The notes beneath the pieces were generated by a model. That model had not been told where the DNA came from. It worked only from the letters and a program-made list of their open reading frames with translations, and did not search any database. A program made the translations under genes and the position numbers. Source: Sporolactobacillus laevolacticus DSM 442 (lineage in GTDB: Bacteria > Bacillota > Bacilli > Bacillales > Sporolactobacillaceae). Taken from it: a stretch of DNA of 64,000 bases. This document shows positions 1 through 64,000 of the stretch, piece after piece (position 1 is the first letter of the stretch; the number at the start of each line of letters is the position of its first letter). The DNA lies in contig NZ_AWTC01000008.1 of assembly GCF_000497245.1 (NCBI RefSeq), positions 147,269 to 211,268 of the forward strand, read 5' to 3'.

Positions 1-2
1 TT

Positions 3-1010
3 CCGACTGAAAGCCAGGAAGAGCTGGAGCGATTGATCAAGTTGGCGATTCATGTTCTATGGAAAAAAGGTCTGGTCGGCGCACACTCAGAAGATCTTCA
101 TTACTTTAATGGTCTGGTTGGAACGGTAAAAGCCTATCGAAATGTACTTTCTCAGAAAATTCCCTTTCGAGCTCATCTACTCGTTCATCACAAAGAGCTT
201 AGTGCCTACTTGAAAGCGCCCGAGGCCATTACCCACGCCGACGCCTTCGTCGAGCTTGGTGCAATGAAAATTTTCTATGATGGGACAGTTGGTTCACATA
301 CCGCATTAATGTCTCAACCTTACATGGGGGAACCCGGTAATTATGGTCTGAAATTTCACAGCGATGAGGAATTCGAGAAGTTGGTACAGCAGGCGCGTGC
401 CGCAAAGCTGCCAGTGGCCATCCATATCATCGGAGACCGCGCTTTTCAGAATGTCATTCGGGTTCTAAAAAAGTATCCGCCGCTCCCAGGCCAGAAAGAT
501 CGCATGATTCACACGCCATGGCTCCACCCGAACATGCTTGAAGAAGCGAAAGGCATGCCGCTCATTTTTGATATCCAACCGCAATTTATGAGCAGTGATA
601 TGCCGTGGGCATTCGACGTTCTCGGACCGAGTTTTCCGCCGCTGGCTTTTGCCTGGAAATCGATTCAGGACTATGGCTTCACAATTGCCGGCGGCAGCGA
701 TGCACCGATTGAAATTCCTAACCCGTTTCATGCCATCCACGCCGCAGTCACGCGCACGTGTAATTCCGACTTAAACGGAAAACAGTATTTCCCAGAAGAA
801 CGTTTGAACGTCTTTGAAGCGATCGGCTTATATACGTCCGGCAGTGCAGCTGCTTGCAATCACTCTGACACACGCGGCACGATTAACGTTGGCAACGTTG
901 CGGATTTTACTGTTCTCGACAAAGATCCATTTCATATCGACCCTGCTGATCTGCGCAAAATCACCGTTCAAAAGACGATTGTGGACGAACGTGTCGTGTT
1001 TCAAAAATAA
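3..1010 (+). CDS. Amidohydrolase family 3 (YtcJ-like), 5' end outside window
   Basis: The reading frame is open from base 3, so this is the C-terminal part (about 335 residues) of a longer protein; the TTG at 33 is an internal codon rather than a credible start. Family features seen are DGTVGSHTA (near base 278), the metal-site segment HIIGDRA (near 424) and GGSDAPIE (near 690). These are hallmarks of Amidohydro_3 metal-dependent hydrolases such as YtcJ, which act on amide or formamide bonds. The usual N-terminal HxH metal motif would lie in the missing part; full-length relatives have roughly 530 residues. The carbamoyltransferase-like gene starts 32 bp downstream, suggesting one transcript. 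The substrate cannot be told from sequence. Confidence 0.88.
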   Translation, partial: PTESQEELERLIKLAIHVLWKKGLVGAHSEDLHYFNGLVGTVKAYRNVLSQKIPFRAHLLVHHKELSAYLKAPEAITHADAFVELGAMKIFYDGTVGSHTALMSQPYMGEPGNYGLKFHSDEEFEKLVQQARAAKLPVAIHIIGDRAFQNVIRVLKKYPPLPGQKDRMIHTPWLHPNMLEEAKGMPLIFDIQPQFMSSDMPWAFDVLGPSFPPLAFAWKSIQDYGFTIAGGSDAPIEIPNPFHAIHAAVTRTCNSDLNGKQYFPEERLNVFEAIGLYTSGSAAACNHSDTRGTINVGNVADFTVLDKDPFHIDPADLRKITVQKTIVDERVVFQK

Positions 1011-1042
1011 ATAATAGATTACACTCCAAAGGGGAAAATGGT

Positions 1043-1888
1043 ATGCATTTATTAGATATTAGCGATCTATCAGCGGATCAGATCACCGATATTTTTCACT
1101 TGGCAGATAAGCTGCATTCTGGAAATACGGATCTTCAGTTAAAGAACAAAACATTTATTCTTTTCTTTCCGGAAACAAGTTTAAGAACCCGGGTCACCTT
1201 TGAAAAAGGTATCAACGATTTAGGAGGACGCTGCCTCTTATTTCCACCGGAAACCTTAAACAAACGGGAAGCGTTAAGCGATGTCATCGGATATTTAGAG
1301 AATTGGGCTGATGGTATCATTGTCCGGCATCCAGATTTTTCAAAGCTGCAAAAATTAGCAGAGAAATCTTCGATACCGATCATAAACGCCATGACGTCAC
1401 GTAATCATCCCTGTGAGATTTTGTCCGATCTTTACACGCTTCGCAACCTAAGACCAAACTTTAAAGAACTCGTCTATACATTTGTCGGACCAAAAGGCAA
1501 CATTTCTAGAACGTGGATGGACGCTGCCGATGTTTTAAATCTCACGTTCAATCACGTTTGCGTACCAGGAAATGAAATGGGCCCGGAATCATCAAACTAT
1601 ACGTTTCACACAGATTTAGAGGCAGTGCTCGCAGAAACTGATGTCCTTTTAACCGATTCTTTGCCCGATGAACTGCGCAATGAGGATTATTTCACTAAAT
1701 ATCAGATCACGCTTGAGAGATTAAGATCAGCAAAACCTGAAGCTCTGTTAAATCCATGCCCTCCCTTTTACAGAGATGAAGAAGTCAGCAGCGATGCCAT
1801 CTCCTCTAATCATTTTGTCGGGTATGAATTCAAGAAAAATTTGCTTTATGTTCAGCAAGCAATCATTCTATTCTGCCTGTCACATTAG
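1043..1888 (+). CDS. Ornithine/aspartate carbamoyltransferase-family protein with altered active site
   Basis: The 281-residue product has the fold signatures of the ATCase/OTCase family, but each key motif is changed. The carbamoyl-phosphate loop STRTR is SLRTR (residues 46-50), HPCQ is HPCE (122-125), the ornithine loop around SMG is replaced by TDSLPDE (204-210), and the C-terminal HCLP is NPCPP (237-241). SLRTR is known from N-acetyl- and N-succinyl-ornithine carbamoyltransferases and from YgeW-type proteins. Carbamoyl phosphate is therefore still a plausible substrate, but ornithine is unlikely to be the acceptor. It is also shorter than ordinary OTCase (about 310-330). Start ATG 1043 follows an AAAGGGG site. 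It sits 32 bp after an amidohydrolase, so a linked role in degrading a nitrogen compound is possible (inference). Confidence 0.75.
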   Translation: MHLLDISDLSADQITDIFHLADKLHSGNTDLQLKNKTFILFFPETSLRTRVTFEKGINDLGGRCLLFPPETLNKREALSDVIGYLENWADGIIVRHPDFSKLQKLAEKSSIPIINAMTSRNHPCEILSDLYTLRNLRPNFKELVYTFVGPKGNISRTWMDAADVLNLTFNHVCVPGNEMGPESSNYTFHTDLEAVLAETDVLLTDSLPDELRNEDYFTKYQITLERLRSAKPEALLNPCPPFYRDEEVSSDAISSNHFVGYEFKKNLLYVQQAIILFCLSH

Positions 1889-1945
1889 GATTAATATTTC
1901 GCGATCTAAAGGGACTTACACTACCCTAAAGGAGCAATTTGCTAA

Positions 1946-2677
1946 ATGAATAGGACGAAAAAAGCACCTGATTCAGAAACTGATGTGAATGTTGTATTTT
2001 TTGATTTGTTCTTCACATTAATCACGCCTGAATATAGAGACATGAGAAATGAAAATGATGTATTAGGCTTGACAAGAACCGAGTGGGAAACGTATGCAGA
2101 AGACGATGAATTATACTTAAAAAGAGCAAGCGGAAAAGAAAAAAATCCTCAACAAATAATCAGAGATATTGTTGGTAAGATGAAAATAAACGCTACTGAA
2201 AAGGAAATAAATGAACTATTAGAGTTAAGAAAAGGAAGAATGAAACGAGCATTAATTAACGTTAATCCTATCATTCTTGATGTGCTGTCCGATTTAAAGA
2301 AAAGCAAAAAAAAATTATGCTTGATTAGTAATGCTGATGTAATCGATGCAATGTATTGGGATAAATCTCCATTAAGCAGGTTTTTTGACTATGCTGTCTT
2401 TTCATATGAAGTGGGCTATTTAAAGCCCGAGACTACCATATACAGAATAGCACTAGAAAAAATGAACGCTCGCCCGGAAGAATGTATTTTTATTGGCGAT
2501 GGAGGTTCAGACGAACTGAGTGGTGCGAAAGAAGCCAGAATTAGAACCATTTTGACTAGTCGCTTACTTAAAAGGAGCAATAAAATACAGAACAAAATTA
2601 AGGAATTCGCAGATTATTCCATTGAAGATTTTGCTGAAGTTAGACGGATATTATTAGGCAACAACGATGATCAATGA
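1946..2677 (+). CDS. HAD-superfamily hydrolase
   Basis: This 243-residue protein has the four HAD motifs: nucleophile Asp20 in FFDLFFTL (motif I), SNAD near residue 130 (motif II), the Lys of GYLKPETTIY (motif III) and GDGGSDELSGA near 183 (motif IV). Motif I is DxFxT rather than DxDxT, the form seen in 2-haloacid-dehalogenase-like and some phosphatase branches, so the usual second Asp is absent. An AAAGGAG site precedes ATG 1946. It lies between the carbamoyltransferase-like gene and a VOC gene on the same strand. A small-molecule phosphatase is the likeliest role; the substrate is unknown. Confidence 0.8.
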   Translation: MNRTKKAPDSETDVNVVFFDLFFTLITPEYRDMRNENDVLGLTRTEWETYAEDDELYLKRASGKEKNPQQIIRDIVGKMKINATEKEINELLELRKGRMKRALINVNPIILDVLSDLKKSKKKLCLISNADVIDAMYWDKSPLSRFFDYAVFSYEVGYLKPETTIYRIALEKMNARPEECIFIGDGGSDELSGAKEARIRTILTSRLLKRSNKIQNKIKEFADYSIEDFAEVRRILLGNNDDQ

Positions 2678-2735
2678 GAGATTCGTGATTACTATTCATA
2701 GGTATAGATTGTGAAAATGGATTGGAGGCTTTTCT

Positions 2736-3098
2736 GTGGAACTAGAACTGAATTTAAACTCAATGTACATCTGTGTTAAGGATATGGACCGGGCAATTAA
2801 TTTCTATGAGAAATTTCTAGACCAAGAAGTCGACGAAAGGGACGAGATATTCAGCATATTCAATTTTGAACATAACAGGCTTTGTCTTTTTAACCCTGCA
2901 AAGGTTAATGAAAAGCATACATGGGGTAATAATTGTTTGCCAAGCTTTCAAGTAAACGACATAACTTTATTGATGGAAAAGATTCATGAATTAGGCGCCC
3001 CCATAGGATTTCCACTAACTAAAATCGGTGAAAGTCTGGTCTTAGAGTTTCAGGACACTGAAGGCAATGATATAGAGATTTACTGTAAACAAGTTTAA
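2736..3098 (+). CDS. VOC (glyoxalase/bleomycin-resistance fold) protein
   Basis: The 120-residue product has the two halves of a VOC domain: an N-terminal SMYICVKDMDRAINFYEKFL segment and a C-terminal FQVNDI...EFQDTEGNDIEIY segment ending in the usual acidic metal-ligand position (DIEIY). Start is GTG 2736, 7 bases after a GGAGG site, since no ATG fits. Family members include glyoxalase I, fosfomycin-resistance enzymes and dioxygenases; nothing here picks one. It follows the HAD gene by 58 bp and may be co-transcribed with it. No clear terminator is seen before the convergent glycosylase gene. Confidence 0.8.
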   Translation: MELELNLNSMYICVKDMDRAINFYEKFLDQEVDERDEIFSIFNFEHNRLCLFNPAKVNEKHTWGNNCLPSFQVNDITLLMEKIHELGAPIGFPLTKIGESLVLEFQDTEGNDIEIYCKQV

Positions 3099-3138
3099 TC
3101 GTTTCTTCATCTTGCTCTTTTGAGCCACTAATGTGTCT

Positions 3139-3651
3139 TTAAATATAGTTCTTAATGATTGCCCATTCTTTGATCTTCTCCTCAACCGATTTTGGATAAC
3201 GAGACGGTGTAGGGCTGGTTGATGGCAATTTGATCAGAGCAATGTCCGGAGGAACGGTTAATTTGAAATGCTTCTTGAAAACAGCAAAAGATTTACTGCC
3301 ATTAAAAGCAATGGCCCTTATTTCAGGGTTGGCGTTTAACAAACCAAGTATATTGTTCGGTTCTTCATCCTTAATCGCCGAATCTAAGCTACCTTTTCGT
3401 TCACAATAATGGATCGAGTCCCACAAGGCAATGTGATGCCTTATCACGAAATCAATCTTCTCAGCATACGAAACACTTCCATACTTCTCCCCAAAGAGCG
3501 CATAAAGAATGGTCCAGAATTGATTCCTTGGATTGGCATAATACTGCTGCTGCGCTAGCGAAACACGGCCGGGCATAGAACCGAGAATCAAAACGCGAGC
3601 ATTTGGCCCAATTATTTTGGGCATTGAGTAAGTAAGTTCATTTGATTTCAT
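3139..3651 (-). CDS. DNA-deoxyinosine (hypoxanthine) glycosylase, UDG family 6
   Basis: The 170-residue protein carries the uracil-DNA-glycosylase superfamily motif I as GSMPG (residues 24-28), followed by YYANPRNQFW (37-46), and motif II as LPSTSPTPSRY near residue 142. This combination is typical of family 6 hypoxanthine-DNA glycosylases, which remove deaminated adenine (hypoxanthine) from DNA by base excision repair. Start ATG 3651 is preceded by a GAGGAG site. It is monocistronic and convergent with the VOC gene. Activity on uracil cannot be excluded from sequence, although this family generally lacks it. Confidence 0.85.
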   Translation of the reverse strand: MKSNELTYSMPKIIGPNARVLILGSMPGRVSLAQQQYYANPRNQFWTILYALFGEKYGSVSYAEKIDFVIRHHIALWDSIHYCERKGSLDSAIKDEEPNNILGLLNANPEIRAIAFNGSKSFAVFKKHFKLTVPPDIALIKLPSTSPTPSRYPKSVEEKIKEWAIIKNYI

Positions 3652-4113
3652 CTTGAATCTCCTCGTGTATCAAAGAAATTTTCTCTACCACTATGACGAA
3701 TTGTACTTATTAAGCAAGGAAAAGAAAGCTTTTCAAAGAATCATTACTTTATGGTTCGGTATGCATTCTTATGTCTGCTTATGTCCATGCGCTTTTGATG
3801 TTACGCAGTAGGGCCGAACTGTGAAGGAAGCGGATGTGAGAATCGGAGCTAAAAATAATAGAGAGTTGGCGCACCCTTATTAAGGGCGAGCTCAAACGTG
3901 TTAATATATCTCTCTCAACTTTTTTGACTTCATTTTGCAGAACACTTATAAAAAAATGTCAAACGTTTTCTTTTCAATTTCATCTGTAATACAATATTTT
4001 ATTGCTTGGCAGAGTAGTTTTTATTAAAAATTTAATATAAAAATAGGATAACGTAAGGTTAAGAGTAACAAACCAGGGCAATATTCCGCTCCGGCTTGTA
4101 TTCGTTGACTCTA
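3652..4113. other. 462-bp intergenic region with a distal operator copy
   Basis: No credible ORF is present. The left part must hold the glycosylase promoter, but no strong -35/-10 pair is obvious. A short hairpin (CCCTT-att-AAGGG, about 3878-3890) has no T-run. The right part holds a copy of the LacI operator (3957-3970), described separately. The LacI gene ends at 4114 on the other side, and I see no clear intrinsic terminator for it. Confidence 0.5.
3957..3970. promoter_or_regulatory. Distal LacI-type operator-like site
   Basis: TGTCAAACGTTTTC at this position shares the 16-mer AAAATGTCAAACGTTT (beginning 3 bases upstream) with the reverse complement of the operator at 5281-5295. It lies downstream of the regulator gene, about 1.3 kb from the main operator, a spacing that could allow DNA looping. 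Function is inferred from sequence identity only. Confidence 0.45.
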
Positions 4114-5226
4114 TTAACAGGTTTCTCCTCGATGCAATGAGACAGGAAGCGTGTAATTATTTTCAAATAAATAGTCCGGATGCTCAATTCTTTTAATAAG
4201 TATATTAACTAATAGTTCCACACATTCCTTAAGCGGAACTTTGACTGTTGTTAACTTTGGAAAATATTTGCGGATAAAGGTTGTTCCATCGTAACCAACA
4301 ATTTTCAATTCTTTGGGAATAGGTATTGCCAACTCCTCAGCTAAATTCATGACTTCTAAAGCAGTCAAGTCATCTGTAAAAACACCTTCTAATTGATTGT
4401 TTAGCAAGAAGTTTTTTATTTCCATTCTTTTTAGCAATTCACTTGTATGAGGTTCAAGCTTTAATAGGTATGGAGTTAATCCACTTGCTTCCACTGTACC
4501 GATAAAACTCGTCATTCGCTTCTTGGTAGGTGAGTTAGAGCGATTTAGTCCTGTAATCATTCCTATTTTTCTTGCCCCTGACTGGATTAGCGCCTCAGTA
4601 GCAATTTTTCCTCCAGAGTAATTGTCACTCCCGACAATTGGAACTTCCTGAGCTAAGTAGCGATCGAAGGAGACAATTGGCGCGTTAAGTAATTTATATT
4701 CTTCTAGTTCTGGATGAATAGCTGCTGAAATAACACCGGCTACTTGATGAGCTTGCAACATTCGTAAATAATCGCGCTCTTTTCCAATATCATCAGCACT
4801 GCTACATAAAATCATTTTGTAACCGGCTTTGAATAAATCCCATTCTATATATTTAACAAGCTCACCTGCGAAGATATTACTGACATCCGGAAAAATGACG
4901 CCGATAATTTTAGATGGCTTTCCTTGCAACCCGCGTGCCAAACTGTTCGGCTGATAATTTAGCTCCTTCATCGCCTCGTGTACTTTATTGATTGTTTTTT
5001 CGGATAACGAACCATAATTATTAATAACTCTAGAAACTGTCGTAATAGAAACCCCGGCTCTTTCTGCAACATCTTTCAGTGTAACAACTATTTTTATCCC
5101 TTCTTTCGTCTCCTTCTCTATTTTACGGAAAAGATAAACGTTTGACAATTTAAGTTTGTTTTTGGGGACCTTGTCGTATGAGTCTTCAATCGTCGCCACA
5201 TTATGACAATCGAATATCAATTTCAA
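4114..5226 (-). CDS. LacI-family transcriptional regulator of the adjacent alpha-glucosidase/PTS operon
   Basis: The N-terminal HTH reads TLKDVAERAGVSITTVSRVINN, followed by the hinge (NYQPNSLARGLQ) and a periplasmic-binding-like effector domain, about 325 residues in all. It is a close paralogue of the regulators at 14665 and 25494. The coordinates give the longest frame, from a TTG at 5226, but this adds about 46 residues before the HTH and lies upstream of what looks like the gene's own promoter (5120-5148). A ribosome site AGAAGGG (5098-5104) sits 6 bases before an ATA codon at 5091, with no ATG/GTG/TTG in frame between there and the HTH. The true start is therefore near 5091, possibly a rare ATA codon. 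It is divergent from the operon at 5363, which it presumably represses until a sugar phosphate is bound. Confidence 0.9.
   Translation of the reverse strand: MKLIFDCHNVATIEDSYDKVPKNKLKLSNVYLFRKIEKETKEGIKIVVTLKDVAERAGVSITTVSRVINNYGSLSEKTINKVHEAMKELNYQPNSLARGLQGKPSKIIGVIFPDVSNIFAGELVKYIEWDLFKAGYKMILCSSADDIGKERDYLRMLQAHQVAGVISAAIHPELEEYKLLNAPIVSFDRYLAQEVPIVGSDNYSGGKIATEALIQSGARKIGMITGLNRSNSPTKKRMTSFIGTVEASGLTPYLLKLEPHTSELLKRMEIKNFLLNNQLEGVFTDDLTALEVMNLAEELAIPIPKELKIVGYDGTTFIRKYFPKLTTVKVPLKECVELLVNILIKRIEHPDYLFENNYTLPVSLHRGETC
5120..5148 (-). promoter_or_regulatory. Promoter of the LacI-family gene
   Basis: On the minus strand TTGTCA (5148-5143), a 17-bp spacer and TAAAAT (5125-5120) make a good sigma-A promoter. 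The operator 5133-5147 overlaps its -35 and spacer, so autorepression is likely. Its position means the coding start must lie to the left, near 5091. Confidence 0.6.
5133..5147. promoter_or_regulatory. LacI operator copy (autoregulatory)
   Basis: GATAAACGTTTGACA is identical over 15 bases to 5281-5295. The core AAACGTTT is a perfect palindrome with the central CG typical of LacI/GalR operators. Confidence 0.65.
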
Positions 5227-5236
5227 ACGTCTATAA
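5222..5236. promoter_or_regulatory. Degenerate LacI operator copy
   Basis: TTCAAACGTCTATAA resembles the reverse complement of the 5133 and 5281 sites (TGTCAAACGTTTATC) with a few changes. It sits between those two sites. Confidence 0.4.
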
Positions 5237-5280
5237 ATAGCTATATAAATGGGTATTTTTATATTTTAATAGACATTTTT

Positions 5281-5317
5281 GATAAACGTTTGACATTTTC
5301 AGAAAGGTCGGTATAAT
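5281..5317 (+). promoter_or_regulatory. Promoter and operator of the alpha-glucosidase/PTS operon
   Basis: TTGACA (5290-5295), a 16-bp spacer and TATAAT (5312-5317) form a near-consensus sigma-A promoter. The operator GATAAACGTTTGACA (5281-5295) covers the -35 box, so repressor binding would block RNA polymerase directly. Confidence 0.8.
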
Positions 5318-5330
5318 AGATATTACAAAA

Positions 5331-5344
5331 AGAAAGCGCATTCA
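5331..5344 (+). promoter_or_regulatory. cre site (CcpA) in the operon leader
   Basis: AGAAAGCGCATTCA matches 12 of 14 positions of the cre consensus TGWAANCGNTNWCA. It lies just downstream of the -10 box, where CcpA acts as a roadblock in catabolite repression. Confidence 0.6.
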
Positions 5345-5362
5345 AATAAAGCGGAGGTTGTC

Positions 5363-7024
5363 ATGAAAAAAATTTGGTGGCAGGGTGAAATCGTTTATCA
5401 AATCTACCCGAAAAGTTTTTCAGATAGTAATCATGACGGAATTGGGGATTTAAAAGGGATTACTTCAAAGCTTGATTACTTAAATGATTTAGGTATTACA
5501 ATGCTTTGGATTTGTCCCATTTATCCCTCTCCAATGGATGACAATGGGTATGATATTTCTGATTATTTTGGAGTGGCTCCTGAATTTGGTACACTTCAAG
5601 ATTTAGAAGAATTGATTGAAGAAGCGATAAAAAGCGGCATCAAAATCATCTTAGATCTTGTTGTCAATCATACAAGTGATGAACATAACTGGTTTAAAGA
5701 TGTATTAGCGAATCCGAATAGCAAATATAAAGACTACTATGTGATTAAGGAAGGAAAGACTAAACCAACAAACTGGCGCAGTGTGTTTGGTGGGAGTGTT
5801 TGGGAGAAACTTCCTGGACGAAATGAATATTACTTTCATTCATTCGGCCAGAAGCAGCCGGATTTAAATTGGGAGAATCCTGAATTAAGGCAAGAAATAT
5901 ACAACATGGTGAACTGGTGGTTAGATAAAGGGATTTCTGGTTTCCGTATTGATGCGATTACATTCATCAAGAAGGATTTAACTTGGACGAACCTGCCTGC
6001 TGATGGTGTGGATGGGTTATCTAAGGTAACAAAATCAGGGCGAAACATGCCGGGGATCAACGTGTTTCTTAAAGAATTACAACGTGAGACCTTTACCAAA
6101 CACCAATGTGTGACGATTGCTGAAGCACCTGGTGTGGGTTATGACGAATTAGGGCAGTTCATTGGGGAAGATGGATTCTTTGATATGATTTTCGACTTTA
6201 AGTATGCGGATTTGGATGTGAAAAGTGGCAGTGAATGGTTTGTTCGATTACCTTGGACCTTTCGTGAATTAAACGACAAAATCATGAACTCACAAGAAGC
6301 GATACAACGATATGGCTGGGGAGCAAACTTCATTGAAAATCATGATCAACCCCGTGCAACGACCAAATATTTACAAAAAAAAGCGCGTAATACTGATGCT
6401 GTAAAGACACTTGGTGCGATGTACTTCTTCTTGAAGGGAACTCCATTCATCTATCAAGGCCAAGAACTTGGTATGATTAATTTCGCGCGTGAAACAGCTT
6501 CGGATTTCAATGATCTCTCAAGCATCGATCAATATCAGCGTTCAATCAATGAGGGCTTAACACCGGAAGAAGCGTTGCACATTGTTAACCTCCGCTCTCG
6601 TGACAATTCTCGGACACCCTTCCCATGGTCGGCAGAAGAAAATGGAGGATTCTCGACTACTGCGCCGTGGTTAAAAGTGACTGAAAGCTACAATGAAATT
6701 AACGCTGCTGCTCAAGTCGGTGTGGATGGTTCAATCTATGAGTTTTACAAAGAAATGATTGATTTCCGGCAACACGGAAAGTATTCAGAGACGCTTGTAT
6801 ACGGAGATATCGCGCGCTTGCCTTTAGAAAGTGATGAAATGATCGCTTATAAACGAATAGGGCAATCAGAGACTATTTATGCGTACTTTAATTTTGGTAA
6901 TGAGACCTTGAACCTATCGAACTCTAGAGCAAAAGAATTGATTTTTGAAACAGCCAAGGGAACCAAACTAGAAAACGGACAAATCCAGTTACCAGCAAAT
7001 ACAGGAATTTTAGTGAAATCGTAA
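5363..7024 (+). CDS. GH13 (subfamily 31-like) alpha-glucosidase
   Basis: The 553-residue cytoplasmic glycosidase begins with the family signature VYQIYPKSFSDSNHDGIGDL. Catalytic residues are visible: nucleophile Asp197 in GFRIDAI, acid/base Glu254 in TIAEAPGV and transition-state stabiliser Asp328 in ENHDQP. The residue after the nucleophile is Ala, as in alpha-1,4-acting members, whereas 1,6-specific enzymes carry Val. This argues against oligo-1,6-glucosidase and trehalose-6-phosphate hydrolase. GCGGAGG precedes ATG 5363. The EIIBCA gene starts 14 bp after it, so the pair probably imports a disaccharide as its phosphate and cleaves it inside the cell. Maltose or a sucrose isomer are candidates; the substrate is not settled. 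Confidence 0.88.
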   Translation: MKKIWWQGEIVYQIYPKSFSDSNHDGIGDLKGITSKLDYLNDLGITMLWICPIYPSPMDDNGYDISDYFGVAPEFGTLQDLEELIEEAIKSGIKIILDLVVNHTSDEHNWFKDVLANPNSKYKDYYVIKEGKTKPTNWRSVFGGSVWEKLPGRNEYYFHSFGQKQPDLNWENPELRQEIYNMVNWWLDKGISGFRIDAITFIKKDLTWTNLPADGVDGLSKVTKSGRNMPGINVFLKELQRETFTKHQCVTIAEAPGVGYDELGQFIGEDGFFDMIFDFKYADLDVKSGSEWFVRLPWTFRELNDKIMNSQEAIQRYGWGANFIENHDQPRATTKYLQKKARNTDAVKTLGAMYFFLKGTPFIYQGQELGMINFARETASDFNDLSSIDQYQRSINEGLTPEEALHIVNLRSRDNSRTPFPWSAEENGGFSTTAPWLKVTESYNEINAAAQVGVDGSIYEFYKEMIDFRQHGKYSETLVYGDIARLPLESDEMIAYKRIGQSETIYAYFNFGNETLNLSNSRAKELIFETAKGTKLENGQIQLPANTGILVKS

Positions 7025-7038
7025 AGGAGAGAAGACAA

Positions 7039-9000
7039 ATGGCAAAAGACAACCAAAATTTTGAAGCCGTTGCCAAACAAATCGTCGCACTTGTTGGAGA
7101 TGACAACATCATTTCCGCGACTCATTGTCAAACACGTTTACGCTTTGTCGTCAAAGACCGTGAAAAAATTGATGACAAAAAACTCGAAAACGTCAACTTA
7201 GTTAAAGGTGTCTTCTTTAACGGCGGTCAATATCAAGTTATTATCGGAACAGGTTTGGTTCATGAAGTATATAAAGAAATAGAAAAAATCGGCATCAAAT
7301 CCGTATCCAAAGAAGAGCAGAAAGCATTTATCAAAGAAAATGAAACCGGTTTAAAGAAAGTAATGCGCATCTTGTCTGAAATATTTATTCCAATTGTACC
7401 GGTTATTGCGGCAACTGGTTTATTTCTCGGTGTGAAAGGTGCGTTATTTAACGCCAACGTTCTTGCTTTGTTTGGTGCAAAGAGTTCAGATATCCCTTTA
7501 GCTTTACAACAAGTAATATCTGTATTAACGGATACCGCGTTTGCTTTTCTGCCTGCTCTAATTGTTTGGTCAACGTTCCGAGTATTTCGTGGTACCCCGG
7601 TTATTGGGATTGTTATTGGTTTAATGATGGTTTCTCCAATCCTCCCAAACGCCTATGCTGTTGCTGATCCAAATAGTGGTGTCCACGCACTTAAAGCATT
7701 TGGGGTTATCCCTATTGTAGGTTGTCAAGGTTCCGTTCTTTCGGCAATCGTCGCCGGGATCATTGGTGCAAAGTTAGAGCATTTCTTCCGTAAGATAATG
7801 CCGAATGTCTTAGAGCAAATTTTCACACCATTTATGACGATGCTATCAACGTTCTTAATCATTATTTTAGGTGTAGGTCCAGTCTTACATTGGATTGAGT
7901 TAGGTATGGTTGGTGGAATTAAAGATTTGATTAATTTTCCTCTTGGTATCGGTGGTTTCATTATTGGTGCTTCTTATCCACTAATGGTATTAATCGGCAT
8001 TCACCATACGCTTATTATGATTGAAACGTCTCTACTGGCCAATACAGGATTTAACGCACTGATTACGCTATGTGCTATGTATGGTTTCGCAAATATGGGT
8101 AGCTGCTTAGCATTTATCCTACGTGCAAAATCTGAAAAGGCAAAATCAACAGCAATCGGGGCAATGATGTCTCAATCATTTGGGGTATCAGAACCCGTGT
8201 TGTTTGGGATATTAATTCGCTATAATCTGCGCCCATTAATAATGGTACTGTTAAGCTCCGGCTTTGGCGCAGCATTATTGTCAATCTTACACATTCGTTC
8301 AAATAGCTATGGCTTAGCTGTAATTCCATCATACTTGATGTACATTTACTCAGGTCACCAACTAATATTTTACGCGCTCATTTCGGTGATTTCATTCGTA
8401 CTCTGTTTTGTATTAACTTCTGTATTTGCTATTCCAAAAGAAATTCTAAAGAAAGACGAAAATGACGCAGAAGAAATCTTAGTGAAAAAACAAGAAACGG
8501 TTGAAGATGAAAACCTTTCCTTCCCGGTAAGCGGAAAAGTTGTTGCACTTACTGATGTTGTCGACCCGGTCTTTTCCTCAGGAATGATGGGTAACGGAAT
8601 AGCTGTCATTCCTACTGAGGGAAAAATCTTCTCGCCGGCCGATGGGACACTAAGCGTTGTCGCGAACACTGGTCATGCTTATGGACTTGAAACAGAAAAA
8701 GGTGCTGAAGTTCTACTTCATATTGGAATTGATACAGTTTCTTTAGAAGGAAAAGGCTTTTCAACAAAGGTAACTGCTGGACAGACAGTCAAAAAAGGCG
8801 ATTTACTAGGCACCTTTGATATCGAAGCAATTAAAGGAGCCGGGTTGGATCCTACTGTTATGATTCTCGTAACCAATTCTCAAGAGTTTTCTGATGTTGT
8901 GGCAACGGATACTACCGACGCAAAAGTCGGTGAATTGGCTTTGTTTGTCGAAAAAGAAAAGAAAGAATACAAGGAGATTGACGGAACGGTTCTCAATTAA
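7039..9000 (+). CDS. PTS EIIBCA permease, glucose/sucrose/beta-glucoside superfamily
   Basis: This 653-residue fused permease has EIIB with phospho-Cys30 in SATHCQTRLRF (residues 1-85). EIIC has about ten membrane segments (residues ~105-460) and contains the sugar-site signature GVSEPVLFG. EIIA of the Crr type (~485-650) has the phospho-His near residue 560 in LLHIGIDTVSLEG. The protein takes up and phosphorylates a disaccharide at the membrane using phosphate from HPr. An AAAGGAGAG site precedes ATG 7039. It is translationally close to the alpha-glucosidase gene and ends in a strong terminator. The substrate is inferred only from its partner enzyme. It is homologous to, but clearly distinct from, the scrA product in this window. 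Confidence 0.92.
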   Translation: MAKDNQNFEAVAKQIVALVGDDNIISATHCQTRLRFVVKDREKIDDKKLENVNLVKGVFFNGGQYQVIIGTGLVHEVYKEIEKIGIKSVSKEEQKAFIKENETGLKKVMRILSEIFIPIVPVIAATGLFLGVKGALFNANVLALFGAKSSDIPLALQQVISVLTDTAFAFLPALIVWSTFRVFRGTPVIGIVIGLMMVSPILPNAYAVADPNSGVHALKAFGVIPIVGCQGSVLSAIVAGIIGAKLEHFFRKIMPNVLEQIFTPFMTMLSTFLIIILGVGPVLHWIELGMVGGIKDLINFPLGIGGFIIGASYPLMVLIGIHHTLIMIETSLLANTGFNALITLCAMYGFANMGSCLAFILRAKSEKAKSTAIGAMMSQSFGVSEPVLFGILIRYNLRPLIMVLLSSGFGAALLSILHIRSNSYGLAVIPSYLMYIYSGHQLIFYALISVISFVLCFVLTSVFAIPKEILKKDENDAEEILVKKQETVEDENLSFPVSGKVVALTDVVDPVFSSGMMGNGIAVIPTEGKIFSPADGTLSVVANTGHAYGLETEKGAEVLLHIGIDTVSLEGKGFSTKVTAGQTVKKGDLLGTFDIEAIKGAGLDPTVMILVTNSQEFSDVVATDTTDAKVGELALFVEKEKKEYKEIDGTVLN

Positions 9001-9015
9001 TAAGAATTAATTTGA

Positions 9016-9055
9016 CAAGTCAGGATGCATAAATGCATTCTGACTTGCTTTTTTA
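9016..9055 (+). terminator. Intrinsic terminator of the alpha-glucosidase/PTS operon
   Basis: CAAGTCAGGATGCA pairs with TGCATTCTGACTTG across a 4-base loop and is followed by CTTTTTT. Confidence 0.9.
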
Positions 9056-9189
9056 ACAATCGTCGGAATATGCTCTTGGATTCACTTTTTGTCCGCTTTG
9101 AGTTGCTGAAATACAGCTGCCGATCCTTCATCTTATTTTTTGTGCAGTATCCGTCAACTGTTCACCCGTCAAATTTTCCCATTCTTTAT

Positions 9190-9233
9190 AACCAAACAGC
9201 CACCCGCTTTATTCAGCAGATGGCTGTTTGGTT
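9190..9233 (-). terminator. Hairpin after the bactofilin/MFS operon
   Basis: AACCAAACAGCCA and TGGCTGTTTGGTT form a perfect 13-bp stem overlapping the stop of the MFS gene. The T-run is poor, so this may be a weak or RNA-stabilising terminator. Confidence 0.6.
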
Positions 9234-10756
9234 CAGCTCTCCGGTTGCTTTTTGACCCGTCTCAAACGATCCTTCGTCATGGTGAACATCAAAAGCATCG
9301 CTAAAACGGCCGGAATCAACGCCCAAAGAAAGGTGTGTGTGATTGAGGATGCCAATGCTTCTGTGAATCGATGAAGCACGGGGTCAGGAATATGCTGACG
9401 CGTCTCAGGTGAAAGCATTTGTCTTGGATTGGTGATGTGTTGGACCGCTCCGCTACCAGGCATGTTCGAGAATGCATCTTTCAGATTTGCCGTAAATAGA
9501 TGACTTTGAATGGTCCCGAAAATCGTAATACCGACGGTCATTCCAAATTCGCGAAGAAACGCCATCGTTGCATTCGCCGAGCCAAATTGCTCTGGTCCAA
9601 AATCGTGGATCGCTGCCATGCCAAGCACAGCGAAAGAGGCCCCAACGCCATAACCGATCGTCACCATGTAAATCAGAACAACGGAATAAGGGGTATCTGT
9701 GCCCATCGTTCCGGCAAAAAGAAGACCAATGATTAAAATCAAGCCATGAATCAGCATGACATTGCGGTAACTCATGTGCTGAGCCAAAATACCACCGACC
9801 ATGCTGGCGACCGTGACGCCGAGCATCATTGGCAAGAGCATCAGGCCCGCGTTCGTTGCTGTCCCGCCAAAGACTCCTTGAATAAAGACAGGCATGAAAA
9901 CGACCGCTACCATAAATGGCAGTCCGTAGATCAAACCAACGAGATTGCTCGCCGCATATAATCGCTTTTGAAACATTTTGAATGAAATAATGGGAGATGA
10001 AGCCTTGCTTTCCGCAATCAAAAACAGGACGAAGAAGACAACGAAACTCGCAAAGAGGGAAAGTATAGGCATCGATGACCATCCGTACTTGCTGCCCAGT
10101 TCAAGCGCAAACATGAGGCTGACCGTTGAACAAACGAGCGTCGCAGCTCCTGCCCAATCAATGGATTGTTTCTGATGTTCCCTGGATTCGTGGTAGAAAA
10201 AGAGAATAAGAAAAACGGCGAGAATTCCTAAAGGAAGATTAATATAAAAGATCCAATGCCAGTTCAGATTGTCCGTGATGTAGGCACCAAGAAGCGGCCC
10301 GAAAACACTGGACAACCCAAAAACCGCCCCAAACAGACCGCTCATTTTCCCACGCTTTTCTACTGGAAACACATCAAAAACAATCGTAAATGCGATAGGC
10401 ATGAGCGATCCGCCGCCTATACCTTGAATGGCCCGATAGATACTGAGCTGAGCGATGGACGTTGCCGTGCCGCACAGAATCGATCCGAATAAGAACATAA
10501 TTAAGCCAAACACAAAAAATCGTTTTCTGCCATACATGTCTGAAAGTTTGCCGAAAATCGGCATACCGGCCATCTCCGCGACTAGGTAAGCAGACGTCAC
10601 CCAAACAAATTGGTCCAATCCTCCAAGATCGGCAATGATTTCTCCAATTGCGGTAGAAACAACTGTTTGATCCATAGAGGCAATAAACATACCGAGCATC
10701 AAGCCGGCAACAACAAAACGCAGCGTTTTTTTATCTCGTGTTTGTACGTGAGTCAT
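9233..10756 (-). CDS. MFS drug exporter, DHA2 (14-TMS, EmrB/QacA) family
   Basis: This 507-residue polytopic membrane protein has the DHA2 signatures. SMDQTVVSTAIG with the family Asp lies in TMS1. Motif A (GKLSDMYGRKR) follows TMS2, motif C (GPLLGAYI) is in TMS5, and a run of hydrophobic segments is consistent with 14 TMS. It would export drugs or amphiphiles by proton antiport. ATG 10756 follows GGAGG and begins only 12 bp after the YhbF-like bactofilin gene. It is therefore the fourth gene of that operon and ends at the hairpin 9190-9233. Placing an exporter with bactofilins is unusual; whether it serves the same process is unknown. Confidence 0.9.
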   Translation of the reverse strand: MTHVQTRDKKTLRFVVAGLMLGMFIASMDQTVVSTAIGEIIADLGGLDQFVWVTSAYLVAEMAGMPIFGKLSDMYGRKRFFVFGLIMFLFGSILCGTATSIAQLSIYRAIQGIGGGSLMPIAFTIVFDVFPVEKRGKMSGLFGAVFGLSSVFGPLLGAYITDNLNWHWIFYINLPLGILAVFLILFFYHESREHQKQSIDWAGAATLVCSTVSLMFALELGSKYGWSSMPILSLFASFVVFFVLFLIAESKASSPIISFKMFQKRLYAASNLVGLIYGLPFMVAVVFMPVFIQGVFGGTATNAGLMLLPMMLGVTVASMVGGILAQHMSYRNVMLIHGLILIIGLLFAGTMGTDTPYSVVLIYMVTIGYGVGASFAVLGMAAIHDFGPEQFGSANATMAFLREFGMTVGITIFGTIQSHLFTANLKDAFSNMPGSGAVQHITNPRQMLSPETRQHIPDPVLHRFTEALASSITHTFLWALIPAVLAMLLMFTMTKDRLRRVKKQPES

Positions 10757-10768
10757 AAGTTTCCTCCA

Positions 10769-11494
10769 CTACTCTTTAATTGCAGATTGTACAATCGCTT
10801 TTTCATCTTTTTTATAATCGGTCTTATAAGTCACCTTGCCGATTGAGCAACCGGCACCGATTGTTACACGATTTCCTCTGACTACCTTCGCTTCGGTATC
10901 TTCGAGGAAGATTTCATCACCTTCAATGGATTCCACAATCAGCTTTTTTCTTGTTAAGCCAGTAAATATTTGTCCAATAAAGTTCGAAGGAAACCGCCGA
11001 CGGACAGATAACGTGCCGCAGCCGATCTCCTTGATGCGCGAAGTAATTCCGGACAAGGTAATCTCGATGTGCTCGGCGCTGCATAGCCCGCCGACCGTCA
11101 ATGGACCTTCCGCGATCACATCCTCAGCCTCCAGTTCTCCGCCAACGGTGAGAATTCCTGAGACGCGTACTTGCTCACCGTGAACATCACGATTGAATTT
11201 TCCGCGTCCATTGACCTGAATACGTTCTCCAGAAACATTTCCATCAATTCTGCAGGAACCGTTAACCATCAGCGATTCCGCGATGGCATTTCTTTCTATG
11301 ACGCCAGATCCGCTTATAACAATACTCGATGCTTTCGCATCGCCGCTCAAACGACCTGATCCATTAATGTCGATACTCTTGCAGATGATATCGCCTTGTA
11401 TTTTGCCGCTGCCATTAATCTTGACATCCTCGTAACACCCGCCCGGCGCGCTGCCGGAACCAGAGATTGTTAAGTTTTTCTTTTCCTCAGTCAT
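10769..11494 (-). CDS. Bactofilin-like polymer-forming protein (YhbF/BacF type)
   Basis: The protein is made of short repeated beta-helix turns rich in Gly and polar residues (patterns such as SGSGVIERNAIAESLMVNGS), as in the bactofilin/DUF583 family. Length is about 241 residues. Bactofilins polymerise without nucleotide into cytoskeletal scaffolds; in Bacillus subtilis the YhbE/YhbF pair (BacE/BacF) is linked to flagellar assembly. ATG 11494 is chosen because it lies 8 bases after GGGAGG; the GTG at 11503 overlaps that site. It follows the YhbE-like gene by 17 bp and shares its domain plan, including a C-terminal segment EAKVVRGNRVTIGAGCSI, so the two are paralogues. Confidence 0.85.
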   Translation of the reverse strand: MTEEKKNLTISGSGSAPGGCYEDVKINGSGKIQGDIICKSIDINGSGRLSGDAKASSIVISGSGVIERNAIAESLMVNGSCRIDGNVSGERIQVNGRGKFNRDVHGEQVRVSGILTVGGELEAEDVIAEGPLTVGGLCSAEHIEITLSGITSRIKEIGCGTLSVRRRFPSNFIGQIFTGLTRKKLIVESIEGDEIFLEDTEAKVVRGNRVTIGAGCSIGKVTYKTDYKKDEKAIVQSAIKE

Positions 11495-11511
11495 TGTGCA
11501 CACCTCCCGAT

Positions 11512-12240
11512 TTACCTTTTATTTGCGTCTAAATGAACGACTTCGCCTACTTTTATTTTTCCACTCGTTTTATATGAGCCGGAATACTCGACACGTTCAA
11601 TCGTGCAGCCATCGGCGATTTCAACGTTAACGCCTCTGACTACCTTAGCCTCAGTAAACTCAAGAGAAACATGATCTCCTTCAATACTATCTGCGCGAAA
11701 CGGTGTGATTGGCGCCCGACTGAAAAAAGATCGCCTTTTCTTAATTGATACACTGCCCGCGCCGATTTCCTTCACATCATTTTCTGCGTTTATTTTTAAA
11801 ATGATGTCAATCTGATCGCAATTGAGCAGACCGCCCACTTTGATCCCGCCGCGCATGATCAGTGTTTCCAAAGAAGCGTTACCCGCTACATTAAGCATAC
11901 CATGCACTTTAAGTTCTTCACCGGAGAGATCTTTGGCAACAGTGAGTTCTCCGTAGATTGATGACTGTTTCAGTGCACATGATCCATTGACCTGTGTTTC
12001 GCCCATCAGCCGTGATTCTTCGGCAGCTAGCCTTCCGCCAACGGTTACCTCACCCATGTTCCGCAAATACCCGCTGGAAAGATCTCCCGACACCGTGCAC
12101 TCGCCCATCACTTTGCACGACTGTGCATCAATCGAACCTGAAACACTGCATTCGCCCATGATACGTACCTTATCAAACGAACCACCGTTTGATTGCGTTT
12201 CTCCCATGACTTTCAGATTTCGTTTCATTGAATCACTCAT
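11512..12240 (-). CDS. Bactofilin-like polymer-forming protein (YhbE/BacE type)
   Basis: This 242-residue beta-helical repeat protein has successive turns such as VMGECTVSGDLSSGY and LMGETQVNGSCALKQ, typical of bactofilins. A C-terminal EAKVVRGVNVEIADGCTI segment is shared with its neighbour. ATG 12240 is preferred because AGGAG lies 8 bases before it; the GTG at 12249 is too close. Its start overlaps the end of the YhbD-like gene by 8 bp, implying translational coupling. Two bactofilin paralogues may co-assemble, as reported for BacE/BacF of B. subtilis. No membrane segment is seen. Confidence 0.85.
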   Translation of the reverse strand: MSDSMKRNLKVMGETQSNGGSFDKVRIMGECSVSGSIDAQSCKVMGECTVSGDLSSGYLRNMGEVTVGGRLAAEESRLMGETQVNGSCALKQSSIYGELTVAKDLSGEELKVHGMLNVAGNASLETLIMRGGIKVGGLLNCDQIDIILKINAENDVKEIGAGSVSIKKRRSFFSRAPITPFRADSIEGDHVSLEFTEAKVVRGVNVEIADGCTIERVEYSGSYKTSGKIKVGEVVHLDANKR

Positions 12241-12904
12241 TCTGATCACTCCTATCTAATGGACCTTCCGCCTGATTTCTATCAATTAATACTTTCAGCG
12301 CCTCGATGCAGGAGGAAAGCAACATTTTGTCAATCACTTTAATTCCATTGTCAAAGTAAATGTCGACATTCTCTGCTAGTAAGAGAAAAGCCGGAACTCC
12401 CATCTTGCGAACAAAATAGAGACAACTGTTTTTGTCATAAACTTTATGGCTGTGCGCTTTTAATGCGCCAAGCAAATCTTTGGCTTCATCACTATTCATG
12501 CTTCCGTTTTTAAGCATGCGATCAAGAATAAACAATGCCAACAGATCTTCAAATTGAAAACGTTGCTGATCTGGCTCGATTTTGCGGTAAACGTGTAAGG
12601 TCATTGATGAAACAATGTTTCGATCGAGAAGGTCATGTTCTGCAAGAACAATTTTATTGACCGATTGCGGTGAAAAACGTTCAGCCAGCTCATCAAGTGA
12701 CAATGTGTCTTTCATCTCGGAAATTGCTTGAATGCGTTTAAGCATTTTTTCTTTTGGGAAAAAGGTCTCCTGGCCGGTGAACGTCGATTTCCGGATAAAC
12801 CACGACTCAGGAATCAACTGTTTCCTTTTCCATCGGTATAACTGGCCATAGGAAATACCCGTTATTTCCAGAAGATCTTTCTTAGCAATTAATTCGTCCT
12901 CCAC
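12233..12904 (-). CDS. YhbD-like protein with MerR-type N-terminal HTH (DUF4004-like)
   Basis: The N-terminus KKDLLEITGISYGQLYRWKRKQLIP looks like a MerR-type winged helix. The remaining ~150 residues match what I recall of YhbD (DUF4004) of Bacillus. I place the start at GTG 12904, 7 bases after a perfect AAAGGAGG, instead of an upstream codon at 13048 that would add 48 residues overlapping the promoter. That gives 223 residues. It is the first gene of a yhbDEF-MFS operon. A regulator-like protein always beside bactofilins suggests it controls or partners their expression or assembly (inference). Confidence 0.75.
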   Translation of the reverse strand: MEDELIAKKDLLEITGISYGQLYRWKRKQLIPESWFIRKSTFTGQETFFPKEKMLKRIQAISEMKDTLSLDELAERFSPQSVNKIVLAEHDLLDRNIVSSMTLHVYRKIEPDQQRFQFEDLLALFILDRMLKNGSMNSDEAKDLLGALKAHSHKVYDKNSCLYFVRKMGVPAFLLLAENVDIYFDNGIKVIDKMLLSSCIEALKVLIDRNQAEGPLDRSDQNE

Positions 12905-12940
12905 AAGAGATCCTCCTTTATCTTTTCTTTGAATGCCACC

Positions 12941-12969
12941 AATATAACATAACACTGTTACACTGTAAA
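12941..12969 (-). promoter_or_regulatory. Promoter of the bactofilin operon with embedded dyad
   Basis: On the minus strand TTTACA (12969-12964), a 17-bp spacer and TATATT (12946-12941). The spacer holds TAACAGTGTTA, with inverted arms TAACA/TGTTA around one base, probably a regulator site. Confidence 0.6.
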
Positions 12970-13004
12970 TGGTTTTTTTCCTGTCCCTTCCTTCAATCGT
13001 TGGT

Positions 13005-13032
13005 CCCAACTCTCTTGGGTTTTTGTTATAAT
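13005..13032 (+). promoter_or_regulatory. Probable promoter region of the amino acid permease gene
   Basis: A TATAAT box (13027-13032) is preceded by the dyad CCCAA-ctctc-TTGGG (13005-13019). No good -35 is present at normal spacing, so the promoter may need an activator. Confidence 0.35.
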
Positions 13033-13109
13033 TGAACGGCACTGTCATTCCTACATAATTATCAGGAACTCTACAAAAAATAGAAAACAGAAAACAGGGA
13101 GGAAATGAA

Positions 13110-14459
13110 GTGGTGAAAACACAACTAGAAAGAAGGCTGAAAAACAGACATATTCAATTGATTGCGATCGGCGGAGCTATAGGGACGGGTTTGTTTCTTG
13201 GTTCCGGAAAAGCCATTCATTTGGCTGGACCGTCCATTTTGTTCGCCTATCTGATCATTGGTGTTGCCTTGTTTTTTGTGATGCGCTCGCTTGGGGAACT
13301 ACTTTTGTCGAACACAGGCTATGCATCCTTCACAGATTTTACCGTTGAATACCTTGGCCCATGGGCAGGATTTGTTACCGGGTGGACGTACTGGTTCTGC
13401 TGGATTATGACTGCCATGGCCGATATTACGGCAGTAGGAAAATATATTCAGTTCTGGTTTAACGTTCCTCAATGGGTTCCGGCTTTTCTCTGCCTTATTG
13501 TATTGACGATCTTAAATCTGCTAACCGTTAAAATGTTTGGCGAGATTGAATTCTGGTTTGCAATTATCAAGGTTGTTACAATTATTGCGTTAATCATTCT
13601 CGGTTTGATCATGATTGTTGTCGGATTTAAAACAGATAGCGGACATGCCTCCATACAGAATCTATGGTCCTTTGGCGGTTTCTTTCCGCATGGGATCTCT
13701 GGATTCTTCCTTGGTTTTCAGATGGCGGTTTTCTCATTCGTCGGTATTGAACTCGTCGGTGTGACGGCGGCCGAAACCGCTGATCCGGAAAAAAATCTTC
13801 CGAGAGCGATTAACAGTTTGCCAGTTCGTGTCTTATTGTTTTACATCGGAGCATTATTTGTGATTCTTTGTATCATTCCTTGGACTCAGCTCAATGCAGA
13901 CAATAGTCCATTTGTTAAAGTGTTCACGTTAGTCGGCATACCGGCTGCCGCAGGAATTATTAATTTCGTGGTCCTCACCTCTGCGGCATCCGCTTGCAAC
14001 AGTGGCCTTTTTTCAACGAGTCGTATGCTCTATTCACTTGGACGCGAAGGTAATGCGCCAAAGAGCTTTTCTCTATTGGGAAAAAGCTCCGTACCAAGCA
14101 CAGCGCTTATTAGTTCGACCCTCGCGCTTTCCGTTGGTGTCGTGCTAAACTATTTTCTGCCTAACTTTGTGTTCACACTTGTCACAAGTATCAGCGCTAT
14201 CTGCTTCATTTGGGTGTGGAGCGTCATTTTAATCGCTCATATCGTTTACCTGAAAAAGCGGCCTGATTTGGCATCAGCTTCAAAATTTAAGGCACCACTT
14301 GCCCCATTTATTAACTGGCTGATCCTCGTTTTCTTTGTTTTTCTGCTTGTGCTGATTGGCATGGCAAGTGATACACGCGTAGCTTTATTTGTCACACCCG
14401 TTTGGTTCTTACTGCTTGTGGTGGCTTACTTGCTTCACCGTAAACGTAAGGCCGTATAA
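13110..14459 (+). CDS. Amino acid permease, CycA-like (D-Ala/D-Ser/Gly type)
   Basis: This 449-residue APC-superfamily transporter has about 12 membrane segments. It resembles E. coli CycA along its length: NRHIQLIAIGGAIGTGLFLG at the N-terminus, GELLLSNTGYASF, GWTYWFCWI, TVKMFGEIEFWFA, ELVGVTAAETADPEKNLPRA and NFVVLTSAASACNSG. CycA imports D-alanine, D-serine and glycine by proton symport; exact specificity here is inferred. Start GTG 13110 (or the adjacent GTG 13113) follows AGGGAGG. It is monocistronic, divergent from the bactofilin operon and closed by the terminator at 14495. Confidence 0.85.
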   Translation: MVKTQLERRLKNRHIQLIAIGGAIGTGLFLGSGKAIHLAGPSILFAYLIIGVALFFVMRSLGELLLSNTGYASFTDFTVEYLGPWAGFVTGWTYWFCWIMTAMADITAVGKYIQFWFNVPQWVPAFLCLIVLTILNLLTVKMFGEIEFWFAIIKVVTIIALIILGLIMIVVGFKTDSGHASIQNLWSFGGFFPHGISGFFLGFQMAVFSFVGIELVGVTAAETADPEKNLPRAINSLPVRVLLFYIGALFVILCIIPWTQLNADNSPFVKVFTLVGIPAAAGIINFVVLTSAASACNSGLFSTSRMLYSLGREGNAPKSFSLLGKSSVPSTALISSTLALSVGVVLNYFLPNFVFTLVTSISAICFIWVWSVILIAHIVYLKKRPDLASASKFKAPLAPFINWLILVFFVFLLVLIGMASDTRVALFVTPVWFLLLVVAYLLHRKRKAV

Positions 14460-14494
14460 TTTTTGTGTCTTACAACTGAAAAAATAGACCTACC

Positions 14495-14527
14495 TCCCCA
14501 CCAGATCGTTCCAGTGGGGATTTTTTC
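14495..14527 (+). terminator. Terminator of the amino acid permease gene
   Basis: TCCCCAC / GTGGGGA stem around an 11-base loop followed by TTTTTTC. Confidence 0.85.
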
Positions 14528-14577
14528 ATTGTTCACCCTTTCATCAGATTAATGGATCACCCTGGACCTTTTGCCTA

Positions 14578-14596
14578 AGCTTAAATAAGCTATAAT
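14578..14596 (+). promoter_or_regulatory. Palindrome and -10 box before the orphan LacI gene
   Basis: AGCTTA-AA-TAAGCT (14578-14591) abuts TATAAT (14591-14596). TTGCCT (14571-14576) is only 14 bp before the -10, so the -35 is uncertain. The palindrome differs from the CAAACGTTT operators. Confidence 0.4.
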
Positions 14597-14664
14597 AGTA
14601 AAAAGGTGGAATCTTATCCAATTTATTCAGTTTTCCAAACCGTTTCTTGAGGGGGATGTTGGGC

Positions 14665-15642
14665 TTGAGAGAGAAAGCAAAGTTAGAAGATGTGGCAAAG
14701 CTTGCCGGTGTTTCACCAACAACCGTCTCACGAGTTCTAAATAACCGGGGTGCCATCAGTAACAAAACGAGACAGAAAGTTAACGCCGCAATTCAGGAAT
14801 TGAACTACCATCCCAATGAAATTGCCAGATCGCTATTCATCAGCAAAACAAACCTCATTGGACTTATCTTCCCCACCACCGCTCACCCTTTTTATGGTGA
14901 AATGGTCTTTCATATTGAAAAGATTTTATCCGAAAAGAATTATAAAGTGCTGATCTGCAATACGATGAACCAAGCACAAAAAGAGAATAGCTATTTGAAT
15001 ATGCTCCTCGCAAATCAGGTCGACGGTATGATTGTCGGCGCTCATAATATAGGCATTGAATTCTACCAAAAAGCCAATTTACCGATTGTAGCCATTGACC
15101 GCAAAGTATCAGAAACCATAACTGTCGTCAGCAGCGACAACTATTCGGGCGGACGCCTCGCAACGGAAGAAATTCTGAATCAGGGACGTACAAAGATTAT
15201 TCACATCAACAGTGTGAGACAAGAAGAAGCACCATCCAGTTATTTGAGACGGCAAGGTTACGAGGATGTTATGAAGGAACATGGCTTTCCATATAAGACC
15301 TATGAACTCGAATTGCCATTTGACACAAAGGGCAAGAAGCAAATTTTGTCCGACATCCTGAATCGCCACCCTGATCTTGAGGGGATGTTTGTTTCTGATG
15401 ATTTAACGGCAGCCTTGGCACTCAGTATGATCAGAAAGCAAGATAAAGATATTTTCGTCGTTGGTTATGATGGAACAGAAGCGGTCACCACCTGCCTGCC
15501 TGAGCTAACCACCATAGTCCAGCCGATTAAAGCAATGGCCCAATTAGCTGTAGACCTGCTTCTAAAAGAAATAAACAGCGGTTTCAAGGACATTCAGAAA
15601 AATTACATTTTGCCCGTTACCGTTCGACGAGGGGAAAAGTAA
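14665..15642 (+). CDS. LacI-family transcriptional regulator, orphan
   Basis: The N-terminal HTH AKLEDVAKLAGVSPTTVSRVLNN is followed by hinge (NYHPNEIARSLF) and a sugar-binding-type effector domain. It is about 325 residues and a paralogue of the regulators at 4114 and 25494. A TTG at 14647 opens the frame, but GAGGGGG (14649-14655) best serves TTG 14665, 9 bases on, which puts the HTH at the very N-terminus as in its paralogues. ATG 14656 would be only 0-1 bases from the ribosome site. It is flanked by a permease terminator and a convergent MerR gene, so no sugar gene is adjacent. Its target lies elsewhere or it shares operators with its paralogues. Confidence 0.88.
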   Translation: MREKAKLEDVAKLAGVSPTTVSRVLNNRGAISNKTRQKVNAAIQELNYHPNEIARSLFISKTNLIGLIFPTTAHPFYGEMVFHIEKILSEKNYKVLICNTMNQAQKENSYLNMLLANQVDGMIVGAHNIGIEFYQKANLPIVAIDRKVSETITVVSSDNYSGGRLATEEILNQGRTKIIHINSVRQEEAPSSYLRRQGYEDVMKEHGFPYKTYELELPFDTKGKKQILSDILNRHPDLEGMFVSDDLTAALALSMIRKQDKDIFVVGYDGTEAVTTCLPELTTIVQPIKAMAQLAVDLLLKEINSGFKDIQKNYILPVTVRRGEK

Positions 15643-15764
15643 GAAAGAGATGCCTCTTCTCGATAAGTGGTTTGAAACTAATTTCACTTAACGTTATGAA
15701 TCTTCTCTGAATGAAGGTAAAATACCTGGTGTTGTTGTAAATCGAATAGTCCACCACTCACGAT

Positions 15765-16145
15765 TTAGCATTTTATTTTGTTACACTTTTTGTTTAACTT
15801 ACCTTCAAAAGCAGCAATTTTGTCATTCAGGTGGTCAATATTTTCATCAAGCTTCTTTTTCAGATCAAGCATGAAAATTCTATGGTCGTAGAGCATCTCC
15901 AGTCTTTCTTCCACGGTCTCATCGCCTAGATATCTCAATTTAGCGTACCTTTTAATCTGTTTGATCGGCATTGCCGTTTCTTTAAGTTTCAAAATAAAAG
16001 CCACCCATGTCTTGTCCGAATCTGTATACGTACGTCTGTTATTTCCATCCCTATTCGGACAAATGAGTTCTTCTTTATCATAGTAGCGTAGCGTATCTAT
16101 GCTTAATCCGGTTACTTTTGAAAAAGCGCCGATTGAATAGATCAA
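15765..16145 (-). CDS. MerR-family transcriptional regulator
   Basis: The 126-residue protein starts with the MerR winged helix (YSIGAFSKVTGLSIDTLRYYDKEELI, written here in part) and ends in a long dimerisation coiled coil (residues ~75-115) followed by a short Cys-containing tail. TTG 16145 is the start, after AAAAGGGGAG. It resembles the AdhR/YraB-like branch that senses electrophiles such as aldehydes, with CxxxxxC at the C-terminus (KKCNKIKC). It is divergent from the SDR/aldo-keto reductase operon, whose promoter has the 19-bp spacer that MerR proteins untwist. It is the probable activator of that operon. Confidence 0.88.
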   Translation of the reverse strand: MIYSIGAFSKVTGLSIDTLRYYDKEELICPNRDGNNRRTYTDSDKTWVAFILKLKETAMPIKQIKRYAKLRYLGDETVEERLEMLYDHRIFMLDLKKKLDENIDHLNDKIAAFEGKLNKKCNKIKC

Positions 16146-16164
16146 GAAAATCTCCCCTTTTCAT

Positions 16165-16195
16165 TTGACATGGAGTACACTCCAGCAACTATACT
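16165..16195 (+). promoter_or_regulatory. MerR-type promoter of the SDR/AKR operon
   Basis: TTGACA (16165-16170) and TATACT (16190-16195) are 19 bp apart. The spacer holds the dyad TGGAGT-AC-ACTCCA (16171-16184). This is the classical architecture of a promoter activated by a MerR protein. Confidence 0.85.
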
Positions 16196-16224
16196 TCATT
16201 ATATCAAAGCAGGGAGATGATCGT

Positions 16225-17070
16225 GTGAAGAAGGTTTGGATGATTACCGGTACTTCCACCGGTTTTGGACGGGCACTGGCACAAGAACTGATTAATCAAG
16301 GCTATCCTGTTGCTATAACTGCGAGACACGTAGAACAGATTGCCGCTTTGGTGGAAGGGCATGATCAAGCAATTGCTCTGACCCTGGATGTCACCAAAAA
16401 GGAGCAAGTCAGAGACGCAACGGAGCAGGTCCTAAAAAAATTCGGACGTATTGATGTACTGGTGAACAATGCCGGTTACGGTTATTTCGGCGCGGTTGAG
16501 GAAAGCGATGAAGACGCGGTCCGCAAACTGTTCGAAACCAACTTCTGGGGTTTGAGCGACTTAACCCGGAGTGTGCTGCCAACGATGCGCAATCAGCGCA
16601 GCGGTCACATTGTCAACGTCTCATCGATTGGCGGCTTAACCGCATTCCCGACGTTCGGCTATTATCATGCGACAAAATTTGCCGTCGAAGGTTTGTCGCA
16701 GGCATTAGCAAAAGAAGTTGAGCCGCTAGGTATCCATGTGACACTAGTGGAACCAGGCGCCTTCAGAACAGACTGGGCCGGGCGTTCCGCTGAAGATCGC
16801 AAAACCATTATTGACGATTACGCCGAAACAGCCGAACTACGCTTAAAACAAACACGTGGCAGATCTGGCGCCCAACCTGGAAGCCCAGAACTCGCTGCCA
16901 AAGCGATCATCAAAGCCGTTGAGTCCGAGCATAGTCCAATCCATCTCTTGTTAGGGAAAGACGCCGTAAAAAATGCTCGAGTCCAACTGGAAAATGTCCA
17001 AAAAGATTTGGAAGCCTGGGAAGATGTCTCAACCCATGTGGATTATGGAGACGAAGGGTACTGGAATTAA
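16225..17070 (+). CDS. Short-chain dehydrogenase/reductase
   Basis: This 281-residue classical SDR has the nucleotide-binding TGTSTGFG near the N-terminus, NNAG after beta-4, the catalytic Ser in NVSSIGG and the YxxxK motif as YHATK. The start is GTG 16225 after AGGGAG; a TTG at 16165 would fall in the -35 box of the promoter and is rejected. It uses NAD(P)H to reduce a carbonyl or oxidise an alcohol; the substrate is unknown. It is followed 40 bp later by an aldo-keto reductase under the same MerR-type promoter, suggesting a carbonyl-detoxification operon (inference). Confidence 0.87.
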   Translation: MKKVWMITGTSTGFGRALAQELINQGYPVAITARHVEQIAALVEGHDQAIALTLDVTKKEQVRDATEQVLKKFGRIDVLVNNAGYGYFGAVEESDEDAVRKLFETNFWGLSDLTRSVLPTMRNQRSGHIVNVSSIGGLTAFPTFGYYHATKFAVEGLSQALAKEVEPLGIHVTLVEPGAFRTDWAGRSAEDRKTIIDDYAETAELRLKQTRGRSGAQPGSPELAAKAIIKAVESEHSPIHLLLGKDAVKNARVQLENVQKDLEAWEDVSTHVDYGDEGYWN

Positions 17071-17110
17071 CGAATGATGAACTTACAAAATGTGAGAAGG
17101 AGTAATAAAC

Positions 17111-17977
17111 ATGCCAAAATCAACGACTACAGCAACTTCATCAGGAACATTTTCAATTGGCGGTGATTTATCGGTTAATCGTTTAGGCTATGGCGCGATG
17201 CAGCTTACTGGTCCTGGTATCTGGGGAGAGCCCAAGGACCCGGAGGAAGCCATCCGGGTCCTTCAGACGGCCGCAGAACTTGACGTCACTTTTATTGATA
17301 CCGCAGATGCTTATGGCCCGTTTGTCGCCAATGAGCTTGTCAAAAAGGCACTTCATCCCTATTCGGATCGTCTGGTCATCGCCACAAAAGTCGGACTCAC
17401 CAGGCAGGGCCCCGATATTTGGACACCGGTCGGACGCCCAGCGTATCTGCGCCAGCAGGTTGAATTAAATCTGCGCACGTTAGGATTGGATCGCATTGAT
17501 CTCCTGCAATTACATCGAATTGATCCCAAAGTGCCGCTTGCCGATCAGATTGGCGAGCTTGCTTTAATGAAACAGGAGGGCAAGATCCGTCATATCGGAC
17601 TCAGCCAGGTTTCTGTCAAAGAACTTCAGGCGGTAAATAAAATTACGCCAATTGTATCTGTTCAGAACTTGTATAATCTGGCGAAACGTGATTCAGAAGA
17701 TGTACTGAATTATTGCGAGGAACATCAGATTGGATTTATTCCATGGTTCCCGCTCGCGACAGGGGCACTCGCAAAAGATGGAGGCCCGCTTGATCAGATC
17801 GCAAAAAAATATGAAGCAAAACCTGCACAGATTGCGCTTGCCTGGCTGCTCAAACGTTCGCCGGTCATGCTGCCGATCCCGGGAACGTCATCAGTTGCCC
17901 ATGTAAAAGAAAACATCGCTGCAGCCGGCATTAAGCTCAGCAATGAGGATTTTAAGTCTCTGGAAAAAGCTTTGTAA
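17111..17977 (+). CDS. Aldo-keto reductase
   Basis: This 288-residue AKR TIM barrel shows the catalytic tetrad: Asp and Tyr in FIDTADAYG, Lys in VIATKVG and His in LLQLHRID. The C-terminal cofactor segment includes LLKRSPVMLPIPGTSS. It resembles the YdbC-like / AKR group that acts on small aldehydes and ketones with NADPH. ATG 17111 follows AGAAGGAG. It is the second gene of the MerR-controlled operon and ends at the bidirectional terminator 18005-18048. The co-location of two carbonyl reductases with a MerR sensor supports a role in aldehyde stress. Confidence 0.88.
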   Translation: MPKSTTTATSSGTFSIGGDLSVNRLGYGAMQLTGPGIWGEPKDPEEAIRVLQTAAELDVTFIDTADAYGPFVANELVKKALHPYSDRLVIATKVGLTRQGPDIWTPVGRPAYLRQQVELNLRTLGLDRIDLLQLHRIDPKVPLADQIGELALMKQEGKIRHIGLSQVSVKELQAVNKITPIVSVQNLYNLAKRDSEDVLNYCEEHQIGFIPWFPLATGALAKDGGPLDQIAKKYEAKPAQIALAWLLKRSPVMLPIPGTSSVAHVKENIAAAGIKLSNEDFKSLEKAL

Positions 17978-18004
17978 TACGCAGTAATTATAAAAATGAA
18001 CAAT

Positions 18005-18050
18005 AAAACAAAAGTGACTCGAAATAAACCTCGAGTCACTTTTGTTTTAT
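18005..18050. terminator. Bidirectional terminator
   Basis: An 18-bp perfect stem, AAAACAAAAGTGACTCGA with its complement at 18031-18048, has A- and T-rich ends and lies between the convergent aldo-keto reductase and msrAB genes. Confidence 0.9.
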
Positions 18051-18116
18051 CAGCCAATACTGAGTCACACTGAGAGCAGGTAGCTTTTCATCTCGAATGC
18101 GTGCTTCTTTTCAAGA

Positions 18117-19070
18117 CTACTTAAAGAGATGCTTGTATTCACCATAACCCTCAGATTCCAGGTCCTCTTCAGGAATAAACCGCAGCGCAGCAGAGTTGAT
18201 GCAGTAGCGCTGGCCGGTTGGTACCGAAGGCTCCGGGAACACATGCCCCAAGTGTGAATCTCCGAGCTTACTACGTACCTCATCACGAAACATGCCGAAG
18301 GTGTTGTCCGCGACAGTCACAATGCGATGCGTACTGATCGGACGCGTAAAACTCGGCCATCCGCATCCTGCATCATATTGATCGGTTGTTGAGAACAAAG
18401 GCTCACCCGAGACAATATCTACGTAGATTCCCGGCTTTTTATTGTCCCAATACTCATTTTGGAATGGTGTTTCCGTACCTTTTTTCTGCGTCACTTTGTA
18501 TTGGATTGGTGTCAATGTTTCTTGTAACTGCTTCCTATTCTTCTTGACGCCCCAATGTTTTGCGATAAAATCATCGCGTCCGGAGTTCTGGCGATAGTTG
18601 CCATAGCTCAGCGGATCCTTTCGGTAATAATTTTGATGAACTTCTTCCGCCGGATAAAAAGGGGCGGCAGGCACAATCGGTGTCACAATCGGCTTTCGAA
18701 AACGTCCGCTTTTCTCAAGAGCTTCTTTTGATGCTTCGGCAAGCCTTTTTTGTTCTTCGTTATGATAAAAGATACTCGTTCGATACTGGTCGCCTCGGTC
18801 ATGAAACTGACCCTTGCGATCCGTCGGGTCAATCTGTTGCCAATAGAGCTCTAACAGTTTCTGATAAGGAAAAATGTCAGGATCAAACGTGATCTGGACC
18901 GCTTCCGCATGACCCGTTTTCCCGTAACAAACTTCTCTGTACGTTGGATTTTCCGTGTGGCCACCGGTGTACCCCGACAGCACCTCAATGATGCCCGGTT
19001 CTTGATCAAACGGATGAACCATGCACCAGAAACAGCCGCCGGCAAAGGTCGCTTTTTCTGTTCTGCTCAT
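18117..19070 (-). CDS. msrAB: Fused peptide-methionine sulfoxide reductase MsrA/MsrB
   Basis: This 317-residue fusion has MsrA (residues ~5-155) with the catalytic GGCFWC (Cys13, Cys16). MsrB (~175-310) has AGCGWPSF, a GHVF segment and catalytic Cys290 in RYCINSAAL. Together the domains reduce both the S and R isomers of methionine sulfoxide using thioredoxin. No signal peptide is seen, so it acts in the cytoplasm. ATG 19070 follows AGGAGG. It is monocistronic. The fusion order A-then-B is common in Firmicutes. Confidence 0.95.
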
Positions 19071-19182
19071 TTACATTCCTCCTGTACTTTAAGATAGCCT
19101 TTAATATCTTTATCTATTTAATACACATCATTTATTGCTCTTGAAATCGTTTACTTTTATCATACCATTTTCACCGGAAGTA

Positions 19183-19236
19183 CGGAAAAACCCCGCTCAC
19201 CTTCATGCATTCTCAGTAAGGTTGAGCGAGGTTTTC
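19183..19236 (-). terminator. Terminator of the scrA-scrK-dexB operon
   Basis: On the minus strand GAAAACCTCGCTCAA pairs with the TGAGCGGGGTTTT arm around a long loop and continues into a T-run. Confidence 0.8.
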
Positions 19237-19262
19237 GTCTGTCATTGTTTCATTATCTTTTT

Positions 19263-20888
19263 TCAACGTTTGTTGAACTCATAGACGACTGCTTCATATG
19301 GGCGTAACAATAAATGATCTAAAGCTCTTGGCGAATCCGGATAATTACTGATCAAGATACCGATGTCTTCTTCCTTTGTTCCTTCCGAATAATGGAGGTC
19401 TGCCGGCGTTTCATAAAAATTACAAACAATGAACAGTTCCTGATCGTCCATTATACGTTTATACGCGTAGACTTGAGTGTTATCATGATCTACCAATTCG
19501 TATCTGCCTTTGATCAGAATATCTTTTTCCTTCCTAAGTGCAATCAGCTTTTGATAATGAAAAAAAACTGAGTCAGGGTCGACAAGGCTTTGCTCAACAT
19601 TAACTTTGCGATAATTTGTATTGACTTTCATCCAGGGCTGGATTGTTGAAAAGCCGGCGTTCTCACTTGAATTCCATTGCATCGGGGTTCTTGCATTATC
19701 CCTTGCCTTCATATGAATCGATTGCATGATCTCTTCTTTAGAAAACCCAGTTGCATGCCGATCCTTATACATATTCTGCGTTTCGATGTCCGGATAATCA
19801 TCAATCGATTCAAAGTTTGCATTGGTCATCCCAAGTTCCTCACCCTGGTAAATAAAAGGAGTCCCCTTCATGCCATGCAGCAAGGTTGCAAGCATCTTGG
19901 CCGATAATTCACGATATTCGCGATCATTGCCCCATCGCGACACAATGCGCGGCAGATCATGATTATTCCAGAATAAGCTGTTCCAACCATCTTCAGAAAA
20001 AGAGTCCTGCCATTTGCTTAATACATCTTTCAAATCGATCAAGTCTAATTTTTTTAAATCCCATCTGTGCTTGCCCGGCTGTTTGTCCAAGTTCATATGC
20101 TCAAATTGAAACACCATATTTAACTCTTTACGCCCTGCATCCGTATAGAGGTGGCCGATCTCCGGCGTCGCTCCCCACGTTTCACCTACAGTGATCAAGT
20201 TCGCCGGACCAAATGTATACTCATTCATTTCTTTGAGATAGTCATGAAGCTTGGGTCCATTTTCTTTTATCTTCTTGTCCGGTTCTTTCCCAATCAGATC
20301 GATGACATCCATTCTGAAACCGCCGATACCCTTTTCAATCCAAAAGTTCATCATCTTGTAAATAGCCCGGCGCATGTCCGGATTTTCCCAATTCAGATCC
20401 GGCTGTTGTTCACTGTAGAAATGCAAGTAATACTGCTTTGTCTTTTCATCATATGACCAGGCAGATCCGCCGAAATTCGATGATAAATCGTTGGGTTGAT
20501 CACTCCAAATATAGTAATTCCGATACGGATTGTCCTTCGATTTTCTGGATTCGATGAACCATGGATGCTGATCGGAAGTATGATTGACTACCAAATCAAC
20601 CATGATTTTAATGCCCCTTGCCTTACTTTCTTTTATAAGGGTATCCATATCGTCCATAGAACCGTATAACTTAGAAATTTGGTAATAGTCACTGATATCA
20701 TAACCATTGTCTACCTGCGGAGACTCATAAACCGGACACAGCCAGATTACATCTACGCCGAGCAATTTTATATAATCTAATTTCTGAATGATCCCTTTAA
20801 GATCGCCGATGCCATCATGATTGCTGTCTAAAAAACTTTTGGGATAGATTTGATAGACAACACTTTGCTTCCACCAATCGTTTTTCAT
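19263..20888 (-). CDS. dexB: Glucan 1,6-alpha-glucosidase (DexB-like), GH13_31
   Basis: This 541-residue cytoplasmic glycosidase matches streptococcal DexB closely, for example NYYIWSDQPNDL, FGGSAW, GETWGATPEIG and NSLFWNNHDLPR. Catalytic residues are Asp194 (GFRMDVI), Glu236 (VGETWG) and Asp311 (NNHDLPR). Val follows the nucleophile, the determinant of alpha-1,6 specificity, so it should cut isomaltose-type oligosaccharides or dextran fragments. ATG 20888 follows a GGAG site. It is third in the scrA-scrK-dexB operon. Having a 1,6-glucosidase with sucrose uptake makes sense if sucrose is also converted outside the cell to alpha-1,6 glucans or isomers (inference). Confidence 0.9.
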   Translation of the reverse strand: MKNDWWKQSVVYQIYPKSFLDSNHDGIGDLKGIIQKLDYIKLLGVDVIWLCPVYESPQVDNGYDISDYYQISKLYGSMDDMDTLIKESKARGIKIMVDLVVNHTSDQHPWFIESRKSKDNPYRNYYIWSDQPNDLSSNFGGSAWSYDEKTKQYYLHFYSEQQPDLNWENPDMRRAIYKMMNFWIEKGIGGFRMDVIDLIGKEPDKKIKENGPKLHDYLKEMNEYTFGPANLITVGETWGATPEIGHLYTDAGRKELNMVFQFEHMNLDKQPGKHRWDLKKLDLIDLKDVLSKWQDSFSEDGWNSLFWNNHDLPRIVSRWGNDREYRELSAKMLATLLHGMKGTPFIYQGEELGMTNANFESIDDYPDIETQNMYKDRHATGFSKEEIMQSIHMKARDNARTPMQWNSSENAGFSTIQPWMKVNTNYRKVNVEQSLVDPDSVFFHYQKLIALRKEKDILIKGRYELVDHDNTQVYAYKRIMDDQELFIVCNFYETPADLHYSEGTKEEDIGILISNYPDSPRALDHLLLRPYEAVVYEFNKR

Positions 20889-20910
20889 GATTAAGCTCCT
20901 TTATATCCAT

Positions 20911-21774
20911 TCAGCCCTTCAGTTTATTCTTAGCAAGTAATAATCCACCAATGATGCCGGCCTGATCATTAAGACCGACAGGCTGAATATACGTTTCCAA
21001 ATCAGGGACTTCAACATAGTCGTTGAGCATAGCATGAAATTCGTTTCTGATTAATTTGAATATCTGCTTCTGTTTCATGAGACCGCCACCAAGAATAATA
21101 CGCTCAGGACGCAAAATCAGGGTATAACTAATCAGTGCCTGGGCCAGATAATAGGCTTCTAATTCCCATACGAAAGATTGGTCGGCAAGTTCAACGCCTT
21201 TTTTGCCCCAGCGCTTCTCGACAGCCGGACCCGAAGCCATTCCTTCTAGACAATTTTTATGGAAGGGACAGATCCCTTCAAAGGTATCATCAGGATGGCG
21301 TTTAATGAATACATGTCCCATTTCAGGATGACTGAATGCATTTAAAATCTGTCCTTTATTTATAAATCCTCCACCTATGCCGGTACCGATTGTGAGGTAG
21401 AGGCAGCTTTCGGTCCCGTTCGCATTTCCCAATAGATATTCACCGTAACCCGCCGCATTGACATCCGTTGTCCATGCAACCGGCACATTGAGTTTTTGCT
21501 TTAAATATCCGACAAAATTATAATCTCGCCAAAATGATTTGGGAGTTGATGTAATATATCCGAAAGTCTGTGATTTTTCGTCGACATCGATTGGTCCAAA
21601 AGATCCGACACCAAGTGCATCTAAATGATATCGAGAAAAAAAGTTAGAAATCTGTTCCATAGTTTCATCGGGTTTTGTGGTCGGAACGGTCACTGTATCG
21701 ATAATGTTCATGTGTTCATCACCAACTGCGGCAATGAACTTTGTTCCACCAGCTTCAATTGAACCTAATAACAT
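20911..21774 (-). CDS. scrK: Fructokinase, ROK family
   Basis: This 287-residue ROK kinase has the N-terminal phosphate loop (GSIEAGGTKF), catalytic Asp in TTDVNAAGYGEY, GTGIGGG, and the Zn site HPEMGHVFIKRHPDD...CPFHKNCLEG. It is the ScrK type, phosphorylating the fructose released from sucrose-6-phosphate to fructose-6-phosphate. ATG 21774 lies 8 bases after AGGAG; the GTG at 21783 overlaps that site and is rejected. It stands between scrA and dexB with gaps of 54 and 22 bp, in one operon. Confidence 0.93.
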   Translation of the reverse strand: MLLGSIEAGGTKFIAAVGDEHMNIIDTVTVPTTKPDETMEQISNFFSRYHLDALGVGSFGPIDVDEKSQTFGYITSTPKSFWRDYNFVGYLKQKLNVPVAWTTDVNAAGYGEYLLGNANGTESCLYLTIGTGIGGGFINKGQILNAFSHPEMGHVFIKRHPDDTFEGICPFHKNCLEGMASGPAVEKRWGKKGVELADQSFVWELEAYYLAQALISYTLILRPERIILGGGLMKQKQIFKLIRNEFHAMLNDYVEVPDLETYIQPVGLNDQAGIIGGLLLAKNKLKG

Positions 21775-21828
21775 GCGATCCACTCCTAAAAAATTGTCAA
21801 CTAATAATAATAATGAATACTCTATTTT

Positions 21829-23781
21829 TTACTTTGCAGTTAAAGCAATTAACGGGCTCTCCGACGCAACATGTTCATGCGTAATGCGTTCAACCGAAGC
21901 GTACTCTGCAGTGTTCGTAATTACCGTGATGACAGCCGGATCGTAACCAAGGGCTTTAATCTTATCTAGGTCAAAATGGCATAATTTATCGCCTTTGCGT
22001 ACCTGTTGATCTTTCTTAACGAAGCTTTCAAAGTGCTCACCGTTTAAGTTGACCGTATCAATACCGATGTGAATCAGAACTTCAGCACCGCCGTCTGTTT
22101 TAATGCCATAGGCATGATGTGTCGGATAAGCCACGGTCACCAGACCATCACACGGCGCATAAACATCCCCGTTTTCCGGAATGATGGCGGCTCCTCTTCC
22201 CATGAATTCAGAAGAAAATACCTTATCATTCACTTCTTTAAGACTGATTGGGTCACCGGATACCGATGCATAAACGATTTCATCCAGAAGCTGAGTACCT
22301 TCTGCCACTGATTCAATATCTTCTTCGGTCGATACCTGCAGATCGCTGTCCGCTGCTGCAACCTCTGCTGCCATAGCACGTTTCCCATAAATATATGTGA
22401 TTGTAAACGCAAGGACAAAGCTGATCAATCCACTCAGGAGAAATGTACTAATTGATTGTGAACGGATACAAATAAAACCGATAACGCTTGCAGGGCCCAT
22501 AGAAACGGCTAGGACATGAAACAGGCCAACAAAGATTGATGCTATTCCGGAAGCGATCATGGCACAGACGAAAGGATATTTCAACTTTAAGTTAACGCCA
22601 AAGATGGCCGGCTCAGTAATACCTAACAACGCTGAGATACTTGATGAAGACGCCAGACTTTTTTGTTTCTTATTTTTCGTAATAAAGAACACCGCAAGAC
22701 AAGCGGCACCTTGAGCAATGTTGGCCATCGAAGCAATCGGAAAGACAAAGGATCCGCCAGTTATTGCTCGATTTGCGAGCAGCTGTGTTTCAATCGCAGG
22801 GAAACTCTGGTGCAATCCAGTAATGACGATCGCTGAGTAAAAGAATCCAAACACCATCGTCCCAATAGGACCAGTTGTGTTGTACAACCACATAATACCG
22901 TTTGTCAAACCGTCACTGACATTACGCATCACAGGTCCGACAAAAATAAACGTTAAAAAGCCGGTGATAATAATAGCAAGCATAGGTGTAAAAGTGAAAT
23001 CAAGGGCTTTCGAAATGCGTTTATGAAAGAATATCTCAAGTTTAGCCAGAATGAAGGATACAACGAGTACAGGCAAAACCGATCCTTGGTAACCGGCTTG
23101 CGCGACATGCAGACCGAAAATATTCCAATAAGCAAGCTTTCCGGAAGCCGCAGCGCTCACTACTTCATAACCACTAGTCAGGGCTGGGGAAACCATAATC
23201 ATCCCCATGGCTGCTCCCAAATAAGGATTGCCGCCAAAACGTTTTGTGGCTGAAAAGCCAATTAACACAGGTAAGAAAAAGAATGGAGCAGCAGACATGG
23301 TATTAATGAAGCCGGCAATATCCTTTAGTCCCGGATAAATTTCTACAATTGATTTAGCGGTAAAAAGATGTTCCGCGGTAAGCACATTATTAAGAGCCAT
23401 AAGCAGACCGCCTGCAACCAGAGCCGGAATAATCGGGACAAAAATATCCGATAAAACCTTGATAAATTGCATAAATATATTTCCCTTAGGACCGCTAGAC
23501 GAATGGTTGACATCTTCCTTAGTCATATCCGGCAAACCTGCTAACTTAATAAGTTCATCGTAAACTTTATCGACATCTCCAGGGCCGATAATAATTTGAA
23601 ACTGACCGTTTGTCTTAAATGTTCCCTTAACATCCGGGTGCTCATCTAATGCTGTTTGATTTATCTTTGACTCATCCTTGATTACGAGACGCAGCCTGGT
23701 GGCACAGTGTGCAGCTGCCTGAATATTTTCCTTGCCGCTGAGAGCAGTCAATACATCTTGAGCAACTTTTACATAATTCAT
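21829..23781 (-). CDS. scrA: Sucrose-specific PTS EIIBCA
   Basis: This 650-residue fused permease has EIIB with phospho-Cys26 in AAHCATRLRL, EIIC (~105-460) with GITEPAIFGVNLKL and HQSFPAIETQLL typical of sucrose/trehalose permeases, and a C-terminal EIIA with phospho-His in VLIHIGIDTVNLNG. I choose ATG 23781, after AAAGGGTG, over an upstream start at 23820 that would overlap the cre site. Sucrose specificity rests on the operon: fructokinase downstream, and sucrose-6-phosphate hydrolase plus ScrR-type regulator divergent. It imports sucrose as sucrose-6-phosphate. Confidence 0.93.
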   Translation of the reverse strand: MNYVKVAQDVLTALSGKENIQAAAHCATRLRLVIKDESKINQTALDEHPDVKGTFKTNGQFQIIIGPGDVDKVYDELIKLAGLPDMTKEDVNHSSSGPKGNIFMQFIKVLSDIFVPIIPALVAGGLLMALNNVLTAEHLFTAKSIVEIYPGLKDIAGFINTMSAAPFFFLPVLIGFSATKRFGGNPYLGAAMGMIMVSPALTSGYEVVSAAASGKLAYWNIFGLHVAQAGYQGSVLPVLVVSFILAKLEIFFHKRISKALDFTFTPMLAIIITGFLTFIFVGPVMRNVSDGLTNGIMWLYNTTGPIGTMVFGFFYSAIVITGLHQSFPAIETQLLANRAITGGSFVFPIASMANIAQGAACLAVFFITKNKKQKSLASSSSISALLGITEPAIFGVNLKLKYPFVCAMIASGIASIFVGLFHVLAVSMGPASVIGFICIRSQSISTFLLSGLISFVLAFTITYIYGKRAMAAEVAAADSDLQVSTEEDIESVAEGTQLLDEIVYASVSGDPISLKEVNDKVFSSEFMGRGAAIIPENGDVYAPCDGLVTVAYPTHHAYGIKTDGGAEVLIHIGIDTVNLNGEHFESFVKKDQQVRKGDKLCHFDLDKIKALGYDPAVITVITNTAEYASVERITHEHVASESPLIALTAK

Positions 23782-23815
23782 TTTGTACACCCTTTCAAAA
23801 ATCATTTCGTGTTTT

Positions 23816-23830
23816 TGCAAGCGCTTTATT
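23816..23830 (-). promoter_or_regulatory. cre site in the scrA leader
   Basis: TTGCAAGCGCTTTAT holds the palindromic cre core AAGCGCTT just downstream of the scrA promoter. Confidence 0.6.
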
Positions 23831-23833
23831 ATT

Positions 23834-23861
23834 AATATACGCTCATTTTCCCATATGTCAA
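23834..23861 (-). promoter_or_regulatory. scrA promoter
   Basis: On the minus strand TTGACA (23861-23856), a 16-bp spacer and TATATT (23839-23834). The sequence around the -35 (ACGATTGACATA) resembles the operator of the divergent promoter. Confidence 0.75.
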
Positions 23862-23924
23862 TCGTGCGTCATAAATTTAAATTTAATTACAATAAACAAT
23901 TTTTATTTATGGATTTTAAAAATG

Positions 23925-23961
23925 GTATACGTTTGACATAATTGAAGATATAGAGTACATT
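23925..23961 (+). promoter_or_regulatory. scrB promoter and ScrR operator
   Basis: TTGACA (23933-23938), a 17-bp spacer and TACATT (23956-23961). The overlapping GTATACGTTTGACATA resembles the 5281 operator in its right half (ACGTTTGACA). Confidence 0.65.
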
Positions 23962-23969
23962 AACATTTA

Positions 23970-23984
23970 AGATAGCGCTTTCTT
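23970..23984 (+). promoter_or_regulatory. cre site in the scrB leader
   Basis: AGATAGCGCTTTCTT fits the cre core (AnCGCTTTC) just downstream of the -10 box. Confidence 0.6.
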
Positions 23985-24005
23985 AATGAGTGGAGGTTCT
24001 TAACA

Positions 24006-25487
24006 ATGGAATGGAGCAGAGCAAAAAGATATAAAAAATTTGCGGATTGGTCACAACAAGAAAAAGATGATTTACTAAATAAAATACAGCACTCCCCTTG
24101 GCGAATGGACGTTCATATCCAACCAAAAAGCGGATTGCTAAACGATCCTAACGGCTTTTCTTACTACAATAAAAAATGGCATCTGTTTTATCAAAATTAT
24201 CCGATGGGCCCGGTTCATGGACTGAAAGCTTGGTATCATCTCACTTCAGAAGATTTAACACATTGGCATGAAGAAGGGCTGGCGATGATTCCAGATAACG
24301 AATTCGACAGTCATGGCTGCTATTCAGGGTCCGCACTTCCGGTGGGTGACAAGCTATTTATTATGTACACTGGAAACGTCCGCGATGAGAATTGGGAAAG
24401 ATATCCTCATCAGTTGGGCGCCTGGATGAATAAAGACCTGCACATTGAAAAGATAAAGAGTCCATTGATCGTTTCTCAGCCGAAAAACTATACGGATCAC
24501 TTCAGAGATCCTCAAGTTATTCACTACAATGGAGCGTACTATGCGCTCATCGGGGCACAAAACACTCAGCTTGAAGGCGAAATTTTACTCTACAAATCTA
24601 CGGACTTAAGCAGTTGGACATTTTTGGGCCCATTAGCATTCGCCAAACAATCATTAGGTTTTATGATCGAGTGTCCAAATCTTGTTTTTGTTGATGGGGT
24701 GCCGCTCCTTATTTTTTGCCCGCAAGGTCTAAATAAAAATGTTCTAGATTATCAGAATATCTATCCCAATGTTTATCTGATCGGCAACCATTTTGATCCC
24801 GACCATGCTGTATTTGACTCAGGACAGATGATAAACAATCTGGATGAAGGCTTTGATGTTTATGCGACTCAGGCAATGAATGCCCCTGATGGCCGGGCGC
24901 TGGCCGTCAGCTGGATCGGACTTCCGGAAATTGATTATCCGACTGATCAGTACGGTTGGGCACATTGCTTAAGCCTTGTGCGGGAACTAACAATCAAAGA
25001 TGGCAACCTCTATCAAAATCCGGTTAAAGAGACAGCTTCACTACGTACAAAACATATTCAGCTCCAAGGCCACTTGCACAATCAGTTAACACCGATCATG
25101 CATGACTGCGATCGCGCGTATGAGCTCGATATTGAACTAAAAGGTACAGGCAGCGGTAGATTGGCTTTAGCTGACGACGGTTTGAACGCTCTCGATCTTC
25201 TATTTGATTTTGATGCAGGCAAGCTTACACTGGATCGAGGGCATTCTGGAGTTCAATTTGCTGAGGCATACGGTACAACACGGACGACAACTATAACTAG
25301 AAACGGCCAGATAAATCTCCATATTTTCATTGACAATTCAGTGGCCGAAATTTATGTGAATCACGGCCGCAAAGTGCTGACAGCCCGCTTTTTCCCAAGT
25401 GATCGCCAAACGCAGATTTCTTTGGAGACAAACGGCCATTTGGATTATAATTGTAATTATTGGAGTCTATTAAATGGAAAAGGATAA
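24006..25487 (+). CDS. scrB: Sucrose-6-phosphate hydrolase, GH32
   Basis: This 493-residue GH32 enzyme has nucleophile Asp47 in LLNDPNG, transition-state Asp168 in FRDPQV and acid/base Glu222 in MIECPNL. A C-terminal beta-sandwich with HIFIDNSVAEIYVNHG follows. It has no signal peptide and so acts in the cytoplasm, splitting sucrose-6-phosphate into glucose-6-phosphate and fructose. ATG 24006 follows GTGGAGG. It is divergent from scrA and is followed 6 bp later by the ScrR-type regulator. Other beta-fructosidases share the motifs, but the context fixes the role well. Confidence 0.94.
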   Translation: MEWSRAKRYKKFADWSQQEKDDLLNKIQHSPWRMDVHIQPKSGLLNDPNGFSYYNKKWHLFYQNYPMGPVHGLKAWYHLTSEDLTHWHEEGLAMIPDNEFDSHGCYSGSALPVGDKLFIMYTGNVRDENWERYPHQLGAWMNKDLHIEKIKSPLIVSQPKNYTDHFRDPQVIHYNGAYYALIGAQNTQLEGEILLYKSTDLSSWTFLGPLAFAKQSLGFMIECPNLVFVDGVPLLIFCPQGLNKNVLDYQNIYPNVYLIGNHFDPDHAVFDSGQMINNLDEGFDVYATQAMNAPDGRALAVSWIGLPEIDYPTDQYGWAHCLSLVRELTIKDGNLYQNPVKETASLRTKHIQLQGHLHNQLTPIMHDCDRAYELDIELKGTGSGRLALADDGLNALDLLFDFDAGKLTLDRGHSGVQFAEAYGTTRTTTITRNGQINLHIFIDNSVAEIYVNHGRKVLTARFFPSDRQTQISLETNGHLDYNCNYWSLLNGKG

Positions 25488-25493
25488 ATTATA

Positions 25494-26486
25494 TTGAGGC
25501 CCAAACTAAATGATGTCGCAAGAGAAGCTGGCGTTTCTCCTACAACCGTATCCCGTGTGATCAATAATCACGGCTACCTTAGTGAGAAAACAAAAAACAA
25601 AGTGTTTCAAGCAATGAAAAAGCTCAATTATCAGCCCAACTCCATTGCTCGCTCACTTCACGGCAAACAAACCAACTTAATTGGCGTGCTCTTTTCTTCT
25701 GTTAGCAATCCTTTTTTTGGAGAACTTGTCGAAAAAATAGAGAATAAACTGTTTAAATCTGGATATAAAACAATCCTGTGCAATAGTGCGGATAATAAGG
25801 AAAAAGAGCGTGTGTATTTGAACATGCTTATTGCGAACCAAGTCGACGGTATTATTGCCGGTGCCCACAACCTGGGCATCAAAGAGTATGAAAAAGTCGG
25901 CTTGCCGATTATCTCGTTTGACCGTTACTTGTCGAGTACCATTCCAATTGTCAGTTCCGACAACTATCTAGGCGGCGTATTGGCCACTCAGGAACTCTAT
26001 CAAAGCGGCGCCCGAAAGATCTATCTTTTTGCCAGCAGCCATACGCCAAATAGTCCCACAGATAAGCGGCGAACCGGTTATCTGGAGACTATGGAAAAGT
26101 TGCAGCTTGAAGCCCATGAAAAAGTCATCGCTTCAACAATGGCTTCCAGTGTCAAAGCACTAATGATTAAGCAGATCTTAAGCACCGAGCAGATAGAAGG
26201 CATCTTTTGCACAGATGATCTGACTGCGCTAATCGTTTTACAGCAAGCTAAAGAATTAGGCATCCGTGTGCCGCAAGACTTGAAGGTAATCGGCTATGAC
26301 GGAACACAATTTATACAAAACTACCATCCGGAGTTAACCACGATCGCTCAGCCAATTAACGATATGGCAGAGTTACTCGTAGAATTGCTGCTAAAAAGGG
26401 TGACTGACGAACAGTCGGAGCTCAAAGAACACTATGTCCTCCCGATCAAGCTCATACGCAATCAATCAAGCTCACAGTTCATGTGA
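25494..26486 (+). CDS. scrR: LacI-family repressor of the sucrose locus
   Basis: This 330-residue LacI regulator has the HTH LNDVAREAGVSPTTVSRVINN at the very N-terminus from a TTG start at 25494 (after AAAAGGA), then the hinge NYQPNSIARSLH and the effector domain. It is a close paralogue of the regulators at 4114 and 14665. The order scrB-scrR with divergent scrA matches sucrose loci of lactic acid bacteria, where ScrR represses both transcripts. The recognition helix is the same as in the paralogues (TTVSRVxNN), which may explain the similar operators. No terminator is obvious after it. Confidence 0.92.
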   Translation: MRPKLNDVAREAGVSPTTVSRVINNHGYLSEKTKNKVFQAMKKLNYQPNSIARSLHGKQTNLIGVLFSSVSNPFFGELVEKIENKLFKSGYKTILCNSADNKEKERVYLNMLIANQVDGIIAGAHNLGIKEYEKVGLPIISFDRYLSSTIPIVSSDNYLGGVLATQELYQSGARKIYLFASSHTPNSPTDKRRTGYLETMEKLQLEAHEKVIASTMASSVKALMIKQILSTEQIEGIFCTDDLTALIVLQQAKELGIRVPQDLKVIGYDGTQFIQNYHPELTTIAQPINDMAELLVELLLKRVTDEQSELKEHYVLPIKLIRNQSSSQFM

Positions 26487-26535
26487 AAATCTGGAACTGT
26501 AGATGGTCGATGCTCTCAAAAATGTCTTAAGTGCA

Positions 26536-27273
26536 CTACTGACCGAAATAAATCATTTTGTATAAAAAGACAGCAGCAATACCGGCAAGAATAGGCGCTA
26601 CGACTGGAATCCAAGCATACGTCCATTGTGATGTCCCTTTATTTTTCAACGGGATCAGAGCATGAACAATACGCGGACCCAAGTCTCGTGCCGGATTAAG
26701 TCCCGGTCCGGTTGGGCCGCCAAGTGAAGCAACCAAAGCCCAGACAAGAAACCCGACACCAAGTTCGGCAACACCGGGTGTATGAATAAGCGCATGTGAA
26801 TTTAAAATCAGCAGTGCGGAAAAAACTAAAATGAATGTACCTAAGAATTCATTTATAAAGCCATTAACAAAACTGCCTGAAGCAGAGATTGTTGAACATG
26901 TACCCAAAATCCGTGACGGATTGTCGGTTTGATCATAGAACGGTTTGTACGCTAAGAAAAGTAAAAGCTGCCCGAGCATTGCACCAAGAAATTGCGCCGT
27001 GATATAGGGCACAACATTCGACCATTGCTGTAAACCATTGACGGCTAGAGCAAGTGTAATCGCCGGATTAATCTGGCTGCCGCTGATCGGACCAAACATC
27101 ATGACCGGAATCATGACCCCGAAGCCATATCCGACAGCAATGATCATCCAGCCATTTTGATAGCCCTTTGTTCCTTTTAGCTCGACGTTAGCAACCGCTC
27201 CGTTCCCAAGCATGATCATAATCGCTGTGCCCAGTAATTCGCTTAACCACCGCACGGTTAATCCATAAACCAT
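26536..27273 (-). CDS. glpF: Aquaglyceroporin (glycerol uptake facilitator)
   Basis: This 245-residue MIP-family channel has six TM helices and the two half-helix motifs: SQINPAIT near residue 70 and GLNPARDLGPR near 195. The Asp after the second NPAR is the mark of glycerol facilitators as opposed to water-only aquaporins. It passes glycerol and small neutral solutes, possibly lactic acid, as shown for some lactic acid bacterial MIPs. It is monocistronic with no glycerol kinase nearby. Confidence 0.9.
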   Translation of the reverse strand: MVYGLTVRWLSELLGTAIMIMLGNGAVANVELKGTKGYQNGWMIIAVGYGFGVMIPVMMFGPISGSQINPAITLALAVNGLQQWSNVVPYITAQFLGAMLGQLLLFLAYKPFYDQTDNPSRILGTCSTISASGSFVNGFINEFLGTFILVFSALLILNSHALIHTPGVAELGVGFLVWALVASLGGPTGPGLNPARDLGPRIVHALIPLKNKGTSQWTYAWIPVVAPILAGIAAVFLYKMIYFGQ

Positions 27274-27329
27274 TTCGTACTTCTCCCATTTCTGCTCTAA
27301 TATTTTTTAAAAATTACGATTCTTTTCTC

Positions 27330-27368
27330 AAAAAAAAGAGCAACTACCAACAAAGCTAATTGCTCAAA
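27330..27368 (-). terminator. Terminator of the mleS-permease operon
   Basis: On the minus strand GAGCAA and TTGCTC form a stem directly followed by TTTTTTTT. Confidence 0.75.
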
Positions 27369-27425
27369 TGTACATGTGGTATGTCATGACGTATCCTATC
27401 GTGTATTTCATTAAATCCACAGATG

Positions 27426-28391
27426 TCAGATAAACTGAATCAACTGCATCAGCACTGGAACAACAATGACAAATAATACGGTACTTGCTGTAACAATATT
27501 TGTCGCGTACTTCACATCACCATGCGCCTCATTAGCCAATATCGGCAAAACGGCCAGCATCGGGGTCGCCGATTGAACAATTTGTGTTTGCGTCAGCATT
27601 GTTGGCAAATGAGCACCTGTAAGATGTGTACCAAAGACGATGACCACAATCAGAACGATTGGCGAGATTACAAAGCGTCCAAGCAAAGCCATAATGGTAT
27701 CACGATCAAATCGAATACTTGAAAGCCCTGCGTTATAGAGCACAATACCGATATAGATCAAGGATAACGGTGTGACAATACTGCCGACATAGGTCAGTGT
27801 CGCACTAATAAAACTTGGCACAGGGATGCTTAGGATTAGAAATACAAGACCGACAATAAATCCGAGCAAAGGCGGAGGTAAGATTTTCTTCCAATTGAAT
27901 TTTTTCTTGCCGGATGCCTTTGTTTTCGTCGGATCGTCATTTGAAATCAGAAAAACACCAAATGCCCATGTTGAAACGGTGTTCGTGATGTAATAAATCA
28001 GGAAATAAGGCAAACTTTTTTCTCCGAACAACGCGATGTTCAAAGGTAGCCCGATAAAAATAGTGTTCGCGTTAACGACAGCATTCATAAAAATGCCCCG
28101 TCTGCCCGGACGAATTTTGAGCAGTTTCACCAAACCATAAGCGATTAAATAAGAAATCGTCACAGCCACAACCGGATAAATCAGGCTGCCGGATAGTTGA
28201 AGCAAGCTGTCTCGCGTTAAATACTTGAGCACCGATACAAAAATGGATGCCGGCAGAGCTACTTTTGTAATTAAAGAAGAAATACTTTTGCCGAAGTTCT
28301 CGTCAAACCATTTGAATTGCTTCAGGAAATAACCTAAAGCAATCATTAAAATGATCGATAGAACACTTTGAATGGATTGTAGAAAGACCAT
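27426..28391 (-). CDS. mleP: AEC-family permease, probable malate transporter
   Basis: This 321-residue membrane protein has about ten TM helices and belongs to the auxin efflux carrier (AEC) family (N-terminal ALGYFLKQFKWF, C-terminal SATPMLAVLPILANEAHGD). AEC members in lactic acid bacteria include MleP, which exchanges malate for lactate. It starts 16 bp after the malolactic enzyme gene, with AGAGGTGG before ATG 28391. The substrate is inferred from this context. A long hydrophilic loop (ISNDDPTKTKASGKKKF) divides the two halves. Confidence 0.85.
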   Translation of the reverse strand: MVFLQSIQSVLSIILMIALGYFLKQFKWFDENFGKSISSLITKVALPASIFVSVLKYLTRDSLLQLSGSLIYPVVAVTISYLIAYGLVKLLKIRPGRRGIFMNAVVNANTIFIGLPLNIALFGEKSLPYFLIYYITNTVSTWAFGVFLISNDDPTKTKASGKKKFNWKKILPPPLLGFIVGLVFLILSIPVPSFISATLTYVGSIVTPLSLIYIGIVLYNAGLSSIRFDRDTIMALLGRFVISPIVLIVVIVFGTHLTGAHLPTMLTQTQIVQSATPMLAVLPILANEAHGDVKYATNIVTASTVLFVIVVPVLMQLIQFI

Positions 28392-28407
28392 GCAGACCCA
28401 CCTCTTC

Positions 28408-30051
28408 TCACAAATTTAAGTCAGTGTATTTAGCCTCCCATTTCATCTCTGAAACGGCTTTTTTAATATCTGAGATCTCTTCACGATTTAACTTTTGATC
28501 CAGAACGCTTTGGCCAACGACTTCTGCGATCGTCTGAGAGAACTCGGTCAGTTTAGCAACTGGAGGGAGTACAGCTGCTCCTGGTTGCTCGGTGTCTACA
28601 ATACCGCCCAAAGCGTGGCTCGCTTGAGATAACATTTCGCCATTCACGCGGGTTGCGGTTGAAGCGATAATGCCGAACCCGAGACCAGGATACATCAGCG
28701 CGTTATTTGCTTGACCAATTTCATAGGTAACACCTTTGTAGTCAACAGGCGCCGCAGGAATACCAGTTGCGACCAGCGCTTTGCCATCTGTCCATTTGAT
28801 CAGGTCTTCGGCTTTCGCTTCTGCAAGCTTCGTCGGGTTTGAGAGTGGGAAGATGACCGGACGTTCAGTATGGGCTGCCATTTCTTTAATAATCGTTTCT
28901 TTAAAGGCACCCGGTTGTGTTGACGTACCGATCATAATCGTCGGCTGAACCGCTTTGACTGCCGCTTCAAGATTGGTTAATTCGTTGCTGTTTTCAAATT
29001 CAGAACGATCGTGAACGAAGGCCTTCTGACCAGGGGTAAGCTCTTCGGTGTCATTGAAGAGCAACCCTTGCTTATCGACAAGGAAGAAGTGTTTGCGCGC
29101 CTCTTCTTCTGACAAGCCTTGTCGCTTCATTTCATCAAGGAGTTGATTCGTAATCCCTACGCCAGCCGTTCCTGCACCGAAAATCAAGATGCGTTGATCA
29201 GTCAGTTTTTCTTTGGAAATTTTCATCGCGCCTAGGATACCAGCAAGAACGACAATTCCTGTACCTTGAATATCATCATTGAACGTTGTAATTTTATCCT
29301 GATATTTTTCTAGAATCGTTGCCGCGTTAGAACGCCCGAAGTCTTCCCAGTGCAGCAGCGCTTCAGGGAACAATTTTCCGGATGCCTGAACAAACCGATC
29401 AATGAGATCATAATACCGTTCACCACGCACGCGTTCATGGCGATTGCCTAAATAAAGCGGATCATGAAGCAGCTTTTCATTGTTTGTGCCTGCATCAATG
29501 ACAACAGGCAACACCATAGAAGGATTAATTCCTGCGGCGGCTGTGTAAACCATGAGCTTGCCAATAGCAATGTCCACGCCATTTACGCCCCAGTCACCCA
29601 TTCCGAGAATGCCTTCAGAATCTGTAACTACAATCAGCCGGATGTCACGGCCGCCGGGGGCGTTCTTCAATGTCGCTTCCACATCCTCAGGCTCATCAAC
29701 GGACAAGAAGGCTGCATCCTGTGGGCTTACAAATAATTCATTATATTGTTCAATCGAATCCGCTACGGTCGGATCGTAGACGATCGGCATAAATTCAACC
29801 ACATGATCTTCCATCAACCGATAAAATAAGGTACGATTTGTATTAAACACATTCATCAAAAAGATTCTTTTTTCTAAATCCGTCGTCTTGCTTGAATATT
29901 GGCCATAGGCCTGAACAGCCTGTTCATCTAGTGTTTGCACCTTCGCCGGCAGTGTTCCTTGCAGCCCATAAGCCTGACGTTCTTCTTTAGTAAATGCCGT
30001 TCCTTTATTTAGAAAAGGATTATTTAAAATATCTTGTGGATTTAATGCCAT
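28408..30051 (-). CDS. mleS: Malolactic enzyme
   Basis: The 547-residue protein matches lactococcal MleS over its length: [73 protein letters not shown] and the NAD-binding GAGTAGVG. Malolactic enzyme decarboxylates L-malate directly to L-lactate using NAD and Mn, consuming a proton and so countering acid stress. Ordinary NAD malic enzyme is homologous and cannot be fully excluded. ATG 30051 after AAGGAGG is chosen over the codon at 30075. It is first in an operon with the permease and divergent from the MleR-type regulator. Confidence 0.93.
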
Positions 30052-30114
30052 GATCTTTTTCCTCCTTATATCCAAAGGTGATTGTTTTTCTTTCTAAGCG
30101 CACTATAACAACCG

Positions 30115-30156
30115 ATAAAATTTATAGTCAAACACAGGCGTAGTCATAAATTTTAT
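30115..30156. promoter_or_regulatory. Paired LysR-type sites in the mleS-mleR intergenic region
   Basis: Two AT-rich near-palindromes, ATAAAATTTAT (30115-30125) and ATAAATTTTAT (30146-30156), are reverse complements of each other. Their centres are 31 bp apart, three helical turns, as expected for a LysR tetramer. Confidence 0.65.
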
Positions 30157-30194
30157 TAATATGAGATCAGTATTAATGAGTAGGAGCTGGTTGT

Positions 30195-31076
30195 GTGAAC
30201 ATCAAGGAATTGCAGTATTTTCAGCGTCTTTTTCAAGAAAATAGTTTTACCAAAACAGCAAATTTCTTTCACGTCAGCCAGCCGACAATAACCGCAGCTG
30301 TACAGAGATTAGAGAAGGAATTAGATGCTCAGCTTGTTATCCGAGATCAATCGCACAAAGACCTGATTTTTACGGACAGCGGAAAACAATTTGAAAAGCA
30401 CGTCGAGCAAATTCTTCAAGAGATTGAAACTGCCAAATTAGAAATTACCGCAATAAAAAAAGAGAAAGTCCGGCTTGGACTTCCTCCGATTATCGGCGGC
30501 TACTATTTCCCAACGCTTTCTTCTCAGCTTGTCAGCCAAGATCTTCTTTCGCAATTAGACACCCATGAAGATGGTTCTAAGCTGCTCCTTAATAAATTGA
30601 TTACTGGCCATCTTGATATAGCTCTTCTCGGATCCGTACAGCCTATTGAAAACGATCAATTATCCGGACATATGCTGTCCCGCAAAAAATTCAAAATTAT
30701 TGTCAGCCGCAATCATCCGCTTGCTCAAAAAAAGGCAGTAGCTTTTAAGGATTTACAGCGTGAACCTTTTATCCAACTTAATGAACGTTTTATTCACTCA
30801 ATTGCCTTTGAGCAATTAAGCCGGCAAAACCGTATCAAACCAGAAATTATCTATCGAACCAATGACATTCAAGTGATCAAAGGCATGGTTGCCAATAATA
30901 TCGGGATCAGCTTTCTGACCGAAATGGCCATTCTGCCACAAGACCCGGTCGCTGCTTTGGAACTAAGCGACGTGGTACAGCCCGAATTTATGATTCAGCT
31001 TGTTTATCGGTCAAATCATGTCTTGACCGCGGTTCAGCAAAAAATTGTAAATTTGATGACTCAGTACGCGTTTTAA
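30195..31076 (+). CDS. mleR: LysR-family activator of the malolactic locus
   Basis: This 293-residue LysR regulator has the N-terminal HTH (LQYFQRLFQENSFTKTANFF, then SQPTITAAVQRLEKELDAQL) and an effector-binding domain. The GTG start at 30195 follows TAGGAG. Its position divergent from mleS matches MleR of lactic acid bacteria, which activates malolactic genes in response to malate or low pH. It is followed by a terminator at 31166. Confidence 0.9.
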   Translation: MNIKELQYFQRLFQENSFTKTANFFHVSQPTITAAVQRLEKELDAQLVIRDQSHKDLIFTDSGKQFEKHVEQILQEIETAKLEITAIKKEKVRLGLPPIIGGYYFPTLSSQLVSQDLLSQLDTHEDGSKLLLNKLITGHLDIALLGSVQPIENDQLSGHMLSRKKFKIIVSRNHPLAQKKAVAFKDLQREPFIQLNERFIHSIAFEQLSRQNRIKPEIIYRTNDIQVIKGMVANNIGISFLTEMAILPQDPVAALELSDVVQPEFMIQLVYRSNHVLTAVQQKIVNLMTQYAF

Positions 31077-31165
31077 TAACCCGAGCACCTTTTTTCCTGA
31101 TAAAAAGTTCAGTAGTTGCTCATTCGATGAATCACTTATTCCCCTGGAAATTCTTCCAATACTTA

Positions 31166-31204
31166 GAAAAAACCGTTCATGCGCTTCTATGAACGGTTTT
31201 TTTG
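31166..31204 (+). terminator. Terminator of mleR
   Basis: AAAACCGTTCAT / ATGAACGGTTTT stem around 8 bases, then TTTT. Confidence 0.9.
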
Positions 31205-31303
31205 CCTTTCTGTTGCATGTACAGACTTCTCCGGGGATAGTCTGTGCATTCCTGGACATAATCAAAAAAGGACTTTTACGTTGTAAAAAGGTGGATACTC
31301 TAT

Positions 31304-31537
31304 ATGAAAAAGGATGAAATGCACCTAGGAGATCATGTTTATGTGATTTGTCGTAACCCGCACACAGCAAGTGTTGCGATGATTCAGGAGGCTGAAGTCG
31401 CCGATAATCCCAACAAAGCTGGGGATAAAGCACTGTTTTTGTATGAGTTATACTATGAATTTGCTGATGAAGATGCAATTTTCCCAACATTCGATGAAGC
31501 GCAGCGTATCTACAGGCAAATTTATGATGAAGATTAA
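31304..31537 (+). CDS. splA: SplA-like regulator of the spore photoproduct lyase operon
   Basis: This 77-residue acidic protein (GDHVYVICRNPHTASVAMI, then ALFLYELYYEFADEDAIF) resembles SplA of B. subtilis in size, sequence as I recall it, and position just before splB. SplA is a small negative regulator of the spl operon. AAAGGTGG precedes ATG 31304. I could not identify a convincing forespore (sigma-G) promoter in the 100 bp upstream. Confidence 0.8.
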   Translation: MKKDEMHLGDHVYVICRNPHTASVAMIQEAEVADNPNKAGDKALFLYELYYEFADEDAIFPTFDEAQRIYRQIYDED

Positions 31538-31603
31538 GAAGAGGCAAGGCATGCACCCACAAGAATGTGTATGAACTGCTCAAAAGAAAAGAGCACGATA
31601 TTC

Positions 31604-32632
31604 ATGGTAAAACCATTCATCCCCCAGCTCGTCTACATCGAACCACGGGCATTAGATTACCCTTTAGGACAAGCACTAAAAAAGAAATTTGAAAAAATGA
31701 ATATTGAAATTCGCGAAACGACATCACACAACCAAGTGCGAAATCTTCCGGGTAACAATGATTTTCAAAAATACCGTATTGCCAAATCAACTTTAGTTGT
31801 CGGCGTTCGAAAAACTCTAGACTTCTCAAGTTCCAAGCCCTCAGCAGAATATGCATTACCGCTAGCAACGGGTTGTATGGGGCACTGCCATTACTGCTAT
31901 CTACAAACAACAATGGGCTCAAAACCTTATATTCGAACCTATGTTAACGTGGACGAAATTCTTGAACGTGCGGCGTTGTATATGAAGGAACGTGAACCAG
32001 AGAAAACAAGGTTTGAAGCAGCTTGCACCTCCGACATTGTTGGTATTGATCATTTAACGCACTCACTGAAAAAAGCGATTGAATTTTTCGGTGAGAGAGA
32101 TTTGGGAGAACTGCGCTTTGTGACCAAATTTGCCCATGTTGATCATCTATTGGACGCAAAGCATAACGGTCGCACCCGGTTTCGATTCAGTCTTAATGAT
32201 GAATATGTGATTAAGTTTTTTGAAGCAGGTACTTCAAGCCTTTTGGATCGGATTGAAGCAGCAAAGAAAGTTGCTGATGCTGGCTATCCGCTCGGCTTTA
32301 TTATAGCGCCGATTTATATTCATGACGGCTGGCAGGACGGTTATCGCCAGCTTTTTGAAACGTTACATGACTACTTTCCGAAACCGATAAATGAGCCCAT
32401 TACATTCGAATTAATTCAGCATCGATTTACCAAACCGGCAAAACGTATCATTGAGAAAAATTACCCTAAGTCCAAATTAGTCATGGATGAGGAAGCGCGC
32501 CGTTATAAATGGGGGCGTTATGGTATTGGAAAATACGTGTACAAAAAAGATGATGAGGAACTGCTGCAAGAAACACTGGAAGGTTATATTCATACCTATT
32601 TCCCTGATGCCCGATTAGAGTATTTCACATGA
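31604..32632 (+). CDS. splB: Spore photoproduct lyase
   Basis: This 342-residue radical-SAM enzyme repairs spore photoproduct (5-thyminyl-5,6-dihydrothymine) during germination after UV exposure. The iron-sulfur motif is ATGCMGHCHYCYLQ (Cx3Cx2C). Other diagnostic segments are IEPRALDYPLG, RETTSHNQVRNLPG, TSDIVGIDHLTHSLK, KFAHVDHLLDAKHNGRTRFR and the C-terminal RRYKWGRYGIGKY. I take ATG 31604 because it gives exactly the 342 residues of B. subtilis SplB. An ATG at 31565 would add 13 residues, including two extra cysteines, and the ribosome site does not decide between them. This gene is the strongest evidence that the organism makes endospores. Confidence 0.95.
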   Translation: MVKPFIPQLVYIEPRALDYPLGQALKKKFEKMNIEIRETTSHNQVRNLPGNNDFQKYRIAKSTLVVGVRKTLDFSSSKPSAEYALPLATGCMGHCHYCYLQTTMGSKPYIRTYVNVDEILERAALYMKEREPEKTRFEAACTSDIVGIDHLTHSLKKAIEFFGERDLGELRFVTKFAHVDHLLDAKHNGRTRFRFSLNDEYVIKFFEAGTSSLLDRIEAAKKVADAGYPLGFIIAPIYIHDGWQDGYRQLFETLHDYFPKPINEPITFELIQHRFTKPAKRIIEKNYPKSKLVMDEEARRYKWGRYGIGKYVYKKDDEELLQETLEGYIHTYFPDARLEYFT

Positions 32633-32719
32633 ATCTTCTTCAAGCTCACCGATTTGGGCCGTTTCACATAAATTAGAAGTGAAATGATCTTGAAATCCAG
32701 GAGCATAGGGGAATAAACG

Positions 32720-33217
32720 ATGAATATGATCAAATTTCAATCTTTTAGTGGTACCATCACTATGATTAGTGATTTTGCAACCGGACAGACTGGCGAGGGG
32801 GAAAGCTGTAATAAATTAATAGCTGTCGAAAACAACCTTCGCGGAGTAGTAAACTTCGTGGTCACACCAACGACATACTTTGTCGATCATGTCATGGTTC
32901 AAGTTGGGGACAGAGTAACAGGATATTATGATGGAAATGCGCCGGTTCCGCTGATCTACCCGCCACAATATCGAGCCCTTGTTATGGTAAAAGAAAGTCC
33001 CTATCAAAATGTAAAAGTAGACTTTTTTAACAGCGATTTAGTGAGTAGTGATGGGCAACTTAAATTAAACATTTCTCCATCTACACAAATCGTTCTAACG
33101 AATGGGCAGGCCTTTACAGGTAATCCCGCAAACCGAAACTTAATCGTTATCTATGGTCCTACTACGAGAAGTATCCCTCCTCAAACCACCCCCTTTAAAA
33201 TAATCGTTTGGTGTTAA
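32720..33217 (+). CDS. Conserved hypothetical protein, probable beta-barrel (OB-like)
   Basis: I cannot assign a function. The 165-residue protein is beta-rich with no TM segment or signal peptide. It has a strand-turn pattern FSGTITMISDF...NKLIAVENN...VNFVVTP, then DHVMVQVGDRVTGYYDGNAP and PLIYPPQYRALVMV, which suggests an OB-type small barrel. I recall similar proteins in other spore-forming Firmicutes, but this is memory, not a search. ATG 32720 is preceded by AGGGGA. An inverted repeat TTTCAC...GTGAAA (about 32661-32683) lies upstream, and no terminator separates it from splB, so read-through is possible. Confidence 0.7.
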   Translation: MNMIKFQSFSGTITMISDFATGQTGEGESCNKLIAVENNLRGVVNFVVTPTTYFVDHVMVQVGDRVTGYYDGNAPVPLIYPPQYRALVMVKESPYQNVKVDFFNSDLVSSDGQLKLNISPSTQIVLTNGQAFTGNPANRNLIVIYGPTTRSIPPQTTPFKIIVWC

Positions 33218-33254
33218 GGGTGAATGGTCCCAATGAATAGGAAAATAAAAAAAT

Positions 33255-33293
33255 AGCCTCATTTACTTGTCAAAAAGTAAGTGAGGCTTTACT
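33255..33293. terminator. Bidirectional terminator
   Basis: The stem GCCTCA-TTTACTT / AAGTAAG-TGAGGC is flanked by A-rich and T-rich ends between convergent genes. Confidence 0.85.
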
Positions 33294-33338
33294 TCTATGC
33301 GTTTTTTTTGAGATTCTTCTCATCCATCTCTATTTTGA

Positions 33339-33992
33339 TTAGTTTCCTAAGATCTGCTTTAATTCTTCAACACTGCTGACCATATAAGTTGGACTTGCTC
33401 CCTTGATTTCATCGATCGAGCCATATCCATAAGTGACGCCAATACAATCAATCCCCGTGTTGTGAGCTCCGATCAAATCATGTTTCCGATCACCAATCAT
33501 GACAAAGTCATTCTGATCATAATCACGGTAAAGGTTAAGTATGTAGTCAATAATATCGGTCTTCGATGATCGTGTTCCATCAAGATTGCTGCCAACTACC
33601 TGATCAAAATATCGATCAATAGCAAAATACTTCAATATTTGCTCAGAAAAAACTGTCGGCTTCGATGTCGCAATGATCAACGTATGTCCTGCCTGTTTTA
33701 AGGATTCCAACATTGCTTGGATGCCCGGATATAATTCGTTCTCAAACATACCTTTTTCTTTGAAACGTTCTCTGTAATAATCAATGGCTTTCAGGATATC
33801 ATTTTCATTCATATGGTAGTACTCTGCGAATGAATCCTGAAGTGGCGGGCCTATAAAACATTCCAGTTTTTGTAGATCTGGTTCAAAAATCCCCATTTTC
33901 TCCAGCCCATACTGAACCGATTTCGTAATTCCTATTTTCGGGTCCGACAGTGTTCCATCCAAATCAAACAAAATCATCTTATACTTTTCCAC
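33339..33992 (-). CDS. HAD-superfamily phosphatase (phosphoglycolate-phosphatase-like)
   Basis: This 217-residue HAD-IA protein has motif I FDLDGTLSD (nucleophile Asp near residue 10), a helical cap, motif II IIATSKP, a Lys in KTDIIDY and motif IV FVMIGDRKHDLIGA. It resembles the Gph/PgpA-like and 5'-nucleotidase-like HAD group. Such enzymes clear phosphoglycolate or other small phosphate esters. AGGAGG lies before ATG 33992. It is monocistronic. Confidence 0.83.
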   Translation of the reverse strand: MEKYKMILFDLDGTLSDPKIGITKSVQYGLEKMGIFEPDLQKLECFIGPPLQDSFAEYYHMNENDILKAIDYYRERFKEKGMFENELYPGIQAMLESLKQAGHTLIIATSKPTVFSEQILKYFAIDRYFDQVVGSNLDGTRSSKTDIIDYILNLYRDYDQNDFVMIGDRKHDLIGAHNTGIDCIGVTYGYGSIDEIKGASPTYMVSSVEELKQILGN

Positions 33993-34346
33993 AGGATCCT
34001 CCTTTTGCTACTCCTTCATAACCATAATTACTTTAACATTTGAATGAATTATAGCTTAGTTTAAAAAGAAGAACTAGCTATATTTGCTGTTTGATACACC
34101 AAATTTCCTTCACCCCTGACATGCATCAAATTCTTCAATTATCAATAAAGAACCATTTTCGCAATTGCTAATTGCAATGAATTTCAGTTGAAATTCTAAC
34201 CAATGGGTTCTGACCTTTTATAACAGACATATAAATCAATGCTACTTTGATTTTACAAAATATTTGTTTAAAATTAATCTTAATTAATTTTAATTTTAAA
34301 AGATATATGTTATTCTCTTACCATACCTATTGGAAGAGGGGAAAAA
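33993..34346. other. 354-bp AT-rich divergent control region
   Basis: There is no credible ORF. The right part holds the katA control region with a long inverted repeat at 34268-34293. The left part must hold the HAD gene promoter but shows no strong match. A short duplicated motif around AATTGC lies near 34161-34178. Confidence 0.45.
34268..34293. promoter_or_regulatory. Inverted repeat upstream of katA, candidate PerR operator
   Basis: TTAAAATTAA and TTAATTTTAA are perfect 10-base inverted arms around TCTTAA. The AT-rich TTAnAAT/ATTnTAA character resembles PerR/Fur boxes, but it is not a clean 7-1-7 match. Confidence 0.4.
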
Positions 34347-35807
34347 ATGAGCGAAAACAAGAATAAATTAACGACGAGCTGGGGCGCACCTGTCGGTGAC
34401 AATCAAAATTCAATGACTGCAGGTTCATCCGGACCAACTTTGATTCAAGACTTTGCTCTATTAGATAAACTGGCTCATTTTGATCGCGAACGTGTTCCAG
34501 AACGCGTGGTCCACGCAAAGGGTACAGGCGCACATGGATACTTTGAGGTAACTCATGATCTCTCACAATATACAAAAGCTGATTTCTTGTCTCAAATCGG
34601 AAAACGCACGTCAGTGTTTACCCGTTTTTCAACAGTAGCCGGTGAGTTAGGTTCCGCCGACACTGTGCGTGATCCGAGAGGATTTGCGGTTAAATTTTAT
34701 ACAAATGAAGGCAATTATGATTTAGTCGGCAACAATACACCCGTATTCTTTATTCGTGATGCGATTAAGTTTCCAGATTTCATTCATACACAAAAAAGAG
34801 ATCCAAGAACGCACCTGAAAAATCCGACTGCTGTCTGGGATTTCTGGTCACTGTCGCCTGAATCCCTTCACCAGGTGACGATTCTCGCTTCTGACCGCGG
34901 CATTCCTGCAACCCTCCGTCATATGCACGGATATGGCAGCCATACATTTAGATGGGTGAATGCGGAAGGCAAAAGTGTGTGGGTCAAATATCATTGGAGA
35001 ACGGATCAGGGAATTAAAAATCTCGATGTCGATTTAGCAGAAAAACTGGCTGGAGAAAACCCAGATTATCATACTCAGGATTTATTTAATGCGATCGAAA
35101 ACGGTGACTATCCATCATGGACTTTATATGTCCAGATCATGCCGCTGGAAGACGCGAAAGCTTATCGTTTCAATCCTTTTGACGTCACAAAAGTCATCTC
35201 ACAGAAAGATTATCCACTGATTGAAGTCGGCCGTATGGTACTGAATAAAAACCCTGAAAATTATTTCGCCGAAGTGGAACAGGCTGCCTTCTCGCCCGCC
35301 ACGCTCGTGCCTGGCATTGATGTATCTCCGGATAAAATGCTGCAAGGACGGCTTTTCTCCTATGCAGATACCCAGCGGCATCGCATCGGACCGAATTATC
35401 AGACCTTGCCGATCAATCGTCCATTAAGCGGGGTCAACAATTACTATCGTGACGGTAACATGCGTTTCGATGGGAACGGCGGCCGTTCCGTCTACTACGA
35501 GCCGAACAGCTTTGGTGGACCTGCTGAATCCTCCGAAAACAAGCAAGCAGAATTCGAAGTAAACGGCATGGCAGCCAATGTTCCATATGACGATGATGAT
35601 TTCTACACACAAGCAGGTGACCTCTATCGCCTCATGAATGAAGATGAACGTACACGGCTTGTCCGTAACCTCGTAAATTGGATGAAACCAGTTGAAGTAG
35701 AAGAAATCAAGGAACGTCAGATCCGCCACTTCTACAGAGCGGATCCAGAGTATGGAAAACGCGTTGCAGAAGGACTCGGTCTTCCCGTTCCTAACAATAT
35801 TTTGTAA
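34347..35807 (+). CDS. katA: Heme catalase, clade 3
   Basis: This 486-residue small-subunit catalase begins [19 protein letters not shown]. It has the distal His56 in [12 protein letters not shown], the distal Asn in [12 protein letters not shown] and the proximal heme ligand Tyr (~339) in [12 protein letters not shown]. It converts hydrogen peroxide to water and oxygen. GAAGAGGGG precedes ATG 34347. It ends at a strong terminator. Catalase in a presumed Sporolactobacillus-like host is notable because that genus is usually described as catalase-negative. Confidence 0.96.
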
Positions 35808-35827
35808 TTTACATTTCCCACTCATAC

Positions 35828-35872
35828 AAAAAAACTCAGTGTGAAAAGAACTTTTTCACGCTGAGTTTTTTT
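35828..35872 (+). terminator. Terminator of katA
   Basis: AAAAAACTCAG-T-GTGAAAA pairs with TTTTTCAC-G-CTGAGTTTTTTT. Confidence 0.9.
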
Positions 35873-35920
35873 CTTATGGACTATAATACTGTTCTGGCAA
35901 CAAATCTCACGCAACATCGT

Positions 35921-36283
35921 TTAAGAGACACGCTCTACATATTCAGCGATCAAACCATCAGGATGCTGCATCAGCATAATCCAACTGCCTGGTGTACGTT
36001 TGGGCTTGGTGAGACATACCGCTCCTCTTTGCTGTAGTTCGTACATTGTTTCCTGGATCGAATCAACCAACAGTGTTGCACGAGCCGATTCAAATAATTT
36101 TCTTGACTCTGCATCCCCCGCAATAATGACCGCTTTATCGACGATTGCCAGCTCCAAGTTTAGTCCTTCGTAATATGCACGCTCCATGCAGGTCGTTTGA
36201 TACAACATTTCATAAAATTTAATGGTCTTATCCATAGCATCACGTTCAATAAATACACGGATTAATGTACCAAGTACCTTCAT
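35921..36283 (-). CDS. VOC-family protein
   Basis: About 120 residues with an N-terminal half MKVLGTLIRVF...MDKTIKFYEML and a C-terminal half TPGSWIMLMQHPDGLIAEYVE, the usual VOC/glyoxalase layout with Glu near the C-terminus as metal ligand. ATG 36283 follows AAAGGTGG by 8 bases; the frame could open at GTG 36295, but this overlaps the ribosome site. It is the last gene before the katA terminator and follows a quinone reductase gene by about 64 bp on the same strand. Function is unknown; detoxification is plausible. Confidence 0.78.
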   Translation of the reverse strand: MKVLGTLIRVFIERDAMDKTIKFYEMLYQTTCMERAYYEGLNLELAIVDKAVIIAGDAESRKLFESARATLLVDSIQETMYELQQRGAVCLTKPKRTPGSWIMLMQHPDGLIAEYVERVS

Positions 36284-36347
36284 CACTAAAACCACCTTTT
36301 CTCATGTTCCAAGAACCGATGCAATGAGGTGACATTCATTAAACAAA

Positions 36348-36929
36348 CTACTTGCGAAGCTGGCGTGACTGCTGATGCACATAATCCAGCCACCGTTCCC
36401 TCTTCTTGGCACTGCTCCCCTTTATTCCTGCCAGCATCATTCGTTTAACCGAACGGATACCGCAAAACTGCAGGATCGCTTTCTTAATGACGGTCCACTC
36501 CGTATTCCTACGAATGAATCGAACAAACCAACCGGGAGAATCAATGGTGTATATGACCCACGCAGACTTGCCGGTCAAATGCCCTTTTGGAATCAATCCT
36601 TCGTAGGAGTATGCGAAACCTGCGGCAAATACCCTGTCAAAAAAGCCTTTCAAAATTGCAGGAAGTCCATACCACCACACTGGGTAGATAAAAACGTAGT
36701 GATCAGCCTTCTTAATTAACTCACGGTAACGTGCCAACTCAGGATCATTTTTCATATCTCTTCTTCTGCGTTTGTCATTAAAAATCAGAACGGGATCAAA
36801 GTGTTCTTGGTATAAATCGAGAACGGACACATCATGATTGGATTCCTTCAATCCCTTCGTAACCCGTTCAAGGATCGCGTGATTAAAACTTTTCGGATTG
36901 GGGTGTGCATAGATAATAAGAACATTCAT
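36348..36929 (-). CDS. NAD(P)H:quinone oxidoreductase, flavodoxin fold (KefF/MdaB-like)
   Basis: The 193-residue protein begins MNVLIIYAHPNPKSFNHAI, the FMN-binding start of the NQO1/KefF family. FIYPVWWYGLPAILKGFFDRVF follows, split here by the known second flavin loop. It performs two-electron reduction of quinones or azo compounds with NAD(P)H. ATG 36929 is preceded by GGAGATG and beats the upstream codon at 36968. It lies 22 bp downstream of a MarR gene on the same strand, the usual layout for a MarR-repressed electrophile-response reductase. Confidence 0.87.
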   Translation of the reverse strand: MNVLIIYAHPNPKSFNHAILERVTKGLKESNHDVSVLDLYQEHFDPVLIFNDKRRRRDMKNDPELARYRELIKKADHYVFIYPVWWYGLPAILKGFFDRVFAAGFAYSYEGLIPKGHLTGKSAWVIYTIDSPGWFVRFIRRNTEWTVIKKAILQFCGIRSVKRMMLAGIKGSSAKKRERWLDYVHQQSRQLRK

Positions 36930-36951
36930 TTTTTCATCTCCAATAGGCAAT

Positions 36952-37422
36952 TTACATTTCATAACCACGTTTTTTTAGTGTCTCAGCAATCGGCTGACCT
37001 TGCAGGAACCTGCCCAGTAATGTACACATCAGCTCAAGTTCATCTTCTGAATAGAGTTGATTTAATTGGTGATACATTTGCAGTTCAATCGCTTTTACAA
37101 GCCGTTCTTTCTCTTTCCCCGTCTGAGTAAGTTCGAGCGTGACGTACCTGGAATCCTTCTCATGTGCGATTTTCTCAACCAATCCGTCTCGGACCAATCG
37201 CTCGACAAGCCGTGACGGACTTCCAGATTCACAGATCAATAATTGTCCAAGTTCCTTGAGCGAAATTCCCTTTCGGTCATGCAACGTGCGCAAAACTTCT
37301 GCTTGAGATGCCGTTAGATCAATGCCCTTGAGCAAATCATTAAGCAACCGATTTCCATGTCTCTGTACGGCAAGAATAAGATAGCGCAATGCTTCTGCCT
37401 TTAGATTTTTTTCCTCTTTCAT
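36952..37422 (-). CDS. MarR-family transcriptional regulator
   Basis: The 156-residue regulator has the MarR winged helix: LTASQAEVLRTLHDRKGISL, LGQLLICESGSPSRLVERL as recognition helix, and the wing EKIAHEKDSRYVTLELT. ATG 37422 lies after GAAGGT; GTG 37434 is an alternative. It heads the MarR / quinone reductase operon. A Cys in the recognition region (LLICESG) could sense oxidants or quinones, as in other MarR proteins (inference). Two 20-bp palindromes directly upstream are likely its operators. Confidence 0.87.
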   Translation of the reverse strand: MKEEKNLKAEALRYLILAVQRHGNRLLNDLLKGIDLTASQAEVLRTLHDRKGISLKELGQLLICESGSPSRLVERLVRDGLVEKIAHEKDSRYVTLELTQTGKEKERLVKAIELQMYHQLNQLYSEDELELMCTLLGRFLQGQPIAETLKKRGYEM

Positions 37423-37448
37423 AATTACCTTCACACTTCCAATTCATA

Positions 37449-37498
37449 ATAGATGACCAGTCATTTATCAACCAAATAATAAATGACCGGTCATCTAT
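37449..37498. promoter_or_regulatory. Paired palindromic operators upstream of the MarR gene
   Basis: ATAGATGACCAGTCATTTAT (37449-37468) and ATAAATGACCGGTCATCTAT (37479-37498) are each near-palindromic. They are also reverse complements of one another with one mismatch. Their centres are 30 bp apart. The second contains the perfect palindrome ATGACCGGTCAT. Confidence 0.75.
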
Positions 37499-37546
37499 TG
37501 TCAAGAAAAATAATAAGCTGCAAATGTAAATTTCATTTACGTTGTA

Positions 37547-37584
37547 TTGACAAAAAGATGGGTTTTATATGATAATGATTATCA
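37547..37584 (+). promoter_or_regulatory. Promoter with Fur box for the iron permease
   Basis: TTGACA (37547-37552) is 18 bp from GATAAT (37571-37576). TGATAATGATTATCA (37570-37584) is a perfect 7-1-7 Fur box covering the -10, so iron repression is expected. Confidence 0.88.
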
Positions 37585-37621
37585 ATGTCACTCATGTGAT
37601 TTTATTAAAAGGAGCGATCTC

Positions 37622-38470
37622 ATGTTTGGAGCCGCATTTTTAGTCGCCTTGCGCGAAGGATTGGAAATTTCTCTGATTCTGGGAATCATTTTTTCTTATC
37701 TGCGAGGATTGAATAGAAAAAATACGTTTAAGCCTGTCTGGATTGGCGCGGGTATTGCTATTGCCTTCTCAATTATTGTCGGTTCCATTCTTTACATATT
37801 AACCGGCGGCGAAGAATGGCACGGTCAGCTTTATATAGAAGCAGCTATTTTTTTAGTTGCTGTTGGTATATTGTCATATATGACTTTTTGGATGAAAAAG
37901 AACAGTCCCGGGATGAACAAAGGCATTCAAGCATCGATTGATACGGCGTTGAAAAGCAATGGTGGTACCTTCCAACTTATACTCTTGGCATTCATTACAA
38001 TAATACGAGAAGGATTGGAATTAGTCATGTTTCTTCTCGCGATTGCTGTGGATGGAAAAGGGAATGGATTATCGCTTGGTTCAGGAACATTAGTCGGTTT
38101 AATCATAGCCATATTAATTGGTTGGGGCATTTACCAAGGTTCAGCAAAAATTAATCTAAAAACCTTTTTTCAAGCGATGGGCAACCTGTTAATTATCGTG
38201 GCTGCAGGACTACTCATTAATGCCGTTCACGAATTTATAGAGCTTGGTATTATTCAGCCCGGTGTTTATCTTTATAATTGGGAACATGTGCTGGACCGTC
38301 ACGGAGCGATTGGCGGAATTCTGCATGCGCTCGTTGGTTATACGGACCATTTAAGCAGCGTACAGCTTATTGTTTGGTTGATTTACATTATTCCTGCGAT
38401 TATCTTGTTTAATCGAAAAAAGGTCAGCACGCTTGCTAGAGGAGCCGCGCTTGATAAAGTGAATAACTAA
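37622..38470 (+). CDS. FTR1-family high-affinity iron permease (EfeU-like)
   Basis: This 282-residue membrane protein has about seven TM helices and two REGLE motifs (LREGLEISL near residue 10 and IREGLELVM near 133), the acid residues that carry Fe in FTR1/EfeU. The start is ATG 37622 after AAAGGAG, not the upstream frame at 37547, which runs through the promoter. A perfect Fur box upstream supports iron import. No EfeO or EfeB partner is next to it, unlike ywbLMN of B. subtilis, so it may work alone or with distant partners. Confidence 0.9.
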   Translation: MFGAAFLVALREGLEISLILGIIFSYLRGLNRKNTFKPVWIGAGIAIAFSIIVGSILYILTGGEEWHGQLYIEAAIFLVAVGILSYMTFWMKKNSPGMNKGIQASIDTALKSNGGTFQLILLAFITIIREGLELVMFLLAIAVDGKGNGLSLGSGTLVGLIIAILIGWGIYQGSAKINLKTFFQAMGNLLIIVAAGLLINAVHEFIELGIIQPGVYLYNWEHVLDRHGAIGGILHALVGYTDHLSSVQLIVWLIYIIPAIILFNRKKVSTLARGAALDKVNN

Positions 38471-38514
38471 TAAAACTACAGCTTTAAGGTTACTAAATTC
38501 TGTTGAAAAAAAAT

Positions 38515-38557
38515 TAAGTGTTTGGACGTCCTTTCAGGATATCCAAACACTTTTTTA
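38515..38557 (+). terminator. Terminator of the iron permease gene
   Basis: AAGTGTTTGGA / TCCAAACACTT stem followed by TTTTAA. It also faces the convergent isochorismatase-like gene. Confidence 0.88.
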
Positions 38558-38583
38558 ATGGCTTTGTTAAACTTGCCTTTGAC

Positions 38584-39177
38584 TTAGTTGTTGCCGATAA
38601 GATTATTTACTTCTTCGCTGGTCCGAATTTTTCCTATCCTTGGGAAGATGTAGGTACACACATAATCATGCTCTTCTTTTGTTGAAGCCGTCATCGCATC
38701 TTCCACAAAAATCTGATGATAGCCATGCTGAAAAGCTTCTCTTGCGGTGGTATCCACACCGATTGAGGTGGAAATACCACAGAGTACGACCGTATCGATG
38801 CCTCGGCGGCGCAGCTGCAAGTCAAGGTCCGTACCATAGAATGCGCCCCATTGTCTTTTGGTAATCAGATGAACATTTTCTTTGTTCTCCAACTCAGAGA
38901 CAAAGTGATCCCAACCTTTAGGAAACTGCATCGGACTTTGTTTTCTATCTGTCTTGGGCTTAGGCATGTCTTTCCCATCTACAGAAGAGACTCTTACAAG
39001 AACGACAAAAGCGCCTTTATCTGTGAATGCATCAATTAATTTGCTCGCATTTTGAACGACCTGCGCACCGGTATATGGGGCACGCGGTACGTTCACAATC
39101 CCATTTTGCAAATCGATGACCACAAGCGCTGTTTTGTCCGGATTCAATAACTCAGTTACTGTATTGATCTCGCTCAT
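38584..39177 (-). CDS. Isochorismatase-like hydrolase lacking the usual Cys nucleophile
   Basis: This 197-residue protein of the isochorismatase/cysteine-hydrolase superfamily has Asp in VVIDLQNGI, Lys in [11 protein letters not shown] and a Rossmann-like core. The position of the catalytic Cys reads [13 protein letters not shown], with Gly where nicotinamidases and N-carbamoylases have Cys. True isochorismatases such as EntB also lack this Cys, so the protein may hydrolyse a vinyl ether-type substrate. ATG 39177 overlaps the stop of the MFS gene in ATGA, indicating translational coupling. It is likely the last gene of an AraC-MFS-hydrolase cluster. Confidence 0.82.
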
Positions 39178-40454
39178 TTGCTTCTCTCCATTCCATTTGC
39201 TTTTTGTAATGCCCATTCATTTTTATTCAGTTTCTTATACACGTTATAGTAAACCCACACGGCATTGATCAGCAGCAACGCGCTTGTACTATAGAATACA
39301 TAACGGACGCCTAGCCAGGCTGCTACTTGCCCGCCTAGAACCGAGCCGCTGAATGTGCCTAAATACATAGCCGACATGCTAAAGCCAAAAATTCTTCCCG
39401 TAAGCGCGCCCGGTGTGATTTTCTTAACCAGAATATTGACTGAAGGCATCAGCCCTGCCGCAGTTAGACCGAATAAAAAGCGCAAGCCGATTAACTGCCA
39501 CGGATTACTTACAAAGGCTTGTGGGATAAAAAGGATCCCTGCGATAACCAGCGCAACCAAGATCACGTTTTGTGCACCGATACGGTCAGAGAGCTTTCCA
39601 AGTCTGGGGGCGGCAATGATGTTCGCGAGTCCGGATGCTGAAAAGGCCAATCCGGCGAGCAGCGCAACATGCCCGGTTCCACGGGATAGCTGCGTAACAT
39701 ATACAGTGATAATCGGTTCCACAGAATATAAGGCCACAGTTAATATAAATGAAGTAACGAACAGGGTAATCGTTAGGCTTTTTTCCGGAATACCTGCCCA
39801 TACTTCCTTAGCGTGAAGCACCTTTTTCTCTTGTCGGCGGAAATCCTCTTTGACAAACAAAAGCGTCGTCAAGAACGCAATCATCATCAGCGATCCTGTG
39901 ATAAAGAATACATTTTGCGGACCGGCATATTCGGTGATGAATCCACCAATCATCGGACCTAACAAAGCACCGGCAATATTTGCTGTTGAAAGCGTACCCA
40001 AAGCCCATCCTGCGTGTGCATTGTCTGCCTGGGTAGCAATCAATGTGGTGCATGCCGTACTATAGCCGGTAATGACGCCTAACAGCACTCTTAATCCAAT
40101 CAGCGCATAGACATTGGACGCAAAACCCATGCTGCCGATAACAATTGTCATACCAAGACTCGCACGCAAGAGCATGGGTTTTCTCCCGAACTTGTCGGCA
40201 GCAGATCCCCAAATCGGTGAGAATATTGCTGAGATGATAAACGTAACGCCAAAAGCAACGCCGGACAACTGCGCAATTTCAGCCGCATTATGGACACCAA
40301 GCTGCCGGATATAGAGCGGTAATACCGGTGCAATCTGGCTCATACCAATACCCGTAACAAACATACCAAACCAGCAAAAGGCCAAATTTCTTTTCCAAAT
40401 TGGCAAACCAAAAAACCTCCCTTCTGAATTTTTTTCATGATCATACACGAACAA
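39174..40454 (-). CDS. MFS exporter, DHA1 (12-TMS) family
   Basis: The 426-residue protein has about 12 TM helices, motif A as [13 protein letters not shown] after TMS2, and motif C-like [12 protein letters not shown] in TMS5. These are marks of DHA1 drug/proton antiporters (MdtG/YfmO-like). It overlaps the isochorismatase-like gene by 4 bp (ATGA), so the two products are probably made together and may act on related compounds (inference). An AraC regulator lies 55 bp upstream on the same strand. Confidence 0.87.
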
Positions 40455-40509
40455 TGAACAATAGCATCCTCATTTTATCTCTATATTTGCTTTAATAACA
40501 TGCATGATC

Positions 40510-41343
40510 TTATAATCCATGGACATTTTTGTCGTAAAATTCCGAAGGACTTATCCCTTCCATTTTTTTAAATAGTCTGCTGAAATAAAATTCATCGGCA
40601 AACCCCAGTCCATGTGCAATTTCATTTATTTTTTTATTCCCTTCAACAATCAGCTCTTTTGCTTTATCCATTTTAATCTTGTTAAAATAACCAATAACCG
40701 AATAGCCGGTTCTATCCTTAAAAGTTCTTGATAGGTAAGCAGGCGACAGCTGCACCATCTCGGACAAGTCGGTCAACCGCACATGACCGGCGATGTTCTG
40801 ATGCATATAGTTAATGATCTGATCTACTTTTAGAAATGTCGCGTCATTTTTATTTTGTTTCTTTCGATCATGAGCAATGGCAATAATCAATTGTTGAAGT
40901 AAAGTCTTTGTGATGAACTCATATCCTGGCTGTTTTGCGTCCCAGCACTCAACCATTTTTTTAAAAAGATCTTCAATCAAATAGTAATCCTTTACTTCTC
41001 CGGCATGTTGCAGCGAGAGCACGCTTGCGTTCTCCTTAATCGTCCATTTGTTATCGGTAAAAAATACAGAGGCAAAACTAAAATGAACCGATTGAAAGGA
41101 TACCGGTTCTGCTTGGTCCAGCTCTATTGAATGATGAACACCAGGAGCGATATAGAAAAGCATCCCTGCCTTTATCACATAGCTTTTCTTTTCTATGGCA
41201 AAGCGGCCTCTTCCTCCGATAAAAAACAGAAATTCATGATGGTTAAGCGTTCGAAAAATTTTATTTGAATGACGACCGGAATCATTAGCCTTCCTTGAAT
41301 TGCAGTAATGAATATGAAAAAAAAGATGATTTATGTTCTTCAT
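40510..41343 (-). CDS. AraC-family transcriptional regulator
   Basis: The 277-residue regulator has an N-terminal cupin-like sensor (LNHHEFLFFIGGRGRFAIEK, then KAGMLFYIAPGVHHSIE) and a C-terminal double HTH. The latter has LTDLSEMVQLSPAYLSRTFK and KINEIAHGLGFADEFYFSRL followed by the FKKMEGISPSEF signature. ATG 41343 follows TGGAGG. It probably activates the MFS/isochorismatase-like genes to its left; it could also act on the long control region before the phosphoketolase gene to its right. The inducer is unknown. Confidence 0.88.
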   Translation of the reverse strand: MKNINHLFFHIHYCNSRKANDSGRHSNKIFRTLNHHEFLFFIGGRGRFAIEKKSYVIKAGMLFYIAPGVHHSIELDQAEPVSFQSVHFSFASVFFTDNKWTIKENASVLSLQHAGEVKDYYLIEDLFKKMVECWDAKQPGYEFITKTLLQQLIIAIAHDRKKQNKNDATFLKVDQIINYMHQNIAGHVRLTDLSEMVQLSPAYLSRTFKDRTGYSVIGYFNKIKMDKAKELIVEGNKKINEIAHGLGFADEFYFSRLFKKMEGISPSEFYDKNVHGL

Positions 41344-41731
41344 ACGTCCTCCATTTTTTTGGGATGATCATTCCATTTCGCACTCATTCGCTACAAATTA
41401 GTTTAAATAGAATCCATATGCGTTTCAATTTTGTCGTGATGAAACCGCATTTACAGAACTAAGGCCATTCTCTGGTTTGAAGCGCTTGTGAACCGAAAAC
41501 GAACCTGTTAAAGTAAAATTAATAAGTATATTTTTATACTATTTTTCAAATAGGCAAAGAAATTTTCGTGCTTCTTGAATGTTATTCACTTACGGAATAA
41601 CAGAGCACCTTTACCGCTTGAATTGATTTTTTACTCTTAGACAACACTAGTTGTCAAGTACCTGAGCGCCAACACAGTTAATGAAAACATTTTTTCGTGG
41701 ATTACTATTCATTTGAAAGGAGTTGTTATTC
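41344..41731 (+). other. 388-bp leader/control region of the phosphoketolase gene, rich in dyads
   Basis: No ORF is present. Three perfect inverted repeats are visible: AGTATA-TTTT-TATACT (41525-41540), TGTTATTC-ACTTACG-GAATAACA (41580-41602) and GACAAC-ACTA-GTTGTC (41640-41655). A cre-like AAGCGCTT core lies at 41480-41487. I cannot fix a promoter: TTGTCA (41651-41656) has only a poor -10 at 17 bp. Confidence 0.55.
41476..41492 (+). promoter_or_regulatory. cre-like site upstream of phosphoketolase
   Basis: TTTGAAGCGCTTGTGAA contains the palindromic cre core AAGCGCTT, with mismatches in the flanks. Confidence 0.4.
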
Positions 41732-44116
41732 ATGATTGAATCAACAGAGAAAACAGTGGATTACTCTTCCAAAACATATCTTGATAAAGTTGATAAATTC
41801 TGGCGTGCGGCTAACTATCTGTCAATCGGACAGATCTATCTGAAAGATAACCCGCTGCTTGATCGTCCGCTTAAGCCGGAGGATGTTAAAGTGCACCCGA
41901 TCGGGCATTGGGGTACCATCGCAGGTCAAAATTTTATTTATGCTCATTTGAATCGATTAATAAATAAGTATGATCTGAACATGTTCTTCATTGAAGGTCC
42001 GGGGCACGGCGGTCAAGTCATGGTTTCAAACTCATATCTTGACGGAAGCTACAGTGAAATTTATCCGAACATTTCGCAAGATAAGGAAGGCATGCAGCGC
42101 CTGTTCAAACAATTCTCATGGCCGGGCGGAGTTGCCTCACATGCCGCACCTGAAACTCCGGGATCGATTCACGAAGGCGGCGAATTGGGGTACTCGATTT
42201 CGCATGCTACCGGTGCAATTTTGGACAATCCTGATGTCATTGCCGCCGTGGTTGTCGGTGATGGCGAAGCAGAAACCGGTCCTTTAGCCGCTTCCTGGCA
42301 TTCGTTGCGATTTATTAATCCGATCCATGACGGCGTCGTGCTTCCTATTCTGTATGTCAATGGCTATAAGCTCAGCAATCCAACCATTTTCTCCCGGACC
42401 TCCGATGATGATTTAACCAAATATTTCGAGGGCCTTGGCTGGGATCCTTACTTTGTGGAAGGAAAAGATCCTGAGAAGGTACATGTCGCAATGGCCGAGG
42501 TAATGGACACAGTCGTTGAGAAAATCAAAACGATCCAGAAAAACGCTCGAGAAAACAATGATGAAACATTACCGAAATGGCCGATGATTGTCTTCCGCAG
42601 CCCAAAAGGTTGGACTGGACCTAAAGTATGGGAAGACAAACCGATTGAAGACTCGTTTCGTTCGCATCAGATCCCGATTCCAGTGGACCGTGAACATATG
42701 GAACATGCCGATGCATTGATCAATTGGCTGAAATCCTATAAACCCGAAGAATTGTTTGATGAAAATGGAACGTTAAAATCGGAAATCGCCGAAATCGTTC
42801 CTAAAGGTACGAAGCGCATGGCTGTAAATCCAATTACAAATGGCGGGATCAATCCTCGCGATTTGCGTTTGCCGGATTATCGGAACTATGCGATCGATAA
42901 CAGCAAACGCGGTAAGCAAGTAGCTCAAGATATGATTGTGTTTGGCGGGTATGTCCGTGATCTTATTGCTTTGAATCCGGATAATTTCCGGGTATTTGGA
43001 CCTGATGAAACAGCATCCAATCGATTAGGCGCTGTTTTTGAAACAACCAATCGGCAATGGATGGGGGAAATCGATGAGCCACGAGATGAATTTGAAGCTG
43101 CTTCCGGGCGTGTATTGGATGCTCAGCTTTCAGAACATCAAGCTGAAGGCTGGCTCGAAGGCTATACATTAACCGGTCGCCATGGATTTTTCGCCAGCTA
43201 TGAAGCATTTATGCGCGTGATTGATTCTATGCTCACCCAGCACTTTAAGTGGCTACGTAAGGCAAGTGAACTGAACTGGAGAAATTCCTATCCGTCATTG
43301 AATCTTATTTCGTCATCAACGGTATTTCAGCAAGATCATAACGGATATACGCACCAAGATCCAGGCCTCTTAACACATCTTGCAGAAAAGAAACATACGT
43401 TTATCCGCGAGTATCTTCCGGCAGATGCCAATACGTTACTCGCTGTCGCAAATAAAATTTTCAAAAGCAGAGAGAAGATTAATCTCGTTGTCACTTCAAA
43501 GCATCCACGCCAGCAATGGTTTACCATTGAGGAGGCTGAAGAACTGGTTGATCAAGGATTAGGTATTATTGATTGGGCAAGTACAGATCAAGGTTCGGAA
43601 ACGGATATTGTCATTGCCAGCGCAGGAACTGAACCGACACTGGAAAGCTTAGCAGCGATCCAATTGCTGCACCAAGCCTTCCCAGAAATGAAGATTCGTT
43701 TCGTAAATGTTGTGGATCTCTTAAAGCTCAAGAGCTGGAAGAAGAGTCCACACGGACTATCTGACGAAGCATTTGACCACTACTTTACAAAAAATAAACC
43801 GGTTCTGTTCGCCTTCCATGGCTACGAAAACTTAATTGTTGATCTTTTCTTTGGCCGCCACAACACGAACCTGACCGTTCATGGCTACCGAGAAAACGGG
43901 GACATTACGACCCCATTTGATATGCGTGTGCTAAACGAACTGGATCGATTTAATCTAGCAAAAGCAGCAATCATGCAACAACCGAAATACGCTGAAAAAA
44001 GTGATGCATTCATTCAGCAAATGGATCGCATGATTGCCAAACACAATCGCTTCATCCGTGAAGAAGGCGCGGATTTGCCTGAAGTTACAGAATGGGAATG
44101 GAAAACATTAAAATAA
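41732..44116 (+). CDS. xfp: Xylulose-5-phosphate/fructose-6-phosphate phosphoketolase
   Basis: This 794-residue thiamine-diphosphate enzyme has the family segments [29 protein letters not shown], the phosphoketolase signature [18 protein letters not shown], and the ThDP/Mg motif [11 protein letters not shown] with the downstream Asn of [10 protein letters not shown]. It splits xylulose-5-phosphate (or fructose-6-phosphate) with phosphate into acetyl phosphate and glyceraldehyde-3-phosphate (or erythrose-4-phosphate), the key step of heterofermentation and pentose use. ATG 41732 lies 9 bases after AAAGGAG; the frame opens at TTG 41723, which is too close. It is monocistronic. The long leader suggests strong regulation. 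Confidence 0.95.
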
Positions 44117-44129
44117 ATCTGTATATTGA

Positions 44130-44170
44130 TAAACCACCAAATCGGGGTACCCGGTTTGGTGGTTTTTTCG
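44130..44170 (+). terminator. Terminator of the phosphoketolase gene
   Basis: AAACCACCAAA-TC-GGG and CCC-GG-TTTGGTGGTTT form a long stem followed by TTT. Confidence 0.9.
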
Positions 44171-44344
44171 TGTATAACCATTGAGCGAATCGCTTGCGTG
44201 ATCACCCCCGATCAATTCGTTCTGACTGAATCTGTTGCTGGTTATCCGAACTCTATAATATAATGAAATTACATTTTTTTCGCGTGACTACGTCTGCTGA
44301 ATAACTCAATTATTCACCGTGGACCACTGATTGGAGGACTTGTT

Positions 44345-44866
44345 TTGACCACTTACCTGCGTAAAGCAACGAACGCTGATTTTCCTGCGATCAAACAAAT
44401 CATTAATCAAGCCAAACAATTGTTGAAAGCTGACGGTATTGATCAGTGGCAAGATGGATATCCGGATGACGGCGTCTTGCACGAAGATATCGCTCAAGAA
44501 ATAAGCTATGTATTGATCATCGATGAAAAAATTGCCGGTACCGGTGTGATTTTCGAAGAAAAAGAGCCATCCTATGAGAATATCAAAGAAGGGGCATGGC
44601 TGAAAACAGACGCACCCGCCTACGCGTCCATTCACCGTATCGCTATTTCCCCCGACTTTCGCGGCCGTCATTTATCATCGACTTTGATGAACCACCTGAT
44701 CACCGCCGCTTCACTCAAGGGGCATACCGATCTCCGAATCGACACCCATCCCGAAAACCCGCGCATGCAGCGAGTAATCAAGCAAGCGGGTTTTGATTAT
44801 TGCGGCGTTGTATCTTTAGACATGCCAAACGGTAAGCGTTGGGCATACCAGTTGATTATCCGTTAA
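44345..44866 (+). CDS. GNAT-family N-acetyltransferase
   Basis: The 173-residue product has the GNAT fold: beta1 LRKATNADFPAIKQII, beta4 SIHRIAISPDFRGRHLSSTL with the acetyl-CoA loop (RGRHLS in place of Q/RxxGxG/A), and motif B DTHPENPRMQRVIKQAGF. It transfers an acetyl group from acetyl-CoA to an unknown amine. Start TTG 44345 follows GGAGG by 9 bases and no ATG is available. It follows the phosphoketolase terminator and is therefore transcribed alone. Confidence 0.83.
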   Translation: MTTYLRKATNADFPAIKQIINQAKQLLKADGIDQWQDGYPDDGVLHEDIAQEISYVLIIDEKIAGTGVIFEEKEPSYENIKEGAWLKTDAPAYASIHRIAISPDFRGRHLSSTLMNHLITAASLKGHTDLRIDTHPENPRMQRVIKQAGFDYCGVVSLDMPNGKRWAYQLIIR

Positions 44867-44888
44867 ATCAATTGTGACAAGAGCATGA

Positions 44889-44936
44889 AAAAGAGCAGAT
44901 CGAAATGCCGTCCTTATCGTCGATCTGCTCTTTAAT
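44889..44936. terminator. Bidirectional terminator
   Basis: AAAGAGCAGATCGA and TCGATCTGCTCTTT form a perfect stem between convergent genes, with A- and T-rich edges. Confidence 0.85.
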
Positions 44937-44948
44937 TTTCTCATTTAA

Positions 44949-45161
44949 TTACCTTGTGAATAGCCGCTTCACTAACTTATAGATACCGATGATGAGCAAA
45001 ATGATCAAAAACCATTTTAATAAAAAACCGAAAAAAAGAAACAAAATCAACGCGATAATGCCGAGCACGATCCATACAAAGGAAGTAATCAGCAACCCGC
45101 CAACCGCAATAAACACGATAATAAGAATAAGCGTTGCAATCAGTCCGAAAATAAGTCCCAT
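44949..45161 (-). CDS. Small hydrophobic membrane protein
   Basis: A predicted 70-residue protein with two strongly hydrophobic helices: LIFGLIATLILIIVFIAVGG and, from about residue 28, FVWIVLGIIALILFLFFGF with a continued hydrophobic tail. It ends in a positive KLVKRLFTR. ATG 45161 is chosen because GGAACGAACGAA supplies a ribosome site; upstream codons from 45221 lack one. I recognise no family with certainty; similar small proteins occur as envelope-stress or holin-like membrane proteins. No neighbour gives a functional hint. Confidence 0.6.
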   Translation of the reverse strand: MGLIFGLIATLILIIVFIAVGGLLITSFVWIVLGIIALILFLFFGFLLKWFLIILLIIGIYKLVKRLFTR

Positions 45162-45408
45162 TTCGTTCGTTCCTTTCATGACGTTCATAAGCCACGCACA
45201 AGGTGACTGAATGATGATCAAATTCCTTGTGCATCTCTATAATATTACTATAAAGCATAGCAAGGATTTTGATAATGAGCGCAAGACGGGGCATGAACTA
45301 CGCCTTAAGGCTTATTTTTACAACTGCTGAAAGAAAATTCAAAAAGCATCAAGTTAAACTTTTTTATGGCTCATCAACAAAAAATAATCCTGTCTAATTT
45401 GGACACAT

Positions 45409-45460
45409 AAAAATCCTCACATACGGTTCTCCGTTATCCGTATGTGAGGATTTTCTTTTT
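45409..45460 (-). terminator. Terminator of the PTS_EIIC_2 gene
   Basis: A 17-bp perfect stem, AAAATCCTCACATACGG with its complement, around 11 bases, has a T-run on both strands. Confidence 0.9.
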
Positions 45461-45464
45461 AATA

Positions 45465-46583
45465 TTATGCTTTTTCTAGAACAAGCTTCGGCTGGCGTTC
45501 CGATTTTTCTTTCTTGAATTCAGCCATTTCCGTACCGTAATCTTCAGCCTTGTAGAGGTGGAACACGCTTCGACAGATCCATTCAAAGAAAAATCCTCCG
45601 GCGAAAGGAACCGCTATGAAAACGAGGCCAATGATCAAGAGATTAGCAACCGTAGGGCCGCCGGGCATAAAATGAATAGCGTTGATCGGACCAACCATCC
45701 CCGAAAAACCGAATCCGGCGCTGATCGGCGTGCCTTTTATTTGGAAAATCGCGCCGAATGTACCGAGAAGAGCGGCATTGAGCATGATCGGAACCAAAAT
45801 TTTCGGTTGTCTGACCATGGCCGCAATCATAATCTTCGGCGTGCCAAGCACGATAGAAAGCGATAAACCGATTTTATTGACGGTTAGTCCGCCCACAAAC
45901 ATGCCTACAGCTGCCGCCACACACCCCAGATTGCCGGCACCCGATGCAATCCCGCTCATGCCGATCGCTGTGGCAATCCCCACGGTGGAAACCGGAGAAA
46001 TCATAATTACCGAGAAGGCAACTGCAATCAATATCCCCATTGGGATCGGTTGCAGCACAGAAAAACTGTTGATGATCTCGCCAAGTCCAACAGTTATCGC
46101 ATGTACAATCGGATATACAGCCAGACCCATACCGCCACCGATGGTACATATAATCGGAGGCATAACAAGCGGCTCAAACGACTTCAGATGGCCGCCAATG
46201 AGTAAAATCAATCCGCATGTTAAACTGATGGTCACCAGTATATTCACTAAGTCACCTATTCCATTAATCACAATGCCATTTGGTGTAAACTTCAGTGCAC
46301 CCGATCCTGCCCACGCAGCCGCAGCCACACAAACCATCGGAATCGGCTTCATTTTAAATTGAAAAGCCACTGCAGCACCAATTAACAAGGGTACCGCCAG
46401 CGTGAAAATCGTGACTAATTGATAGATGATTCCAAAAATCGGCATCCGCCCCATCAACGCCTTACTTAACTCACCAAGCAGTGCTGAAGGAACCAATGCC
46501 GCAACAATGCCAACCGCATGGCCGACAAGAACATTATTCACAAATGCTTTCACTGTCATCTTCTCTTTTTCCAACTTCAACAT
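45465..46583 (-). CDS. Orphan PTS EIIC-like membrane protein (PTS_EIIC_2 family)
   Basis: This 372-residue polytopic protein has about nine hydrophobic segments and many Gly-rich motifs (GSGALKFTPNGIVINGIGD, CTIGGGMGLAVYP, AIGMSGIASGAGNLG, FGFSGMVGPINAIHF) that I associate with the PTS_EIIC_2 family. It has no EIIA or EIIB domain and none is adjacent. It is either a PTS sugar channel using remote partners or a carrier with another role. The N-terminal VNNVLVGHAVGIVAALVPSA starts near ATG 46559, so the real start may be there rather than at 46583 (which follows AGAGAGG). It is monocistronic. Confidence 0.75.
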   Translation of the reverse strand: MLKLEKEKMTVKAFVNNVLVGHAVGIVAALVPSALLGELSKALMGRMPIFGIIYQLVTIFTLAVPLLIGAAVAFQFKMKPIPMVCVAAAAWAGSGALKFTPNGIVINGIGDLVNILVTISLTCGLILLIGGHLKSFEPLVMPPIICTIGGGMGLAVYPIVHAITVGLGEIINSFSVLQPIPMGILIAVAFSVIMISPVSTVGIATAIGMSGIASGAGNLGCVAAAVGMFVGGLTVNKIGLSLSIVLGTPKIMIAAMVRQPKILVPIMLNAALLGTFGAIFQIKGTPISAGFGFSGMVGPINAIHFMPGGPTVANLLIIGLVFIAVPFAGGFFFEWICRSVFHLYKAEDYGTEMAEFKKEKSERQPKLVLEKA

Positions 46584-46797
46584 CCTCTCTCCTGTTTTCT
46601 CTCTCTGTTTTTACCATTCAAAATAGTGAGTGAGGTTATTCTAACACATTAAATTTTTCAATGCAACGCGTTTATTCGTTAAAGCGTTTGTGCATAACTA
46701 ATTTTTAAGTACCGGACCTTGATCATCACTTATTGTCCAAAAGAAAATACTGTTCAGTTATAGAAGATCTCACATTTCAGGCTGGTATGAAAACAAA

Positions 46798-46820
46798 TAG
46801 AACCCATATTAGGGTCCTAT
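46798..46820 (-). terminator. Probable terminator of the ABC exporter operon
   Basis: On the minus strand AGGACCC and GGGTTCT form a short stem (one G-T pair) followed by ATTTGTTTT. Confidence 0.5.
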
Positions 46821-46849
46821 AATCAAAATTGAATTTTAATCATTCCGAT

Positions 46850-47665
46850 TCACGTCCGGCGCATATAGGCACGGACCGTTAGTGGTGCAAAGATCGCCAC
46901 AATAACAGCAGCTCCGATAAGAGAGATCGCAGGATCCCAACCAATCGTTGCGTTGTTAGCTAAATCACGGACTGCCGTGACAAGATGAGAGATCGGGTTG
47001 AACTTTACAAACCACTGAAGCCAATCAGGCAAAGTTTTCACCGGCACAAATGCATTTGAAAGAAACGTCAGCGGAAATAGTACAATCATTGAAATGCCTT
47101 GTACGCTTGAAGCTGTGCGTGCAATCACACCAAAGAAGGCGAAGATCCAGCTGATCGCCCAAGAACAAACAATAACAAGAAGTCCGGAGATAACAACGTA
47201 GCCTAGACCTCCATCGGGGCGATAACCCATGATAAAGCCCATCGTGAAGGTGAGCCCTGTCGCAATCGTATACCGAATGGTATCGGCCAGTAGTGCGCCA
47301 GCCAGCGGAGCAATGCGCGCGATCGGTAGTGACTTGAATCGATCGAACACGCCCTTATCCATATCTTCACGCAGCTGGACACCGGTGACAATTGATGTCG
47401 TGATCACGGTCTGTACGAGGATACCAGGAATAATGACCGGCAAATAGCTCTTCACATCTCCGGAGATAGCACCGCCAAAAAGGTAAGTAAACATCAGGGT
47501 GAAGAGGATGGGTTGGAACGTAACATCGAACAATTGTTCAGGTGTGCGTCGAATCTTCAGCAAACCTCTATAAGCCATCGTTAACGAGTTGCGTACCGAC
47601 TGACTGAAGCTCACGTAGTTAGTCAGCTCTCGATCGGCAGGAGATTTAATAACCGTACTTTTCAT
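46850..47665 (-). CDS. ABC-2 type exporter permease (DrrB-like)
   Basis: The 271-residue permease has six hydrophobic segments and the ABC-2 signature FLSNAFVPVKTLPDWLQWFVKFNPISHLVTAVRDL near the C-terminus (given here only in part: NPISHLVTAVRDL). It forms the membrane pore of a DrrAB-type drug or lipid exporter. ATG 47665 overlaps the stop of the ATPase gene by 4 bp, so the two are translationally coupled. It has a somewhat higher GC than its neighbours by eye, suggesting possible transfer. Confidence 0.9.
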   Translation of the reverse strand: MKSTVIKSPADRELTNYVSFSQSVRNSLTMAYRGLLKIRRTPEQLFDVTFQPILFTLMFTYLFGGAISGDVKSYLPVIIPGILVQTVITTSIVTGVQLREDMDKGVFDRFKSLPIARIAPLAGALLADTIRYTIATGLTFTMGFIMGYRPDGGLGYVVISGLLVIVCSWAISWIFAFFGVIARTASSVQGISMIVLFPLTFLSNAFVPVKTLPDWLQWFVKFNPISHLVTAVRDLANNATIGWDPAISLIGAAVIVAIFAPLTVRAYMRRT

Positions 47666-48693
47666 TGTTTTATTCCCCTCACTTCATCTGTTTCATCCAT
47701 TTCTTTTGCTGCATCCTCTTTTACACCATGACCGGTAATGGTCAGAAAAACCTCATCAAGGGTTGGTTTCTGCACACTCAGCTCAGCTAACTGGATGCCC
47801 GTTTCGCGAAAAGCAATCAGCAGATCAGTAACCCGGTCGGCGTCTGCCATCGGTGCGGTAATCTTCCCGCCTTCAGGCGAAACGGCGGACTGGACCATGA
47901 GCACACGTTCGACGGTTTGACGAGCATCCTGGATGTCCTGCGGATTTTGAATCCTCAATTGCAGCGACGAGCTGCCAACTGATGTCTTCAGCTCATCTGC
48001 AGTTCCTTCTGCAACGACGCGACCACGATCGATCACCGCAATCCGGTCCGCCAACTCATCGGCTTCTTGAAGGTATTGTGTCGTTAAGAGTACGGTTGAT
48101 CCTGTTTTGACCAAACGACGAATGGTCTCCCACATTTGATTGCGCGTGCGCGGATCAAGACCGGTCGTCGGTTCATCTAAGAAGATGAGCGGCGGCTGTG
48201 CGATAAGACTTGCCGCCAAATCTAGCCGACGGCGCATGCCTCCGGAGAACTTTTTCAACGGTCGTTTCGCAGCTTCCGTTAAACTAAACTCTTCTAACAG
48301 CTCCACTGCCTTATGCCGTGCTTCCGCACGTCCCAGCCCTAACAGACGAGAAAAAATGACTAAATTCTCGGTAGCGCTGAGTGACTCATCGACTGAGGCA
48401 TACTGACCGGTTACCCCAATTAATTGACGGACAATCTGCGGTTCTTTTACCACATCGTGCCCAAATATTTTCGCCGACCCTGCGTCCGGTCTCAGTAAAG
48501 TCGCCAGCATTCTGATTGTGGTGGTCTTGCCTGCCCCATTCGGGCCAAGAACACCATAGATTGAACCGGCGCGCACATTCAGAGTTACACCGTCAACCGC
48601 ACGATTGTCGCCAAAAGTTTTGACCAGTGCGTGCGCTTCAACAGCTAAATCACCATTGTCTGGTGCTATTATTCTACTTTGTACCTGTTTCAT
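47662..48693 (-). CDS. ABC exporter ATP-binding protein (DrrA-like)
   Basis: The 343-residue ATPase has Walker A GPNGAGKTTT, Q-loop VTGQYASVD, signature KFSGGMRRRLDLA, Walker B LIFLDEPTTGLD and a switch region TTQYLQEADELADR (His replaced by Gln, as in DrrA-type proteins). The C-terminal ~100 residues form the DrrA-specific domain ending in KPTLDEVFLTITGH. It powers export with the permease encoded next to it. ATG 48693 follows GGGAGG. Drug specificity is not predictable; daunorubicin-type labels come from the family founder. Confidence 0.92.
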   Translation of the reverse strand: MKQVQSRIIAPDNGDLAVEAHALVKTFGDNRAVDGVTLNVRAGSIYGVLGPNGAGKTTTIRMLATLLRPDAGSAKIFGHDVVKEPQIVRQLIGVTGQYASVDESLSATENLVIFSRLLGLGRAEARHKAVELLEEFSLTEAAKRPLKKFSGGMRRRLDLAASLIAQPPLIFLDEPTTGLDPRTRNQMWETIRRLVKTGSTVLLTTQYLQEADELADRIAVIDRGRVVAEGTADELKTSVGSSSLQLRIQNPQDIQDARQTVERVLMVQSAVSPEGGKITAPMADADRVTDLLIAFRETGIQLAELSVQKPTLDEVFLTITGHGVKEDAAKEMDETDEVRGIKQ

Positions 48694-48769
48694 TTTAATT
48701 CCTCCCTCTTCTTAAATAACTATAATTTGAAATTGCTATTTTTATAATGAACTCACGTCGGGGGATTCC

Positions 48770-48785
48770 TCCGCCCTAGGACGGA
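48770..48785. promoter_or_regulatory. GC-rich palindrome in the ABC operon upstream region
   Basis: TCCGCCCTAGGACGGA is a 16-bp palindrome with one mismatched pair and the centre CCTAGG. On the plus strand it is followed by TTTTTT. It may be an operator for a regulator of the exporter or a terminator-like hairpin. Confidence 0.45.
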
Positions 48786-48881
48786 TTTTTTCCGGTCACC
48801 TTATAAAGAGAGAATAAACCACATTTATTAACTGAACGTGAATGATCCATTGAGAAGAAAAAAGAATAATGCTCTGCCACA

Positions 48882-49001
48882 GCAAGTTATTTCCTGCATT
48901 CCCAAACATCTGGTTATTATTCTCCGGGAATGCAAGCTATTTCCTGCATTCCTAAACGTCTTGTTATGATGTCCCGGGAATGCAAGTTGTTTGACGCTTG
49001 C
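48882..49001. repeat. 50-bp tandem repeat, two full units plus a partial third
   Basis: Units at 48882-48931 and 48932-48981 begin GCAAG(T/C)TATTTCCTGCATTC and end CCGGGAAT, with about 80% or more identity. The third unit (48982-49001) keeps only GCAAGTTGTTT. Each unit with the next base pair forms arms GCATTCC / GGAATGC that could fold into a hairpin. The third copy ends as GCAAG...CTTGC. Confidence 0.8.
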
Positions 49002-49090
49002 AAAAGCAGAAGACTATCATAGAATTGATCGGTTGAGGACTCAGGGGAATTTCTGAACCAGCCCACCAAAAGTATTCGAGGAGGTCTACA

Positions 49091-50035
49091 ATGAACTATC
49101 GTCGTCTTGGCAACACAGGAGTCAAAGTCAGTACGGTCAGTCTGGGAAGCTGGCTGACCTATGGCGGCTACGTCGCTAACGAAAATTCAGTGAACACCAT
49201 CTTAAAAGCCTATGATCTCGGCATCAATTTCTTTGATACGGCAAATGTCTATATGCGCGGTGAAGCGGAAAAGGTCGTTGGCAAAGCGATAAAGTCCTTT
49301 CCTCGCGAATCCATTGTACTCTCCACAAAAGTATTTTTTCCGATGGGCGACGGACCCAATGATCACGGCCTGTCTCGAAAGCACATCATGGAACAGGCGA
49401 ATGCCAGCTTGAAGCGTCTTGACGTTGATTATATTGATCTGTATTATTGTCACCGTTTCGATACGGAGACGCCGATTGAAGAAACACTACGCGCTTTCGA
49501 TGACCTCATTCATCAGGGCAAAGTCAATTATATCGGGGTTAGCGAATGGACTGCAGCGCAAATCACTGAGGCTGCTCATATTGCCGACCAGAAACTGCTC
49601 AACCATTTTGTTGCCAATCAATCGCAATATAGCATGCTTTATCGAAACATTGAAGATGAAGTCATTCCCGCAAGCTCGGCACACGGCGTTAGCCAGGTAT
49701 GCTGGTCACCGCTTGCTCAAGGTGTTCTGACTGGAAAATACACATCGCTTGATAATATTCCGGCAGGAAGCCGCGCAGCCGAAAAGAAAGGCGGCATCTT
49801 GCGCTTTCTAACGGAAGAAAACCTGAATAAAATATCCGAACTCAAAAAAATTGCTGCTGAACTGGGGATCAGCATGGCTGAACTCGCACTTGCCTGGATT
49901 CTCAGGCAGGAAAACGTAGCCAGTGTTGTCGTCGGCGCCAGCAATCCGGATCAGATTGTGGACAACGCCAAAGCCGCCGATATTACGCTTGATAAGGAAA
50001 CAATCAATCAAATTGAAGCTATATTAAACAATTAA
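49091..50035 (+). CDS. Aldo-keto reductase, voltage-gated K-channel beta-subunit-like (AKR6/AKR11 type)
   Basis: The 314-residue AKR barrel has Asp and Tyr in FFDTANVYMRGEAE, Lys in VLSTKVFF and His in LYYCHRFD. The middle NYIGVSEWTAAQI and the C-terminal SVVVGASNPDQIVDNAKA resemble the K-channel beta-subunit group. It reduces carbonyls with NADPH. ATG 49091 follows GAGGAGG. It is monocistronic, between the tandem-repeat region and a strong terminator. It is only distantly related to the AKR at 17111. Confidence 0.88.
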   Translation: MNYRRLGNTGVKVSTVSLGSWLTYGGYVANENSVNTILKAYDLGINFFDTANVYMRGEAEKVVGKAIKSFPRESIVLSTKVFFPMGDGPNDHGLSRKHIMEQANASLKRLDVDYIDLYYCHRFDTETPIEETLRAFDDLIHQGKVNYIGVSEWTAAQITEAAHIADQKLLNHFVANQSQYSMLYRNIEDEVIPASSAHGVSQVCWSPLAQGVLTGKYTSLDNIPAGSRAAEKKGGILRFLTEENLNKISELKKIAAELGISMAELALAWILRQENVASVVVGASNPDQIVDNAKAADITLDKETINQIEAILNN

Positions 50036-50105
50036 TTCTAAACAAGTATTTTGTGAAAACAAAGTCTTCACTGTACGTACTCTCAGATAACTGTTATAAA
50101 ACGTG

Positions 50106-50150
50106 AAAAAGCGGGCTCAGAAATTTATTTTTCTGAGCCCGCTTATTTTC
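50106..50150 (+). terminator. Terminator of the aldo-keto reductase gene
   Basis: AAGCGGGCTCAGAAA pairs with TTTCTGAGCCCGCTT, followed by ATTTTC. Confidence 0.9.
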
Positions 50151-50159
50151 TCTTACAAT

Positions 50160-50212
50160 AAAACACCCCACAAAGCGGACTGATTTCGTCCCTGCTTTAT
50201 GGGGTGCATTTA
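50160..50212 (-). terminator. Terminator of the YagU-like gene
   Basis: On the minus strand GCACCCCATAAAGC...GTCCGCTTTGTGGGGTG forms a long stem with small mismatches, followed by TTTTATT. Confidence 0.85.
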
Positions 50213-50235
50213 AGTGGTGAACAAATAGAATAAGC

Positions 50236-50781
50236 TTATTTGGCTACGGAAGCACCAACGGTTAATTTCTGAGCTGCTTTGTTTTTGAAATCATTTCTGG
50301 TTCTAAAGACATCAATGACCCACATCCACACCATGTGTCCCAGAGCCTCCGATAAATGTTCAGCAAACGGTTGTTTCCAGACTGGAGGAACTGTACCCAT
50401 GATCGGCATAATAATAAGATGAAATGCAACCCAAACAGCTAAACCGAAAACAGTACCTTGGCCGATTGTGATTTTAGGAAAACGTTCAGCTAAAATGCAA
50501 TAAATAATCGCGAATACGATGGAAAAGGAAAAATGAATAATAAAACTTACCCACGGCATGTGCAGTCCTGAATACACATAGGTCAGGTGAGTAATATGTG
50601 CCGGTATCCCCATTTGTTGCAAAAGTTCCTGTGGAGGATTGGTTAAATTTCTTGCTACAGTTCTTGGAGGAAGAAGATTTTCCCATCCAAGTTTGACAAT
50701 TCCCGAGATAATACCCCCAAGAATTCCAACAATGACAAGATTAATAATGTTACTTTTACCATTTAAACTTTTACTAGCCAT
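50236..50781 (-). CDS. YagU-like inner membrane protein (DUF1440)
   Basis: This 181-residue membrane protein has about four TM helices, and the family motif GIVKLGWENLLPPRTVARN followed by NPP near residue 48. The E. coli homologue YagU has been linked to acid resistance, which would suit an acid-producing host (inference). ATG 50781 follows GGAAGG. It is monocistronic and ends at its own terminator. The C-terminus is hydrophilic and basic (FRTRNDFKNKAAQKL). Confidence 0.82.
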   Translation of the reverse strand: MASKSLNGKSNIINLVIVGILGGIISGIVKLGWENLLPPRTVARNLTNPPQELLQQMGIPAHITHLTYVYSGLHMPWVSFIIHFSFSIVFAIIYCILAERFPKITIGQGTVFGLAVWVAFHLIIMPIMGTVPPVWKQPFAEHLSEALGHMVWMWVIDVFRTRNDFKNKAAQKLTVGASVAK

Positions 50782-51408
50782 ACGAAAACTTCCTTCCTTA
50801 TTTAAAACTTGTTGAATAAATAATACATATTTTGAATCTCCGATCAGATTCTGCGCACGTGTTGTTTATCCATCCACAATATGGAAGATATTAACGCTCA
50901 TAAATTATTTAATCAATGAATGTAAGGGCTTTAGCTTATTAAACAGCTAAAATTCAATAAATTGCCAATAAAATGTCGTCAAAGTGTTGCTTTATGAACT
51001 GTTTCCGTCCTTGAAAGCGTCCAATGCTTAAACGAAATGTCATTTATTTATAGAATCCATCCGACTTCTAAAACCCCGCTTCTTCGAAGATTCGAAAAAC
51101 CAACGCTGGTCTCCCACAAAAGAAGGGCAACTTGAACATGAGAATTCTCTCATTATTTTCTTAGAAGTTTCTAATTAAGCTCTAATGATTAATTCAAAAG
51201 ATTATTTGTACACTTAGAGGGGTCTTATGACAGAACCTTTTGCGTTTGATTTGAAGAAGAAATTATAGATTAACGACAAAGTAGAGAATGTACGCGCTAA
51301 TTGATCCAAGAACAAGATCGCCTAAGTCACGAACGATCCGATTAATAATTAGGATACCTGTACAACTCAGACACTGGGTCAAAAATAACAGTCAAAGAAG
51401 AGGTATGG
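50782..51408. other. 627-bp intergenic region, no gene seen
   Basis: It contains the YagU gene promoter on the left and the leader of the large glycosyltransferase gene on the right. A 13-codon ORF with a good ribosome site and decayed downstream frame lies at 51227. I see no strong promoter, riboswitch or repeat. Confidence 0.4.
51227..51349 (+). pseudogene. Possible decayed ORF remnant
   Basis: AGAGGGG precedes ATG 51227, which encodes MTEPFAFDLKKKL before TAG at 51266. The same frame continues with coding-like but stop-interrupted sequence (INDKVENVRAN, SKNKIA, VTNDPINN). It could be the relic of a small gene or chance. No family is recognised. Confidence 0.2.
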
Positions 51409-54400
51409 ATGGATTATAAAATTAGTGTTATTGTGCCCGGTTATAATGTAGCAAGGTACATCAGACAATGTCTGGATTCCTTAGTGAATCAAAGTTTTAA
51501 ACAGATACAAGTCATTATGGTAGATGATGGTTCTCCGGACATGGAAACTGGTCGAATCATGGATGAATACGCTTCTAAATACACCAATTTCCAGGTTGTT
51601 CATCAGGAGAATAAAGGACTAGGTGCCGCTAGAAACACGGGTATCAAGTACGCTGAAGGAGACTATATCGCATTTGTTGACAGTGATGATTATCTCAGCC
51701 TTGATGCTTACGAAGTCATGTACCGGATGGCTGAACATACTCACTCCGATATTATTGTGGGAGGGGTCAACCGTTTCAATTCAAAGAAAAATATCAAATC
51801 CTGGCTGCATAAGAAAGCTATATTTGACACGCAAGAACGAACACATATTACGAAGAATCCCGAATTACTTTATGATACAACATCGTGGAATAAACTGTAT
51901 AAACGATCATTCTGGAATAAGCATCATCTTGCATTCCCTGAGGGTATGCTCTATGAAGATATCCCTGTAACGATTCCGGCCCATTTTCTGGCTGAATCTG
52001 TAGACATCATTGAACAAACGGTCTACTACTGGCGTATAAGGGAAGATGACATATCTATTACACAAGAAAAAAATAATATAAACAGCTTTAAAGACCGGAT
52101 GAAAGCACTGCATATGCTCAATGATTTCATGAGTGAGCACCATGTGTCTGAAGAAATGCGTAGAGCCAATCAAATTAAATATTTAATGGTCGATTTCTAT
52201 ATTCATCTTAGAGATCTCCAATTCGCCGATTCGGTTTATATTAATCAATTCCAGAAGTTATTAGCCGACGAGCTTTCAAAGGTAGATCCAGACCTGCTGA
52301 AAAGCATCCCGGCCCGCCAGGCACTCGCCTATCAATTCGTTCTCCAAAACACCATGGAAGACGTTATTGGCGTGATTAAGCTTAATAGAAGACACACTCT
52401 TAACGTTAAGCCTTATTGCGAAAACGGGCATTGGTATAAGAAATTCACGGTTTCGGAAGCTGCTGAAAAGCATCCCGTCTGCGTCGATGATTCCCTTGAG
52501 GCCGTCTCCCAAGTTCATAAAATGCAATGGAATGATGAAGGGGATTTAGAAATAACCGGTCATGCCTATATCGAAGGCATTGATTCAAGAAGAAAATCGC
52601 AAGTAAAAATTACAGCGACATTGGTAAACCTTGAAAATCAAAAACAACTCGAACTGCCAGTTTTGCTCACTAAAGATTCGGCGATTACAAGAAAATGGGG
52701 TACGGTTAAAGTCCATCCAATTAATCCATTGCACAGAGTGTACAACTATAATTGGTCATCATTTTCTCTTAAACTTCATGCCGATGAATGCTTGAATGTC
52801 TTAGATACTGGAAGATGGACCATTTATGTAACGGTTATCGCTCAGGGTGTTAAGAAAACAGTCCGCCTCGTAAATCCGCTCGCGCAAGGTACCGACGCAA
52901 GCTTCAGGATTCGACAAGACTTGGCTTGGACAATCAAACGTAATGGACGTTCAGAGCTGGCGATTGACGTTCATAAGCCGGATGTTCTAATCAAAGACGG
53001 CTATGTCAAAAATAATCAATTAATCATAATCGGTCAGACAAATAAAGACATTGCTGATCTCTGTTTAAGCTATTTCAACACAAAAACAAATGAATTATCT
53101 TGCTTTATTCCTGAAATACACTATGCTCGAAAAAACCAATTTGAATTAATTATTCCTAATGACAAAATGGGAGAAATGGTGTTTGATCAAACAGGTTGGC
53201 TGATCGGTTACCACCTTCACGGTGAGTCCGTACCTTATCCTGCTTATGCTGATTTCACAAATAGCAGTCAAATGTTTACCCTTCACAAACGGCATGTATG
53301 GCTTGAAAATTATGAAGGCTTGATTACTATTTTCGCATCAAAAGATCGGCATCCGATCGCCCAGTATCTGTCTCTTTCCGGAAGTACAATGGACATCGAG
53401 CTAAGCTTGCCAGACGAATTAAGTTCAATGCTGAAAAATTCGGACAAAAAACGTCTTATCTTTGAATCCCAGAACAACGGGGCTCCTGTTGTCGTTGATT
53501 TTCCTGACACACACGCATCAAATAATTATAGAATCCGGTTTGACTTTTTAGATCAAAACGGTGATTTCAAACTGTTTACTGCAGGCAAATGGAATGTATC
53601 GGTAGAAGTACTTGGAATAACTGATGAAGGAAAAAAATATGCTGTAAAACGTCCTGTTGTTTTTTCAAAAGTGCTTAGCGAAACCTCGAATTTCCGCTAT
53701 TCATTTAAAAAGAAGCTTTCATTCTCAGCAGAACATGGCATGCATGATGCGCTTAACTTTAGTACAAACATTTCATGGGGAATGGTTGACCAAACAACGA
53801 GAAGAAGAAAATTCGTTAAATGGTATCTCTATCCCCTAATGCGTCTTCTTCCGATTAAGAAAAACGTTGTTGTTTTCGAAAGCTTCTGGGGCAGATCTTT
53901 CAATGACAACCCGAGAGCCATCTACGATTATATGAGGCAGACCTATGGCAACAAGTACAAATACGTTTGGTTTTTGAATAACGAATACACGCCGGTCACA
54001 AGCCCCGCGATCGCCGTGCGAAAGAACAGTTGGCGTTACTTTTATTATCTTGCTCGGGGGAAATATTTTGTTGAAAATGCCAATTTCCCTAACTTTTACG
54101 TCAAACGTAAAGGCCAAATTGAAATGCAGACCTTGCACGGAACGTTCATGAAGACGATGGGGCTTGATGAAAAAGTTACGTTTAATACGAGAAGCAAGCA
54201 GGGAGCGCTGCTGAAACGTTCGGGACGATGGGATTACCTGATTTCGCCAAGTCCTTACATGACGGAAATCTCAGGGCGAGCATTCTTGTTTGAGCACAAG
54301 ATGCTCGAATGCGGATTCCCGCGAAATGATGTTCTGTATCTGAATAATAATCCTTCATCTATTCGCGACATCAAGAAAAAACTCGACTTGCCTGCGGACA

Positions 54401-56181
54401 AAAAGGTGATCCTCTATGCCCCAACGTTCCGGAGCAAAGAGACATTTGATTTGCACCTGAACTTTGATCAGTTACAAGACAAATTGGGGTCGGATTACAT
54501 TGTACTCCTTCGTCTCCACTATTTTATTTCAAGCCGGATTGATGTGGAGAACTATCGAGACTTTGTCTATGACGTTTCGTCTTACCCTGATATCCAAGAC
54601 TTGTATCTCATTTCGGACGTGATGATTACCGATTACTCATCGGTTATGTTTGACTATGCACATCTAAGGAGACCCATGTTGTTTTTCGCTTATGATCTTG
54701 ATTATTACCGAAATGATTTGCGCGGTATGTATTTGGATTACGAAGAAACTGTACCAGGACCAATCGTCCAAAATACTGAAAAGATCATCAATCATATAGT
54801 GAATCTGCCAGAGTCAACGGAATACGAACAAAAATATGAACAGTTCTATAACAAATTTTGCACGTTCGGACGTGGAGATTCTGCGAAAAAAGCGGCTGAG
54901 CAGCTACTTGATCCAATGATCGAATTACAGCCTGGTGAACCCTTTTTCAGGAATTTCCTGAAGAAAAAAACAAGTTTTATCTATCCTGCTCTCTTCCGAC
55001 GTATTGGAAAGCTGCCTCGCCGGAAAACCGTTTTATTTGAAAGCTTTTTTGGGCAGCAATATTCAGACAACCCAAGGGCAATCTATGAATACATGCGAGA
55101 CAACCATCCGGAATATCGCTTGATTTGGAATGCACAAAAGGGTTATGAAGATGTGTTTAAAAAAGAGAAAGTCCCCTATGTGACCAAATACTCATATCGC
55201 GGACTTTGGCAATGGGCACGGGCAAAGTATTGGGTGAATAATAGCAGGTGGCCATTATGGCTGCCTAAGCCACAGGGAACGGTTTATGTTCAAACTTGGC
55301 ACGGCACGCCTTTAAAAACACTTGGTGCAGATATTGAGCATATTACCATGCCTGGTATGACCCTTGAGAAATATCATAGCCAATTCACGAAAGAAGCAAG
55401 AAAATGGGATTATTGCGTTGCACCTAACGCTTATTCTTCAGAAATTTTTCATCGAGCATTTGAAGTTCAGGGAGAAATGATTAATTCCGGATATCCAAGA
55501 AACGACCTGCTCTATCAAAAAAACAGCCCGCAGGAAGTCAGTCATATTAAAACGAAGCTTAAAATTCCGCTCGAGAAAAAAGTTATTCTCTACGCACCAA
55601 CGTGGCGCGACAATGAATATAAGAAAATCGGCCACTATACCTTTGACCTGAAGCTGGACTTAAATCGAATGAGAGAAAAATTCGGGAAAAATACCGTCCT
55701 GCTGCTGAGATTGCACTACCTTATTGCAGAGCAAATTGATCTCAGTGATTTTGAAGATTTTGCGATTAATGTATCCGATTATGCGGATTTACGTGAACTC
55801 TATTTAGTCTCTGATTGCTTGATCACTGATTACTCATCTGTTTTCTTTGATTATGCCAATTTAAAAAGACCAATCGTTTTTTATGCCTATGATCTAGATG
55901 ATTATGCAAATGAAATTCGCGGTTTTTATTTTGATTTTGAAAAAGAAGCACCTGGCCCGATCGTCAAAGACATGGACCATTTGCTCCCTGCCGTGGAAGA
56001 GGCATTAGCTTATACGGGCAACAATCCATACCCTGAGTTCTACAATCGTTTCTGCCAATGGGAGGACGGTCACTCTTCAGAGAGAGTTGTGCAAGCAATG
56101 CTGGAAAATAGTAAATCCATTGAATCTGATCACGCATTAGTGACAACACAGACCGACGGGCAAACGCACTCAAAAGCTTAA
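51409..56181 (+). CDS. Giant GT2 glycosyltransferase with two tandem TagF-type glycerophosphotransferase domains
   Basis: The 1590-residue protein has three parts. Residues 1-~330 are a GT2 (GT-A) transferase: SVIVPGYNVARYIRQCLDSL, VDDGSPD, NKGLGAARNTG and the metal-binding FVDSDDYL. Residues ~340-810 are beta-rich without a family I recognise, probably spacer or carbohydrate-binding. Then come two copies of the CDP-glycerol glycerophosphotransferase domain (~818-1155 and ~1204-1565), each with VVFESFWG/VLFESFFG, a first His (QTLHGTFMKTMG in copy 1; QTWHGTPLKTLG in copy 2), LRLHY with the second His, and TDYSSVxFDYA. It should build a glycerol-phosphate or similar polymer, as in wall teichoic acid or a capsule. 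No TM segment is seen. ATG 51409 follows AAGAGG; a terminator follows. It stands alone. Confidence 0.85.
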   Translation: MDYKISVIVPGYNVARYIRQCLDSLVNQSFKQIQVIMVDDGSPDMETGRIMDEYASKYTNFQVVHQENKGLGAARNTGIKYAEGDYIAFVDSDDYLSLDAYEVMYRMAEHTHSDIIVGGVNRFNSKKNIKSWLHKKAIFDTQERTHITKNPELLYDTTSWNKLYKRSFWNKHHLAFPEGMLYEDIPVTIPAHFLAESVDIIEQTVYYWRIREDDISITQEKNNINSFKDRMKALHMLNDFMSEHHVSEEMRRANQIKYLMVDFYIHLRDLQFADSVYINQFQKLLADELSKVDPDLLKSIPARQALAYQFVLQNTMEDVIGVIKLNRRHTLNVKPYCENGHWYKKFTVSEAAEKHPVCVDDSLEAVSQVHKMQWNDEGDLEITGHAYIEGIDSRRKSQVKITATLVNLENQKQLELPVLLTKDSAITRKWGTVKVHPINPLHRVYNYNWSSFSLKLHADECLNVLDTGRWTIYVTVIAQGVKKTVRLVNPLAQGTDASFRIRQDLAWTIKRNGRSELAIDVHKPDVLIKDGYVKNNQLIIIGQTNKDIADLCLSYFNTKTNELSCFIPEIHYARKNQFELIIPNDKMGEMVFDQTGWLIGYHLHGESVPYPAYADFTNSSQMFTLHKRHVWLENYEGLITIFASKDRHPIAQYLSLSGSTMDIELSLPDELSSMLKNSDKKRLIFESQNNGAPVVVDFPDTHASNNYRIRFDFLDQNGDFKLFTAGKWNVSVEVLGITDEGKKYAVKRPVVFSKVLSETSNFRYSFKKKLSFSAEHGMHDALNFSTNISWGMVDQTTRRRKFVKWYLYPLMRLLPIKKNVVVFESFWGRSFNDNPRAIYDYMRQTYGNKYKYVWFLNNEYTPVTSPAIAVRKNSWRYFYYLARGKYFVENANFPNFYVKRKGQIEMQTLHGTFMKTMGLDEKVTFNTRSKQGALLKRSGRWDYLISPSPYMTEISGRAFLFEHKMLECGFPRNDVLYLNNNPSSIRDIKKKLDLPADKKVILYAPTFRSKETFDLHLNFDQLQDKLGSDYIVLLRLHYFISSRIDVENYRDFVYDVSSYPDIQDLYLISDVMITDYSSVMFDYAHLRRPMLFFAYDLDYYRNDLRGMYLDYEETVPGPIVQNTEKIINHIVNLPESTEYEQKYEQFYNKFCTFGRGDSAKKAAEQLLDPMIELQPGEPFFRNFLKKKTSFIYPALFRRIGKLPRRKTVLFESFFGQQYSDNPRAIYEYMRDNHPEYRLIWNAQKGYEDVFKKEKVPYVTKYSYRGLWQWARAKYWVNNSRWPLWLPKPQGTVYVQTWHGTPLKTLGADIEHITMPGMTLEKYHSQFTKEARKWDYCVAPNAYSSEIFHRAFEVQGEMINSGYPRNDLLYQKNSPQEVSHIKTKLKIPLEKKVILYAPTWRDNEYKKIGHYTFDLKLDLNRMREKFGKNTVLLLRLHYLIAEQIDLSDFEDFAINVSDYADLRELYLVSDCLITDYSSVFFDYANLKRPIVFYAYDLDDYANEIRGFYFDFEKEAPGPIVKDMDHLLPAVEEALAYTGNNPYPEFYNRFCQWEDGHSSERVVQAMLENSKSIESDHALVTTQTDGQTHSKA

Positions 56182-56199
56182 CGTTACTCAAGAAAATCT

Positions 56200-56247
56200 A
56201 AAAAGACGGCTAGAATTCAGAAAATGAATGTTAGCCGTCTTTTTTCT
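56200..56247. terminator. Bidirectional terminator
   Basis: AAAGACGGCTA and TAGCCGTCTTT form a stem around a long loop, followed by TTTTC. It lies between the glycosyltransferase gene and the convergent SelO gene. Confidence 0.85.
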
Positions 56248-56285
56248 ATGTGTTGATGTTTTTCTATATCAATACGGGGATTAGA

Positions 56286-57752
56286 TCAAGTACCGCAAAA
56301 GGTTCGATAAGGCGTTGTTGACACAGGCAATTTTGCGTATTCAATCTGTTCGGTGGAGTAAGCATAAGGTTGTGAAAGTACAGCCAATAGCCGTTCTATC
56401 ACACGGTACTCTCCTTTTTCCACTGCGGCTTCTAATGCTTCTTCCACCCGGTGGTTCCTTGGGATGATCGCAGGATTGCTACTCCGCATTAATGCATACG
56501 CAGCTTCTTTCGATTCCTGCTGCTTGCCAAGTCTCTCCTGCCAATGTTTATGCCACTCTGCGAATTCTAAGGTTTCGAAAAGATCCTCATTATCTAAAGC
56601 ATTTAAAGTTAATGCACGGAACGTATTGGTATAGTCTGCATGATACTTCTTCATCATACTCAGGAGGCGTTCAAAAAGAGCTTCATCCTGTTCTTCTTCG
56701 GCAAATAACCCCAGTTTTGCTCTCATTCCCGCACGCCAATTCGTTTGGTAAAGCGTAGTAAAGTTTAAAACCTTTTCCTGAGCCATTTCGACAGCCTGCT
56801 CCTGATTTTCATGCAAAAGTGGAAGCAGGGTTTCAGCAAATCGCGCAAGATTCCACCCTGCAATACTTGGCTGATTGCCATAGGCATAACGGCCTCGACG
56901 GTCAATAGAACTGAATACCGTGGCAGGATCATAGGCATCCATGAAGGCACAAGGACCATAATCGATGGTTTCTCCACTAATAGCCATATTGTCGGTATTC
57001 ATCACCCCATGAATAAAGCCAACCAACTGCCATTTAGCAATAAGCTCAGCCTGCCGCTTGATTACTTCTTGAAGTAGTAGAAGGTATCGATGATCATCAG
57101 CCTCAACATTTGGGAAATGACGCTTTAGTGTATAGTCAGCCAGGATTCTGAGTTCCTCTTCTGTTCCCCATGCTGCAACATATTGAAAAGTGCCGACGCG
57201 CAGATGGCTGGCAGCCACACGGGTTAGAACTGCACCTGGACGTTCGGTTTCCCGGATTACTGACTCACCAGTTGAAACCACCGCCAGACTGCGGGTGGTG
57301 GGAATCCCAAATGCATGCATGGCTTCACTGATGATGTATTCACGCAGCATCGGTCCAAGTGCCGCGCGTCCATCGCCTCCTCGAGAGTATGGCGTTCTAC
57401 CAGGACCCTTAAGCTGAATATCATATCGCTCACCTTGGGGCGTCATCTGCTCGCCTAACAGAACAGCTCGTCCGTCCCCTAACATCGTAAAATGTCCGAA
57501 TTGATGCCCCGCATAGGCTTGAGCAAGAGGCGAAGCACCTTCAGGTATCCGGTTTCCAGCAAATACAGCGATACTATCTTCACTTTGTAGTTCCTGAACG
57601 CTCAAACCAAGAATTGACGCCAAATGATTATTGAGAATCTCCAACTTAGGTGCGCGAACAGGAGTTGGGTTAACGCTGGAAAAAAATAATTTCGGCAGAC
57701 GAGCATAACTGTTGTCAAAGTTCCATCCTGTTTCTTTATTTTGTGTCATCAT
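56286..57752 (-). CDS. selO: Protein adenylyltransferase SelO (YdiU/UPF0061 family)
   Basis: The 489-residue pseudokinase-fold protein has the SelO hallmarks [77 protein letters not shown] and [19 protein letters not shown]. SelO transfers AMP onto Ser/Thr/Tyr of redox-related proteins and is linked to oxidative stress. Bacterial forms often lack selenocysteine; this one ends in YRTFCGT, with Cys at the position near the C-terminus where Sec occurs in some homologues. ATG 57752 (or 57749) follows AGGAGAAAA; the frame at 57779 is too early. Confidence 0.92.
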
Positions 57753-58107
57753 TTTTTCTCCTATATAAAACAAGATCATGGCATTTTGTGTTCAACACAA
57801 ACACAAAGCACCCTCCTTTAAGTTCTGCCCATGTCCATTTATTATACGTTTTAAGGCCTAAAACCACGCTCTTTAACATCGCCATTTTATTACTTTTTAA
57901 ATATGAATAACTCAACTTTCGCAGAGTAAATATTGAATTAAAGCCTTGATACTCTGCGATGAAGTAGACGAACTAGACTGGGCTGCAACACTTGTCAATC
58001 TGTTTGAAATTTTTGATGACGTGCCCTTAAAAGAAAAGCCGAAGAGAAAATGCGCCTTTTCTCTCCGGCTTTAAGCTGCCTCTTTTGTTTCATTAGTAAT
58101 GGATAAG
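57753..58107. other. 355-bp intergenic region
   Basis: It contains the SelO gene upstream region and the terminator at 58029-58073. No ORF, dyad or clear promoter stands out otherwise. Confidence 0.4.
58029..58073 (-). terminator. Terminator of the cysteine desulfidase gene
   Basis: On the minus strand AAAGCCGGAGAGAAAA pairs with TTTTCTCTTCGGCTTT and continues TTCTTTT. Confidence 0.88.
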
Positions 58108-59412
58108 TTAATTCGTTACGCTGGCTGACGGCTCGGTCTTCTCAAGCATAATTTTAATGATCTCACGATCCGTCTCCCTCATTCCTTCTTTCGCCAGAAC
58201 GCCGACATTATGAATCGTGTTGTCAACGCCTTTCGTTACAATCCCGTCACCGCTGAAAAATTGTTGATCATTTTGATACATTTGATAACCGAGGATCCCT
58301 GCATCCACTGCGGCTGAAATTTTGGCCGCGCAGGAAGGCTTCGCGCCATCACAGATTATCCCCGAAGTGATGGCAACCGAATTGACGATCGTATGAGCAA
58401 TCACATCATAATCCCCGCCATTCAGGTAGGCGATGCCTGCCCCCGCACCACAGCCGGCGCTGACTGCACCGCAATAGGCCGAAAGTCGTCCGATCCCCAT
58501 TTTCTGGTAAATGGTGACCAGGTCAGACAAGCAGACCGCGCGGTAAAGTTGTTCGCGAGTAGCCCCGAACTCCTTTGCATATTCAATGATAGGAAGGGAT
58601 GCCGTCATCCCTTGATTACCGCTTCCGGATACAATGACTACCGGCTTTTCGCAGCCGCCCATCCGTGCATCCGACCCTGCTGCAGCGGCTGCCCGAGCGC
58701 GAGTTCGCACATCATTCCCGTAGGCACGGAGCAGGACCTTACCGATATTGGCTCCATAATTTCTCTTGAGGCCCTCTTCGGAAATCGCTGAATTATAATC
58801 AATCTGCCGTCCTATCACTTCTGAAATATCTTCCATCCGGACGTGGTCGCAAAAGTCGAGAATATCGCGGACGTTGAGACCACCCCGATCCGTCAATCCG
58901 CTGTCTTCTCCCGATTCGCAAGATAATTCATACAACGTTTCTCCGTTTCGCGTCACACTGGTGATGTTTGTATGGAACTGTTCAATGACAACCGTTGCCT
59001 CATCAGCTCCACTCTTCACCGTTACAGCAATGTAAAAGATAATGTCATTATCTGCAGGAACAACTGTAATGGAATGTGTGTCGCTATACGTCCGCATACG
59101 CGCTTTGGCATCTTCTTCGATGTCTGCTAAAACTTCCAATTTTTTCGAAGCATCCCCTGCGACAATGCCGGCTGCACAAGCCGCCGCAATGCCTTTTAAA
59201 CCATTCGTATTCGGTACTACCACGCTCTTGACGTTCTTAATAATATTTGCGCTTGCCGCAATGGTGCATTGCTCAGGTAATGCCCCCAATACTTCGCGTG
59301 CTTTTGCCGCCGCATAGGCAACAGCTATCGGCTCGGTACAGCCAGTGGCTGGAATTAACTCCTCCTTCAGGATTTTTAAATAGTCTTGATAGATTTTGTC
59401 ATTCGGATCCAT
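58108..59412 (-). CDS. cyuA: L-cysteine desulfidase family protein (CyuA/YhaM, UPF0597)
   Basis: The 434-residue protein has the family N-terminus ELIPATGCTEPIAVAYAAA, whose Cys25 is the putative catalytic or cluster ligand, and NGLKGIAAACAAGIVAG. GGCEKPVVIVSGSGNQGMTAS and a Cys-rich SAYCGAVSAGCGAGAGIAYL with CDGAKPSCAAK follow; these three cysteines likely bind a 4Fe-4S cluster. CyuA breaks cysteine into pyruvate, sulfide and ammonia, mostly under anaerobic conditions. The ATG at 59412 follows GGGAGGC. It is monocistronic. L-serine dehydratase-like activity is a less likely alternative, since the fold is related. Confidence 0.9.
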   Translation of the reverse strand: MDPNDKIYQDYLKILKEELIPATGCTEPIAVAYAAAKAREVLGALPEQCTIAASANIIKNVKSVVVPNTNGLKGIAAACAAGIVAGDASKKLEVLADIEEDAKARMRTYSDTHSITVVPADNDIIFYIAVTVKSGADEATVVIEQFHTNITSVTRNGETLYELSCESGEDSGLTDRGGLNVRDILDFCDHVRMEDISEVIGRQIDYNSAISEEGLKRNYGANIGKVLLRAYGNDVRTRARAAAAAGSDARMGGCEKPVVIVSGSGNQGMTASLPIIEYAKEFGATREQLYRAVCLSDLVTIYQKMGIGRLSAYCGAVSAGCGAGAGIAYLNGGDYDVIAHTIVNSVAITSGIICDGAKPSCAAKISAAVDAGILGYQMYQNDQQFFSGDGIVTKGVDNTIHNVGVLAKEGMRETDREIIKIMLEKTEPSASVTN

Positions 59413-59820
59413 AGTAAGAAAATGCCTCCCAGTAAATCAAATCATCATAATGATTTTTTCCCGCAGTTCGATAGAATAGTTATGTTCATTTTTAATCCTT
59501 TTCAAAGCAGATTCAATAGAAAAGTATGTCAATCGAATGACAAAGTGATGCGGGGATCTGGTGAACGTTATTTAAAATCCTTCAAATAATATTGGGGTAA
59601 GAAGATCTCATTTCATTCATAAAACGATTTTGGAAGTGAGCTACCCCTTCGTATTCTTCACACGCTTGTCACAAATTAAATTATCCTTATTCTAGACACA
59701 AATAGTTCAATATATAGTATCATTTTGACGATATATCCTTATATAGGATCAAGATATTGATTGAAACATCTTCATCAATATCCTATGATAGTGAGTAATG
59801 ATTCAAGGGGGCTGCTTATC
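59413..59820. other. Divergent control region between the desulfidase gene and nrdD
   Basis: No ORF is present. The right part is very AT-rich with NrdR-like boxes at 59708-59739 and the palindrome TCCTTATATAGGA (about 59736-59748). The nrdD ribosome site AAGGGGG lies at about 59804. Confidence 0.5.
59708..59739 (+). promoter_or_regulatory. Paired NrdR-like boxes upstream of nrdDG
   Basis: CAATATATAGT (59708-59718) fits the NrdR core CWATATATWGT exactly. CGATATATCCT (59729-59739) is a weaker copy. Their centres are 21 bp apart, two helical turns. Confidence 0.6.
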
Positions 59821-62028
59821 ATGCTAGAGACACAACAAAAATCGACTACAAATCAGCTGGCTATCAAGGTATTGAAGCGCGATGGCCGTATTATAGATTT
59901 CAACGCCGAAAAAATCACAACTGCTTTGCAAAAGGCTGCAAGACTTGTCCTCGGGGAAATCGATCCGCTGACGCATCAATTAATCCATGACATGACCGAT
60001 GATGTCGTCACTGAAATCGGATCACGGTTTCACGAGAACGTTAAGATTTACGAGATTCAAAATATTGTCGAACAAACGCTGCTGACCCATCATCAATATG
60101 ATATTGCTCAAGAGTACATAAATTATCGGACTCAGCGTGATTTCGCGCGTAACCAGGCTACAGACATCAATTTTACAATTCGGAAATTACTGCATAAAGA
60201 TAAAACGATTGTGAACGAAAATGCGAACAAAGACAGCCAGGTGTTTAATACCCAACGCGATTTAACCGCAGGCACTGTCGCCAAGGCAATTGGGTTGAAA
60301 ATGCTTCCGCCGAAAGTAACCAATGCGCACTTGAAAGGCGAAATCCATTGGCATGATTTGGATTACCAACCATACAGTCCGATGACCAACTGCTGCTTGA
60401 TCGACTTTAACGAGATGCTCAATCACGGTTTTAAAATCGGTAATGCCGATGTGGAGCCGCCGCATTCCATCCAAACAGCTACGGCACAGATGGCACAAAT
60501 CATCGCAAATGTTGCTTCCAGCCAATACGGCGGATGTTCCGCCGACCGCGTGGATGAGCTGCTCGCCCCATTTGCGAAAAAGAACTATGACAAACACTTG
60601 GCTGATGCTAAGGAATGGGTGGAAGGCGAAGAAAGGCAGCAGGCTTTCGCGCAGAAAAAGACAAAAAAAGATATTTACGATGCCATGCAAGCCTTAGAAT
60701 ATGAGATCAACACCTTATACTCTTCCCAAGGACAGACCCCTTTTACGACTTTAGGATTCGGTCTTGGAACCAATTGGATCGAACGCGCCATTCAAAAGGC
60801 GATTTTACGCATCCGCATTGACGGATTGGGCAAAGAGCACCGTACCGCGATTTTTCCTAAATTGGTGTTCACCTTAAAGCGCGGGCTGAACCTGAATCCC
60901 GAGGAGCCGAATTACGATATCAAACAGCTTGCTGTAGAGTGCGCCACCAAACGAATGTATCCGGATGTCCTGATGTATGACAAGCTTATTGAGCTCACCG
61001 GAAGCTTTAAAGCACCTATGGGCTGCCGATCCTTTTTACAAGGCTGGCGAGATGAGAACGGCAAAGAAGTGAATTCCGGACGCATGAATCTCGGCGTAGT
61101 CACCGTCAATTTGCCACGGATCGCCATGGAGTCAAAAGGCGACAAAGATAAGTTCTGGAATATTCTCGAAGAACGTTTGCAGATTTGTAAGGAAGCTCTC
61201 GTTTTTAAGGTGGAGCGTGCCAAACAGGCGACACCGGAAAATGCGCCGATCCTTTACCAATATGGCGCCTTCGGCAAGCGACTGAAACGCACCGACCCTG
61301 TCGATAAGCTATTCAACAATTCACGCGCCACGGTTTCACTGGGCTACATCGGCCTTTACGAAGTCGGCACCGTTTTTTACGGGAATACATGGGAAAATAA
61401 TAAGGAAGCTAAAGATTTTGCCATCAGTGTGGTTAAAGCACTTTACGATCATTGTCTTGACTGGGAAGACGAATACGGCTATCACTTTAGTGTCTACAGC
61501 ACACCAAGTGAAAGTCTGACCGATACATTCTGCCGCCGTGATACGGAAAAGTTCGGCAAGGTAAAAGATATTACCGACAAAGAATACTATACGAATAGTT
61601 TTCACTATGATGTACGCAAAGCGCCGACACCATTTGAAAAACTGGACTTTGAGAAGGACTTCCCGCCATATTGCGCCGGAGGGTTCATTCACTATTGTGA
61701 ATATCCAAATCTTAAGCAGAATCCGAAGGCTCTGGAAGCGGTTTGGGACTATGCCTATGATCGCGTCGGTTATCTAGGAACCAATACGCCGATCGATCAA
61801 TGCTTCAAATGCGGATTCAAAGGAGAATTTACACCGACCGAACGCGGTTTTGAATGTCCGGAATGCGGCAACACCGATCCGCAATCTTGTGACGTTGTCA
61901 AACGCACATGCGGCTATCTTGGAAACCCGCAGCAACGACCGATGATCCACGGCCGCCATGTTGAAATCGCATCGCGAGTAAAACATTTAACGAGTGGCAA
62001 TGACCATAACACGATTGCTCGGCAATAA
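59821..62028 (+). CDS. nrdD: Anaerobic ribonucleoside-triphosphate reductase, class III
   Basis: The 735-residue glycyl-radical enzyme has an N-terminal ATP-cone (IKVLKRDGRIIDFNAEKITTAL) for allosteric control. The central active-site barrel has the MTNCCLIDF and QYGGCSADR cysteine segments. The C-terminal zinc site is CFKCGF...CPECG, and the glycyl-radical loop is RTCGYLGNPQQRP. It reduces NTPs to dNTPs without oxygen, using formate as reductant. ATG 59821 after AAGGGGG is chosen over the frame opening at TTG 59761, which overlaps the control region. It is followed 12 bp later by nrdG. Confidence 0.95.
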   Translation: MLETQQKSTTNQLAIKVLKRDGRIIDFNAEKITTALQKAARLVLGEIDPLTHQLIHDMTDDVVTEIGSRFHENVKIYEIQNIVEQTLLTHHQYDIAQEYINYRTQRDFARNQATDINFTIRKLLHKDKTIVNENANKDSQVFNTQRDLTAGTVAKAIGLKMLPPKVTNAHLKGEIHWHDLDYQPYSPMTNCCLIDFNEMLNHGFKIGNADVEPPHSIQTATAQMAQIIANVASSQYGGCSADRVDELLAPFAKKNYDKHLADAKEWVEGEERQQAFAQKKTKKDIYDAMQALEYEINTLYSSQGQTPFTTLGFGLGTNWIERAIQKAILRIRIDGLGKEHRTAIFPKLVFTLKRGLNLNPEEPNYDIKQLAVECATKRMYPDVLMYDKLIELTGSFKAPMGCRSFLQGWRDENGKEVNSGRMNLGVVTVNLPRIAMESKGDKDKFWNILEERLQICKEALVFKVERAKQATPENAPILYQYGAFGKRLKRTDPVDKLFNNSRATVSLGYIGLYEVGTVFYGNTWENNKEAKDFAISVVKALYDHCLDWEDEYGYHFSVYSTPSESLTDTFCRRDTEKFGKVKDITDKEYYTNSFHYDVRKAPTPFEKLDFEKDFPPYCAGGFIHYCEYPNLKQNPKALEAVWDYAYDRVGYLGTNTPIDQCFKCGFKGEFTPTERGFECPECGNTDPQSCDVVKRTCGYLGNPQQRPMIHGRHVEIASRVKHLTSGNDHNTIARQ

Positions 62029-62040
62029 ACAGGAGGATTT

Positions 62041-62634
62041 ATGATGGTTAAGGAGGCAGAAAACTCGCAACGACCACGAGATCCAAACCCGAAAACTTGG
62101 CTGGCTGAAAAGTTAAGTCAGCGCTATTTCGCCAGCTATAAACCATTCAATTTTGTGGATGGCGAAGGCGTGCGGTGCAGCCTGTATGTCAGCGGATGTC
62201 CTTTCGACTGCCCTGGCTGTTACAACAAAGCTGCTCAGAACTTTCGTTACGGCCAACCATACACTCAAGAATTGGAAGAACAAATCATCAAAGATATTGG
62301 CCAGTCTTTTGTCCAGGGGCTGACGCTTCTCGGCGGTGAACCTTTTTTGAATACCGATGTTTGCCTCTCGCTGGTGAATCGGCTCCGAAAGGAATTCGGT
62401 CACACCAAAGATATTTGGTCATGGACGGGGTATACGTGGGAAGAACTGCAACAGGATTCCACGGACAAAAAGGAGTTGCTTTCCAAAATCGACATTCTTG
62501 TCGATGGCCGCTTTGAGTTAGCAAAGAAAGACTTAACCTTGCAATTTCGCGGCAGCAGCAATCAACGGATTATTGATGTCCAAAATTCCTTGGCAAAAGG
62601 ACAGGTCGTGATTTGGGATCGTCTCATTAAATAG
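62041..62634 (+). CDS. nrdG: Anaerobic ribonucleotide reductase activating protein
   Basis: The 197-residue radical-SAM activase has the cluster motif SGCPFDCPGCYNKAA (Cx3Cx2C), TLLGGEPFLN and the C-terminal VDGRFELAKKDLTLQFRGSSNQRIIDV segment (given here in part: FRGSSNQRIIDV), all typical of NrdG. It uses S-adenosylmethionine to make the glycyl radical on NrdD. The frame offers ATG 62041 and ATG 62044; AGGAGG lies 4 and 7 bases before them, so the second is slightly better placed. A long N-terminal extension (about 25 residues) precedes the usual start of the family. Confidence 0.95.
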   Translation: MMVKEAENSQRPRDPNPKTWLAEKLSQRYFASYKPFNFVDGEGVRCSLYVSGCPFDCPGCYNKAAQNFRYGQPYTQELEEQIIKDIGQSFVQGLTLLGGEPFLNTDVCLSLVNRLRKEFGHTKDIWSWTGYTWEELQQDSTDKKELLSKIDILVDGRFELAKKDLTLQFRGSSNQRIIDVQNSLAKGQVVIWDRLIK

Positions 62635-62702
62635 TGTAATTTCTAGATTTCCATCTAACAGGCTTTAAGTGATAATTTTGGAAGAGCCTGCTATTATACA
62701 TT

Positions 62703-62738
62703 AAATCGTCCGCGTTTTTTCTGCCCGGACGATTTTTT
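62703..62738 (+). terminator. Terminator of nrdDG
   Basis: AAATCGTCCG and CGGACGATTT stem followed by TTTT. Confidence 0.88.
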
Positions 62739-62872
62739 ACTTATAAAATAATGATTATTTCCAAGACAATCATCTTGAAAGAATTAGCTGATCCTCGGAT
62801 GGTTTAGTAACCCAAAAATGTAACCGTATGCTTGTCTGAAGTATAAAATAATCGGGAAAGGAGGAAGATGAC

Positions 62873-63199
62873 ATGCATCATTTTGATGAAGAGGCGGGCG
62901 TACTCTTCGAAAGTATTGCGACAGAAGAAGAGGCACTTGGCAAACTCATTGAGGCGGAAGCAAAAAAGATTCAGGCATTCTCCGGAAAACATTTGGATTT
63001 CCCGACAAAGCCTACTAACCGAGAGATTATTAGTTTCAACCAAGGTGTCGCCCGTTTGCTTGAAACCATTTTATTTAAGGAATGGATTTTGATCAAAAAG
63101 CTGGAGGATACGATGCTTCTTATCGAGTTGGGTGAAAAATGCGAGAAACACAAGGACGGGGAATGCACACGAAAAGATAGTGAGCATGATGATGACTAA
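62873..63199 (+). CDS. Helix-repeat protein, one unit (spore-associated type suspected)
   Basis: This 108-residue alpha-helical, highly charged protein has one copy of the two-helix unit seen in the gene at 63586: TEEEALGKLIEAEAKKIQAF, then FNQGVARLLETILFKEWILIKKLED. The pattern (EE-ALG-LI-AEA-K ... N--V--LL-T---KE--L--KL) resembles a repeat that I recall from proteins of spore-forming Firmicutes with ALEELGLSHIINAEGEK-type sequences. That link is from memory. ATG 62873 follows a perfect AAAGGAGG. The C-terminus is acidic and His/Cys-containing (CEKHKDGEC, EHDDD). The next gene overlaps its end. No function is known to me. Confidence 0.7.
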   Translation: MHHFDEEAGVLFESIATEEEALGKLIEAEAKKIQAFSGKHLDFPTKPTNREIISFNQGVARLLETILFKEWILIKKLEDTMLLIELGEKCEKHKDGECTRKDSEHDDD

Positions 63200-63488
63200 C
63201 CATAAGGAAACCCCCAAAAGATATATATTAGATCCGGAAACCACTCTATGGTTTGCCATGGTTGAAGTCCAAAAATCTCTTGATGATTTCGAAGAAGCCA
63301 TCTACACTCTTCTTTCTGCTACTGAACAGAGAGAGCAAGAACAAGGTTTTTCACGCTCTCTGATGACACTGAATCAAATGTTTTCAAGGTCCATTAAACA
63401 GAGCCTGAGGAATACAAAACGGCTTCATAACAAGGAAATGAGTTATTTTTATGTTTCCCACAATTTAGAAGAGAAAACAAGGCCATAA
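63186..63488 (+). CDS. Small helical protein, translationally coupled
   Basis: About 100 residues from the run of three ATGs at 63186, 63189 and 63192, overlapping the end of the previous gene by 8-14 bp. An upstream codon at 63132 would only duplicate the neighbour's DNA in another frame and is rejected. It is helical (WFAMVEVQKSLDDFEEAIYTLL, given in part) with LMTLNQMFSRSIKQSLRNTK. This second part resembles the N--SV--TLR---KKE half of the neighbouring helix-repeat proteins, so it may be a diverged member. No recognisable family. Confidence 0.6.
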   Translation: MMMTNHKETPKRYILDPETTLWFAMVEVQKSLDDFEEAIYTLLSATEQREQEQGFSRSLMTLNQMFSRSIKQSLRNTKRLHNKEMSYFYVSHNLEEKTRP

Positions 63489-63548
63489 TTCAGGACTTGT
63501 TTTCTTCTGTAAAACTATTGAGGACCGTGTCATGAGTCTCACCATTCA

Positions 63549-63578
63549 GAGCCACACATAGGCTCATTTGCTCTTTTC
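63549..63578. terminator. Weak hairpin between convergent genes
   Basis: GAGCC-ACACATA-GGCTC (63549-63565) is followed by ATTTGCTCTTTTC. It is a weak bidirectional terminator at best. Confidence 0.4.
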
Positions 63579-63585
63579 AAACCCA

Positions 63586-64000
63586 TTAGGATGAATGGTT
63601 CTTTATAAAATCGAGCACATCTTGCAGTTTGGTTTCCAGGACAATTTCTTTCTTGATGATGGTACGAAGTGTCTTTTCTACGCTGTTGTTTACGCCAGTC
63701 AACGCATTAAGATTGGTGGGGAATTTAGTAGCAACAAAGATAACTTTATTTGCTTCTGCATTAATTAGATCACCTAGCGCATTTTCTTCGTTTGCAATCG
63801 AGGTCAGTACGCCTCCAAGTGCTGCCAAAAGAGCTGGATCTGGTGTCCCACTCGGAAGAGCTTCCAGTGCGTCTTGTAGTTTCGTTTCAAGAACTAAGTT
63901 CTTTTTAACAATCGTGCGCAGCGTTTGTTCCACATTTTTGTTCAAAGCAATGACATCATTGAAGCCCGGATTGCCATTGACAAAAACGTTCACTTTGGTT
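63586..64000 (-). CDS. Helix-repeat protein, 5' end outside window
   Basis: The frame is open to the right edge (codons ACC AAA continue upstream of GTG 63993), so the N-terminus is missing. The visible ~137 residues contain the second half of one unit (LNKNVEQTLRTIVKKNLVLE then TKLQDAL) and one full unit. The full unit is SIANEENALGDLINAEANKV, then TKFPTNLNALTGVNNSVEKT and LRTIIKKEIVLETKLQDVLDF. The TK before VNVFVNG aligns with TK before FPTNLN in the next unit, confirming that the repeat continues upstream. The unit is related to the protein at 62873. It probably belongs to a multi-repeat helical protein family of spore formers; function unknown. Confidence 0.75.
   Translation of the reverse strand, partial: TKVNVFVNGNPGFNDVIALNKNVEQTLRTIVKKNLVLETKLQDALEALPSGTPDPALLAALGGVLTSIANEENALGDLINAEANKVIFVATKFPTNLNALTGVNNSVEKTLRTIIKKEIVLETKLQDVLDFIKNHSS

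Follow-up and report, generated by a model that had tools for sequence, protein, structure and literature searches.

A four-domain protein of Sporolactobacillus joining a glycosyltransferase to two TagF-type domains: a candidate polymerase for a glycosylated wall teichoic acid

The TagF-like bifunctional capsule polymerases of Gram-negative capsule loci (Cps1B, CslB, Cps3D, Cps7D) carry a glycosyltransferase and one TagF-like domain with two histidines in a single chain, most of them together with a TPR domain (PMC5974469). They transfer both a sugar and a hexose- or polyol-phosphate, and mutants affected in a single domain complement one another in trans; within the family, the GT-A/TagF-like layout goes with hexose-phosphate polymers, the polyol-phosphate ones having a TagF-like/GT-B layout (PMC5974469). 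GgaA and GgaB of B. subtilis are described as polymerases of a second polymer, the minor teichoic acid, which is attached to the linkage unit that TagO, TagA and TagB produce (PMC11841062). In L. plantarum, TagF1 and TagF2 are both needed, as a pair, for the poly(glycerol-phosphate) wall polymer, although the individual role of TagF1 was not established in that study (PMC3511166). TarS, a beta-glycosyltransferase acting on wall teichoic acid, has C-terminal immunoglobulin-like domains that trimerise and probably aid polymer binding (PMC5156392). In the literature searched, mostly without subscription papers, we found neither a described GT2-TagF-TagF protein nor a study of the teichoic acid genes of Sporolactobacillus or Apilactobacillus.

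The window analyzed here, a 64,000-nucleotide stretch of the Sporolactobacillus laevolacticus DSM 442 genome (3.59 Mb; contig C8), contains a gene that combines elements of several of these systems in one polypeptide. Its features are as follows.

51400..51403, + strand: GAGG, a possible ribosome-binding site, with the ATG 5 bases downstream (sequence)
51409..56181, + strand: whole gene, 1590 aa, in the order GT2, beta region, TagF copy 1, TagF copy 2 (ORF translation, Pfam, orthologues)
51409..52398, + strand: GT2 (GT-A fold) glycosyltransferase domain, residues 1-330 (Pfam, structure match, aligned TarS residues; PMC5156392)
52399..52974, + strand: linker and first part of the beta region, residues 331-522, TarS/RmlT-like (model, structure match)
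52975..53793, + strand: remaining beta region, residues 523-795, modelled as beta structure (predicted structure)
53800..53862, + strand: basic stretch directly before TagF copy 1, residues 798-818 (sequence, charge)
53824..54912, + strand: TagF copy 1, residues 806-1168, catalytic-type H910 and H1037, motif LHGTF (profile, alignment, structure match)
54958..55029, + strand: basic, amphipathic stretch before TagF copy 2, residues 1184-1207 (sequence)
54964..56109, + strand: TagF copy 2, residues 1186-1567, catalytic-type H1298 and H1436, motif WHGTP, TarF-like (profile, alignment)

The open reading frame at 51409-56181 (+) is free of internal stops over its 1590 residues. A first-pass annotation, made from the letters alone, had described a GT2 domain, a beta-rich region of about 470 residues and two complete TagF-type domains, and profile searches bore this out. 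Pfam placed Glycos_transf_2 at residues 6-167 (124.6 bits, cut-off 23.3) and Glyphos_transf on two stretches that sum to 777 bits; in a profile search of the genome, the two copies scored 375.7 and 419.8 bits with PF04464, against a curated cut-off of 22.1. The TarF equivalog model NF041712 (cut-off 550 bits) gave 765.6 bits, a score spread over the two stretches. The two copies are 41% identical across 367 columns. The gene has a GC content of 40.5%, compared to 42.5% for the window; Rfam and tRNA scans of the window gave no match, and promoter and terminator scans gave signals no stronger than in shuffled sequence.

Every part of the protein belongs to a known family; it is the four-domain combination that we did not find described. 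As in the capsule polymerases, a glycosyltransferase and a TagF-like domain with two histidines share one chain, but the four-domain protein has a second TagF domain as well as TarS-like beta domains, and its hosts are Gram-positive. L. plantarum TagF1 and TagF2 also provide two TagF-type units, but from separate genes (402 and 941 residues; PMC3511166). TarS and RmlT have the same succession of a GT-A domain, a linker and a beta domain, but they are stand-alone side-chain enzymes without TagF domains. TarF/TagF enzymes share their two histidines with both copies, but have a single phosphotransferase domain with the motif WHGTP, where copy 1 has LHGTF. Two Bacillus-type genomes (L214, L215) encode proteins of 902 and 904 residues with a GT2 and a TagF-like domain, which from their size and layout we take to be GgaB-like. 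Unlike the four-domain protein, they have one TagF-like domain, a QHG motif and no DYSS match, and their similarity to the copy-1 profile is remote (46-51 bits).

The four-domain frame (1570-1620 aa) was found in eight of the 15 genomes of the genus Sporolactobacillus, our own included, at 57-100% identity, which rules out an annotation or assembly artefact. The orthologues of S. kofuensis, S. spathodeae, S. vineae, S. putidus, Sporolactobacillus sp. THM19-2 and S. shoreae are 76%, 68%, 66%, 62%, 61% and 57% identical, respectively. Beyond the genus, the survey of homologues found it as a single open reading frame, among named genomes, in Apilactobacillus, Philodulcilactobacillus myokoensis and Enterococcus canis. 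The earlier view of a glycosyltransferase fused to a pair of apparently intact polyol-phosphate transferase domains was supported, and the layout, kept in 21 distinct proteins, is no accident. In a sample of the order, seven of 397 genomes had the gene, all Sporolactobacillus and our own among them; in a sample of the class, three of 398 gave a match at E <= 1e-150 (our own genome, one two-part protein and one pair of adjacent genes); and in a sample of the phylum, one of 398 matched, which was our own. The three samples overlap, and the two best candidates per genome were scored.

Tandem TagF-TagF arrangements elsewhere turned out differently. Matches across both copies in five genomes (G207, G121, G317, G363, G754) were separate adjacent genes, as were, where resolved, those in Exiguobacterium (L094-L101, L114). 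For Streptomyces-type matches spanning the query, in 47 actinobacterial loci, a simple ORF caller resolved a pair of adjacent GT2-TagF genes at 14 loci, a single such gene at 21 and no such gene at 12; this caller is poor in GC-rich DNA, and long single frames in L077 and L118 were not trusted.

The origin of the fusion was examined in trees of single TagF-type domains. A first tree of 80 domains excluded near-identical loci and the majority of the rows from Streptomyces and Exiguobacterium; it carries a long-branch warning for L102_12783, L102_6109 and the Exiguobacterium TagB-type rows. For a second tree of 96 domains, 17 of the 80 rows were dropped (TagB-type, long-branch, the Streptomyces 743-aa class, one near-duplicate and the Streptomyces two-part row L126_8001) and 33 were added; alignments A2 and A3 had 18 and 14 rows. 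In the 96-domain tree, the 16 copy-2 rows form one clade (100/100) inside a 52-row TarF/TagF group (98/90). The 16 copy-1 rows form another, together with one S. shoreae two-part protein (100/98), which is nested in a 28-row clade with other two-part proteins (GT2-beta-TagF1) of Bacillota (100/99). In both trees, the two copies split alike, Sporolactobacillus on one side and E. canis plus the lactobacilli on the other. Both copy trees would be explained by a single fusion that was then inherited or transferred, copy 2 being lost once.

Gene neighbourhoods differed between hosts. The first-pass annotation held that the gene stands alone, away from tag/tar genes, and this is so in our strain and in three other Sporolactobacillus (G010, G020, G013). 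No recognizable wall-polymer gene was found among the ten neighbours scanned, which encode a GNAT protein, a PTS EIIC, an ABC-2 pair, an aldo/keto reductase, a DUF1440 protein, SelO, a serine dehydratase-like protein, NrdD and an iron-sulphur activase-like protein. The other PF04464 genes of the genome are on a different contig. Contig C2 encodes a TagD (glycerol-3-phosphate cytidylyltransferase), which scored over cut-off with TIGR01518, a protein of 437 aa with TarB as its best model (206 bits, cut-off 500) and a TagF of 750 aa with TarF as its best model (485.6 bits, cut-off 550). The statement does not extend to all hosts. The four-domain gene lies inside the tag locus in G017, G022 and E. 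canis, in the last of these directly after genes best modelled as TarB, TarA and TarF, all below their equivalog cut-offs. In two further genomes it directly follows dltD (G014, where DltA, DltB and DltD were identified by profile, and G015, where DltB was identified by profile and the other two by resemblance). In all 11 Apilactobacillus/Philodulcilactobacillus genomes, smaller PF04464 genes of TagB/TarF size are on the same contig, about 11-16 kb away; nine PF04464 proteins of about 410 aa that were read, eight from this group and one from E. canis, all have WHGTP.

A TarF-like gene lies directly upstream of the two-part gene in G004 and G005 (466 bits with the TarF model in G004), and in Enterococcus L102 a 400-aa TagF-type gene occupies this place. 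The fused copy 2 therefore looks like the upstream TarF-like gene joined on. Five relatives (L038, L039, L043, L045, L046) have separate GT2 plus beta proteins of 526-537 aa encoded in their tag loci.

To characterize the N-terminal half, including the 330-820 region, residues 1-815 were modelled from 18 sequences (mean pLDDT 85.7, pTM 0.84). The top Foldseek match was full-length TarS of S. aureus, followed by RmlT of L. monocytogenes (TM by target length 0.49 and 0.47), with whole-chain rmsd values of 18.1 and 13.2 A, respectively; such large values would fit domains set at differing angles. A second aligner superposed TarS 1-349 on the model with a Z of 31.9 (4.3 A, 341 residues), the GT-A and linker fold being the same, and RmlT with a Z of 31.3 (8.8 A, 444 residues) as far as model residue 522. 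Full-length TarS could be aligned up to residue 524, at 11.2 A. The beta region, initially assigned to no recognized family, is thus TarS/RmlT-like in its first part when taken together with the GT2 domain. For residues 523-795 there was no separate structure match, the aligned rows covering mainly residues 1-522, and this part may have a known fold; the beta region alone gave no match to PDB sequences. In the GT2 domain, R75, D91, D93, D94, E183 and D184 align with TarS R75, D91, D93, D94, E177 and D178, which are among the residues whose mutation abolishes or strongly cuts TarS activity (PMC5156392), while TarS R206, H210 and S212 have no confident counterpart in the alignment. Residues 3-180 of S. 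epidermidis TagF (PDB 3l7i) also match the GT2 domain (E 1.5e-13).

The structures matched by the GT2 part (TarS, TarP, RmlT) are all side-chain enzymes. This would suit an arrangement in which both copies extend poly(glycerol-phosphate) and a TarS-like GT2 hangs side-chain sugars on it during synthesis, and the separate GT2 plus beta proteins in the tag locus of five relatives and the position after dltD in two others point the same way. We consider this arrangement rather unlikely, however, as it leaves unexplained why copy 1 has a distinct motif, [LF]HGTF, that does not vary, and why a GT2-beta-TagF1 unit occurs without copy 2.

For the C-terminal half, a phmmer search of solved structures gave S. 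epidermidis TagF as the top match for both copies. Residues 796-1590, modelled from 14 sequences, reached a pLDDT of 77.7 and a pTM of 0.52, a value at which the relative placing of the two TagF domains is unreliable; in the best alignment per chain, the copy-1 half of the model superposed on S. epidermidis TagF with a Z of 41 (2.9 A, 373 residues). H910/H1037 in copy 1 and H1298/H1436 in copy 2 align with TagF H444/H584, so that the earlier reading of two catalytic-type histidines in each copy proved correct, neither copy lacking its pair. All 14 aligned rows of copy 1 retain the two histidines, HGT and DYSS; R(PRND) is retained in 13 of them, the remaining row having K.

The first-pass annotation was also right about the difference in motif, which is fixed: copy 1 has [LF]HGTF in 21/21 distinct four-domain proteins (20 LHGTF, one FHGTF), copy 2 WHGTP in 21/21. 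In this census each different domain sequence was counted once, and a broken A. micheneri gene was placed in the two-part class. Among other single domains, 52 read WHGTP and 28 have no such motif, none of these 28 in two-part proteins; the two-part proteins of Bacillota have LHGTF, LHGTP or MHGTP, and those of the actinobacterial loci mostly WHGTM.

Eleven donor-site residues of Cps3D are common to TagF (F391, H479, G480, T481, P482, R542, A573, R607, S647, S648 and D652; PMC11666461). By alignment, copy 2 has all eleven and copy 1 all except the proline. The counterpart of Cps3D F391 is F826 in copy 1, a position that varies among orthologues (F in four, L in five and Y in five of 14 rows), and F1213 in copy 2, where that alignment has F in 13/13 rows and a different one has a single Y. 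In TagF, P447 flanks a small glycerol pocket, and the residue at this position is a conserved proline in glycerol-phosphate transferases and a glycine in ribitol-phosphate transferases (PMC10299916). Copy 1 has a phenylalanine here, and the tryptophan of WHG is replaced by leucine or phenylalanine. The glycerol-phosphate-type signature, WHG with a proline three residues after the base histidine, is thus present in copy 2 and absent from copy 1. The alternative QHG, which goes with hexose-phosphate transferases (GgaB, Cps1B; PMC11666461), is in neither copy (LHG and WHG, respectively). Judged by sequence, copy 2 is TarF/TagF-like; copy 1, with neither WHG/proline nor QHG, fits neither described class.

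The two altered catalytic-motif residues of copy 1, LHGTF for WHGTP, could be taken to mean that it is mainly structural or regulatory, GT2 and copy 2 doing the work. This is very improbable given the histidines, HGT and DYSS kept throughout and R(PRND) kept in all rows but one, and given that copy 1 also persists without copy 2. A second S. shoreae protein keeps copy 1, yet its GT2 lacks R75, D91, D93 and D184. Copy 1 therefore need not alternate with its own GT2 and can be useful without it.

The proposals that the protein could make a whole polymer by itself, and that its two copies might act as primase plus polymerase, found no support. Stand-alone PF04464 genes, some of TagF-like and some of TagB-like size, occur in every one of the 15 Sporolactobacillus genomes, as does a WecG/TagA-family gene, so priming is probably carried out by other proteins. 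In the 80-domain tree, neither copy groups with the 10-row TagB-type group, a label that rests on size and, for L035, on a best match to the TarB model below cut-off. As to donors, TagD was over cut-off in 20/20 hosts tested. Profile searches found no full-length IspD/TarI-type (PF01128) gene in 11/11 Apilactobacillus/Philodulcilactobacillus hosts; each has a partial match of 21-28 bits that begins at position 4 and ends near position 127 of 221, and five of these matches scored slightly above the Pfam cut-off. The frames concerned, 460-478 aa long, are presumably GlmU. CDP-glycerol is therefore the polyol donor known to be makeable in these lactobacilli. Full-length PF01128 genes numbered one per genome in 15/15 Sporolactobacillus, as expected for IspD, and one in E. 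canis. A ribitol polymer was rejected on the counts for Sporolactobacillus and the lactobacilli.

These data also bear on the idea that copy 1 takes another donor, a different polyol or a sugar-phosphate, and that the product is a mixed polymer. It would account for the phenylalanine found in all 21 proteins at a position where proline and glycine track glycerol- and ribitol-phosphate (PMC10299916) and for the variable residue 826, and the GT-A/TagF-like capsule polymerases are of the hexose-phosphate kind (PMC5974469). However, copy 1 has nine further donor-site residues common to TagF and Cps3D, the known sugar-phosphate type is QHG rather than LHG (PMC11666461) and is only remotely similar, at 46-51 bits, and none of the 11 lactobacilli hosts has a full-length TarI-type gene. 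On balance we regard a second kind of donor as unlikely.

The reading that we tentatively favour, with somewhat less than even confidence, is that this multi-enzyme protein polymerises a second wall teichoic acid, a glycosylated glycerol-phosphate one, starting from the lipid-linked primer that the ordinary tag enzymes make; side-chain decoration and another donor for copy 1 are nevertheless serious rivals. The data show the domain order, the aligned catalytic residues, the predicted folds, a gene tree compatible with one fusion, TagD in every host tested and wall-gene linkage in some relatives; the cycle, donors, acceptors, priming, export and product are our inference. The TarF-like copy 2 would transfer glycerol-phosphate from CDP-glycerol to a glycerol end. 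The GT2 domain would then add a sugar from a nucleotide sugar, beta-linked as with inverting GT-A enzymes. The variant copy 1 would follow with another polyol-phosphate, in all likelihood glycerol-phosphate attached to the sugar just added. The product would be a stretch of type II-like poly(glycosyl-glycerol-phosphate). As in TarS, the beta domains may serve in chain binding, in oligomerisation or in both, and export and anchoring would fall to other proteins. Both the alternation of GT2 with copy 1 and the TarF-like extension of the tag primer by copy 2 with glycerol-phosphate are proposed by analogy with the bifunctional capsule polymerases (PMC5974469).

Several observations argue for such a polymerase: GT2 and linker fold as TarS, copy 1 has the TagF fold and catalytic-type residues are kept in all three enzymes; TagD is present in 20/20 hosts, full-length IspD/TarI-type genes were not found in the 11 lactobacilli hosts, wall genes are linked in some relatives and the two-part form has a TarF-like gene upstream; and bifunctional capsule polymerases set a precedent for a glycosyltransferase with a TagF-like domain (PMC5974469). 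Others argue against it. The closest GT2 structures, TarS and RmlT, add side chains, and the GT-A/TagF-like capsule layout is tied to hexose-phosphate polymers (PMC5974469). Copy 1 lacks the glycerol-phosphate-type proline and varies at the F826 position, S. shoreae has a copy 1 beside a GT2 without R75, D91, D93 and D184, and no wall gene adjoins the gene in its own genome.

In 2018, the making of type II wall teichoic acids, which have sugar inside the polyol-phosphate backbone, was called little known, and the role of TagF-like polymerases in it was left open (PMC5974469). It is possible, though doubtful, that copy 1 represents a new donor/acceptor class of the TagF family, marked by [LF]HGTF, and the four-domain chain a complete one-polypeptide elongation machine for a sugar-in-backbone, type II-like wall teichoic acid of Gram-positive bacteria. 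The four-domain protein and its two-part relatives are concrete, cloneable candidates for type II synthesis, for example in Sporolactobacillus and Apilactobacillus, which are not known as pathogens. The change from proline to phenylalanine offers a single-residue handle on donor choice in the TagF family, and the fusion suggests which activities act together.

The four-domain protein (window 51409-56181, plus strand) scores 765.6 bits against the NCBIfam TarF model, across two stretches, for a cut-off of 550. Automatic pipelines may therefore label it simply TarF.

The same building blocks occur in other layouts. In some actinobacterial loci, e.g. L067, L083, L112 and L115, GT2-TagF genes lie as an adjacent pair, encoding proteins of about 743-766 and 1187-1202 aa with the motifs HHGTP and WHGTM. 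This pair, resolved in 14 of the 47 actinobacterial loci with a simple ORF caller that performs poorly in GC-rich DNA, is a two-gene counterpart of the four-domain protein. Another extended layout is found in genome G047 (L129:1483-6282), where a 1599-aa protein carries a weak match to the beta region (residues 10-375) N-terminal to the GT2 domain, followed by the beta region and a TagF domain with LHGTP.

S. shoreae has a second gene copy lacking TagF copy 2 (one gene, present as L063:7980-11519 and L043:10122-13661). By alignment, its GT2 domain has lost catalytic residues (R75W, D91N, D93S, D184E, numbered as in the 1590-aa protein), while those of TagF copy 1 are retained. In Apilactobacillus micheneri (L065:7986-12317), the four-domain gene is disrupted, with one frame of about 1443 aa and the remainder of copy 2 in a separate 272-aa frame; intact versions are present in sister species.

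In three lactobacilli, an additional TagF-domain protein of 744-767 aa, with the motif WHGTP, is encoded immediately 5′ of the four-domain gene:

L062:7896-10199, upstream TagF-domain protein
L068:3558-5792, upstream TagF-domain protein
L069:7029-9269, upstream TagF-domain protein

In the two Sporolactobacillus with the four-domain gene inside the tag locus, a DUF6270 gene lies immediately 3′ of it (L039:7414-9585 and L038:13587-14918); its product is a possible partner or modifying enzyme.

Lastly, N-terminal residues 3-180 of S. epidermidis TagF (PDB 3l7i) match the GT2 domain of the four-domain protein (E 1.5e-13). Judging from this sequence match, the pairing of GT2 with TagF may therefore be present in the best-studied TagF.
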